A stretch of DNA of 38,849 bases, taken from positions 1 to 38,849 of the IMG/VR virus record IMGVR_UViG_3300025598_000082; one strand, written 5' to 3'. Shown in pieces: positions 1-38,849 of this stretch. Under the pieces are notes generated by a model that was given only the letters and a program-made list of their open reading frames with translations, had not been told where the DNA came from and did not search any database. This DNA comes from a virus. Numbering within the stretch: position 1 is the first letter of the stretch; each line of letters starts with the position of its first letter. The translations under genes and the position numbers were made by a program.

Positions 1-69
1 ACCATTGAATTTGTTAAACATGAAATCAAACTCAATATTGAACCTAAAGTGAAAGGCAAAAAGAAATGA
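1..69 (+). CDS. C-terminal fragment of zinc-ribbon-like small protein (variant copy)
   Basis: The reading frame is open from base 1 to the TGA at 67-69 and encodes the last 22 residues of a protein closely related to the one at 37790-38020. It starts TIEFVKHEIKL and ends KGKKK, but the stretch between differs and is four codons shorter than in the right-end copy. Its stop overlaps the ATG of the GroES-like gene (ATGA), the same coupling as at the right end. It is truncated by the window edge, so the cysteine-containing part is not visible here. It belongs to the variant left-end copy of the locus. Confidence 0.8.
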   Translation, partial: TIEFVKHEIKLNIEPKVKGKKK

Positions 70-368
70 TTAGACCCTTTGCAGACAAAATCCTAGTAAA
101 ACCTATTGAACGTGAAGATAAGTCAGCCATACCTGGCTTTGTCTACGCTGAAGAATACAATACAGGTGTCGTAGTAGCAGTTGGCCCTGGCAAAAAGATT
201 AAAGAAGGTAAATATGATATTATGCCTGTATCTATAGGTGACCGAATTAGATTTGGAACTATGGGTAAAGACGAATATCTTAAATTTCAACCTGTTATGG
301 ATAATGGCGAGAAATATCTCATTATGTCATGGCAAGATGTAGCGTTTATTGAAGAAAATAATGAATAA
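66..368 (+). CDS. GroES-like co-chaperonin (variant copy A)
   Basis: 100 residues, the usual GroES length. The N-terminus IRPFADKILVKPIE matches the GroES opening (IRPLxDRVLVKP), followed by the pattern GxVVAVGPGKKI and, near the middle, GDRIRFGTMGKDEY, corresponding to the GroES GDxVLF...G.E segment. It ends in a short hydrophobic strand (DVAFIEE). GroES caps the GroEL chamber; phage versions such as T4 gp31 redirect GroEL to fold capsid protein. It overlaps the upstream gene by ATGA and the downstream methyltransferase by eight bases. It is nearly identical to the copy at 38017-38325, with only a few substitutions plus a different tail. Family call is confident; a role in coat folding is inference. 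Confidence 0.88.
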   Translation: MIRPFADKILVKPIEREDKSAIPGFVYAEEYNTGVVVAVGPGKKIKEGKYDIMPVSIGDRIRFGTMGKDEYLKFQPVMDNGEKYLIMSWQDVAFIEENNE

Positions 369-957
369 AGATTGGACAGGTAATAGTGTTTCTTATTCAA
401 AAACATTAGGGGCAAGTAATCATTCAAATCATGAAAGAGAAAAACATGATTATTATGCAACAGAGCCAAAAGCTGTTAGATTATTTCTTGAAATAGAAAA
501 ATTTGAAGGAAAAATTTGGGAATGTGCTTGTGGTGAAGGTAGTCTTTCTGAAGAAATGAAAAGATTGGGGTATGATGTTTATAGTTCTGATTTAGTTGAT
601 AGGGGTTATGGCGAAATTAAAGATTTTCTTTCTATAGAAAACAATCAACAAACAGAAATGAATATTATTACTAATCCTCCGTATAAATATGCAAATGATT
701 TTATTGTTAGGTCTTTATCAATTATGCAAAAAGGTAAAAAATTAGCTTTGTTTTTACCAATAAGATATTTAGAAGGTAAAGCTAGAAAAAAAATATTTAA
801 GGGAAATACACCTAAAATTATTTATGTAAGTAGTAGCAGGTTAATTTGTGCAATAAATGGTAAATTTGATAAACAAAAGGGTTCTGCCGTATCTTATGCT
901 TGGTTTGTTTGGGAAAAAGGTTTTAATGGACAAACAGCAATAGATTGGTTTAATTAA
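361..957 (+). CDS. Putative DNA adenine methyltransferase (NPPY type)
   Basis: 198 residues from ATG 361; an upstream TTG at 349 is in frame but less likely. Motif I is WECACGEG (about residues 49-56), the SAM-binding loop. Motif IV is NPPY (about 105-108), preceded by a hydrophobic strand (MNIITNPPY), typical of N6-adenine methyltransferases with order I-IV. Length and lack of a separate target-recognition domain fit small orphan phage methyltransferases that protect DNA from restriction. It overlaps the GroES-like gene and is followed by the 45-residue basic protein. In the alternative right-end allele this place is taken by two unrelated small genes, so it may be strain specific. Methylation target unknown. 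Confidence 0.7.
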   Translation: MNKDWTGNSVSYSKTLGASNHSNHEREKHDYYATEPKAVRLFLEIEKFEGKIWECACGEGSLSEEMKRLGYDVYSSDLVDRGYGEIKDFLSIENNQQTEMNIITNPPYKYANDFIVRSLSIMQKGKKLALFLPIRYLEGKARKKIFKGNTPKIIYVSSSRLICAINGKFDKQKGSAVSYAWFVWEKGFNGQTAIDWFN

Positions 958-1079
958 CAATTAAGGAGTAAAATATATGCCGTTAAAGAAATCAACAAGC
1001 AAAAAAGCATTACAAGCAAATATTAAAGAAGAAATTAAAGCTGGAAAACCAATTAAGCAAGCAGTTGCCATTGGATATT
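953..1079. repeat. Exact 127-bp terminal overlap, internal copy
   Basis: Bases 953-1079 are identical to the last 127 bases of the window (38723-38849), and the base before each copy differs. The repeat includes the ribosome binding site and most of the 45-codon gene. An exact overlap of this size at a contig end is what a de Bruijn assembler with k=127 leaves when a circular sequence closes. It therefore supports a 37,770-bp circle rather than a biological repeat. Confidence 0.9.
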
Positions 1080-1114
1080 CAGTTAAAAGAGAAGCACAAA
1101 AGAAGAAAAAGTAA
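977..1114 (+). CDS. Small basic phage protein (45 aa)
   Basis: ATG at 977 has a good AAGGAG-type site (961-968) eight or so bases upstream. The 45-residue product is lysine rich: MPLKKSTSKKALQANIKEE, then an AGKPIKQAVAIGYS segment and a KKKK tail. Short proteins with the pattern N-I-x-x-x-I-x-x-G-x-P-x-K-Q-A-V-A-I are frequent in tailed phages and usually listed as hypothetical. The charge suggests nucleic-acid or virion DNA association, which is inference. The gene lies in the terminal overlap, so the start of a second copy is seen at the right end; on the circle there is only one. Confidence 0.75.
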   Translation: MPLKKSTSKKALQANIKEEIKAGKPIKQAVAIGYSVKREAQKKKK

Positions 1115-1156
1115 TATATCACTTTTTTTCATTTAATTATTAACTAGGAGTCAATC

Positions 1157-1372
1157 ATGGCCATTAAGTTGGAACTTGAAATCAAAGAAGTAGAATTAGT
1201 ATTAGCAGGTCTTTATAAACTACCTATGGAGTTTGCTGAACCTGTAGTCGCTAAAATCAAAGCACAAGGTATCCCACAAGCTCAAGCACAACAAGCAGCG
1301 GAAGCAGAAGCTAACCCAACACCTGTAGAAGTTACTCCAGCAGAACCATTGCCTGAAGAACCACAAGTCTAA
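1157..1372 (+). CDS. Conserved small phage protein with low-complexity tail (71 aa)
   Basis: Residues 1-35 form an amphipathic, conserved-looking domain (ELEIKEVELVLAGLYKLPMEF...VVAKIKAQ), of a type often found beside phage packaging genes. The remainder is a disordered Ala/Gln/Glu/Pro tail. A strong AGGAG site precedes the ATG (AGGAGTCAATCATG). The final base of its stop codon is the first base of the ATG of the ParB-methyltransferase gene, so translation is probably coupled. No function can be assigned. Confidence 0.75.
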   Translation: MAIKLELEIKEVELVLAGLYKLPMEFAEPVVAKIKAQGIPQAQAQQAAEAEANPTPVEVTPAEPLPEEPQV

Positions 1373-2607
1373 TGCAAATCGAACAGAGGTTGCTATCGGA
1401 CTTAATTCCGTATATCAACAACTCTAGGAAACATTCAGACGATCAAGTTGCACAAATTGCAGCTTCAATTAAAGAGTTTGGATGGACTAACCCTATATTA
1501 GTTGATGGTGATAACGGAATTATTGCAGGCCATGGTCGTATTATGGCGGCTAAAAAGCTAGGAATGACTGAAGTCCCTGTCATTGAATTAGCACATCTAT
1601 CCAAAGAACAACGCAAAGCATTAATCATTGCAGACAATAAACTAGCTTTAAACTCTGACTGGGATACAAACCTATTAGCTATTGAGTTACAGGATTTAAA
1701 AGATTTGGACTTTAATCTTGATTTAACAGGGTTTAGTTCTGAAGAATTAGATGCAATATTAAATATTGTAGAAGAAACTGAAGGATTAACGGATGAAAAT
1801 GAAGTTCCTGAAATCCCTGAAGAACCTAAAACAAAACCAGGCGACATATATCAATTAGGCAATCATCGTTTAATGTGTGCAGATTCTACCGACATTGAAT
1901 CTGTAGAAATGTTATTGGAAGGAGATGAAATAGACTTTTTATTCACAAGTCCACCCTATAACGCTGGCGATTCTGAAAAATTATCAGGAAATACCCATAC
2001 AACAGATAATAAATATGGGATGTATCAAGACAATAAGTCTAAACATGAATATTACGATTTATTATGTGGATTTACTAATGCCTGGATACATTTTACCAAA
2101 TGTATGGTTGTAAACATCCAACAATTAGCAGGAAACAAGATTGCTGTCATAGAATATCTAAATCAATACAAAAATAACTTTATTGACATGGCTATTTGGA
2201 ATAAAGGACACGCAGCACCAGCAATGGCAGAAAAAGTTATGAATTCATGCTTTGAATACATGATATTCCTATCGCCACAAGAAAATCCGTCACGAGCAAT
2301 ACCTTCTGCACAATTTAGAGGCACAATTAAGAATGTATATGATGGCGCACCCAATAGAAACAATGAATTCTCTAAAGTTCATGCAGCAACATTTCCTATT
2401 GATCTTCCTGAATGGGCTATAACATCATTTACAACAAATGGTGCTATTGTAGGTGATTGCTTTGGAGGAACAGGAACAACAATGATTGCTTGCGAAAAAT
2501 TAGGAAGAAGAGCAAGATTAATGGAACTTGATCCCAAATATTGTGACGTAATAGTCAAGAGATGGGAAGATTTTACAGGTAAGAAGGCAGAGTTATTAAA
2601 TGATTGA
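1372..2607 (+). CDS. ParB/Srx-like domain fused to DNA methyltransferase (N4-C or N6-A)
   Basis: 411 residues in two parts. Residues 1-100 are a ParB N-terminal (Srx-like) domain: KHSDDQVAQIAASIKEFG, then IIAGHGRIMAAKKLG (50-64), the ParB GxxR-like box. Residues 155-411 are a beta-order methyltransferase with TSPPYN (192-197) before the SAM loop FGGTGTT (364-370) and MELDPKYC. SPPY is common in N4-cytosine enzymes but also occurs in N6-adenine enzymes, so the base is not settled. Such fusions are widespread in phages near terminase genes. Here it sits directly upstream of the small terminase and could protect phage DNA or mark it for packaging; the latter is inference. Confidence 0.88.
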   Translation: MQIEQRLLSDLIPYINNSRKHSDDQVAQIAASIKEFGWTNPILVDGDNGIIAGHGRIMAAKKLGMTEVPVIELAHLSKEQRKALIIADNKLALNSDWDTNLLAIELQDLKDLDFNLDLTGFSSEELDAILNIVEETEGLTDENEVPEIPEEPKTKPGDIYQLGNHRLMCADSTDIESVEMLLEGDEIDFLFTSPPYNAGDSEKLSGNTHTTDNKYGMYQDNKSKHEYYDLLCGFTNAWIHFTKCMVVNIQQLAGNKIAVIEYLNQYKNNFIDMAIWNKGHAAPAMAEKVMNSCFEYMIFLSPQENPSRAIPSAQFRGTIKNVYDGAPNRNNEFSKVHAATFPIDLPEWAITSFTTNGAIVGDCFGGTGTTMIACEKLGRRARLMELDPKYCDVIVKRWEDFTGKKAELLND

Positions 2608-2648
2608 TTTACAACACTTACTTTTAAACACTTTTGGTCAATAAAAAG

Positions 2649-2996
2649 ATGCTAGAACACGTTCCTACTGATAAGACAAAAGAGCAAGTATTAAGCGCTT
2701 CAGGGCTTGGATTGCCTCAACTGCAAATAGCTGCATTACTTGGCATATCTGATGTGACGTTACGCAAACACTATGAGAAAGAATTAGCTGTGGGGAAAGC
2801 TACTGCGTCTGCTAACGTAGCTAAATCTTTATACAATAAAGCAATAGCAGGTGATACGACTGCTGCAATATGGTGGACTAAAGCTCAAATGGGTTGGGGT
2901 GAAACCAATACCACTAAATTTGGCAATATTGACGGAACGCCATTAGAAGGCATACAAGTAACTTTTGTATCAACAGATGGAACAAAGACTACTTGA
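2649..2996 (+). CDS. Terminase small subunit
   Basis: 115 residues from ATG 2649; a TTG 15 bases upstream is in frame. The N-terminal half contains a helix-turn-helix (SGLGLPQLQIAALLGIS then DVTLRKHYEKEL), the typical DNA-recognition part of small terminases. It is followed by a helical segment rich in Ala (ANVAKSLYNKAIAGDTTAAIWW), which in this family forms the oligomerisation ring, and MGWGE. It lies directly before, and overlaps by 20 bases, the large terminase gene. It would bind the packaging site and regulate the large subunit. Confidence 0.85.
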   Translation: MLEHVPTDKTKEQVLSASGLGLPQLQIAALLGISDVTLRKHYEKELAVGKATASANVAKSLYNKAIAGDTTAAIWWTKAQMGWGETNTTKFGNIDGTPLEGIQVTFVSTDGTKTT

Positions 2997-4266
2997 TAAA
3001 GCCATAGCAGATGTTCAGTTCCCACAAAAGCTAGAATGTCTATTTACTCCACCTTATGTCAGGTATAGAACATTATATGGTGGCAGAGGTGGCGCAAAGT
3101 CTTGGGGAGTTGCCAGGGCATTATTGATAAAAGGCGCTAAAAAGCCTTTACGCATACTTTGTGCAAGAGAATTTATGACATCTATTAAAGATTCTGTGCA
3201 TAAATTATTGTCAGATCAAATAAATGCTATGGGTCTTAACTCATTTTATGAGATAACTCAAAACGCTATTCGTGCAGCAAACGGAACAGAATTTGCCTTT
3301 GTAGGATTAAAGAACAACATAGCCAATGTTAAATCATACGAAGGTATTGACATCTGTTGGGTAGAAGAAGCGCAAACAGTATCCAAATCTAGCTGGAATA
3401 CATTAATCCCAACTATCCGTAAAGAAATGTCTGAAATATGGATAACTTTTAACCCTGAATTAGAGCAAGACGAAACTTACCAGCGATTTGTGGTCAATCC
3501 ACCTGAAAACTCTATTGTTCAGCGTATTAATTGGAACGATAACCCATGGTTTCCTGATACATTACGCATGGAAAAGGATGCGTTAAAGAATCGTGATCCT
3601 ATTGCCTACAATAATGTTTGGGAAGGTCTATGCAGACTTACAGTAGATGGCGCTATATTTGCTAATGAAATGAATGTGGCAGAGCTATCAGGCAGAATAA
3701 CTAAAGTCCATTACGATCCATTAAAGCCTGTTCATGCTGTATTTGATCTAGGTTGGGCAGATCACACAGCTATTTGGTTTGTTCAATTTATAGGCATGGA
3801 AACAAGATTAATCAGATATTTGCAAGATACGCAAAAGACTATCAGTCATTATTTGCAGGAAATGCAAAAATTAGGCTACATTTACGATACTTTACACTTA
3901 CCACACGATGCAGAAAGTAAAAATATTGCGTCTAATGGTCGGTCTATTGATGAAATTGTAAGGGCAGCCGGATATAAAACTAACATTTTACCTAGAGTTC
4001 CTGTGGTAGATTCAATCAATGCTGCACGAACCATATTCTCTAACTGTTATTTCGATAGAGAAAATTGCGCAGATGGGTTACAATGCTTGCGTCATTACCG
4101 ATATGAAGTTGATCCTGATTCAGGTCAATTTAGTCGCAATCCACTCCATGACCAATACTCTCATGGTGCTGACGCATTTAGATATATCGGTTTAATGTTG
4201 CAAGATAGAAAAGAACAAAAAGTCCGTAAACAAACATATACTCCTGGCGTAAGCTGGATGGGATAA
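2977..4266 (+). CDS. Terminase large subunit (ATPase-nuclease)
   Basis: 429 residues from ATG 2977, within the end of the small-subunit gene (a TTG at 2965 is also in frame). Walker A is GGRGGAKS (35-42), Walker B IDICWVEEA (124-132). The C-terminal RNase H-like nuclease shows Asp in VFDLGWAD (Asp257), HLPHDAES (Asp311) and HGADAFRY (Asp399). This is the Terminase_3/PBSX-like lineage, with normal length. The protein pumps DNA into the prohead through the portal and cuts the concatemer. The gene is four bases upstream of the portal gene. Confidence 0.95.
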   Translation: MEQRLLDKAIADVQFPQKLECLFTPPYVRYRTLYGGRGGAKSWGVARALLIKGAKKPLRILCAREFMTSIKDSVHKLLSDQINAMGLNSFYEITQNAIRAANGTEFAFVGLKNNIANVKSYEGIDICWVEEAQTVSKSSWNTLIPTIRKEMSEIWITFNPELEQDETYQRFVVNPPENSIVQRINWNDNPWFPDTLRMEKDALKNRDPIAYNNVWEGLCRLTVDGAIFANEMNVAELSGRITKVHYDPLKPVHAVFDLGWADHTAIWFVQFIGMETRLIRYLQDTQKTISHYLQEMQKLGYIYDTLHLPHDAESKNIASNGRSIDEIVRAAGYKTNILPRVPVVDSINAARTIFSNCYFDRENCADGLQCLRHYRYEVDPDSGQFSRNPLHDQYSHGADAFRYIGLMLQDRKEQKVRKQTYTPGVSWMG

Positions 4267-4269
4267 CAC

Positions 4270-6348
4270 ATGGCAAGAGCTAAAAAAACTAATGTAGTTG
4301 ATAACGACCCAAGAATACAAGACGCTATTCAATTCTTACAGTTTGCTAATGAAGCAGATCAAATGAATAGAAGTGAAGCGTTAGAGGATTTAAAGTTTGC
4401 AGCAGGTGACCAATGGCCTGTTGAAATACAAAATAGTAGAGTTTTAGAAGCAAGACCATGTTTAACCGTCAATAAAGTTGATGCCTATTGCCGTCAATTA
4501 ACTAACCAAATGCGTCAACAACGCCCTCGCATGAAAGCGCATGGCATGAATAATGAATCAGACGCTAAAATGGCCGAGATCATTTCAGGCATTTTCCGTC
4601 ATATTGAAGTCCAATCAGATGCAGACCAAGCTTATGACAAAGCTGGTGACTTTGCAGTTCGTATGGGTTGGGGATATTGGCGAGTAACTACAGACTACGT
4701 TAAAGACGATTCATTTGACCAAGAAATCTATATTAGAGCTATTGATAACCCTTTTACTGTTTACTTTGACCCTAATTCAGTCATGCCTGATGGATCAGAC
4801 GCAGAAAAGGTATTGATTACCACAGTTATCTCTAAAGACAATTTCAAGAAAATGTATCCCAATGCCGAAGTTGAGCAAGGATTCACAATGCGAGGCACAG
4901 GCGACACTAATCCTGAATGGGTTATGAAAGAGGATATTAGACTAGCTGAATACTTCTATACTGAACGCAATCCTATTAAGATTCATTTATTATCAGACGG
5001 AACAACAGTTAAGTCATCAGAATTGCCACCACAAGATGTTTTAGACATGGCAGGCATTACAATCGTAGAATCAAGAAATTCATACGAGAAAAAGATTAAA
5101 TGGTGCAAACTAACATCTATGGAAGTATTGGAAGAAGGCGAATGGGCAGGTAAATACATTCCTATTATTCCTGTTTATGGTCAAGAAACTGTAGTAGAGA
5201 ATAAGAAAAAGAAATTTGGTATTGTAAGAATGGCCAAAGACCCACAAAGAATGTATAACTTTTGGCAAACTTCTTTAACCGAGTCCGTAGCGTTAGCACC
5301 TAAAGCTAAATGGTTGTTAGCTGAAGGTCAAGATGAAGGCCATGAGAACGAATGGGCTATGGCTAATATTAAATCTATGCCTGTTTTACGCTACAAACAA
5401 ACAGATATTGATGGTAAACCTGCACCTGCTCCACAAAGATTACAACCTGAACCACCTCCAGCAGGTATTATGGCGGCTGCTCAATCAATGACCACAGATT
5501 TAATGCAAGTGGTAGGTATATTTGACCCTGCTCAATTACCAACAGGCAATATTTCAGGAAAAGCCCTACAAGGTCAGCAACAACAAGTTGATTTAACCAA
5601 TTTCCACTATTATGACAATTTAACTCGTTCTATCCGTCAAACAGGTCGTGTAATCCTAGACTTAATCCCACATATTTATGATAGACAAAGAGTCATGCGT
5701 ATTATTGGTGACGATGGAAAGCCTGAAATCTTAACTATTAATGAATATGGTCAAGACGAAGAAGGCGTAACTAAAATTCTTAATGATGTAACAGTAGGCG
5801 AATATGATGTAGTTATGGATACAGGCCCAGGCTATAACTCTAAACGCCAAGAAGCTGTTGACGCTATGATGCAATTATTTGCTGCAGACCCAGCTTTAAT
5901 CCAACAAGCTGGCGATTTAATGATTCGAAACATGGATTTCCCAGGCGCTGAAACTATTGCAGACAGATTAGCAGTCAATAATCCATTGGCTAAAATTGAC
6001 GATAAGTCTAAAGTGCCACCAAGAGTTCAAATGCAATTGGCTCAAGCACAGGCACAAGTCCAACAAATGCAACAAGCTATTCAACAATTACAATTAGATT
6101 TACAGTTTAATAAATCTGTTACACAAGTTAAAGAAGATGGCGCTACTAAACGTGAATTAATGAAACAAACAGCTAAAACACATGATGTTGAATTGCGTGA
6201 CGCTGAACGTAGACATGACACTATAACAAAAACAGATACACAGATTGAAATTGAACAATTAAAAGCTCAAGTAGCAATCCTATTAGCAAGAATGGATCAC
6301 GAACAAGCAAGAATGGCTAGTGCTGAAACAACAGAACGTGCTATATAA
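4270..6348 (+). CDS. Portal protein, P22 gp1-like
   Basis: 692 residues, close to the 725 of P22 gp1. The N-terminal pattern RSEALEDLKFAAGDQWP, then RPCLTVNKVDAYCRQLTNQMRQQRP is characteristic of P22-like portals. The C-terminal 120 residues are Gln-rich and helical (QAQAQVQQMQQAIQQLQ), matching the barrel/crown region that in P22 forms a long helical tube. The dodecameric portal is the head vertex through which DNA enters and to which the gp4-like protein (15178-16149) attaches. It is the first structural gene after the terminase. Confidence 0.92.
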   Translation: MARAKKTNVVDNDPRIQDAIQFLQFANEADQMNRSEALEDLKFAAGDQWPVEIQNSRVLEARPCLTVNKVDAYCRQLTNQMRQQRPRMKAHGMNNESDAKMAEIISGIFRHIEVQSDADQAYDKAGDFAVRMGWGYWRVTTDYVKDDSFDQEIYIRAIDNPFTVYFDPNSVMPDGSDAEKVLITTVISKDNFKKMYPNAEVEQGFTMRGTGDTNPEWVMKEDIRLAEYFYTERNPIKIHLLSDGTTVKSSELPPQDVLDMAGITIVESRNSYEKKIKWCKLTSMEVLEEGEWAGKYIPIIPVYGQETVVENKKKKFGIVRMAKDPQRMYNFWQTSLTESVALAPKAKWLLAEGQDEGHENEWAMANIKSMPVLRYKQTDIDGKPAPAPQRLQPEPPPAGIMAAAQSMTTDLMQVVGIFDPAQLPTGNISGKALQGQQQQVDLTNFHYYDNLTRSIRQTGRVILDLIPHIYDRQRVMRIIGDDGKPEILTINEYGQDEEGVTKILNDVTVGEYDVVMDTGPGYNSKRQEAVDAMMQLFAADPALIQQAGDLMIRNMDFPGAETIADRLAVNNPLAKIDDKSKVPPRVQMQLAQAQAQVQQMQQAIQQLQLDLQFNKSVTQVKEDGATKRELMKQTAKTHDVELRDAERRHDTITKTDTQIEIEQLKAQVAILLARMDHEQARMASAETTERAI

Positions 6349-6355
6349 CTTGCAA

Positions 6356-6384
6356 TTGAGTATTAAGTAATTTTGTAGTATAAA
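6356..6384 (+). promoter_or_regulatory. Sigma70-type promoter candidate upstream of scaffold/coat genes
   Basis: TTGAGT (6356-6361) and TATAAA (6379-6384) are separated by exactly 17 bases in the non-coding gap after the portal gene. The predicted start is near 6391, just before a perfect inverted repeat at 6398-6414. This would give extra transcription of scaffold and coat, which are needed in bulk. Motif-based only. Confidence 0.5.
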
Positions 6385-6397
6385 GGCAAAATATCTA

Positions 6398-6414
6398 CCA
6401 ATGGATTACATTGG
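6398..6414. promoter_or_regulatory. Leader inverted repeat before scaffold gene
   Basis: CCAATG and CATTGG are perfect 6-base arms around GATTA, placed just after the predicted start site of the 6356-6384 promoter and 21 bases before the scaffold ATG. It may be a transcript-stabilising hairpin or a protein-binding site. No T-run follows, so it is unlikely to be a terminator. Confidence 0.4.
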
Positions 6415-6435
6415 GTAAAAATCTTGGAGTTATCC

Positions 6436-7371
6436 ATGTCAGAAAGAGAAGCAGGACAAGTATTAACTTCTGAAAATTCAGAGGCGTTTTATGCAAATAG
6501 ATTGGGTTTAGCTGAAGAAGCACCTGTTGAGGCTGTAGTTGAAGAAACCGCAGAGCCGACAGAGGAAGCAATAGATCAGAATGAACCGCAACCTGAAGAA
6601 ACAAAAGAAACAGAAACAAAAGCAACAGAAGAAAAGAAACCAAATCCGAAGTTAGAGAAAAGGTTTTCTGAACTTACAAAGGCTCGTAAATTAGCAGAGG
6701 AAACTGCTGCAAAAGAACGAGAGCAAAGGGAAAGTTTAGAAGCCAAACTCAAGGAATATGAGGCAAAATCTAATCCAAAACCACAAGTTGAGGAAGATGT
6801 TGAGCCACAGCCAAGTCAGTTTACTGACGCTTTTGAATATGCAAAGGCATTGGCTGAATATTCAGCGGAACAGGCTTTAAAGAATAGAGATAAGCAAGAA
6901 GCAGAGAAGAAGGCTAAAGAAGAATACGATAATAAAGTATCTGCTTGGCAAAAACGTCTGCTAGAAGTTAAATCAGAATTACCTGATTTTGATGATATGG
7001 TTCAATCAGCTACTGTTCAAGTCCCTGACTATGTAACAGACGCTATTTTAGAGTCTGAACAAGGCCCTAAAATCCTATATCATCTAGCAGAAAATGACGA
7101 ATTAGCCCAAGAAATTGCTGGTATGCCTATGATTAAAGCTTTACGCACTATTGGTCGTTTGGAAGCAAGGTTTGAAGCCAAAGAAACACCTAAAGAGGCC
7201 AAAGCTGAAGCTGAAACAAAACCTTCTGTAGCCAAAAGCAAAGCACCTGCTCCTATTAGTCCCATAAAGACAAGTTCTGCGGTTGCTGATGTTGGTGTAG
7301 GGTCTGATGGTGAATTCCATGGCACTTATCAACAATGGCGTGAATCGAGAAAAGCTGGGAAAATTAGGTAG
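6436..7371 (+). CDS. Scaffolding protein
   Basis: 311 residues from ATG 6436, preceded by GGAG (6426-6429); the TTG at 6424 is a less likely start. Composition is typical of podovirus scaffolds: acidic, Glu/Lys-rich and coiled-coil from residue 40 to 180 (KLAEETAAKEREQRESLEAKL), with almost no aromatic core. The last 40 residues are basic (YQQWRESRKAGKIR), as in P22 gp8, where the C-terminus binds coat. Position between portal and coat supports the call. It should guide procapsid assembly and leave before packaging. Confidence 0.82.
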   Translation: MSEREAGQVLTSENSEAFYANRLGLAEEAPVEAVVEETAEPTEEAIDQNEPQPEETKETETKATEEKKPNPKLEKRFSELTKARKLAEETAAKEREQRESLEAKLKEYEAKSNPKPQVEEDVEPQPSQFTDAFEYAKALAEYSAEQALKNRDKQEAEKKAKEEYDNKVSAWQKRLLEVKSELPDFDDMVQSATVQVPDYVTDAILESEQGPKILYHLAENDELAQEIAGMPMIKALRTIGRLEARFEAKETPKEAKAEAETKPSVAKSKAPAPISPIKTSSAVADVGVGSDGEFHGTYQQWRESRKAGKIR

Positions 7372-7404
7372 TAGGCCATTAAATATATTAATTAAGGAAA
7401 ACAA

Positions 7405-8652
7405 ATGGCTAATAATTTACTAACCATAAGCAAGATCACCAATGAAGCATTGATGGTCTTGGAAAATGAATTAACATTTACTTCAGAAGTTGATCGTAAC
7501 TACGATGACCAATTCGCTGTTGTAGGTGCAAAAATCGGTAATACTGTGAACGTAAGACGTCCAGGTCGTTTCATCGGAACTACTGGCCCAGCACTTAACG
7601 TTGAAGATTTCAATGAAACTTCAGTTCCAGTAACATTATCAACACAGTTCCACGTTGATACACAATTTACAACACAAGACTTGGCATTATCTTTAGATAT
7701 GTTCTCTGATCGTGTTCTTAAACCAGCAGTTGCAGCTATCGCTAACAAGATTGATCGTGATGGTCTTGTAATGGCTAAAAACAACACAGCTAACATCGTT
7801 GGCACAGCAGGCACACCTCCAACAGGTTTAATCACTTACTTAACAGCAGGTGCTTACCTTGACGCTGAAGGCGCTCCAAGAGATGGTCGTAGATCATGTA
7901 TCGTTGAGCCATTCACATCAGCAACTATTGTTGATAGCTTAAAAGGTCTTTTTGTTCCACAAGAAGCAATTGGCGAACAATATAGAAAAGGTCTAATGGG
8001 TCGTGATTCAGGTGGTATGAACTGGAAAATGGATCAAAACGTTGTTTCACAACAATTTGGTTCATACGCTTCAGCAGTATTATCATGCAACGTAACAACA
8101 GCAACAGGTTTCTTGACAAGTGGTTGGGCGCAAAGCTCAAACATCACTATTGCAGCTACATCTGCAGCTAGTGCTTCATTAAATCAAGGTGATGTTATTA
8201 CTATCGCTGGTGTATATGCAGTTAACCCACAAAACCGTCAAGCTTATGGTTCTAACAAGCTCCGTAACTTTGTTGTTAATTCACCTGTAACAATCAGTTC
8301 ATCAGGTTCAGCTACTGTAAACGTTTCACCAGCAGTTATTACTGCAGGTCAATTCCAAAACGTATCAGTAACTTCAACTGGTTCACAATCTGTTACACCA
8401 TTTAACAATACAGGCACAGTATCACCACAAAACATCATTATGCACAAAAATGCATTTACATTAGCAGTAGCTGATCTTGAGTTACCTGATGGCGTTCATT
8501 TTGCAGGTCGTGCATCTGACAAGGAAATTGGTCTTTCAATGCGTGTTGTTCGTCAATACACAATTAATAATGACTCAATTCCAACTCGTCTTGATGTTCT
8601 TTATGGTTGGGCGCCACTCTACCCAGAGTTAGCTTGCCGAGTAGCAGCGTAA
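7405..8652 (+). CDS. Major capsid (coat) protein, P22 gp5-like
   Basis: 415 residues (P22 coat: 430). The N-terminus MANNLLTISKITNEALMVLE followed by LTFTSEVDRNYDDQFAVVGAKIGNTVNVRRPGRF is diagnostic of the P22 coat family with the HK97 fold. A beta-rich stretch around residues 230-340 (GDVITIAGVYAVNPQNR ... LRNFVVNS) also matches that family. AAGGAAAACAA precedes the ATG. Codon choice differs from neighbours, with more C-ending codons, consistent with very high expression. An 8-bp hairpin follows directly. Confidence 0.95.
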   Translation: MANNLLTISKITNEALMVLENELTFTSEVDRNYDDQFAVVGAKIGNTVNVRRPGRFIGTTGPALNVEDFNETSVPVTLSTQFHVDTQFTTQDLALSLDMFSDRVLKPAVAAIANKIDRDGLVMAKNNTANIVGTAGTPPTGLITYLTAGAYLDAEGAPRDGRRSCIVEPFTSATIVDSLKGLFVPQEAIGEQYRKGLMGRDSGGMNWKMDQNVVSQQFGSYASAVLSCNVTTATGFLTSGWAQSSNITIAATSAASASLNQGDVITIAGVYAVNPQNRQAYGSNKLRNFVVNSPVTISSSGSATVNVSPAVITAGQFQNVSVTSTGSQSVTPFNNTGTVSPQNIIMHKNAFTLAVADLELPDGVHFAGRASDKEIGLSMRVVRQYTINNDSIPTRLDVLYGWAPLYPELACRVAA

Positions 8653-8666
8653 GTAATATAACGGAC

Positions 8667-8688
8667 AGGGGGGAGTAAAATCCCCTCT
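8667..8688 (+). terminator. Hairpin after coat gene (attenuator/terminator candidate)
   Basis: AGGGGGGA (8667-8674) pairs with TCCCCTCT (8681-8688), eight pairs including one G-T, around a six-base loop GTAAAA. It lies 15 bases after the coat stop and is followed by an AT-rich but not T-run sequence. It may partially stop transcription or protect the coat mRNA 3' end. Confidence 0.55.
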
Positions 8689-8719
8689 ATTTAGAAAACA
8701 AAAAAGAGGAAAATTTATT

Positions 8720-9145
8720 ATGGCGAATCCAGGCCCAGCAACCACCGTTGCAGCTCACCCATCCCAACTAGGCACTAATCAAGCTAACCGCTTATTAGCT
8801 GTCTACAAAGGTGTAAGCACAGCTGCAGCACAAGACTTTAACCTTCCTATTATCAATTCAACTACATATTCTGTTCAACAAATTGTAGTTGCAAATGCTA
8901 ATAACGCAGGCGCAACAGCAGACGTTCACACAGTAGTATTTGGTTTATATACTGCTCCATCACAAGGTGGAACAGCTATTTACACAGCGGCAGCTTTAAC
9001 AGGCGTTACAGGCAACACAGTAACTGATGTTATCAGCCCAACTACAACTGCAGCACAAACTGCTCAAAACCTTTATGTAAACATTTCAACACCATTTGTT
9101 ACAGCAACTGTTGATGTTTATGTATTTGGTTACGACTTAAGCTAG
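8720..9145 (+). CDS. Beta-rich virion protein, possible head decoration (141 aa)
   Basis: 141 residues with almost no charge, rich in Thr, Ala, Val and Asn, predicting beta strands (YSVQQIVVANANNAGATADVHTVVFGLYTAP). No signal peptide or membrane segment is visible. It follows the coat gene, and two more proteins of similar composition (108 and 116 residues) come next. That position and the composition suggest a capsid decoration or head-tail protein. I do not recognise a named family; the structural role is inferred from context. Confidence 0.6.
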   Translation: MANPGPATTVAAHPSQLGTNQANRLLAVYKGVSTAAAQDFNLPIINSTTYSVQQIVVANANNAGATADVHTVVFGLYTAPSQGGTAIYTAAALTGVTGNTVTDVISPTTTAAQTAQNLYVNISTPFVTATVDVYVFGYDLS

Positions 9146-9161
9146 TAAAAAATATAGAGGC

Positions 9162-9187
9162 GGAAGTCACTTTAATTGGTGGCTTCC
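9162..9187 (+). terminator. Hairpin between head genes (terminator/attenuator candidate)
   Basis: GGAAGTCAC (9162-9170) pairs with GTGGCTTCC (9179-9187), nine pairs with one G-T wobble and an 8-base loop, 17 bases after the stop of the 141-residue protein. Only a weak T-rich tract follows. Confidence 0.5.
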
Positions 9188-9211
9188 CATCTATTTAATA
9201 TATAATTACAT

Positions 9212-9229
9212 AACTAGAGTTTTCTAGTT
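9212..9229 (+). terminator. Second hairpin with T-rich tail in the 9146-9249 gap
   Basis: AACTAGA (9212-9218) and TCTAGTT (9223-9229) form a perfect 7-bp stem with loop GTTT and are followed by TTCTTT. Stem GC content is low, so any termination would be weak. The structure ends 20 bases before the next ATG and could instead set translation. A TATAAT at 9201-9206 lies between the two hairpins but lacks a convincing -35. Confidence 0.4.
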
Positions 9230-9249
9230 TTCTTTGCAAAGGAAATCAA

Positions 9250-9576
9250 ATGTCATCAACAACAGTAGCTCGTGGTAATGCACACGAAACGTTTTATATT
9301 GCGCCTACTCTAGCTCCAGCTTCAGTAGCGGCAAGCACAACAGCAGTTCAAACTTTTTCAGTTCCAGGCTTATTAACAACTGACTTTATTAGTTCAGGTG
9401 GTTATATTGCTAATCAAACAGCAGGTATTTTTATTGCAGAAACTGATTGCTTAACAAATGGCGTATTAACAGTTCAATTTGGTAATTGCACAACATCTTC
9501 AGCAACTCCAGCTTCAGGTGTTTATGAATTTCAAATTGTTCGTTATGAAGGCCCAGCACCTGTTAACGCAGCTTAA
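9250..9576 (+). CDS. Beta-rich virion protein, unknown (108 aa)
   Basis: 108 residues, low charge, strand-forming (TTAVQTFSVPGLLTTDFI ... GVYEFQIVRYEGPAPV). AAAGGAAATCAA supplies a good ribosome site before the ATG at 9250. It ends 9 bases before the next gene of the same type. Likely a virion component by position between coat and tail fibre, but no family is recognised. Confidence 0.6.
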   Translation: MSSTTVARGNAHETFYIAPTLAPASVAASTTAVQTFSVPGLLTTDFISSGGYIANQTAGIFIAETDCLTNGVLTVQFGNCTTSSATPASGVYEFQIVRYEGPAPVNAA

Positions 9577-9585
9577 GGATAAACC

Positions 9586-9936
9586 ATGGCAAATACTTCA
9601 GTAATCCGTTTAGCTGGTCCTACAACGACATTAACAGTAACAACTTCACAACATAGCGCTGTTACTATTAATGATTCAACTAACGACCAAGTAAACTATG
9701 CAGCCTTTTTAAATGCAGGCGCTTATCCATGTGCAGTAAAATTCACTCCAGGCACAGCAACTGCTGCGGCTAATGCAGTATTTGCTACTGATGGAAACAC
9801 AGGTGATTTTGTATTACCTGCAATCATGGAAACTCCTGTAGTGTTAGCAGTTCCAACAACACCTTTTTATTTAACAGCAATTGCGTCAGGCGGAACAACA
9901 AGCTTATACGTTACACCAGTAGCCGACCAATCATAA
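9586..9936 (+). CDS. Beta-rich virion protein, unknown (116 aa)
   Basis: 116 residues with the same uncharged, Thr/Ala/Val-rich make-up as the two preceding proteins (SVIRLAGPTTTLTVTTSQHS at the N-terminus, FYLTAIASGGTTSLYVTPV near the end). AAGGATAAACC before the ATG is a good ribosome site. It ends just before the tail-fibre gene. It may be a head decoration or fibre-attachment protein; this is inferred only from position and composition. Confidence 0.58.
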   Translation: MANTSVIRLAGPTTTLTVTTSQHSAVTINDSTNDQVNYAAFLNAGAYPCAVKFTPGTATAAANAVFATDGNTGDFVLPAIMETPVVLAVPTTPFYLTAIASGGTTSLYVTPVADQS

Positions 9937-9945
9937 GGGAATTAG

Positions 9946-12900
9946 ATGTCTGATCCTGCAAAAACAATAGATCAGAATATTCTGCCTGTTCAGGCGTTAT
10001 TCAATCTAGATAATAGTTTTAATACTTTTATTGGGCAGGGTCAGCCTTTCTATGCCACAGTTAATCCTATTCAATCAGGATTGACAATCACCAATAGCAC
10101 GATTGATAGCTCAATTATTGGTGGAAACTCACCTTCTTTAGCTTACTTTACAACAGCACAATCAAGTAATGCCCCTGTAAGCCCTTTTGATCTTACAAAC
10201 AAGCAATATGTTGACTATTTAGCGGCAGGATTATCTTGGAAAGAGCCTGCAACAGTAGCCACATTAACAAATATTACGCTTTCAGGATTACAAACGATTG
10301 ATGGCGTAAGTTTAGTAGCTGGAAACGTAGTTTTAGTCAAAAATCAGACAAATGCAGCACAAAACGGAATTTATACTGTATCAAGTGGCGCATGGACTTA
10401 CACACCAGGTTCTGATACATGGAATGAATATGTCGGTGCAATCATATTTATTGTTAGCGGAACACAAGCAGGTTCTGCATGGTATTCATTAGCTCAACCA
10501 GGTGGCACATTAGGCACAACACCTATAACTTGGTCTAATTTCTCTGTTTCTAGCGTTTATACTGCCGGAACAGGCCTTACTTTAACAGGCACACAATTTT
10601 CTATTACAAATACTGCTGTAACAGCAGGTTCTTATGGATCAGCTTCATCAGTTCCTACCTATACAGTAAACGCACAGGGTCAATTAACTGCTGCTTCCAA
10701 CACAACAATAGCTATTTCTAATAGCCAAGTATCAGGATTAGGCACTTTAAGCACTCAAAACGCATCAAATGTATCAATTACAGGTGGAAGTATCAATGGC
10801 ACTACGATTGGCGCTTCTAGCCCATCTACAGGCGCTTTTACGACCCTTGGTGGCACAACTATTTCTGCTTCAACTCAATTTACAGGCCCAGGCACAGGTC
10901 TAACAGGAACTGCCACATCATTAAATATTGGTGGAAATGCTGCAACTGCAACAACAGCAGGTTCAGCTACGACTGCCACAACAGCGACTAATTTAGCTGG
11001 TGGCGCATCTAACTATTTACCATATCAATCTGCATCTAATACAACATCATTTTTAACGCCAAGCGCAGGTGTTTTACAATACAGTAGTGGATTATCATGG
11101 ACTACCACACCTACTTTAACAGGCACTAATTTTAGTGGTATTCCTAATGGCGCTTTAAATAACTCTAGTATTACTATAGGTTCTACATCTATATCTTTAG
11201 GTTCTACTGCCTCAACGCTAACTAGCGTAACAATGGCAACACCTACAATTTCTAGTTACGAAACTTATACAGCAACTTCAGCGCCAAGCTATAACGCAGG
11301 TCGTTTATGGTATGACAGCACTCAAAACGCTTTAGCTTATTACAACGATGTCACAAACAATACATTACATATTGGCGAAGAAATACAATTAAAAGTTTAT
11401 AACAATACAGGTTCTACAATTAACGTAGGTCAGCCTGTATATGTTACATCTACAAGTAGTGGATTTACTTATCCTAATGTAGCTTTAGCTATTGCAAACA
11501 CTTTAACAACAGGAAATGTCATAGGTTTAGCAAATCAAGCCATTCCTACAGGAACAGCAGGTTATGTTACAACTATTGGTTTAGTTCAAGGTGTAAATAC
11601 TGGAAGCTATACAGTAGGCGATACTTTATATTTATCACCATATTCTGCAGGTTATTATCAAAATACAATTCCACCAACAGGCTATGCAATTAAATTAGGA
11701 ACTGTAGCTTATGTAAATTCAAGCAATGGCGCAATTTATGTTAATAAAAGTATTTTAACTGTTCAAGCAGGAAACATTGTAGGTCAAGTAGCATTAACTA
11801 ATGGTGGAACAGGTGCTAACTTAACTGCTGTGGCAGGTGGCGCAGTTTATTCATCAGGATCAGCTTTAGGAATTACTGCGGCAGGTTTATCAGGACAAGT
11901 ATTAACATCTAACGGATCATCAGCGCCAACATGGCAAGCAAACGCAGCTTTAGTTACTATTACTGACAATACATCTAGCTCGTCTACATATTATCCGTTA
12001 CTTGCAAATGCTACATCAGGCACAGTTAATTCTGTTAATACTAGCTCTACTAAACTTCAATTTGTCCCACAAACAGGCTTGCTTACAACAACTGCATTAA
12101 GCGCAGGAAGTTTAACTTTAACGACTACGCCATTAGCTGTTGGTTCAGGTGGCACAGGATTATCTAGTTTAACCGCAGGCTATGTTCCTTATGGTAATGG
12201 CACATCAGCGTTTGGTAACTCTGCCAACCTACAATTTACAGGTTCTAACCTACTTATCGGTCAAACCTACGATCAAGGCACAGGCTCACTACAAAACACA
12301 GGTAACGCAACTGTAAATGGTAATCTAGTAGACAAACAACTCTACTTACAGGGTGGGAATAATTTAATATTACAATCACAAACATTTACTACGTCACCTT
12401 GGACTACAAGTAATTCTAGTGTTACATTAAATACTACAACAGCACCTAATAGTACTGCTACAGGAAGTAAAATTGTTGAGTCTGCTACAACATCTTCTCA
12501 TTATATTCAACAAATAATAACTGTTTCAGCATTATCAGCTACTTATTCTGTGTATGCAAAAGCGGCAGAAAGATCATTTATTATTTTAGAATTTGGTTCT
12601 AATGCAGGTGGCTATGCTTGGTTTAATTTATCAACAGGTGCAGTAGGAACAGCAGCAGGTGGTTTAAGTGCATCTAATTGCTCTATAACATCTGTAGGTA
12701 ATGGTTGGTATAAATGCTCTATTAATCAAACTTTAACAGCAGGTTCTTTATATGCAAATATATATTGTGCATCTACAAATGGAGCATCAAGTTATGCAGG
12801 TGACGGAACTTCAGGTGTCTATGTATGGGGTGCTCAACTAGAGTATGGATCTCAAGCATCATCCTACACACCCACAACCACAACAGCAGTAACCACCACT

Positions 12901-14535
12901 AACAACATCTCTGTTCCTAGTGGCTCTGTAGCTATTGGCGGAACAACTAACTCTACATCTAACACTACAGGTGCTTTAACAATAGTAGGTGGTATTGGAT
13001 CATCTAGCAATATTTACGCATCAGGCGGTGCTACATCATCTACATCACCAACAACAGGCGGTATTTGGGCTTATCAACCTTACCCAGCATTTGCAGGCGG
13101 TTTCTTAAATAGCCCTGTTATAGGCTTTACAGCTTCAGCATGGAACAGTTCTTCAGGTTCAGTAGCATCACAAGCATACATGCAATTAAACGCTTTAACA
13201 TTCAACGTTAATCCACCTACTTCTAAATTAAGTTTCTATATAAGCGCTAACGGTGCATCTCCTACAGAGAAGATGTATTTATCTAGTGCTGGTGCTTTAA
13301 CCACAACTGCTGATTCTACATTTAACACAGTTACTGTTGGATTGGGTGGGGGAAGTGTTAGCACAAATACTGCGGTAGGTTATCAATCCTTAAATGCAAC
13401 CACTACAGGTGGTGCTAATACTGCATTAGGATACCAATCATTAAGAACTAATACTACATCAACAAATAATGTTGCTATTGGTTATCAATCATTATTCAAT
13501 AATTCTACATCAAGCAATCTAACTGCTGTAGGAACTTTTGCATTATTAAACAATACCACCAATGTAGCCACACTAGGCACTATTACAGGTGGCTCTGCTT
13601 ATACCAACGGAACATACACAGGCGTAGTCATGACTTTATCGTCAGGTTCTACTGCCACTACATACCCAACTGCTACAATTGTAGTATCAGGTGGTGCAGT
13701 CACATCTGTAACACTTACATCTAATGGCGTAGGCTTTAAAGACACAACCACAGTATTAACAGCACCTGCCGCATCTATCGGTGGAACAGGTAGTGGATTT
13801 AGCGTTCCTGTGGCATCTTTAGCAAGTGGATCAACAAATACTGCTGTGGGTTATCAAGCATTAACAGCTAATACAGTAGCTACAGGAAATACCGCAACAG
13901 GTTCTCAATGTTTAGTTAATACTACTTCAGGTAGATTTAATGTAGGTTACGGAGCTGCTGCAGGTTATGCTAATACTACAGGAGCATATAATGTTTTTGT
14001 AGGAGGACAAAATGCAGGGGGTATAGCAAATGGAAATGCTAATACTTCAGGAAATTATTTAACTGCTGTAGGAGCAGGAGCATTAGCAAGTAATTCAACA
14101 TCCAATGCTTTAACAGGTATTGGATATATGGCTTTATATTCAGCAACAGGTGCTAATAATATTGCTCTTGGTTATCAAGCAGGTTACGCAGGAACTGCAC
14201 TTACCACAGGAACAAATAATATATTTATAGGTTATCAAGCACAAGCATCTACTGCATCAGATACTAATGAAATTGTTATAGGATATAACCAAGTAGGTCT
14301 TGGCTCTAACACAACAGTAATAGGTAATAGCTCTACAACACTTACTAAAGCATTTGGTGTTATTACATCAACAGTTTATACAGTATCTACTTTACCATCA
14401 GCTTCAACATCAGGTGCAGGTGCAAGAGCATTTGTTACAGACGCTTTAGCACCAACATTCGGTGCAACAGTTACAGGCGGTGGTGCAGTAAATATACCTG
14501 TTTATAGTGATGGAACTAACTGGAAGGTCGGATAA
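9946..14535 (+). CDS. Large modular tail fibre / receptor-binding protein (1529 aa)
   Basis: 1529 residues, by far the longest gene. The N-terminal part contains LTNKQYVDYLAAGLSWKEPA and DGVSLVAGNVVLVKNQT, typical of phage fibre attachment regions. GGTG-type fibre repeats follow ([15 protein letters not shown] near nt 12130). About residues 798-975 form a lectin-like domain (LILQSQTFTTSPW ... YVWGAQLEYGSQASSY), probably sugar binding. Residues about 1143-1440 are tandem VGYQSL-type repeats like trimeric adhesin heads (NTAVGYQSL, NTALGYQSL, NVAIGYQSL), interrupted at 13564-13821 by an 86-residue module also found in the gp10-like protein. The C-terminus (YTVSTLPSAS...VYSDGTNWKVG) is a common fibre tip. 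It should determine host adsorption. Confidence 0.85.
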   Translation: MSDPAKTIDQNILPVQALFNLDNSFNTFIGQGQPFYATVNPIQSGLTITNSTIDSSIIGGNSPSLAYFTTAQSSNAPVSPFDLTNKQYVDYLAAGLSWKEPATVATLTNITLSGLQTIDGVSLVAGNVVLVKNQTNAAQNGIYTVSSGAWTYTPGSDTWNEYVGAIIFIVSGTQAGSAWYSLAQPGGTLGTTPITWSNFSVSSVYTAGTGLTLTGTQFSITNTAVTAGSYGSASSVPTYTVNAQGQLTAASNTTIAISNSQVSGLGTLSTQNASNVSITGGSINGTTIGASSPSTGAFTTLGGTTISASTQFTGPGTGLTGTATSLNIGGNAATATTAGSATTATTATNLAGGASNYLPYQSASNTTSFLTPSAGVLQYSSGLSWTTTPTLTGTNFSGIPNGALNNSSITIGSTSISLGSTASTLTSVTMATPTISSYETYTATSAPSYNAGRLWYDSTQNALAYYNDVTNNTLHIGEEIQLKVYNNTGSTINVGQPVYVTSTSSGFTYPNVALAIANTLTTGNVIGLANQAIPTGTAGYVTTIGLVQGVNTGSYTVGDTLYLSPYSAGYYQNTIPPTGYAIKLGTVAYVNSSNGAIYVNKSILTVQAGNIVGQVALTNGGTGANLTAVAGGAVYSSGSALGITAAGLSGQVLTSNGSSAPTWQANAALVTITDNTSSSSTYYPLLANATSGTVNSVNTSSTKLQFVPQTGLLTTTALSAGSLTLTTTPLAVGSGGTGLSSLTAGYVPYGNGTSAFGNSANLQFTGSNLLIGQTYDQGTGSLQNTGNATVNGNLVDKQLYLQGGNNLILQSQTFTTSPWTTSNSSVTLNTTTAPNSTATGSKIVESATTSSHYIQQIITVSALSATYSVYAKAAERSFIILEFGSNAGGYAWFNLSTGAVGTAAGGLSASNCSITSVGNGWYKCSINQTLTAGSLYANIYCASTNGASSYAGDGTSGVYVWGAQLEYGSQASSYTPTTTTAVTTTNNISVPSGSVAIGGTTNSTSNTTGALTIVGGIGSSSNIYASGGATSSTSPTTGGIWAYQPYPAFAGGFLNSPVIGFTASAWNSSSGSVASQAYMQLNALTFNVNPPTSKLSFYISANGASPTEKMYLSSAGALTTTADSTFNTVTVGLGGGSVSTNTAVGYQSLNATTTGGANTALGYQSLRTNTTSTNNVAIGYQSLFNNSTSSNLTAVGTFALLNNTTNVATLGTITGGSAYTNGTYTGVVMTLSSGSTATTYPTATIVVSGGAVTSVTLTSNGVGFKDTTTVLTAPAASIGGTGSGFSVPVASLASGSTNTAVGYQALTANTVATGNTATGSQCLVNTTSGRFNVGYGAAAGYANTTGAYNVFVGGQNAGGIANGNANTSGNYLTAVGAGALASNSTSNALTGIGYMALYSATGANNIALGYQAGYAGTALTTGTNNIFIGYQAQASTASDTNEIVIGYNQVGLGSNTTVIGNSSTTLTKAFGVITSTVYTVSTLPSASTSGAGARAFVTDALAPTFGATVTGGGAVNIPVYSDGTNWKVG

Positions 14536-14864
14536 TGAATTACACATGGATTATTAATGCTATGTATGTAGTGCAAAACCCTGAACCTAATTATGTTGTC
14601 AATGTAATATGGACATTATCAGGCACAGACGGACAATATACTGCAAGCATACAAGGCAATACAGAATTAGATGTAACATCAGATCAACCTGATTACATTC
14701 CTTACGACCAATTAACTCAAGATATTGTTATAGGTTGGGTGCAAAACGCATTAGGCCCTACAGGTATTTATAACTACGAACAAAACATTGTAGGCCAAAT
14801 AGATTCTATGATTAACCCACCTATTAGCCCTGAACAAGCACCTTTACCATGGATTCAAGCATGA
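14535..14864 (+). CDS. DUF7936-like protein, possible fibre-associated factor (109 aa)
   Basis: 109 residues with the layout of the phage family DUF7936: a strand pair (YVVNVIWTLSGTDGQYTASIQG), IPYDQLTQDIVIGWVQN, a helix, and a terminal LPW. The ATG overlaps the fibre stop (TAATG), so the two are coupled. A second, diverged protein of the same design follows at once. Being directly behind the fibre gene suggests a fibre chaperone or small tail component; that role is inference, as the family has no established function known to me. Confidence 0.65.
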   Translation: MNYTWIINAMYVVQNPEPNYVVNVIWTLSGTDGQYTASIQGNTELDVTSDQPDYIPYDQLTQDIVIGWVQNALGPTGIYNYEQNIVGQIDSMINPPISPEQAPLPWIQA

Positions 14865-15181
14865 TTGATTTTGAATGGAAAATAATAGAAATATCTAAAG
14901 AAGATGACTTAATTGTTCATGCTAAATACAAAGTTATTGCTCGTGATAACGATATTTTAGTAGAAACAGAGGGAAATCATTGGTTTAGTAATAAAGTATT
15001 AAATATCCCTTTTAAAGATGTAAAAGAAGAAGATATTATTGAATGGATTGAAAATGAATCTATCATTAATGACGAATGTCATATAAAATCTAACTTATCC
15101 AAGCAAGTAGAAGAATTAAAGATAAATCGCAAATCTCAATTACCTTGGAAACCCCAAGTATTTAACGTAGGTGAACTATGA
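14861..15181 (+). CDS. Second DUF7936-like paralogue (106 aa)
   Basis: 106 residues from ATG 14861, which overlaps the previous stop (ATGA); an in-frame ATG at 14849 lies deeper in the previous gene and is less likely. It has the same architecture as its neighbour: [41 protein letters not shown], an amphipathic helix and LPW, but it is much more charged. The pair looks like an old tandem duplication that specialised. Its last bases overlap the gp4-like gene start (ATGA). Function unknown. Confidence 0.65.
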
Positions 15182-16149
15182 CCAAACCAATAGACATTAT
15201 TTCAGGCGCTTTAAAAGACATTGGTGCATTGGCATCAGGGGAAACTCCAGCTCCTGAAGATGCTCAAGACGCATTTTATATGCTTAATGATATGTTAGAT
15301 CAATGGTCTAACGAAGATATGATGGTTTACTATAAATCAGAAATAGTATTTCCTATTACGCCAGGTCAAACTCAATATACTATTGGCCCAACAGGTCAAA
15401 TTGGTGCAGTTATTACAGGCTCTATTAGTGGAAATATCTTAACTGTAACAGGTATTACTTCAGGCGCTATTAATGTAGGTCAATTCTTATCAGGTGCAGG
15501 TATTACTGCCGGCACTACTATTACTCAAATGCTTACAGGCGCAGGGGGAAATGTAAATGAACTTGGCACATATCAACTTAATATTAGTCAAACAGTTTCA
15601 TCTACAACCATTAACCTTTACTATCAACGACCACTTAATATCGATTCGTGTTTTGTTCGTATTAATACTAATTCTAATGGTGTTCCTATCATCAATGGGG
15701 GATTAGATTACCCAGTTGCAGTATTAAACCTTGAAGATTATGAAATGATTGGTTTAAAGACATTAAATGGCCCATGGCCTAAAGCGCTTTACTATCAACC
15801 TGCTGAAACATTAGGAAACATATTTGTATGGCCTAACCCATCTCAAGGTGAAATGCATATATTTACAAATACATTATTCTCTAGGTTTACATCGCAAAAT
15901 GACGTATTAAACCTTCCACAAGGCTATAACATGGCTTTACGCTGGTGTTTAGCTGAAAGACTTATGCCTATGTTTGGTAAGAGTTCACAAGTTCAAATGG
16001 CAATGATTACAGGATTTGCAGCACAAGGAAAAGCAACAATTAAACGCACCAATATGAAACCTGTGCAAAGTGCAAGATTTAACGATGCACTATTATCTAG
16101 CCGACAAAAAGACGCTGGTTGGATATTGACAGGTGGATTCTTTAGATAA
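15178..16149 (+). CDS. Tail accessory factor, P22 gp4-like, with inserted module
   Basis: 323 residues against 166 in P22 gp4. The N-terminus [37 protein letters not shown] is the clear gp4 signature, and the C-terminal half ([23 protein letters not shown]) continues it. Residues about 78-147 (nt 15409-15618) are an inserted beta module, [10 protein letters not shown] ... [16 protein letters not shown], of the same type as in the next two genes. In P22, gp4 binds the portal after packaging and carries gp10. The ATG overlaps the preceding stop. Confidence 0.85.
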
Positions 16150-16165
16150 TTAAAAGGAAAATATA

Positions 16166-17305
16166 ATGGCTTCAACAACATTCGTAGATGGCTCAAGTGT
16201 CATATACTCATCATGGCTAAATGACGTAAACTCAACCGTTTATAATGGAACATTTCAAGCCGCCACAATACAACCTACTAATATCGTAGTTAATGGAACA
16301 GTATCAGGCACAGGATTTACTAATCTTGTTAATTCAGGTTTAACTGCCCCAGGCCCTATTGGTAACGGAACGCCAAACACAGGTGCATTTACTACTCTTA
16401 CAGCTAACAGTCTAACATTAAGCACAACACCTTTAGCGGTAGGATCAGGCGGAACAGGTTTAACATCACCAGGCACTTCAGGTTATGTTTTAACATCTAA
16501 TGGAACAACATGGACACCGTCACTTCTTTTATCTAAAGACACTAACGGTTACCTTTACAGCCCTGTTGCAAATAACAATAGCGGACTATATTCATCTAAC
16601 TTAATTTATAGTGCTAACGGAACTTCAGCAGGTCTTAACATTACGCCTTATCAACCTGTCTTTACTAGCGCAACTTCTACTGCTTCATCTATCAGCACAA
16701 CCACTTTAACAGTAGGCGGAACAGTTACAGGCACTTTTGCAGTTGGTCAAGTTATTACAGGCACAGGTGTTACTTCAGGCACATATATTATTGCTTTAGT
16801 ATCAGGCACAGGTGGCGCAGGAACTTATACTGTAAATAACTCACAAACAGTTGCATCTACTACTATTAACGCATCACACGCTATAAATTTACAAGGTTCT
16901 ACATCTTATCAATTTGAATCTGTTGTATCTTTATTAAAATCAGCAGGAACAACATCTCACACAGTTGCATTAGGATTTGGTGGTTCAGCTACTTTAAATA
17001 ACATTAGTTATATAGCTCTTGGTCAAAATAGTGCATCAAGTTCATCTTTAGCTGTTGCTAACAATAGTGCGTTTGTATCAAGCGCAACTCCAACAGTTTT
17101 AACAAATGCAATTACTTCTGCAACTGAATATGTTTATTTTGTATTAAGAGGAACAATATCAGTCAATACAACAGGCACGATTGCCCCTATTTATGCTTTA
17201 AGTGCTGCTCCTGGTGGCGCTTATACAACTCAAATAGGATCGTATTTTAAAATATCACCTGTAGCAGTAGCCGGTGCAGATGTAAACATTGGGTCTTGGG
17301 TATAA
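16166..17305 (+). CDS. Tail fibre-like virion protein (379 aa)
   Basis: The N-terminus [20 protein letters not shown] is typical of podovirus tail-fibre/minor tail proteins. A GGTG fibre repeat follows ([30 protein letters not shown], residues 86-116), similar to the 1529-residue fibre. Residues about 166-236 are the shared beta module ([11 protein letters not shown] ... [16 protein letters not shown]). The C-terminal 140 residues are a separate beta domain with no recognised family. Its position between gp4-like and gp10-like genes points to a tail or fibre component, perhaps a second receptor-contacting protein. AAAAGGAAAATATA precedes the ATG. Confidence 0.68.
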
Positions 17306-17308
17306 CAC

Positions 17309-19780
17309 ATGGCAGACTTTGGCTTTGTTGGCCCTAGTTACGAAGCTCCTTCCATTTATCAAGATGGACAGGAATGTATTAATTTTCGTGCTGAAGTTGA
17401 CCCATTAAAAGAACCTGGCAGTAGAGGCGTTGTATCTCTTTATCCAACACCTGGCTTAACATCTGCTTTAGTATTTCAAAACAATCAACAAGTTCGTGGA
17501 TTAAGAACATTATCAGGTGGTAATTTTATGTTGGCTGTAGTCGGCCCATATCTTTACTTAATCAATAATACTTTAAATGCTACGATTGTCGGTCAATTAT
17601 CATCATCTGCAGGCCCTGTAAGTATTACAGACAATGGCGTATATGCCTATATTGTTGATGGAAATAACCGATATTCATGGAAAATATCGCAACCACTTTC
17701 AGCCACTTTTATTGGTTCTTTATCAGGAACAACCCTTACTGTTGTATTAATTAAAAGTGGTGTATTGGCAACAGGAATGTCTATATTTGGTTCGGGTCTA
17801 TCTTCTGAAACAGTTATTACAAGCCAAACATCAGGTGTGCCAGGAAGTGTTGGCACTTACACAGTTAATCAAACTCAAACTGAAACAGCCGAAATTATCA
17901 ATGCTTCTACGGTAGGTTGTAATTTTATCGGTTCAATTAACGGAAACATATTAACTGTATCAAATATTGTAGAAGGTAATTTATATCTTGGTCAAACAAT
18001 ACAAGGGCCAGGCGTTACTTTAGGCACAGTTATTACTGCTTTAGGCAGCGAAACTGTTTTAACTGCAGCTATCAATACTGCTGGCACAGGATACGCTGTA
18101 AATGACGTTATAACAGTTTTAGGGGGTATTTATGGCAATTTCCCTTCTACTTACACAGTAAATTCAGTTAATGTTGGCGTAGCCACAGTAGGCACAATTT
18201 CAGGTGGTTCTTCTTATACAAATGGCACTTATTATAATGTTCAAATGACTTATGTAAGTGGCCCAGTTGCGACCACATATCCAAGTGCTACTATTGTGGT
18301 ATCAGGTGGCGCAGTAAGTTCAGTTTCTATTACATCACCAGGTTTAGGTTTTACAAACACAGGAACAGTATTGTCTGCTCCTAGCACATCAATTGGTGGC
18401 ACAGGATCAGGATTTACTGTATCAGTAGCAACTTTAACTAGCACAGGTGCAGTTACATCATTAACGCAAACAAGTCCAGGTCAATATACTTCATTACCTA
18501 ACAATCCAGCGTCTACATCAACAAATGGCACAGGCACAGGATTAACCCTTAATTTAACTTTCGGTTCAGGTTCAGGTGGAACAGGTAATTATGTTTTAAA
18601 TAACTCTCAAACTGTCGCATCTCAAACAATGTTTGGATTGAATTTTAGTATTATTCCTTCATCTGATGGCGCATTTCAAGGTGCTAACACAGTTGATACT
18701 GTAGACAATTATTTTGTATATAACGACCCTAATTCACAACAATGGGCAGCTTCCAATATTTTAAGCCCTATAACTTCAGCTTTAAGTTTTTCATCTAAAG
18801 ACGGATCGCCTGATAACCTAGTTTCTCTTATTGTAGATCATAGAGAAGTTTATTTAATGGGTGAGAAATCATCAGAAGTATGGGTAGACGTAGGAACATT
18901 TCCGTTTCCTTTCCAACGTATTCCAGGCACATCTACTCAACATGGTATAGCGGCTCAATTCTCGTTATCTAGAGTAGGTAACTCATTTGCTTATGTTTCT
19001 CGTAACAATCGTGGTCAAGCTCAAATTATGCAAATGAATGGTTATATCCCACAAAGAATATCAACTCATGCTGTAGAAAATACTTTAGTAGATCAATATG
19101 TAGATGACGCAATAGCATGGACTTATCAACTAGAAGGACATGAAGTTTATGTTGTTTCTTTCCCAACAATAGATTTAACTTGGGCTTATGACGCAACTAC
19201 TAATATGTGGCACAAATGGTTATGGGTAGACAATAACAATGTTTATCATAGACACAGAGGCAATTGCTCAACTGTATTTCAAGGTTTAGTTTATGTGGGT
19301 GATTGGCAAAATGGTATTCTTTACCAATTAGACTCTAATAACTATACTGACAATGGTCAAGAAATTAGACGTTTACGCAGAGCGCCACACCTTGTTACAG
19401 ACTTACAACGTCAATATTTAGAAGAATTCCAAATACAATTTCAACCTGGCGTTGGTTTAAATGGTCTTTCTAAAACCACTTATTCATCTACAAGTGCTGT
19501 TGCAGGATTAGCAATTGCAGGTAGAGCTATTGCAGGAACATCATCATTAGCAACTGTAGGTGCTAACCCACAAGCTATGTTACGTTGGTCTAATGACGGA
19601 GGTTCTACATGGTCAAACGAACATTGGACTTCTATTGGTCAAATAGGTAAATATAAAAATCGTGCTATTTGGCGTAGATTGGGTTGGTCAAGAGATAGAG
19701 TTTTTGAAGTGGTAGTTACCGACCCTGTTAAATCGGTTATAATATCTGCTAATCTAAAAGCATCTGAAGGGGAAAACTAA
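17309..19780 (+). CDS. Packaged-DNA stabilisation protein, P22 gp10-like, with nested insertions
   Basis: 823 residues against 472 in P22 gp10. The N-terminus FVGPSYEAPSIYQDGQECINFRAE and PLKEPGSRGVVSLYPTPGL is the gp10 family signature, and later parts (VDHREVYLMGEKSSEVWVDVG, TYQLEGHEVYVVSFP) continue the beta-propeller-like body. Residues 131-445 are extra: a first beta module (131-199), then a second (203-443) split by another module (252-420), itself split by an 86-residue module (291-376) shared with the tail fibre. In P22, gp10 plugs the portal/gp4 channel and holds DNA in. The insertions probably project outward from a blade. Confidence 0.87.
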   Translation: MADFGFVGPSYEAPSIYQDGQECINFRAEVDPLKEPGSRGVVSLYPTPGLTSALVFQNNQQVRGLRTLSGGNFMLAVVGPYLYLINNTLNATIVGQLSSSAGPVSITDNGVYAYIVDGNNRYSWKISQPLSATFIGSLSGTTLTVVLIKSGVLATGMSIFGSGLSSETVITSQTSGVPGSVGTYTVNQTQTETAEIINASTVGCNFIGSINGNILTVSNIVEGNLYLGQTIQGPGVTLGTVITALGSETVLTAAINTAGTGYAVNDVITVLGGIYGNFPSTYTVNSVNVGVATVGTISGGSSYTNGTYYNVQMTYVSGPVATTYPSATIVVSGGAVSSVSITSPGLGFTNTGTVLSAPSTSIGGTGSGFTVSVATLTSTGAVTSLTQTSPGQYTSLPNNPASTSTNGTGTGLTLNLTFGSGSGGTGNYVLNNSQTVASQTMFGLNFSIIPSSDGAFQGANTVDTVDNYFVYNDPNSQQWAASNILSPITSALSFSSKDGSPDNLVSLIVDHREVYLMGEKSSEVWVDVGTFPFPFQRIPGTSTQHGIAAQFSLSRVGNSFAYVSRNNRGQAQIMQMNGYIPQRISTHAVENTLVDQYVDDAIAWTYQLEGHEVYVVSFPTIDLTWAYDATTNMWHKWLWVDNNNVYHRHRGNCSTVFQGLVYVGDWQNGILYQLDSNNYTDNGQEIRRLRRAPHLVTDLQRQYLEEFQIQFQPGVGLNGLSKTTYSSTSAVAGLAIAGRAIAGTSSLATVGANPQAMLRWSNDGGSTWSNEHWTSIGQIGKYKNRAIWRRLGWSRDRVFEVVVTDPVKSVIISANLKASEGEN

Positions 19781-20016
19781 TGTCAAATGGTATTTATGGT
19801 TCAAATCAGACAAATCCTTACCCACAAGCTGAATTTTTAGAGCCTTCAAGCAAAAGACCACATAGAGCGTGGCAACAATATTTTTTAAATTTAGTTAACT
19901 TTAGTCATGCTGATACAGCAACTTCAGGCACAGCACAATTACCCCCTGCGCCTCAAGGTTTTGTAAATATGACTGTTAACGGAAAACAAGTTAAAGTTCC
20001 TTATTATAATCAATGA
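19780..20016 (+). CDS. Small conserved tail-region protein (78 aa)
   Basis: 78 residues: FLEPSSKRPHRAWQQYFLNLV in the first half and a short strand pair at the end (VNMTVNGKQVKVPYYNQ). Similar short proteins with an R-x-W-x-x-x-F motif are seen beside tail genes in aquatic podoviruses. The ATG overlaps the gp10-like stop (TAATG) and the stop overlaps the cupin gene (ATGA). It takes the place a tail needle or plug would have, but is much shorter than P22 gp26 and has no coiled coil, so I leave it unassigned. Confidence 0.6.
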   Translation: MSNGIYGSNQTNPYPQAEFLEPSSKRPHRAWQQYFLNLVNFSHADTATSGTAQLPPAPQGFVNMTVNGKQVKVPYYNQ

Positions 20017-20360
20017 GTAACGAACAATTATTTAATAAGTTAAATGGCACATTTGAAATTGATCCAAATGTTATTCATTATTTTTCAGATGGTTTATATG
20101 CTAAACAAATGACAATGCCTAAAGGATTTATGGCAGGTAAGCACGTTCATAATTACAGTCATTTAAGTGTATTAGCAAAAGGCAAAGTTGTTGTAAGAAC
20201 CGATAATGAAGCTCAAGAATATACTGCACCGGCTTGTATTACTATTAAAGCAGGTGAATATCATACAGTAGAAGCACTAGAAGATTGTGCATGGTTTTGT
20301 ATTCACGCCACGTCAGAGTCTGACAAAGTTGATGACGTTTTAATTGTAAGGAAGGATTAA
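20013..20360 (+). CDS. Cupin-fold protein (115 aa)
   Basis: A single cupin domain. Cupin motif 1 is GKHVHNYSHLSVLAKGKVVV, with His44, His46 and His50 as likely metal ligands. Motif 2 is AGEYHTVEALEDCAWFCIHAT with His84. Length suits a one-domain cupin. It is co-translated (ATGA overlap) within the tail/ejection operon rather than in a metabolic cluster, so a virion or assembly role is as likely as an enzymatic one. Substrate unknown. Confidence 0.75.
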   Translation: MSNEQLFNKLNGTFEIDPNVIHYFSDGLYAKQMTMPKGFMAGKHVHNYSHLSVLAKGKVVVRTDNEAQEYTAPACITIKAGEYHTVEALEDCAWFCIHATSESDKVDDVLIVRKD

Positions 20361-20362
20361 TT

Positions 20363-21193
20363 ATGTCTTGGAGTTGGGTATCTGGTATTGGTTCTGCAAT
20401 AAGCGGTATAGCAGGCGCATTGGGAGCAAGTAGTGCGGCTGACGCACAAGCGGCGGCTGAACAACAAGCAATACAAGCACAGCAACAAATGTTTAACCAA
20501 CAATTTGGTGCTTTAGCTCCACAAAGAGCAGCAGGTTATAATGCTTTAAATGAATTAGGCGCTTTAGGAAGTGGCCCTTATACTCAATACAACGCTCAAG
20601 GACAAGCCACAGGTCAAGGCACAGGAACAGGTTATTTAACTCACCAATTTGGCAATACCGATTTAAACGCTAATATTGCACCTAATTATGCTTTTGGACT
20701 TCAACAAGGATTGGGAAATGTTAATGCACAAAACAATGCTTTAGGTGGAAGAATTGGTGGAAATGCCTTACAAGGTGCAAATACATTTGCTCAAAATTAT
20801 GCAGGTAATGCTTATCAACAAGCATTTAATAACTATCAAGGACAACGTAACAATATTTACAATACTTTAGCTGGTATTGCAGGTATTGGTCAAAATGCTC
20901 TTAATACAGGCGCACAAGTAGGTATGAACGCAGCAAACGCTATCGGACAACAACAAGTTGGTATAGGTAATGCTCAAGCAGCAGGATATATGGGAATGGC
21001 AAATGCAATTGGTGGTGGCGCTCAAGGTATATCAAATTCTTATTTACTATCTCAATTGTTAAATCAAAATGGCAATATTAATTCAGTTAATCAACAATTA
21101 AATGCTCTTGGGTCACCTTATAATTATAATACTATGCCAACAAATCCCGCAGAGTCATTTACTCCTAAAGAAGTAACTGGTCAAGGAATATAG
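20363..21193 (+). CDS. Internal virion / DNA ejection protein (276 aa)
   Basis: The N-terminus is a hydrophobic Gly/Ala/Ser helix (WVSGIGSAISGIAGALGASSAADA) followed by a Gln/Ala-rich helix. Residues 115-200 carry the pattern found in podovirus DNA-transfer proteins (NYAFGLQQGLGNVNAQ, GRIGGNALQGANTFAQNYAG, NAYQQAFNNYQGQRNNIYN, LAGIAGIGQNALNTG). The protein is nearly free of Lys and Glu. It is the first of three consecutive proteins corresponding in position to P22 gp7, gp20 and gp16, which leave the capsid and form the channel across the host envelope. Confidence 0.75.
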   Translation: MSWSWVSGIGSAISGIAGALGASSAADAQAAAEQQAIQAQQQMFNQQFGALAPQRAAGYNALNELGALGSGPYTQYNAQGQATGQGTGTGYLTHQFGNTDLNANIAPNYAFGLQQGLGNVNAQNNALGGRIGGNALQGANTFAQNYAGNAYQQAFNNYQGQRNNIYNTLAGIAGIGQNALNTGAQVGMNAANAIGQQQVGIGNAQAAGYMGMANAIGGGAQGISNSYLLSQLLNQNGNINSVNQQLNALGSPYNYNTMPTNPAESFTPKEVTGQGI

Positions 21194-21202
21194 GAAAAAA
21201 TT

Positions 21203-22669
21203 ATGGCAGACTATAACGTATCAGACGTAGCATCAAAAGTTAATATTCCAAATCAAATGTCACTTGCTGACATGATTAATATGGCTCGTAATGTCCAGTC
21301 ATATCAACAAGCGCAACAAATTAATCCTTTACTTTTACAACAACAACAAGCTGAAACTAAACGTGCTGGTGCAGAAGCCAATGTATCTGAACAAACACAA
21401 GAACCTAGAATTTCAACTATTAAATCTGAATCAAATATAAAAAATATTGAATCAGCAAAAGCAGATCAAATTAATAAAGAAAGATTAATAACACAAAACT
21501 TAATAGCTCATCCTGAACAATGGACTAATGCAGATGGTCAACCTGATTTAAATAAAGCATTTCAAGTTTTTACTACTCAAGCACCTTTAACAGGCGCTGA
21601 AACTGTAGGTAAAATTGCAGAAACAGTAGCCCATAAAGCTACTGCTGACAACGCCACATTAAAATTAAATCAAGATACTAGAGAAAAATTTGGTTCTGCA
21701 ATAAGCGCTGTTGCAAGATCAGGAAGCAAAAATTTAAAAGATTATATAGAAGCAATAGATAATACATTACAACAATATCCTAATGTTCCAAGCGCTATTC
21801 ACGCTGCAGAATCATATAAAAAATTATTAACCCCTGTAAACCCTAAAGATTTACCTGCAAAAGGTATTATTGCGGCCAATTCATTTTTAACACCTGCTGA
21901 AGCTTTACCAAAAGCAACAGTTAATGCAGCAGGTCAAACTGTTATTTACAATCCACTTACCACAGAAATTGGTGCGCCAGGTTCTCAAGGTATATCTAGT
22001 AAAGGTAATGGCGGTAATCAAGGTCAAGGATTAGGAATAAATCCATCAAGTGTTCAAGTTAAATCTTATGAAAATCAAGTTGCAAATGTTGCAGAAGATT
22101 ATAAAAATACTGTTGCAGACGCTACAAGTGCAGCTAAAAACATTGGTCTTTATCAAAAACTTAAAGAGTATTCTAAAGGTGCATCTACAGGTGCATTTGC
22201 AAAACCAAGAGAATTTCTTAATAATGTTGCACAAACTTTATCAATTAAAAATGATGAAACTGCTACTGATACGCAATTACTTGATAAAATTTCTGCACAA
22301 TTAGCTTTACAAGGTGGCAAAAATGGAACAGATTTTGCTACAACAATTAGACAAGCTGCTGACCCTAATAAACACATGACACTTCAAGCTATTGAGCAAG
22401 CATCTAATCAATATATTGGTCAAGAAAAACTTAAACTTATTAAACAAGCAATTATGCAACAATATCAAACTAATCCTGAAAAATATTCAAAAGCACTTGT
22501 TCAGTTTAATCAAATTGCTGATCCTAATGTATTGCAATGGAACTCAATGTCTGATGACGCTAAAAGAAAATTTAGAGCTTCTATGAATGAAAAAGAATGG
22601 ACTGCATTTAAGAAAAAAGGTGAAGCTATGACTAATATTGATAAACGATATAATTTAGGATTAATGTAA
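21203..22669 (+). CDS. Ejection protein, second of three (488 aa)
   Basis: 488 residues, helical, Gln/Asn/Lys-rich, without a signal peptide or membrane segment. It starts with a YNVSDVASKVNIPNQMSLADMINM segment followed by a Gln-rich helix (QSYQQAQQINPLLLQQQQAE), a common start in podovirus internal proteins. The middle has a Gly/Asn linker (around residues 255-275), and the C-terminal third is a helical bundle. It is placed between the other two ejection proteins and overlaps the next gene by TAATG. Assignment relies on position and composition. Confidence 0.68.
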   Translation: MADYNVSDVASKVNIPNQMSLADMINMARNVQSYQQAQQINPLLLQQQQAETKRAGAEANVSEQTQEPRISTIKSESNIKNIESAKADQINKERLITQNLIAHPEQWTNADGQPDLNKAFQVFTTQAPLTGAETVGKIAETVAHKATADNATLKLNQDTREKFGSAISAVARSGSKNLKDYIEAIDNTLQQYPNVPSAIHAAESYKKLLTPVNPKDLPAKGIIAANSFLTPAEALPKATVNAAGQTVIYNPLTTEIGAPGSQGISSKGNGGNQGQGLGINPSSVQVKSYENQVANVAEDYKNTVADATSAAKNIGLYQKLKEYSKGASTGAFAKPREFLNNVAQTLSIKNDETATDTQLLDKISAQLALQGGKNGTDFATTIRQAADPNKHMTLQAIEQASNQYIGQEKLKLIKQAIMQQYQTNPEKYSKALVQFNQIADPNVLQWNSMSDDAKRKFRASMNEKEWTAFKKKGEAMTNIDKRYNLGLM

Positions 22670-24453
22670 TGGCTTTTGCTGATGAATATGATGTAGTTTT
22701 GCCTAATATTCCTGTTACAGCTAAAGATTTAAGCAAAAACAAAATAGAAGATGAAGATTTGCTCGGTGCTAATCCTAATTCTTTTATTAGTCATCCAGAA
22801 CATGAAGAGGATTTAATTGGATCAGGCGCAATAGAAAATCCATCTTTTGGCAATGAGGCTGACATTTTATTGCAAGAATCTAAAAAACCAAATCCTTATG
22901 AATCAATGCCTACATCTCAAAAAGTTTATCAAGGCGCTAAAGAAGCATTATTAAGTCAATGGTTAGCATTAAAACAATTAGGTGAACCTTTATATCCTGA
23001 AAAAAAACCAAGCATAGAAAAAGAAGTAAAAGAACAAAGAGCTAGAACAGAAAATTTACTTCAATATCCATCAGCTATGACAGGTTATATTGGAGCTAAT
23101 ATTGGTGAAGCGCTTTTAGGTGGTGAAGCAATACAAGCTGCAGGCGCATTAACTAAATTACCTGCATTAGAAACAATAGGTTCACAAATAATAAATCCTT
23201 CTAATTATAAAGCTGCGGCTACTGTTGGAGCAACTCAAGGATTATTAACTCCAACATTAGAAGATGAAAGTAAACTTGCTCGTGTTGGTGTTGGTGCAGG
23301 TGCAGGAATTGCAGGATTGGGTGCTACTAATGCTATAGGTAGAATTGCTCAACCTATTAAAAATGAATTAAATGTTGCAGGTCAAAAAGCTGTAAATACT
23401 TTAAAAAATGCAGGAATAGATTTAGACTTAGCACAACAAACAGGATCAGCATTTTTATCAAAAGCAAAAGCAATGCTAAATGACAATCCATTAACTGCTG
23501 GATTTCAACAAGCATTTGCTCAAAAACAAAAATCACAATTTAATAATGCAGTATTAAAAACTATTGGTGAAGATAGTCATGTAGCAGATGCAGCAACAAT
23601 GGGAAAGGCTGCAGATAGAATTGATAATCAATTTAAATCTATATTAGAAAATAATAATTTAAATATTAATGACGATGTATTATCTAAAATTGGTGGCATA
23701 CAAAAAGAATCTCATACATTTTTAGGTGACAAAAATCCTGTGTCTACTTTATCTAATGAAATTATTAATAGTGTTGATGAAAATGGTCAAATTTCTGGTC
23801 AAAAAGCATATGCAATTAAAAAACAATTAGACAGAGCATCAAGTTTACCTGACTCAACATTGGCTTATCATGCAAGACAATTAAGAGGTGCTGTAATGGA
23901 TGCCTTTAATAATTCTTTAAGCAAAGAAGATCAAGAAGCATTTAAAACAGCTAGATTACAATTTAGAAATATGAAAATTATTGAAAACGCTATTGATAAA
24001 TCAGGTAGCGGTGATATTAGTCCATCAATATTAGCAAATACAGTTGGAACAAAAGCTAATCGTGGTGCATCAATATATGGAAAAGGCGATCAAGCATTAA
24101 TTAATTTAGCCCAATCAGGAAAACAAATTATTCCTGAAAAAATACCTAATTCAGGAACAGCTACTAGAATATTGGCTCATAATTTACCATTGTCTTTAGC
24201 TGGTGCAGGATATGGATTATATACAGGTGATTATAAAACTGCTGCAACAGGTGCATTAGGTGGTTTTGCAATTCCAAACATTATGCAAAAAGCAATAACA
24301 AATCCATCTGTAATAAATTATGGAACAAAAGGAATACAATCAAAAGCATTAAGAGAATTATTAAATGCTCCAAGTAATTTAGGAATGCAAAAAATACCAG
24401 CTTCTCAATTTACAGCTTATGAACTAAAACAAAAACCAGCAGAAAAGGATTAA
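22669..24453 (+). CDS. Ejection protein, third of three; gp16 position (594 aa)
   Basis: 594 residues. An acidic, extended N-terminus (about 1-90) is followed by weakly hydrophobic Gly/Ala-rich stretches (TGYIGANIGEALLGGEAIQAAGAL; RVGVGAGAGIAGLGATNAIG), a long helical middle, and another hydrophobic segment near 510-535 (LPLSLAGAGYGLY ... GALGGFAIPNIM). This matches membrane-interacting pilot/ejection proteins such as P22 gp16. No lytic transglycosylase motif is seen. It ends the internal-protein block, two bases before the collar-domain fibre. Confidence 0.65.
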   Translation: MAFADEYDVVLPNIPVTAKDLSKNKIEDEDLLGANPNSFISHPEHEEDLIGSGAIENPSFGNEADILLQESKKPNPYESMPTSQKVYQGAKEALLSQWLALKQLGEPLYPEKKPSIEKEVKEQRARTENLLQYPSAMTGYIGANIGEALLGGEAIQAAGALTKLPALETIGSQIINPSNYKAAATVGATQGLLTPTLEDESKLARVGVGAGAGIAGLGATNAIGRIAQPIKNELNVAGQKAVNTLKNAGIDLDLAQQTGSAFLSKAKAMLNDNPLTAGFQQAFAQKQKSQFNNAVLKTIGEDSHVADAATMGKAADRIDNQFKSILENNNLNINDDVLSKIGGIQKESHTFLGDKNPVSTLSNEIINSVDENGQISGQKAYAIKKQLDRASSLPDSTLAYHARQLRGAVMDAFNNSLSKEDQEAFKTARLQFRNMKIIENAIDKSGSGDISPSILANTVGTKANRGASIYGKGDQALINLAQSGKQIIPEKIPNSGTATRILAHNLPLSLAGAGYGLYTGDYKTAATGALGGFAIPNIMQKAITNPSVINYGTKGIQSKALRELLNAPSNLGMQKIPASQFTAYELKQKPAEKD

Positions 24454-24454
24454 C

Positions 24455-25207
24455 ATGAGTGTATTATTATCCCCAATAGGAAATGGAATAAACTTCCTAA
24501 CAACCACAGGTCAGCCACTTAACGCTGGTCAGCTTTATACCTATCAAGCAGGTTCAAGCACGCCACTTACAACTTATAGTGATAATAATGGACTTTATCC
24601 TAATAGCAATCCTATTATTTTGGGAACTGACGGAAGGCTTCCTAATGAACTTTGGTTAACACAAAACTATTATTATAAATTTGTATTAGAAGATTCAAAT
24701 AACAATTTAATAGCTACATACGATAACCTATACGGAATCCTTGCTACATCTAGCGGTGGTGGCTCTACAAGCGTTCCTAGTGGCGTTATTATGATGTGGT
24801 CAGGCTCTATTGGCTCTATTCCTAGTGGTTATTATTTATGTAATGGATCAAATGGAACACCTGATTTAAGAGATAGATTTATTGTAGGCGCTGGTAATCT
24901 TTATTCAGTAGCACAAACAGGTGGTAGTGCAGACGCTATTGTGGTATCACATACCCATACTGCAAATTCTGTAACATCAGTTACTGATCCTGGTCATAGC
25001 CATTCTATTCCATTATCACAAAACGTCAATTCTTATGGTTCTAACTCTGGTGGTGTAGGACCTGTTACACCTGGAAATGTAACTACAAATACAGCATTTA
25101 CTGGTATTTCAGCTACAACCAATACAACAATCGCAGTAGCAGGTAACGCAGGAACAGGAGCTAACAACCCATTGTTCTATGCTCTCTGTTACATAATGAA
25201 GTCATAA
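24455..25207 (+). CDS. Tail fibre protein with collar domain (250 aa)
   Basis: Residues 1-95 are a phage fibre N-terminal domain (GQPLNAGQLYTYQAGSSTPLT, YPNSNPIILGTDGRLPNELWL, YKFVLEDS). After a Gly/Ser linker, residues 107-145 are a tail-collar domain (GVIMMWSGSIGSIPSGYYLCNG then TPDLRDRFIVGAG), and the C-terminus ends in the customary FYALCYIMKS. This is likely an accessory receptor-binding fibre. It precedes the lysis cassette by a few bases. Confidence 0.82.
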   Translation: MSVLLSPIGNGINFLTTTGQPLNAGQLYTYQAGSSTPLTTYSDNNGLYPNSNPIILGTDGRLPNELWLTQNYYYKFVLEDSNNNLIATYDNLYGILATSSGGGSTSVPSGVIMMWSGSIGSIPSGYYLCNGSNGTPDLRDRFIVGAGNLYSVAQTGGSADAIVVSHTHTANSVTSVTDPGHSHSIPLSQNVNSYGSNSGGVGPVTPGNVTTNTAFTGISATTNTTIAVAGNAGTGANNPLFYALCYIMKS

Positions 25208-25209
25208 TC

Positions 25210-25377
25210 ATGATTAAACATAATTTAAATGAAGTAGATCATAGATTAAGCACTCACGAAGAAATTTGTGCTTTACGTTATGAAGCAATCAATGCAAGAT
25301 TAAAGCGTTTGGAACAGATTTTGCTTGGTGCAGTAGGCGCAGTTTTGTTATTATTATTAAGTAATCTTTTAAAATAA
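25210..25377 (+). CDS. Small coiled-coil membrane protein, XhlA-like; holin accessory candidate (55 aa)
   Basis: 55 residues. The N-terminal 36 form a charged heptad-like helix (HNLNEVDHRLSTHEE ... INARLKRLEQ) and are followed by one C-terminal membrane segment (ILLGAVGAVLLLLLSNLLK). This is the XhlA/haemolysin-accessory design: cytoplasmic coiled coil plus one membrane anchor. It starts two bases after the collar fibre stop and leads a run of membrane proteins before the endolysin. A holin partner or antiholin role is inferred. Confidence 0.65.
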   Translation: MIKHNLNEVDHRLSTHEEICALRYEAINARLKRLEQILLGAVGAVLLLLLSNLLK

Positions 25378-25386
25378 GGAGTTTAT

Positions 25387-25620
25387 ATGCAATTAATTAA
25401 AGATTTATGGGCTGTTGTTCAGTCAGTATTACAAGTAATTAAAACATTAGTAGGTTATGTAAGAGCAATTATTTTGGCTGTGGAAACACTCATTGGCAAA
25501 ATTGCTCATAAGAAAGCAGAAGTTGCAGCACCTGTTGCTCAACCTGTAGAATCTACAACACCTGCTGTTCCTGCACCTGTAACCAATGAAAATGGCGCTA
25601 CAACTACTGTAGCTCAATAA
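25387..25620 (+). CDS. Amphipathic small lysis-region protein (77 aa)
   Basis: The first 40 residues are hydrophobic and amphipathic (LWAVVQSVLQVIKTLVGYVRAIILAVETLIGKI), enough to sit on or in a membrane. The rest is a disordered Pro/Ala/Thr/Val tail. AAGGAGTTTAT is a strong ribosome site, and its stop overlaps the holin ATG (TAATG). It is coupled to the holin, so it probably adjusts lysis timing, but no family is recognised. Confidence 0.6.
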   Translation: MQLIKDLWAVVQSVLQVIKTLVGYVRAIILAVETLIGKIAHKKAEVAAPVAQPVESTTPAVPAPVTNENGATTTVAQ

Positions 25621-26129
25621 TGAATTGGTTAGTTCAAATAGCGCCTACGATTGCTAGTGCGCTTGGTGGCCCATTAGCAGGCCTAGCTGTAACTGTATTA
25701 TCTAAAGCTTTAAATGTAGCACCGCATGAAGTTAATGACATAATTCAGTCTAATAAACTTAATGCAGATCAAATAGCTCAAGTTAAAGTAGCAGAAATAG
25801 AATTACAACGCCAAGCTCAAGAGTTAGGATTAGACTTTGCTAAAATAGAAGTCGCTGACTCTGTATCTGCTCGTAATATGGAAATTACTACTAAATCCCA
25901 TATTCCAGCAATATTAGCTTCAATTACAACTATCGGATTCTTTGGGATACTTACTTTGTTATTCTTTAATAAAGTTGATCCTACCAATAACGCTTTGATG
26001 ATTATGTTGGGTTCATTAGGAACTGCATGGACTGGCGTTATATCTTTTTACTTTGGATCATCTCATGGCAGTCAATTAAAAGATCAAATGCTTTATCATT
26101 CAACACCTGAAAAACCAAGCGAAGAATGA
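25620..26129 (+). CDS. Holin, 3TM (GTA_holin_3TM) type
   Basis: 169 residues. The N-terminus APTIASALGGPLAGLAVTVLSKAL is a hydrophobic helix, followed by a charged helical stretch (DQIAQVKVAEIELQRQAQELGLDFAKIE) and VSARNMEI. Two further membrane segments come near 105-125 (IPAILASITTIGFFGILTLLFF) and 130-150. This order matches the three-transmembrane holin family described in gene-transfer agents. It would permeabilise the inner membrane for the M15 endolysin, whose ATG overlaps its stop. Confidence 0.82.
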   Translation: MNWLVQIAPTIASALGGPLAGLAVTVLSKALNVAPHEVNDIIQSNKLNADQIAQVKVAEIELQRQAQELGLDFAKIEVADSVSARNMEITTKSHIPAILASITTIGFFGILTLLFFNKVDPTNNALMIMLGSLGTAWTGVISFYFGSSHGSQLKDQMLYHSTPEKPSEE

Positions 26130-26566
26130 ACATAACCGAACATTTTACATTTGAGGAACTTTACGCATCTGAAATAGCGGATCGTAACCATATTGATAAT
26201 ACACCGACTGATCCTCAAGTATTAGATAATTTAAAAACACTAGCTTTGAACCTTGAAAGCGTCAGGAGATTACTTGGCCATCCTATTCATATTAATAGCG
26301 CTTATCGCTGCCTACTTGTTAATGGAATGTTGGGAAGTAAACCGACTTCTGCTCACGTTAGGGGGTTGGCTGCTGACATCATTTGCCCTTCTTTCGGTAG
26401 CCCTGTGGATATTGTCAACGCTATTATTTCTAGTGGTATTCAATACGATCAAGTTATTTTGGAGTATGATAGATGGTGTCATATTGGATTTGCAGAAGAA
26501 GGCAAAGAACCAAGATTAGAACAATTAATTATTGATAAAGAAGGAACTAGACGTTATGGCAACTAA
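26126..26566 (+). CDS. Endolysin, M15-type peptidase
   Basis: 146 residues of the Peptidase_M15 D-Ala-D-Ala carboxypeptidase/L-Ala-D-Glu endopeptidase family. Zinc ligands are visible as SAHVRGLAAD (His77, Asp84) and WCHIGF (His119), with Glu113 or Asp115 as the catalytic acid. INSAYRC is the usual strand before the first motif. No signal peptide, so release through the holin is expected. Coupled to the holin by ATGA overlap. It cleaves peptide bonds in peptidoglycan. Confidence 0.9.
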   Translation: MNITEHFTFEELYASEIADRNHIDNTPTDPQVLDNLKTLALNLESVRRLLGHPIHINSAYRCLLVNGMLGSKPTSAHVRGLAADIICPSFGSPVDIVNAIISSGIQYDQVILEYDRWCHIGFAEEGKEPRLEQLIIDKEGTRRYGN

Positions 26567-26717
26567 ACCTACATATAAAGCAGAGAAACCAGCTATTCGT
26601 AGCGAATCTAAAGACTATATTGTTAAAAGAGTAAATGGTTTGGAAGAAGAATTAAAAAGACATGAAAAAATGGATTTATTAAAAGCTCATCCACTTCCTA
26701 ATATGCGTAAAAAATGA
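26556..26717 (+). CDS. Small charged protein of lysis region (53 aa)
   Basis: 53 residues from ATG 26556, overlapping the endolysin end by 11 bases, with AGAAGGA upstream inside the endolysin gene. A TTG at 26532 is also in frame but less likely. It is highly charged and helical (SKDYIVKRVNGLEEELKRHEKMDLL). Its first bases (ATGGCAACTAAACC) equal those of the 52-residue gene at 38315. Function unknown. Confidence 0.55.
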   Translation: MATKPTYKAEKPAIRSESKDYIVKRVNGLEEELKRHEKMDLLKAHPLPNMRKK

Positions 26718-26839
26718 AACAAGATCATTTTGACGCTATGTTGATGTTTGTTACTACAATGTGTTTAGTTAGCATACTTGGAGGCTGTTTAAAATTATGC
26801 CTCCAAGCATACGAATACGCATTATGTTACTTGCGTTAA
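26714..26839 (+). CDS. Tiny membrane or lipoprotein-like peptide; possible spanin component (41 aa)
   Basis: 41 residues starting with ATGA overlap. It has one hydrophobic stretch (AMLMFVTTMCLVSILGGC) ending in an LGGC lipobox-like motif, and Cys-rich remainder. Last gene of the rightward late unit and in the spot where spanins occur, but it lacks the proline-rich body of Rz1 proteins. A strong hairpin (26777-26807) lies inside it, so the reading frame may be partly coincidental. Confidence 0.4.
   Translation: MKQDHFDAMLMFVTTMCLVSILGGCLKLCLQAYEYALCYLR
26777..26807. terminator. Perfect 9-bp hairpin at the convergent junction
   Basis: CTTGGAGGC (26777-26785) and GCCTCCAAG (26799-26807) are perfect arms around a 13-base loop. 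It lies where the rightward late genes meet the leftward early genes and is readable from both strands. Neither side has a T-run, so it may work with Rho or as a mRNA 3'-end stabiliser for both units. Confidence 0.5.
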
Positions 26840-27249
26840 TTACTTAACAAATATTGACTTGCTTTAATTAACATTTCTGGATCGTCATTAAATTTACCTA
26901 AACCAGTATTACAATTAAAACATAATAATTTTCTTATTTTTCCAGTAGAGTGTTTATGATCTACTGATAAAGCAATAGGTTTGCCATTTCTAATATTGTC
27001 TTTTACATCTTTATTACAAATAGCACATTTATAATCTTGTTTTACCGCCAAATCATTATATTCATCTGGCGTTAAATTATATCTAGTCTTTAAATGATGT
27101 TTTTGACCAATACTCTTACGCCATTCTTTTGGTTGATTTTTTTCATATTCAATTATTTGAGCATTTCTTTTTTCTTTATTTTTTTTATACCATTCAGCAT
27201 GATATTTTTTTAAATAAGCTTTTTTAGCTATTGGGTCTTTGTGGGGCAT
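26836..27249 (-). CDS. HNH endonuclease, recombination endonuclease VII-like (137 aa)
   Basis: A basic N-terminal helical region (Lys-rich, about 1-50) is followed by RYNLTPDEYNDLAVKQDYKCAICNK (Cys75, Cys78), the characteristic endonuclease VII approach, then the HNH core LSVDHKHSTGKIRKLLCFNCNTGLGKF (Asp97-His98, His100, Cys110, Cys113, Asn114) and DDPEMLIKASQYL. Proteins of this family resolve branched DNA or act as free-standing homing nucleases. Good AAAGG site before the ATG at 27249. It is the last leftward gene and has its own predicted promoter and a long structured leader. A mobile, homing-type gene is possible. Confidence 0.85.
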   Translation of the reverse strand: MPHKDPIAKKAYLKKYHAEWYKKNKEKRNAQIIEYEKNQPKEWRKSIGQKHHLKTRYNLTPDEYNDLAVKQDYKCAICNKDVKDNIRNGKPIALSVDHKHSTGKIRKLLCFNCNTGLGKFNDDPEMLIKASQYLLSN

Positions 27250-27289
27250 TTTGATACCTTTCAGTTTAAGGTCAGTAAATTAATAGGAA

Positions 27290-27339
27290 CTACCAGTCGG
27301 TTACTGAAGCCGAGCATGACCGCTAAGTCATTCTGGTAG
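27290..27339. ncRNA. Branched (three-way) RNA-like structure in the HNH/pqqA gap
   Basis: CTACCAG (27290-27296) and CTGGTAG (27333-27339) form a closed 7-bp outer stem. Inside it sit two hairpins: TCGGTT/AGCCGA around ACTGA (27297-27313, with one G-T pair on the plus strand), and ATGAC/GTCAT around CGCTAA (27316-27331). On the minus strand it would start the leader of the HNH mRNA right after the extended -10 at 27348-27356. The G-T pair becomes A-C on that strand, which slightly favours plus-strand folding. No known riboswitch, ribozyme or tRNA class is recognised. Confidence 0.45.
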
Positions 27340-27347
27340 CAAGCCTA

Positions 27348-27356
27348 ATTATAACA
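27348..27356 (-). promoter_or_regulatory. Extended -10 promoter for HNH gene
   Basis: Read on the minus strand the sequence is TGTTATAAT: a consensus TATAAT with the TGn extension, which can work without a strong -35. It begins three bases after the pqqA stop. Predicted transcription would start near 27342 and run through the branched element to the HNH gene, giving a leader of about 90 bases. Confidence 0.55.
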
Positions 27357-27358
27357 AA

Positions 27359-27430
27359 TTAACGATTGCAAATATACATCGTAATCTCAAAGCCAAAACG
27401 CATTTCTTGAGCAACTGGTTTAGTCCACAT
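27359..27430 (-). CDS. pqqA: PqqA-like pyrroloquinoline quinone precursor peptide (23 aa)
   Basis: The 23-codon frame encodes MWTKPVAQEMRF then GFEITMYICNR. From memory, Klebsiella PqqA is [23 protein letters not shown]: same length, same MWxKP start, same Arg11, Gly13, Thr17, Ile20 and NR end. Glu15 and Tyr19, the two residues that PqqE (radical SAM) cross-links and from which PQQ is built, are both present in the E-x3-Y spacing. Residue 21 is Cys rather than Ser. AAGGA lies six bases before the ATG. The host would have to supply PqqB-PqqE. Placed in the leftward early unit between DUF6378 and the HNH gene. An auxiliary metabolic role in a PQQ-using, probably methylotrophic host is inference. 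Confidence 0.85.
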   Translation of the reverse strand: MWTKPVAQEMRFGFEITMYICNR

Positions 27431-27514
27431 AATTATTCCTTAATATAATGCAAGCAAAATAGCTTGTATATAAAATTATGTTCTTTTATATAAACAAAAC
27501 CATCAGTAAAATCA

Positions 27515-27775
27515 TTATTTATCTTTAAGCCTATCTGCAACCAATAAAGCATATCCAGCAATATCATTCCAATGATCTGCATGGTCATGGTTACCATAAA
27601 TAATACGACTTAATTTAACTAAAATCATGTGTATGGCTTCTTTCTTATCAGCTTCCATGTTTTGATAAGCATTTAGGCCTATTAAATGTTCCATTATTTC
27701 TTGAATCCACATAGCTTTTATTTCAAAATCGCCATGCGTTACTTCTCTATCTTCTAATATTTGATCTACTTCCAT
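27515..27775 (-). CDS. DUF6378 domain protein (86 aa)
   Basis: Pattern ILEDREVTHGDFEIKAMWIQEI, then KKEAIHMILVKLSRIIYGN and HADHWNDIAGYALLVADRL, which is the phage DUF6378 signature; DHWxDIAGYA is its core. Start chosen at 27775, because GGAGG lies just before that ATG; a second ATG at 27787 overlaps the upstream stop but has no better site. The family is common in early phage regions and resembles MazG-type all-helical folds, but its activity is not established. Confidence 0.78.
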   Translation of the reverse strand: MEVDQILEDREVTHGDFEIKAMWIQEIMEHLIGLNAYQNMEADKKEAIHMILVKLSRIIYGNHDHADHWNDIAGYALLVADRLKDK

Positions 27776-27786
27776 AACTTCCTCCA

Positions 27787-28131
27787 TTAAAGTTTTCTAA
27801 TTTCAAACCCATATACTTTGCATACTTCTACTGCTAATTTATAAAATTCAAGCTTATGCTCATCATAATGCTCGTATTTTTTACAATGATATAAAGCTAG
27901 GTGGATCATTTCATGCAATATAGTTTCAGATAATATTCTGAACTTTTTGCAATAACTACTAGATATTTCTATTTTTAATGGGTCTGCATGAAAATAACCA
28001 CATACCCTTTTATCTTTAATTACTTTCCATTCAATAGCACTTGCGCTTGGTAAAGCATATTTATCAAATGGCGGCAATTTAGCAAACGTAGTATAAAGTT
28101 TAGCTAAATATTTAGGGGTAAGCAAAGACAT
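27787..28131 (-). CDS. SprT-like zinc metalloprotease domain protein (114 aa)
   Basis: Residues 70-80 give ILHEMIHLALY with the HExxH zinc motif (His73, Glu74, His77), and the upstream strand KIEISSSYCKK is as in SprT/Spartan-like proteins. The third ligand may be His83 or His89/His92. Shorter than full SprT proteins and without the C-terminal zinc ribbon. Cellular relatives cut DNA-protein cross-links; in phages the family is common but unstudied. AGGGGA ribosome site before the ATG. The stop meets the start of the DUF6378 gene. Confidence 0.82.
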   Translation of the reverse strand: MSLLTPKYLAKLYTTFAKLPPFDKYALPSASAIEWKVIKDKRVCGYFHADPLKIEISSSYCKKFRILSETILHEMIHLALYHCKKYEHYDEHKLEFYKLAVEVCKVYGFEIRKL

Positions 28132-28156
28132 AATAAATTCCCCTAATTAGTTAATA

Positions 28157-29383
28157 TTAACCTTTCCAGCTTACCCATTCTGACTTATCAGAGTTTTCAA
28201 AGGATACATCCACATTAACAGGCATTGAGAAAGTAATACCATGATAAGGGTGCGTTATCCATAAAGCTTGTCTAGGGGGTTCAAAGCCAAAATTGTTGCT
28301 GTAGGCATATTCACAATACCCTTTTAGCGATCCATTTACAATAAGTCGTTCTAATTGTATTAATTGATGAAAATGACCAATTATCATAGTGTCATATTCC
28401 ATATCAATTTGAGCATTTCTAGACCGTTTCTTATGGTCACCTCTAATAATAGGCCCTAAAGCTCCAATAACGCCATCTCCGCCACGAAATTGATCGCCAT
28501 GGGTTAATAGATACTTATGATTATAAATGGCGTATAAAGCGTCAGGGCCATCAGGAATATGGAATGATACTCGGCTATCAGATTCAAAGTGTTTAGCTAG
28601 GAATTGATAAGTTAGCCAATCAAAAGAAGTGAAGTTTCTACCCTTATTTCGTATTTTATGGGTATTTCTACCATGATTACCACCTACACAAGGCACAAAT
28701 ACCTTGCCAAAACGATCAGCAAGCGTTTCTATGCACCAAATTAGCACACCAAATAGGTCTATAACCACCGGCATGATTTCTGCGTCATTGGTGGCCATAA
28801 GTTCTTCATGTATATCGCCTGACACCATATCACCGCCTAAAGCGAATACAATGCCTGGATACTTTGGATTAACCATGTGATTGTTTAATAGATCAATAGC
28901 CACTTCAATCATCTTTTTAGCTCGTTTATGAGCTATTTTCATATTGTAGGAATTGACATTATTAACTTGATTAGGGTCTACGTTTTCCCCCCAATGCCAA
29001 TCTGAAGCAAATAATGTAGGAACGCCAGGTGCAGATTTACTTGAACTAGGCTTTAGTAACCAGCTAGGTGGCGATGGCTTCTTTTCTGACATTTTAAGTA
29101 TTTTAGTCTTAACATAATTCTCACTTAATACGTCACGATTGAAAGCAGCTATTTGAGCTTCTAATGTTCTTATTTTATCTTTTAGAGCTATTTCAGGTGG
29201 AATGTCAGTTATGTGTTGTTTTGTATTATCTACTTCAGCTTGCATACCTGCCATTCGTGCTGCTCTTATCCTACCTTGAAAACAAGCTCTTTTAATACCT
29301 AATAATTCGGCTGCTTTAGTTTCGCTGCCTGTTTTATTAAATGCTTCAACTGCCTCTTCTAATTGTTGGCGAGTTAATGGCAT
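28157..29383 (-). CDS. Calcineurin-like metallophosphoesterase with N-terminal HTH (408 aa)
   Basis: Residues 1-45 form a Fis-like helix-turn-helix (LEEAVEAFNKTGSETKAAELLGI), then a coiled-coil linker (60-100). The phosphoesterase follows with all metal motifs: SDWHWG (Asp128, His130), GGDMVSGD (Asp185), GNHGRN (Asn236-His237), THGDQF (His295) and GHFHQ (His337, His339). This two-part layout is known in phages, where it is often called a DNA repair exonuclease or phosphoesterase. The HTH suggests DNA targeting; the substrate is unknown. AGGAGT site before the ATG. Confidence 0.88.
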   Translation of the reverse strand: MPLTRQQLEEAVEAFNKTGSETKAAELLGIKRACFQGRIRAARMAGMQAEVDNTKQHITDIPPEIALKDKIRTLEAQIAAFNRDVLSENYVKTKILKMSEKKPSPPSWLLKPSSSKSAPGVPTLFASDWHWGENVDPNQVNNVNSYNMKIAHKRAKKMIEVAIDLLNNHMVNPKYPGIVFALGGDMVSGDIHEELMATNDAEIMPVVIDLFGVLIWCIETLADRFGKVFVPCVGGNHGRNTHKIRNKGRNFTSFDWLTYQFLAKHFESDSRVSFHIPDGPDALYAIYNHKYLLTHGDQFRGGDGVIGALGPIIRGDHKKRSRNAQIDMEYDTMIIGHFHQLIQLERLIVNGSLKGYCEYAYSNNFGFEPPRQALWITHPYHGITFSMPVNVDVSFENSDKSEWVSWKG

Positions 29384-29490
29384 AGTTGACTCCTAAACAG
29401 AAGTTCAAACATAAAAAAAGCACCAAACAATAAACCTAAACCACCTAAAATAATTAAAACTTTTACTACAAAGTCTGTTATTTCTTCCAT
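29374..29490 (-). CDS. Single-pass micro-membrane protein (38 aa)
   Basis: 38 residues: MEEITDFVVKV followed by a membrane segment LIILGGLGLLFGAFFMFELLF and a basic tail. The ATG overlaps the stop of the 90-residue protein upstream and its end overlaps the phosphoesterase start. AAAGGAAA supplies a ribosome site. The tight packing and clear membrane segment argue for a real gene. Function unknown. Confidence 0.6.
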   Translation of the reverse strand: MEEITDFVVKVLIILGGLGLLFGAFFMFELLFRSQLCH

Positions 29491-29750
29491 TGGTTTTCCT
29501 TATGTTTAATTTCAATAAATTTGACATTTTTTAGCAAATTTGTTTCGCCGTCAAATATTAATTGCAAATTGCATCCTCTTTGACGTTCTTTATTGTTAGC
29601 AGATATAAAACTTGCGTAACCTTTTTTACCACGATAAACATAATAATCTAGGGTAATATCAGGTTGAGGTTCTTTTAATTTTGTTTTTTTTATAACAGAT
29701 TGAATATCTAATCCATTAAGCTGTTTGGTATATAACTCAATATTGAGCAT
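29478..29750 (-). CDS. Unknown early protein (90 aa)
   Basis: 90 residues, lysine rich, mixed alpha/beta, without membrane segments or recognisable motif (LDYYVYRGKKGYASFISANN, then CNLQLIFDGETNLLKNVKF). The start overlaps the end of the SleB-like gene by 14 bases, with AGGA upstream. Its last bases overlap the 38-residue membrane protein. Placement in the leftward early unit is the only clue to role. Confidence 0.65.
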   Translation of the reverse strand: MLNIELYTKQLNGLDIQSVIKKTKLKEPQPDITLDYYVYRGKKGYASFISANNKERQRGCNLQLIFDGETNLLKNVKFIEIKHKENQWKK

Positions 29751-30126
29751 ATTTTGTTTCCTCCATTTTGTAAAAAATCATGTGCGACCATTGAACAGTC
29801 TTTTTTAATTTGAACCATGATTGAGGTTTTGAGATTGAATTATCGTGGAAATTAGTTGCGCCTTTAGAATAATCAGGCTCTAACTTGTGCATGATGCGCC
29901 ATGCAAGATCAAGAAAGTATGGTTTGATTTCTTTAGGTTCAGGTGGTTTTACTTTTCCATACCAAGAAAACTGATAAGGTTTTCTCATTTCATTACACAC
30001 CTGCTTTGGATCAAAGTCAGCTCTACGCATAAGGACATAGCCAACACCGATTTGTGCTTCTTTTTGTTCTACGCTACTTTCCATATAGATTGTTTGCGCT
30101 AAACAAAGAAGTGCCTGGTCGATCAT
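29737..30126 (-). CDS. Cell-wall hydrolase, SleB-like (129 aa)
   Basis: 129 residues from ATG 30126; an in-frame TTG at 30174 lies before its own promoter and is rejected. The pattern CLAQTIYMESSVEQKEAQIGVGYVLMRRAD (Glu of YMES as the likely catalytic acid), then VCNEMRKPYQFSWYGK and GATNFH ... WSHMIFYK is that of the SleB/Hydrolase_2 family, lytic transglycosylase-like muramidases. No signal peptide. It is separated from the lysis cassette, so it may serve at another stage or be a second lysin. The upstream GGGGGG ribosome site is unusual. Confidence 0.8.
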   Translation of the reverse strand: MIDQALLCLAQTIYMESSVEQKEAQIGVGYVLMRRADFDPKQVCNEMRKPYQFSWYGKVKPPEPKEIKPYFLDLAWRIMHKLEPDYSKGATNFHDNSISKPQSWFKLKKTVQWSHMIFYKMEETKYAQY

Positions 30127-30157
30127 AAATGACCCCCCTGTGTTATTGCCAAGTTGT

Positions 30158-30166
30158 ATTATACCA
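30158..30166 (-). promoter_or_regulatory. Extended -10 promoter before SleB-like gene
   Basis: Read on the minus strand the sequence is TGGTATAAT, again a consensus TATAAT with TGn extension, in the 48-base gap between the YqaJ exonuclease and SleB-like genes. No clear -35 is seen at 17 bases. It matches the type of the HNH promoter at 27348-27356, suggesting a shared style of internal promoter in the leftward unit. Confidence 0.5.
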
Positions 30167-30174
30167 TTTTTCAA

Positions 30175-30804
30175 TTATTGCCTAGCTTCCATAAGTTTGA
30201 CTTCCTCTGCCACTTGATCTAGGAACACTTTTACTTCTTTTTCCATTTCATCAATAAAGGCATTATCTTTAACCATTCTTTTCAAGAAATATCTTGAACC
30301 TTCAGGCATACGACTATCATAGCTAAAGAAGTCACACCATTGAGCGCCTGTGCAGGCCATTTGAGCCATCATTTGAATCTTATATTTTGTTGGTGGTTCA
30401 CCTTCTTTAATATAAGACCAATGCGTAGCGCTATTGGGATTCTTGATTTCTAATAAGTTATATGTGCCATCATTGTTTTTAATAATGCCATCAGGTGAGC
30501 AACCAAACCATTCAATTGATTTATGTTTGACAAATGGAACTTCCTCTACAAAAGTTTCGGTTAGCAATTCGTATGCTTGACGTGCTTTCGGTTCTTCTTC
30601 TGTGCCACGCATCATTGCTTCATTTTTATATGATTCCTCAACAACGCCTGTGACTCTTTGAATAGCCAATTCAATTAAATAATTTTGTCGGCTAGCGCTT
30701 AGGCCTGTTTTAGTTTTAGCCATAATGTCTGCAACTCGTGATGCAGTTACATGACCTAATCTTAATTGCAACCATTCAGGTGTTCCTTGTATAATTTCAT
30801 TCAT
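30175..30804 (-). CDS. YqaJ / lambda Exo-like exonuclease (209 aa)
   Basis: The start GTPEWLQLRLGHVTASRVADIM is the YqaJ-family signature. The PD-(D/E)XK active site appears as RGTEEEPKAR (66-75), CSPDG (Asp105) and LLEIKNP (Glu119, Lys121). It digests the 5' strand of double-stranded ends, leaving 3' overhangs for an annealing protein; the DUF1071 protein at 31863-32390 is the obvious partner. The expected Exo/annealase pair is here split by the HTH-DnaQ gene and a micro-membrane gene. Confidence 0.9.
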   Translation of the reverse strand: MNEIIQGTPEWLQLRLGHVTASRVADIMAKTKTGLSASRQNYLIELAIQRVTGVVEESYKNEAMMRGTEEEPKARQAYELLTETFVEEVPFVKHKSIEWFGCSPDGIIKNNDGTYNLLEIKNPNSATHWSYIKEGEPPTKYKIQMMAQMACTGAQWCDFFSYDSRMPEGSRYFLKRMVKDNAFIDEMEKEVKVFLDQVAEEVKLMEARQ

Positions 30805-30828
30805 TTTCTATATCCTCTAATTTAATTT

Positions 30829-30933
30829 TTATTTTATAACTTTATCTGTGAGCCAACATAAAAATACAACAATTAATCCAAGCACTAGAAAAATGCCAGC
30901 TAATTGTGCAAGTTGTATAAAATATTCAGTCAT
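30829..30933 (-). CDS. Single-pass micro-membrane protein (34 aa)
   Basis: 34 residues: a short N-terminus (MTEYFIQLAQ), one membrane helix (LAGIFLVLGLIVVFLCWL) and a basic end (TDKVIK). AAAGGAAAAAAA precedes the ATG. It fills the gap between the DnaQ-like and YqaJ genes exactly. N-out/C-in orientation is suggested by the positive C-terminus. Function unknown. Confidence 0.58.
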   Translation of the reverse strand: MTEYFIQLAQLAGIFLVLGLIVVFLCWLTDKVIK

Positions 30934-30952
30934 TTTTTTTCCTTTATGTCAT

Positions 30953-31861
30953 TTATGTTTTTTCATTTTTGTTATTTTCTTTATCGATTGCTTTTTGAGC
31001 GCTCTGAACGGCTTTTACAGCGTTTTGGAGCTCATTTGAATCCACTGGGACACCACGCAAGTTAATCCGTTGCGTAAGCTCCCAGACACGCTGTTCGTCA
31101 GCAGTGAGGGGACGTAGTAGTTTGACAATCGCCATCTCTGTTCTAACGTCTTGGGCACAGCAGTCAAATAACTGTTGGAGTAGTTCTGGGTCATTTTCAA
31201 ATTCTCCCTTCCTATTGGGTTTACATAACTTCTGAATCAAACGGGCGCCGATGGCGTATTTTTTATGGGTGCTGTCCATAAAGGCACCAGCATCATCCAA
31301 ACTCTGTGGCACGTTGTTGGCCGCTGCTATGGCCATGGAATCGATACACTGCTCGAGCTTTAGTGGCGGCCAGCCGTACTTAGGCACACAGACGCAGTTC
31401 CAGATGGCATACTCGAACATAGCGTTCCATGCTTGGATTTTGCCACCGTTGTTTACGTGGTCTAATAGTTTGGATAAGAAATGCCCGTAGTGTGGGTTAT
31501 TAACTTGGTCAGTTACTAACACATCGTTAGGTTGGGTGCCGAACGCAATGCATATAACCTCAGTAGTAGGGTCGTTGGCATATACATCCAATCCCCTATC
31601 TTTAAGGTCAATTGCTGATCGTGACTCGAAGTCAATACTATAGATTATTGGTCTTTGCTCCAATTTATATTCAGCTACCACACAAACTTCTTTAAATTTA
31701 TTTTTAACTTTTTTATTTGTAGTTGTTATGTCATAACCTTTTTTGCGTAAGTTAAACACAGTATCGGCTAATCTATAAATACCTAATTGAGTCCATGCTT
31801 TTAATGGATCAATCTTGCCATGCTTTTCTAAATACTCTGTTAAACGTTCTTGTTGGTTCAT
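30953..31861 (-). CDS. HTH-DnaQ-like 3'-5' exonuclease; polymerase half missing (302 aa)
   Basis: Residues 1-45 are an HTH domain (RLTEYLEKHGKIDPLKAWTQLGIYRLADTV). Residues 70-285 match the exonuclease part of phage family-A polymerases: SIDFESRSAIDLKDRG (Asp77, Glu79), AWNAMFEYAIW, PQSLDDAG and CCAQDVRTEM (Asp238), reaching the linker LTADEQRVWELTQRINLRGVPVD. There the polymerase would follow, but the protein stops after a Lys/Asn tail. The DNA from about 31005 to 31650 is clearly richer in G and C than either side, with codons unlike the neighbours, suggesting recent acquisition. Probably a stand-alone proofreading or recombination nuclease; RBS GGGGA. Confidence 0.8.
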   Translation of the reverse strand: MNQQERLTEYLEKHGKIDPLKAWTQLGIYRLADTVFNLRKKGYDITTTNKKVKNKFKEVCVVAEYKLEQRPIIYSIDFESRSAIDLKDRGLDVYANDPTTEVICIAFGTQPNDVLVTDQVNNPHYGHFLSKLLDHVNNGGKIQAWNAMFEYAIWNCVCVPKYGWPPLKLEQCIDSMAIAAANNVPQSLDDAGAFMDSTHKKYAIGARLIQKLCKPNRKGEFENDPELLQQLFDCCAQDVRTEMAIVKLLRPLTADEQRVWELTQRINLRGVPVDSNELQNAVKAVQSAQKAIDKENNKNEKT

Positions 31862-31862
31862 A

Positions 31863-32390
31863 TTATTCCCCTAGTTCAAGTTTACGATCAGATAAATACT
31901 TCTTTAACTTTGCTAAAGATGCTTGGTCAAAGTTTGCGTGTTGCTTATATATAGCCATTAATTCCTCAATAGATTCAGCTTTATTAATTTCTTTAATAGC
32001 TTCTTCTAATTCATCTTGAGTTGTAGGTTCAGATTGTGGTAAATCCTCACCAGCATATATATAAAGACCAATACCATGTAAAGCGATAGCTTTGGCTAAA
32101 CAACGCTGCATAGCAGTATTAACTGCCATAGCGTCAGGATTTGGCACAGCTTTATTCTTATAATCTAATACAGGAAGTTGAGCTGTCATATTTTTACCAA
32201 AAGCTGTCACAGAACAAAACACCATTAAAGTATCGCCAAATTGACGTGGCTCTTTATATTCCCATGTAGCTTGTGGATCATTAGTTAATAATTGATCTAC
32301 TGCCCAGGCCCATGAAAGATACGTTAAATTGCCTTTCTTTTCTGTATGGTCATTAACATTAATCTTTTTTAATTCATTAAAAGTAATCAT
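31863..32390 (-). CDS. Single-strand annealing protein, DUF1071 / Sak type (175 aa)
   Basis: NVNDHTEKKGNLTYLSWAWAVDQL, LPVLDYKNKAVPNPDAMAVNTAMQRCLAKAIALHGIGLYIYAGEDLP is the diagnostic DUF1071 core. A helical C-terminal part follows. These proteins anneal single strands made by a 5'-3' exonuclease, here the YqaJ-like enzyme. The ATG overlaps the stop of the 32-residue gene, and its own end carries the ribosome site for the HTH-DnaQ gene. Confidence 0.9.
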   Translation of the reverse strand: MITFNELKKINVNDHTEKKGNLTYLSWAWAVDQLLTNDPQATWEYKEPRQFGDTLMVFCSVTAFGKNMTAQLPVLDYKNKAVPNPDAMAVNTAMQRCLAKAIALHGIGLYIYAGEDLPQSEPTTQDELEEAIKEINKAESIEELMAIYKQHANFDQASLAKLKKYLSDRKLELGE

Positions 32391-32485
32391 CTACCACTCC
32401 TTAATTGTTTAGCTAATTGAACTGCCTTTTTAAATCTAAATCCTTTGTAATACAAAAATATAACATCCCTAATATAGTTAATCAT
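32387..32485 (-). CDS. Small basic protein, doubly coupled (32 aa)
   Basis: 32 residues: INYIRDVIFLYYKGFRF then KKAVQLAKQLRSGR. Its ATG overlaps the upstream stop (ATGA) and its TGA overlaps the ATG of the annealing protein (ATGA), so translation passes through it without a gap. GGGGA lies before the ATG. Tiny proteins of this style (hydrophobic-aromatic start, R/K-rich helix) recur in phage early regions. Unknown function. Confidence 0.6.
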   Translation of the reverse strand: MINYIRDVIFLYYKGFRFKKAVQLAKQLRSGR

Positions 32486-32766
32486 AGAAAGTCCCCATGT
32501 GAATGGCCCATATCATACATTTGGTCAAAAGGGCCTTGATAAACATTAGCTTCATTTAACTTTTTTTCTGTAATACCCATCGCTTCCTCAAAAAAGGCAT
32601 TACTTATAGATTTGGCAAAAAGATTAACGCTTATCATATCGCCACGTTCATTAGCCCAATATAAAGCACGAATCGTGCCAGCTAGTTGTTCCATATCCAT
32701 ATAAGTTAAAACTTCTACTGGGTCAGTATCAATTAAATCTTCAGCGTATTCTTGTTGAATAGTCAT
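32482..32766 (-). CDS. Unknown early protein (94 aa)
   Basis: 94 residues from ATG 32766, chosen because GGAG lies six bases before it; the longer frame to 32808 overlaps the micro-membrane gene. Acidic and helical (YAEDLIDTDPVEVLTYMDMEQLAGTIRALYW), ending YDMGHSHGDFL. No family recognised. It is the second gene of the leftward early unit. Confidence 0.62.
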   Translation of the reverse strand: MTIQQEYAEDLIDTDPVEVLTYMDMEQLAGTIRALYWANERGDMISVNLFAKSISNAFFEEAMGITEKKLNEANVYQGPFDQMYDMGHSHGDFL

Positions 32767-32767
32767 A

Positions 32768-32872
32768 TTAAGCTCCAAAATGTTTGATAAGGATTGGGTA
32801 AAGCACATATAAAACTAATGCGCAGTATGCGTAGAACGCTAGAACTGTAACGATCATGCCTTTTATTTTCAT
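32768..32872 (-). CDS. Single-pass micro-membrane protein, first leftward gene (34 aa)
   Basis: 34 residues: MKIKG, one membrane helix (MIVTVLAFYAYCALVLYVLYPIL), then IKHFGA. GGAGGAAAT before the ATG at 32872 is the strongest ribosome site of the leftward unit. It lies first after the predicted leftward promoter, so it would be made earliest. Function unknown; host-membrane takeover or superinfection exclusion are possible. Confidence 0.62.
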   Translation of the reverse strand: MKIKGMIVTVLAFYAYCALVLYVLYPILIKHFGA

Positions 32873-32905
32873 ATTTCCTCCATAAATTTAAAAACTACAG
32901 TTGCT

Positions 32906-32933
32906 ATTTTAAATAAAAAGATTTATATTGCAA
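32906..32933 (-). promoter_or_regulatory. Leftward early promoter candidate
   Basis: On the minus strand TTGCAA (32928-32933) and TAAAAT (32906-32911) are 16 bases apart in the divergent gap, 34 bases before the first leftward gene. The -35 adjoins the inverted repeat at 32936-32962, so binding there would block it. Confidence 0.5.
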
Positions 32934-32935
32934 GC

Positions 32936-32962
32936 ATTATTTAAACATTTTTGTTAAATAAT
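32936..32962. promoter_or_regulatory. Inverted repeat, operator candidate in the divergent control region
   Basis: ATTATTTAAACA (32936-32947) and TGTTAAATAAT (32952-32962) are complementary along 11 positions with one unpaired A, around TTTT. It sits between the leftward promoter and the start of the rightward HTH gene. The neighbouring HTH protein (32994-33176) is the natural ligand. Low GC content and lack of a T-run argue against a terminator. Confidence 0.5.
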
Positions 32963-32993
32963 TTTAGATTATAAATTTAAAAAGGATTATAGT

Positions 32994-33176
32994 ATGCCTA
33001 TGACGGATAGAGAAATCATTGAATATTATGGGGGTGGCACGAAACTTGCTAGGAAGCTTGGCCTGCTTACCCACCATGACAGAATAAAGGTAAATCTATG
33101 GAAAACTAGGGGAATACCAGCAAAAATTAAGCTTCAATACCCTGAAATCTTCCTAAAACGTAAATTTAAGGGCTAA
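32994..33176 (+). CDS. Cro/YdaS-like HTH regulator (60 aa)
   Basis: 60 residues with an HTH: REIIEYYGGGTKLARKLGL, then RIKVNLWKTRGIPAKIKLQYPEIF, resembling YdaS/Cro-like repressors (GG-x-x-x-L-A-x-x-L, W-x-x-x-G-I-P). First rightward gene, preceded by AAAAAGGA and the inverted repeat. No CI-like partner is seen. It probably switches early transcription off. Confidence 0.72.
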   Translation: MPMTDREIIEYYGGGTKLARKLGLLTHHDRIKVNLWKTRGIPAKIKLQYPEIFLKRKFKG

Positions 33177-33178
33177 AT

Positions 33179-33802
33179 ATGGCAAATCAATGGTTTAGGC
33201 TTTATTCTGAATTTTCACACGATCCAAAGGTTCAGATGTTAAGTGAAGTAAATCAACGCAGGTTGATTATGCTATTTTGTATCAGATGTAACGGAAATGT
33301 AACGTTACAAGATGAACAAGTAGCGTTTCAACTACGAATATCTATGGATGAATGGCTAGCATCTAAAGCAACATTTATAGATAAAAACTTCATTAATAGT
33401 GATAATGAAGTGCTTAATTGGGATAAGCGTCAATTTGTGTCTGACTCTAGTGCTGAAAGGGTTGCAAAGCATAGAGAACGTATGAAACAATCTAGTAACG
33501 TTACAGTAACGCCCTCAGAACAGAACAGAACAGATACAGAACATAACATAACAGAACAAATATATATGTCTGACTTTGATGTGTTTTGGTCAGAATATCC
33601 AAAAAAAGTTGGCAAAGAAGCCGCTAGAAAAGCTTGGGCAAAATCTAATCCCAATATAAATATTGTATTAAATACTTTGAGTTGGCAAAAACAAAGCAAC
33701 CAATGGTTTGTAAACAACGGTAAATTTATTCCTAATCCAGCTACATGGATTAATCAACATAGATGGGATGATGAGCAACCAAGAGAGGAAAAACCATTTT
33801 GA
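33179..33802 (+). CDS. Replication initiator, lambda O-like (207 aa)
   Basis: The N-terminal half is a winged-helix replication domain (WFRLYSEFSHDPKVQMLSEVNQRRLIMLFC). The middle is low complexity and includes the coding of SEQNRTDTEHNITEQ. The C-terminal pattern FWSEYPKKVGKEAARKAWAK ... GKFIPNPATWINQHRWDDE is common at the end of phage O-like and DnaD-like replication proteins. Paired with the following P-like gene. Iteron-like GTAACG sites lie inside this gene (33288-33308, 33495-33511), as lambda's origin lies inside O. Confidence 0.82.
   Translation: MANQWFRLYSEFSHDPKVQMLSEVNQRRLIMLFCIRCNGNVTLQDEQVAFQLRISMDEWLASKATFIDKNFINSDNEVLNWDKRQFVSDSSAERVAKHRERMKQSSNVTVTPSEQNRTDTEHNITEQIYMSDFDVFWSEYPKKVGKEAARKAWAKSNPNINIVLNTLSWQKQSNQWFVNNGKFIPNPATWINQHRWDDEQPREEKPF
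33288..33308. repeat. Origin iteron candidate, cluster 1
   Basis: GTAACG (33288-33293) is followed, 11 bases further, by the perfect palindrome GTAACGTTAC (33299-33308). The same palindrome and half-site with the same 11-base step recur at 33495-33511 in reversed order. Confidence 0.45.
33495..33556. repeat. Origin iteron candidate, cluster 2 with CAGAAC/CATAAC tract
   Basis: GTAACGTTAC (33495-33504) and GTAACG (33506-33511) precede a stretch of short direct repeats of CAGAAC, CAGATA, CATAAC type (about 33516-33556). Such repeats between the two domains of an O-like gene resemble the layout of lambdoid origins: iterons then an easily melted side. Confidence 0.5.
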
Positions 33803-34236
33803 TAGAAAACTCTGTAGAAACTAATAATTTTAAAGACATGATGGATTCAATATCTACAATTTATTCTAAACCTGCCCTTGATAAAAATACTATGCGGATT
33901 TGGTGGGAAAAATTAAAGGGTTATGAATTTAATGTGGTTAGTAAATCTTTTGATGATTGGGTTAATGGAAACCAATATATGCCTACAGTATTTGACATAG
34001 TATCTTTATGCAAAGCATCCAAACCTAAAGAATATATAAAAATGCTTCCAAGAAATCCTACACCATACCAAATTGAACATAACAAAGAAAAGGCAAAAGA
34101 AATGTTATCTAAAGTTATATTAAAGCCAACTGATCCTAAAGCCTGGGCTAAAAAAATATTAGAACAAGAAGCAAAAGGCGAATACAGATTAAAAATTGGA
34201 ATCAAATTTGCTAGGGAAGCTTTAAAGCTTAAATGA
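33799..34236 (+). CDS. Helicase-loader candidate, P-like (145 aa)
   Basis: 145 residues, helical: FKDMMDSISTIYSKPALDKNTMRIWWEKLKGYEFNVV, WVNGNQYMPTVFDIVSLCK. This resembles the N-terminal domain of phage P-like loaders (W-x-x-x-L, then PTxxDI). The best start is TTG 33799, which overlaps the O-like stop (TTGA) in the manner of the ATGA overlaps used elsewhere. It would bring the host DnaB helicase to the O-marked origin. Confidence 0.68.
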   Translation: MIENSVETNNFKDMMDSISTIYSKPALDKNTMRIWWEKLKGYEFNVVSKSFDDWVNGNQYMPTVFDIVSLCKASKPKEYIKMLPRNPTPYQIEHNKEKAKEMLSKVILKPTDPKAWAKKILEQEAKGEYRLKIGIKFAREALKLK

Positions 34237-34418
34237 GTTGTGAATTATGCAATGAAAATCGTGGTCGTTTTAATTTTAATAACGAGTGTTGTTGGGTGCG
34301 CTGGCTACGACGTGCTTATAAACCACACGCAAGGTCAATGCTTGAACGATACGAAAAGAAACATGGTCGAGCAGAGATGTTAGAGTTAATTAGAAAGGTA
34401 AAACATGAAACGATTTAG
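34233..34418 (+). CDS. Small Cys-rich protein (61 aa)
   Basis: 61 residues with CELC and ECC near the N-terminus (four cysteines within 20 residues, possible zinc site), then a basic helical part (RWLRRAYKPHARSMLERYEKKHG). ATGA overlap with the P-like gene. Proteins of this design are common in the nin-like region of phages. Possibly DNA or RNA binding; unknown. Confidence 0.62.
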   Translation: MSCELCNENRGRFNFNNECCWVRWLRRAYKPHARSMLERYEKKHGRAEMLELIRKVKHETI

Positions 34419-34689
34419 TGTAATCATTGAAGTTGAATTGGATGACAAAAAATATAATGAAGTTGAATCATGGGGTGTAGAGCCTTCTGATTATGTCAAT
34501 TCTGTTATAACCGATCATGCTAGGGATAGAGGATTTCTTATGAAAACTTCTGTAACCGAAGTAGAAAAAAGCCTATACAATAGATTAAAGATTGCAGCAG
34601 ATGACTTTATTGGCAAAGATGCAATAGCCGATATTGAAGAGGCTGCATTAGCTAACGCTAGATGTATTGGCGGAAACTGCGAAGACTAA
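34405..34689 (+). CDS. Unknown early protein (94 aa)
   Basis: 94 residues. The N-terminus is a strand-helix unit (MKRFSVIIEVELDDKKYNEVE); the rest is mostly helical and acidic, ending ARCIGGNCED. Overlaps the previous gene by 14 bases, with AAAGG upstream, and the next by TAATG. No family recognised. Confidence 0.62.
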   Translation: MKRFSVIIEVELDDKKYNEVESWGVEPSDYVNSVITDHARDRGFLMKTSVTEVEKSLYNRLKIAADDFIGKDAIADIEEAALANARCIGGNCED

Positions 34690-34859
34690 TGTTTAATTAT
34701 GTAGTGTTTGATGACTTTAATGAAGCGATCAGGAAATTTAGAACAAAGCATGAAGCTTTGTTTTATATTTTAAATAAACCTAATCACATCATTAAAAGAT
34801 TGCCCAAGCAACCTAAAGAAAATGTATTTAATTTAATTAAAGCTGAACCATTATTCTAG
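34689..34859 (+). CDS. Unknown early protein (56 aa)
   Basis: 56 residues from ATG 34689, coupled to the previous stop by TAATG; an in-frame ATG at 34662 lies further inside that gene and is less likely. Mixed charge (VVFDDFNEAIRKFRTKHEAL). Its stop runs into the AGGAGG ribosome site of the next gene. Unknown. Confidence 0.58.
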   Translation: MFNYVVFDDFNEAIRKFRTKHEALFYILNKPNHIIKRLPKQPKENVFNLIKAEPLF

Positions 34860-34867
34860 GAGGAAAT

Positions 34868-35029
34868 ATGATATTAAGCGAGTTTATGGAAGGAAACAAA
34901 AAAGCAGATGTTTGCAAAGAGAATGATAAGTTTATTGTTAATTACTATCTTAACAACGAGCTTGTTAAAACTAAACCAGCGTATGACGAAGAAGATGCAG
35001 AAATACTTGCAGAGGATTGGGTATTATGA
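34868..35029 (+). CDS. Small acidic protein (53 aa)
   Basis: 53 residues: ILSEFMEGNKKADVCKEND, a strand pair (KFIVNYYLNNELVKTK) and a strongly acidic end (YDEEDAEILAEDWVL). AGGAGGAAAT before the ATG is among the best ribosome sites in the window, suggesting high expression. ATGA overlap with the next gene. An acidic mimic or inhibitor of a host protein is possible but unsupported. Confidence 0.6.
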   Translation: MILSEFMEGNKKADVCKENDKFIVNYYLNNELVKTKPAYDEEDAEILAEDWVL

Positions 35030-35208
35030 GCAATCATCACGAAGCCGGTAAAGGTGATTTGTATAGATCAGTTGATAAAAAAAAGTTTGATGAAAATTTT
35101 GATAAGATTTTTAATGACCTCATTAAGAATCAAAAATTATCTGAAACTGATATGTATGAATACGAGTTGGATAAATCTACAGGGGAGGTTATTCGTGTTA
35201 CTAAATAA
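35026..35208 (+). CDS. Unknown early protein (60 aa)
   Basis: 60 residues from ATG 35026 (ATGA overlap; a TTG nine bases upstream is also in frame). GKGDLYRSVDKKKFDENFDKIF, helical, charged. The end contains the ribosome site GGGGAGG for the next gene. Unknown. Confidence 0.6.
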   Translation: MSNHHEAGKGDLYRSVDKKKFDENFDKIFNDLIKNQKLSETDMYEYELDKSTGEVIRVTK

Positions 35209-35353
35209 CTTTTATGGAGTGAAATTGCCTATTACCACAAAAGACATTGAATTCATAGAAAGACGCAACATCAGAGTTCAATTCTTAAAAAGACAATTAG
35301 GCAATAAATATGTATTATTTAATTTAACCACAAAGGAAAATAAAAATGGCTAG
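35195..35353 (+). CDS. Unknown small protein, GTG start (52 aa)
   Basis: 52 residues. The GTG at 35195 is chosen because GGGGAGG lies six bases before it; the longer open frame upstream merely shadows the previous gene. Basic (FIERRNIRVQFLKRQLGNKYVLFNL). Overlaps the previous gene by 14 bases and the next by eight. Unknown. Confidence 0.52.
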   Translation: MLLNNFYGVKLPITTKDIEFIERRNIRVQFLKRQLGNKYVLFNLTTKENKNG

Positions 35354-35621
35354 TAAAAAAGTAATGGATTTAGCAGTAAAGACAGGTGAATACACCAACA
35401 AAGAAGGTGCAACAAAAAGCACTTACGAAAACATTGGTGCAGTTATGGAATCAGATGGCCGTAAGTATATTTTACTTAATCGAACATTTAACCCAGCAGG
35501 TTTACCTAACCCTGACAATAGAAGCACAATCATTGTTTCATTGTTTGAACCTAGAAACAAAGAATCTGCACCTGCACCTAAAACAAACTTTGATGACATG
35601 GAATCAGATATTCCGTTCTAA
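35346..35621 (+). CDS. SSB-like protein with acidic IPF tail (91 aa)
   Basis: 91 residues. The body is beta-rich (VKTGEYTNKEGATKSTYENIGAVM, KYILLNRTFNPAGLPNPDN, TIIVSLFEP), consistent with a small OB-like fold. The C-terminus DDMESDIPF closely matches the DDDIPF tip through which bacterial SSB recruits replication and repair proteins. It probably coats single strands made by the YqaJ enzyme and during replication. AAAGGAAA site before the ATG. Confidence 0.72.
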   Translation: MASKKVMDLAVKTGEYTNKEGATKSTYENIGAVMESDGRKYILLNRTFNPAGLPNPDNRSTIIVSLFEPRNKESAPAPKTNFDDMESDIPF

Positions 35622-35622
35622 C

Positions 35623-35805
35623 ATGGATGAGTTTGACAGAGCCAGCGAGCTAGAGGAACAATATCGTAATGCTGCAATAAAGCACGTTAGAGATAATGAC
35701 ACGAATTACAAGCACGTTGGCGTTTGTCTTAATTGTGGAGCTAAATCTAAAAAAAGATTTTGTGATTTAGATTGTCGTGATGATTATGAGAAAAGAACAA
35801 AATGA
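35623..35805 (+). CDS. Zinc-finger protein, DksA/TraR-like (60 aa)
   Basis: 60 residues. Helical N-terminus DRASELEEQYRNAAIKHV, then CLNCGAKSKKRFCDLDCRDDYEK, a four-cysteine zinc finger of the TraR/DksA kind found in small phage proteins. Plasmid TraR binds RNA polymerase directly. Whether this one does is not known. Overlaps NinB by ATGA. Confidence 0.7.
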   Translation: MDEFDRASELEEQYRNAAIKHVRDNDTNYKHVGVCLNCGAKSKKRFCDLDCRDDYEKRTK

Positions 35806-36278
35806 GAACAGAATACCTAGCTAAAACTATCCGTCTTGTTGGAAAGACACAAATAAATACAGCAATTAATGCAATACAAAATGCACCGATTGATTTAGAT
35901 AAACCTTTAGAAGTTATTATTCGTGAAGAACAAAAGTCAAGATCATTAAGCGCTAACGCTTTAATGTGGGCAGGGCCATTAAACGATATTGCTCAACAAT
36001 CTTGGGTGCATGGCAGACAGTATTCAGCTTTGATATGGCATGAATACTTTAAAGAAAAATTCCTGCCTGACTTTCCTGATCTTAAATTAGTTAAAGAAGG
36101 ATATAGAAAATATGAAGAAACACCTGATGGCAAACGTGTATTAGTTGGATCAACTTCCAAGCTCACTAAACTAGGTTTTAGTAATTACATGGAACAAATA
36201 TATGCTTATGGCGCAGAATTAGGTGTAAGATTTACCGAGGTAAACTATATCAAAGATGATCAAAGAGGCTCACCCTAA
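35802..36278 (+). CDS. ninB: NinB-like recombination protein (158 aa)
   Basis: 158 residues matching NinB: PLEVIIREEQKSRSLSANALMWAGPLNDIAQQSWVHGRQYSALIWHEYFKEKFLP, then GSTSKLTKLGFSNYMEQIYAYGAELGV. Lambda NinB (Orf) is a dimer that binds single-stranded DNA and SSB and supports RecBCD-independent recombination. Genes in the same rightward unit include NinG, as in lambda's nin region. Confidence 0.9.
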   Translation: MRTEYLAKTIRLVGKTQINTAINAIQNAPIDLDKPLEVIIREEQKSRSLSANALMWAGPLNDIAQQSWVHGRQYSALIWHEYFKEKFLPDFPDLKLVKEGYRKYEETPDGKRVLVGSTSKLTKLGFSNYMEQIYAYGAELGVRFTEVNYIKDDQRGSP

Positions 36279-36281
36279 AAC

Positions 36282-36323
36282 ATGAACCCCTTAATAAAAA
36301 ATGAACCTCTTAAGAAAAAGTGA
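36282..36323 (+). CDS. 13-residue leader peptide in tandem repeats before the oxygenase gene
   Basis: ATG 36282 opens a 13-codon frame (MNPLIKNEPLKKK) whose TGA (36321-36323) overlaps the GTG start at 36320. It is built from two 19-base near-repeats, and a third partial copy forms the start of the oxygenase gene itself (MNPLM). A ribosome site is weak at both starts, so coupling may be how the oxygenase is translated. Confidence 0.4.
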   Translation: MNPLIKNEPLKKK

Positions 36324-36895
36324 ACCCCTTAATGAATGATTTTATTGGTCTATATGAAAATGTTTTGTCAAAAGATAATTGCCAATACATTATTGATGAA
36401 TTTGAAAAGTTTGTTAGTTTAAATCAACCCAACACAATACATCGTGGTCAAGATCATTTTAAAACTAAATTAAAAAGATTAGACACATCATTCTTTGCAC
36501 ACTTTTATCATAAAGATATAACAATTATGGTAAATCAAGCGCTTCAATCATCATTAAATAAATATTATGACGAATTCTTTGTAATAAGCGGAATACACTT
36601 AAACTCTAATGAAGTAAAGATACAAAAGACTGAACCTAAAGGTGGCTATCACGAATTTCATTGTGAAGCTGACAATCCATTAGTATGCAATAGAATATTA
36701 GCCTGGACTTTATATCTTAATGACATACCTGAAGGCGAAGGCGAAACAGAATTTTTATGGCAAGCTACTAAAATAAAACCCAAAGCTGGGTTGTTATGTA
36801 TATTTCCTGCTGGGTTTACTCATACACATAGAGGAAATCCTGTATATTCAACAAGTAAATATATTGCAACAGGTTGGTTTACAATTGCGCCCTAA
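36320..36895 (+). CDS. 2OG-Fe(II) oxygenase (191 aa)
   Basis: 191 residues of the prolyl 4-hydroxylase-like family. The iron facial triad appears as HCE (His114, Glu116) in GGYHEFHCEADN and a distal His168 or His170 in GFTHTHRGNP; the lysine in STSKYIATGW (Lys180) is placed to bind 2-oxoglutarate. The usual HxD is HxE here. TEFLWQATKIKPKAGLLCIFP is the jelly-roll middle. Phages carry many such enzymes; the substrate may be a protein or DNA base, unknown here. GTG start; the ATG at 36332 is an alternative. Confidence 0.8.
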   Translation: MNPLMNDFIGLYENVLSKDNCQYIIDEFEKFVSLNQPNTIHRGQDHFKTKLKRLDTSFFAHFYHKDITIMVNQALQSSLNKYYDEFFVISGIHLNSNEVKIQKTEPKGGYHEFHCEADNPLVCNRILAWTLYLNDIPEGEGETEFLWQATKIKPKAGLLCIFPAGFTHTHRGNPVYSTSKYIATGWFTIAP

Positions 36896-37418
36896 AAAGT
36901 GCAAAGTATGTAAGAATGTATTTGAACCTACAAAACCACTTCAACAAGTCTGTGGGTTTGAATGTGCATTAGAGTTAGCTAAAGACAAAAGAATTAAAAC
37001 CGTCAGAAAAGAAGTTAAAGAAGCAAAGCAAAAATTAAAGAGCCGATCCGATTGGCTTAAAGATACTCAAGTAATATTCAATAAATATATTAGATTAAGG
37101 GATCAGAATGACGGTTGTATTAGTTGTGGGTCAAAAAGTGCCTCAGCATATCATGCAGGCCATTACAGAAGCATTGGAAGTGCAGGACACCTTCGATTTA
37201 ACGAGCATAACTGCCACAGACAATGCGCAGCCTGTAACACCCATTTATCTGGCAATCTCATCCGATACAGACTTGGACTTATTAGAAAAATTGGAATGGA
37301 GCTTGTTGAAGCACTCGAATCTGATAACGAAACAGTAAAGTGGTCAATAGAAGAAATAAAACTACTAAAGGCTCAATTTTCTGCTAAAATAAAAGCTCAC
37401 GAGTCTAATAATTCGTGA
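36885..37418 (+). CDS. ninG: NinG-like protein (177 aa)
   Basis: RPKKCKVCKNVFEPTKPLQQVC opens with a zinc ribbon, then a basic coiled coil, SDWLKDTQVIFNKYIRLRDQNDGCISCG, YHAGHYRSIGSAGHLRFNEHNCHRQCAACN and LIRYRLGL: the NinG (Rap) signature with HNH-like Cys/His residues. Lambda Rap is a structure-specific nuclease for recombination intermediates. TTG 36885 gives the family-typical start; TTG 36864 is in frame and overlaps the oxygenase gene further. Confidence 0.88.
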   Translation: MRPKKCKVCKNVFEPTKPLQQVCGFECALELAKDKRIKTVRKEVKEAKQKLKSRSDWLKDTQVIFNKYIRLRDQNDGCISCGSKSASAYHAGHYRSIGSAGHLRFNEHNCHRQCAACNTHLSGNLIRYRLGLIRKIGMELVEALESDNETVKWSIEEIKLLKAQFSAKIKAHESNNS

Positions 37419-37454
37419 AAATTTAGCTAAATTTAAGATTAAAAGGAAATTATC

Positions 37455-37721
37455 ATGGGTATGGAAGATAAAGAAGTATTTAAGTCAGGTGCATCAGGTG
37501 AGAAAATGCCTAAAGGCGTTCTTGCTTCAGATACATCAGGCGAAAAGAAAAAAGTTGCAGTAAAAGGCGGTGTTGGTATGGGTAAGGCTGATGGACTTGG
37601 CTTGAGAGAAGCTTCACACGCTGGTAAAAATGATGGTCTTTTAGGTGAAATAAAAGGCGGAGCAAGAGAACATGAATGTTATGCTCATAAAAGAATGGAA
37701 CACGCACAAGATAAGATGTAA
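37455..37721 (+). CDS. Unknown Gly/Lys-rich protein (88 aa)
   Basis: 88 residues, low hydrophobicity, rich in Gly, Lys, Ala and Glu (VFKSGASGEKMPKGVLAS, KGGVGMGKADGLGLREASHAGKND), likely disordered, ending with CYAHKRMEHAQDKM. AAAAGGAAATTATC precedes the ATG. A hairpin follows at 37732. No family recognised; the composition recalls small virion or DNA-associated proteins. Confidence 0.6.
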   Translation: MGMEDKEVFKSGASGEKMPKGVLASDTSGEKKKVAVKGGVGMGKADGLGLREASHAGKNDGLLGEIKGGAREHECYAHKRMEHAQDKM

Positions 37722-37731
37722 TAAAACGAAA

Positions 37732-37758
37732 TCCCAACCAGCCCTAGCCTGATTGGGA
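37732..37758 (+). terminator. Hairpin between early and late blocks (terminator candidate)
   Basis: TCCCAA (37732-37737) pairs with TTGGGA (37753-37758), then after a C-A mismatch CAG pairs with CTG; GTTTC follows. It lies in the 68-base gap after the 88-residue gene. It could mark the end of the early rightward unit. Confidence 0.45.
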
Positions 37759-37789
37759 GTTTCTAACCAAATATTAATGGAGGTAATAA

Positions 37790-38020
37790 GTGGCTGTATT
37801 AAATTCTAAAGAAATTTGCAAGTCTTGTAAATTCTTTTCTTTTGGCGATGTATTAGGATCATGTCATCGCTATCCTCAAACTTACAATAAACATGAAAAC
37901 GATTGGTGCGGTGAATATCTTGAAGATCAATCACGCATAACCATTGAATTTGTTAAACATGAGATCAAACTTGATATGAAATCACATCAAGAATCTAAAT
38001 TGAAAGGCAAAAAGAAATGA
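37790..38020 (+). CDS. Zinc-ribbon-like small protein, GTG start (76 aa)
   Basis: 76 residues. CKSCKFFSFGDVLGSCHRYP and WCGEY supply four cysteines in a pattern (CxxCxxx...C...C) common in short phage zinc-ribbon proteins. The GTG at 37790 follows a perfect GGAGG. ATGA overlap with the GroES-like gene. The variant's C-terminus is at 1-69. Function unknown. Confidence 0.72.
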   Translation: MAVLNSKEICKSCKFFSFGDVLGSCHRYPQTYNKHENDWCGEYLEDQSRITIEFVKHEIKLDMKSHQESKLKGKKK

Positions 38021-38325
38021 TTAGACCCTTTGCAGACAAAATCCTAGTAAAACCTATTGAACGTGAAGATAAGTCAGCCATACCTGGCTTTGTCTACGCT
38101 GAAGAATACAATACAGGCGTTGTAATAGCAGTTGGCCCTGGCAAAAAGATTAAAGAAGGTAAATATGATATTATGCCTGTATCTGTAGGTGACCGAATTA
38201 GATTTGGCACTATGGGTAAAGACGAATATCTTAAATTTCAACCTGTTATGGATAATGGCGAGAAATATCTCATTATGTCATGGCAAGATGTAGCGTTTAT
38301 CGAGGAAAAAGAAGATGGCAACTAA
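38017..38325 (+). CDS. GroES-like co-chaperonin (copy B, on the closed circle)
   Basis: 102 residues, nearly identical to copy A at 66-368; differences are a few substitutions (for example Val to Ile in GVVIAVGPGK) and the last residues (EEKEDGN). The same GroES motifs are present. On the closed circle this is the only GroES-like gene, upstream of the packaging and head genes, compatible with helping GroEL fold coat protein. Overlaps the 52-residue gene by 11 bases. Confidence 0.88.
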   Translation: MIRPFADKILVKPIEREDKSAIPGFVYAEEYNTGVVIAVGPGKKIKEGKYDIMPVSVGDRIRFGTMGKDEYLKFQPVMDNGEKYLIMSWQDVAFIEEKEDGN

Positions 38326-38473
38326 ACCAGGTCTATATGCAAATATTCATGCTAAACAAGAAAGAATTAAGCATGGCAGCAAAGAACACATGAGAAAGCC
38401 AGGCACAAAAGGCGCACCAACTGCTGAAGCTTTCAAACAATCTGCCAAAACTGTAAAAAAGGTTAAAAAATAA
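38315..38473 (+). CDS. Small basic protein (52 aa), alternative-cassette gene
   Basis: 52 residues: MATKPGLYANIHAKQERIKHGSKE then a Lys/Ala-rich tail ending KKVKK. Proteins starting ATKPGLYANIHAKRxRI are frequent in phages and unassigned. It starts inside the GroES-like gene, and its stop overlaps the next ATG (TAATG). This gene and the next replace the methyltransferase of the left-end version. Confidence 0.68.
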   Translation: MATKPGLYANIHAKQERIKHGSKEHMRKPGTKGAPTAEAFKQSAKTVKKVKK

Positions 38474-38727
38474 TGGCAAGCCCTATTAGCAAAACAACAA
38501 AAGGCAAAGGCCGTCACTATTTAAGCACTAAAGAAGGTGCTGGAATGACTGAAGCAGGTCGTAAAGCCTACAATAAAGCCACAGGATCACATTTAAAAGC
38601 ACCACAACCTGAAGGTGGCCCAAGAAAAGATAGTTTCTGTGCAAGAATGAAAGGCGTAGTTAAAAACGCAAAAGGCAATGCACCTAGAGCTAAAGCATCA
38701 TTAAAACGATGGAAGTGTTCAGATTAA
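38473..38727 (+). CDS. DUF6321-like small basic protein (84 aa)
   Basis: 84 residues with the pattern GAGMTEAGRKAYNKATGSHLKAPQPEG, then DSFCARMKGV and ASLKRWKCSD, the hallmark of the phage family I know as DUF6321. Strongly basic; role unknown, perhaps DNA-bound. Coupled to the 52-residue gene. The variant junction with the left-end copy lies at its last codons (38722/38723). Confidence 0.75.
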   Translation: MASPISKTTKGKGRHYLSTKEGAGMTEAGRKAYNKATGSHLKAPQPEGGPRKDSFCARMKGVVKNAKGNAPRAKASLKRWKCSD

Positions 38728-38849
38728 CAATTAAGGAGTAAAATATATGCCGTTAAAGAAATCAACAAGCAAAAAAGCATTACAAGCAAATATTAAAGAA
38801 GAAATTAAAGCTGGAAAACCAATTAAGCAAGCAGTTGCCATTGGATATT
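38723..38849. repeat. Exact 127-bp terminal overlap, end copy
   Basis: Identical to 953-1079. Reading on from here to base 1080 gives an uninterrupted circle of 37,770 bp. Confidence 0.9.
38747..38849 (+). CDS. Partial second view of the 45-aa basic protein gene
   Basis: The first 34 codons and one further base of the gene annotated in full at 977-1114, cut by the window end. The sequence is identical, including the AAGGAG ribosome site. It is the same gene on the closed circle, not a second copy. Confidence 0.8.
   Translation, partial: MPLKKSTSKKALQANIKEEIKAGKPIKQAVAIGY

Follow-up and report, generated by a model that had tools for sequence, protein, structure and literature searches.

The tail plug encoded in a stretch of DNA from a freshwater phage (IMG/VR record IMGVR_UViG_3300025598_000082, analysed over its whole 38,849 bases, here termed the window) carries an insert in which small beta modules are nested within one another in the order A1 - A2[ B[ C ] ], with module A2 split by B and module B split in turn by C. 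Forms of the plug with zero, two, three and four modules coexist at one site in related phages, which makes the order, number and route of the insertions directly testable. That one domain can be inserted into another is well established in the study of protein evolution, and to our knowledge its living intermediates are rarely all present. Insertions of this kind are known in other phages, but a stepwise living series like the one described here is unusual. The arm of the plug is likely to be explained as a whole by stepwise insertion of modules, followed by exchange of the inner layers as a cassette.

The plug protein and its genomic context

The open reading frame at 17309-19780 (plus strand, as for all features below) encodes 823 aa and matches the head closure family Hc3 (phrog_578) in two stretches with an E-value of 2.9e-96 in a sequence profile search, as well as the Pam1 needle head (PDB 7eeq, E 3.6e-17). 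In fold comparison, P22 gp10 (8eap) aligns to the predicted model with a Z-score of 33.2 and an rmsd of 2.7 over 324 residues (model range 17-690), bridging the insert on both sides, and the model is also matched by the structures from Sf6, Pan3, Pam1 and SU10. Judged from profile and model, the product is a P22 gp10-type tail plug or nozzle protein, with a predicted beta propeller. A search of the protein against NCBIfam gave no significant match. Its backbone resembles the P22 gp10, Sf6 gp8 and Pam1 needle-head family in both profile and fold, whereas P22 gp10 itself, at 471 aa, lacks the 315-residue insert. A plug of this type would close the tail channel after DNA packaging. The neighbouring genes encode a P22-type coat protein (Pfam E 1.5e-35), a portal protein (phrog_156), an adaptor (SU10_adaptor, Pfam 1.2e-7, and phrog_637) and ejection proteins, a context that fits the Hc3 assignment.

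The N-terminal backbone (17309-17698, residues 1-130), delimited by the alignment of insert-free homologues and by the model, ends after eight predicted propeller strands. The C-terminal backbone (18638-19780), defined by the same homologue alignment and by the fold match to P22 gp10, comprises the remainder of the propeller and the tail end of the protein; 21 strands follow the insert up to residue 689, both figures being strand counts in the model and not blades traced in the coordinates. A second variable stretch of the plug lies at 19463-19558 (residues ~719-750, beginning SAVAGLAIAGRAIAG); L070 and L083 lack this stretch, and in L084 its sequence differs.

The source is a single metagenome record, and an assembly artefact might be suspected for that reason. 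Such an origin is vanishingly improbable, since contigs L003-L006, whose names refer to four metagenomes, encode the identical 823-aa protein (100% identity over all residues), and less similar proteins with the same insert architecture are encoded in L008-L011, L089 and L090. The frame is open, in keeping with the claim of a preliminary description that the insertions had left it unbroken.

Architecture of the insert

The insert had been placed at nucleotides 17699-18643, which correctly correspond to residues 131-445, and had been described as absent from P22 gp10, in agreement with the fold alignment that continues across the gap (Z 33.2). The insert-free homologues L083-L086, taken from phage records and 66, 62, 43 and 42% identical to the plug, likewise show a clean gap in place of residues ~128-445.

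Module A1 (17699-17905, residues 131-199; A profile 95 bits, pLDDT ~90 or more) is predicted to be a small beta barrel that may resemble domain 2 of EF-Tu. The second module was reported to be of the same type, and indeed the N-terminal half of A2 (17915-18049, residues 203-247) aligns to A1 with an hhalign probability of 98.5%, while its C-terminal half (18572-18637, residues 422-443), which includes a long high-pLDDT strand at 426-444, does so with 91.3%. Profile comparison places A1 and the two A2 halves in a single family.

The first half of module B (18050-18178, residues 248-290) is inserted in a loop that joins two strands of A2, and the second half occupies 18437-18571 (residues 377-421). 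A profile built from 17 other phages with a contiguous B matches the plug in two pieces flanking C, model positions 2-64 at residues 250-311 and positions 34-86 at residues 371-423; B is unbroken in most relatives. The interruption of the second module is therefore confirmed, while its limits are to be moved from the original 252-420 to ~248-421. Module C (18179-18436, residues 291-376), proposed as an 86-residue third module, is matched within B by its own profile as one full-length module with 143 bits. The module is absent from this position in relatives with the AAB arrangement, and its limits in the plug coincide with those of a DNA-level second copy at 13564-13821.

Searches of Pfam with modules A, B and C returned no significant match. 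When the three modules alone were compared with phage records by tblastn, no matches were found, a result that is not evidence of absence, as the low-complexity filter probably masks queries rich in T, G and S.

Predicted structure of the insert

In the full-length AF2 model, based on 45 homologues, A1 and both halves of A2 are predicted with high confidence and C with low confidence. A separate AF2 model of residues 121-457, for which an alignment of 67 rows was used, including 37 C modules taken singly from other loci, reaches a mean pLDDT of 89.8 and a pTM of 0.66. The strands predicted in this model are 131-151, 157-160, 168-176 and 182-201 for A1; 204-223, 230-232 and 241-245, then 426-444, for A2; 250-260, 267-270 and 281-289, then 380-389, 393-395, 401-405 and 410-419, for B; and 291-299, 306-312, 314-317, 326-332, 335-343, 354-356 and 369-376 for C. 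Both pieces of A2 and of B are thus predicted as strands on either side of the interruption. Structure prediction, which had been named as a check, accordingly shows no single continuous domain: each of the four modules has its own set of strands, and those of A2 and of B are divided into two pieces.

The best VIA fold match of module A is the domain 2 barrel of EF-Tu (5izm; Z 7.7, rmsd 2.6, 71 aligned residues), at a level (Z below 8) that may reflect a mere common arrangement of strands, and the Pfam family GTP_EFTU_D2 matches module A non-significantly, with a best E-value of 0.047 among 5 members. The resemblance to the EF-Tu barrel is suggestive only. When the insert model was compared with the PDB in Foldseek, Ig-like virion domains included, no structure reached an E-value below 0.001, and Pfam matches of the modules to carbohydrate-binding modules were non-significant (best E 0.21). 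None of the folds matched points to a function for B or C. In BFVD, collagen-repeat proteins of the giant virus Indivirus (A0A1V0SCQ2 and A0A1V0SDM6) rank with the structures most similar to the insert.

Homologues and the order of insertion

A profile-directed scan yielded 80 loci with a plug protein and was later extended to 132 usable backbones. Homologues with fewer inserts, which had been proposed as a means of reconstructing the order of insertion, exist at every level: four of the 132 carry no insert, 33 carry the A pair (AA), 88 additionally carry B (AAB) and seven have the complete AABC arrangement. All four states are found at one site in the plug, so that the region is not the unbroken, identical one in all homologues that would have spoken against nesting.

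On a tree of the 132 backbones, built from the backbone only, the A pair changes state once, B once and C six times, the six changes of C being forced by strongly supported branches; an earlier backbone tree had required two changes for B. These counts are independent of the root and do not by themselves separate gain of C from its repeated loss. The outgroup lacks the insert. The occurrence of the states 0, AA, AAB and AABC indicates that the A pair was acquired first, followed by B within A2 and finally by C within B. Both the architecture and this order are held with little doubt, the direction of change being inferred as the simplest order.

According to this scheme, the pair of A barrels would have entered one fixed loop of the plug once, after the eight predicted propeller strands; B would next have been inserted, also once, into a loop of A2, and C subsequently into a loop of B. 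At every step the reading frame would have stayed intact and the outer module would still have been able to fold, presumably since the two ends of each module lie close together.

The modules could also be a neutral decoration, gathered without benefit by loops that tolerate insertion. A and C are indeed found in many unrelated virion proteins, and the presence of C varies even between close relatives. By contrast, the A pair was gained once and then kept across 128 diverse homologues, B once and then kept across 95, and the frame is always kept; this pattern suggests selection and makes the neutral explanation somewhat unlikely.

Nested module or repeat array

The claim of three nested levels inserted at loops is supported by the series of homologue states, but its innermost level also allows another description. 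On sequence grounds, B and C are each a pair of related GxGY half-units, so that B[C] can be described as an array that grew from two units to four, in which case only A2 would be truly interrupted. Consistent with such growth, the first half of B aligns with the second half of C with an hhalign probability of 84% (E 7e-6 over 37 columns) when 44 C rows are used, although shallow hhalign of the half-units shows no link between B and C. The second halves of B and C align in register, weakly; some second halves of B are placed on the second half of C by MAFFT; and a long-short-long pattern of strands is common to all four half-units in the AF2 model. In this plug, moreover, C enters at the unit boundary between the halves of B.

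Array growth is less easily reconciled with the behaviour of C elsewhere, where it is autonomous: at 13564-13821 a single copy is flanked by unrelated head repeats, and L092 has three copies. In L119, L142, L147 and L158 a whole C splits another C out of register, giving the sequence half, full, half. Furthermore, B is accommodated in one and the same loop of A2 with or without C; this would need fixed, close termini, and expansion from two to four units would be expected to separate the termini. Growth of a single array is for these reasons unlikely, and true nesting of C within B is clearly favoured.

Probable spread of module C

On the backbone tree, each C-bearing plug sits singly beside sisters that lack C. 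Pairs with and without C were compared at the DNA level (L009/L034, L009/L207, L008/L036, L090/L220 and L090/L222). In the three closest sister sets the backbone DNA is 87-96% identical (94-96% for L090 and L220, the pair in which the junction is seen at the DNA level) and the A flanks 80-96%, whereas the second half of B reaches only 71-82%, that is, ~12-20 points below the backbone. In 51 control pairs without C and of like divergence, which overlap in membership, are not independent and support no p-value, the second half of B has a mean identity of 92% and lies at most 11.9 points below the backbone. The halves of B next to C are therefore far more diverged than their flanks, and B[C] appears to have entered as one cassette. 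The C modules of the gp10-like plugs are compatible with a single clade (AU p 0.46), which falls within a well-supported group that also holds C modules of tail fibres.

These observations suggest that C is a mobile module, present also in other virion proteins, which, once lodged within B, may have been passed between related phages as B[C] through recombination in the shared A flanks. There is a good probability that B[C] spreads in this way. Insertion of C into B was probably one event or a few, followed by horizontal exchange of B[C]. The six places of C on the tree could instead reflect six separate insertions into B, as the six changes of state and the presence of two types of junction (SVTVGVATLG..ATLTSTG and ITSGVGTLG..LAPG) might indicate. 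The anomalous divergence of the B halves beside C is what would be expected if B and C had arrived together, and a single clade of gp10 C modules is acceptable (p-AU 0.46); six independent insertions are consequently very unlikely.

Comparison with other phages and possible function

Propeller plugs with added beta domains are known from SU10 gp17 and from T7-type nozzles. In SU10, the additional beta domains of the nozzle protein gp17 are inserted between propeller blades 2 and 3 and form the nozzle during genome delivery (PMC9509320). The insert described here, which eight predicted propeller strands precede, may have a similar position. The SU10 domains are four Ig-like domains in series, whereas the plug described here carries A barrels and the GxGY modules B and C, in a nested arrangement. 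A closer parallel is provided by the crAss001 muzzle gp44, also a propeller plug with a nested insertion: according to the section of the crAss001 report that deals with it, an inserted Ig-like domain itself bears large loop insertions, amounting to two levels of nesting, and the inserted domain is thought to contact the cell (PMC10172136). The folds differ from those found here, and the levels are two as against three; that section describes length variation among crassviruses and contains no stepwise series of states (PMC10172136).

In the 936 lactococcal phages, exchangeable carbohydrate-binding modules are found in neck, tail and Dit proteins, and two of them have been shown to bind the host (PMC6669499). 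These modules resemble A, B and C in being exchangeable on neck and tail proteins, but no sequence or fold link between the two sets was found. Ongoing domain shuffling has been reported for phage proteins, including neck passage proteins (Smug et al. 2023, PMC10684548), in a text from which the word 'nested' is absent. A search of the literature for nested insertion of domains in phage proteins gave no direct precedent.

By analogy with these systems, six copies of the arm may surround the tail tip, where they would touch the host surface, brace the tail, or both. An arm that lies around the tail tip and has one of these roles is probable, while a role at the host surface in particular is put forward only tentatively. 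C would be the outermost and most exchangeable part of the arm. The tolerance of three nested layers also identifies a permissive site in the plug, of use in studies of the tail and its contact with the host.

Related modules in other virion proteins

Although they are without significant Pfam match, the modules are found again in numerous virion proteins of phages, including several encoded in the window. The second copy of C (13564-13821) is part of a tail-fibre-like protein (ORF 9946-14535), in which head-type repeats (NTAVGYQSL...) flank it; it shares ~70% DNA identity with C of the plug (E 1e-25) and is matched by the C profile with 140 bits at residues 1205-1294. The same product also contains a phage head spike fibre domain (NCBIfam NF048003) at residues 805-983, and a similar repeat protein in L092 has three C modules. 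Module A is found at 15406-15615 within the gp4/SU10-type adaptor (ORF 15178-16149; A profile 86 bits, adjoining the SU10_adaptor Pfam match) and at 16676-16876 in a small structural protein (ORF 16166-17305; A profile 76 bits, phrog_21413), so that one phage has A in no fewer than three proteins of the neck or tail. Among related adaptors, 121 have one insert of the length of A, 13 a double insert and one (L085) none.

Further cases of nesting include an A-like module within A1 of L230 and an A-like case in L298, and, as read by eye, C[A] in L127, a GxGY unit interrupted by C in L094 and an A-like module interrupted by A in L164. The number of such cases is a lower bound, given that an automated search for split A modules missed even A2[B], where the C-terminal half of A2 has only 22 residues. 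There is a slightly better than even chance that A, B and C are members of an as yet unnamed group of mobile modules in virion proteins, able to insert into each other's loops in varied orders. If so, repeated nesting would give phages deep, branched arms on their surface, with the inner layers exchanged as cassettes.

The C modules split by a full C (residues 109-280 in L119, and also in L142, L147 and L158) belong to a different family of virion proteins. The L127 protein (ORF at 448, 1194 residues) consists of about ten C-type modules in series, with a module A apparently within one of them. C-type modules also occur in contigs of bacterial genomes (L247-L263), among them Mucilaginibacter, Bradyrhizobium and several MAGs.
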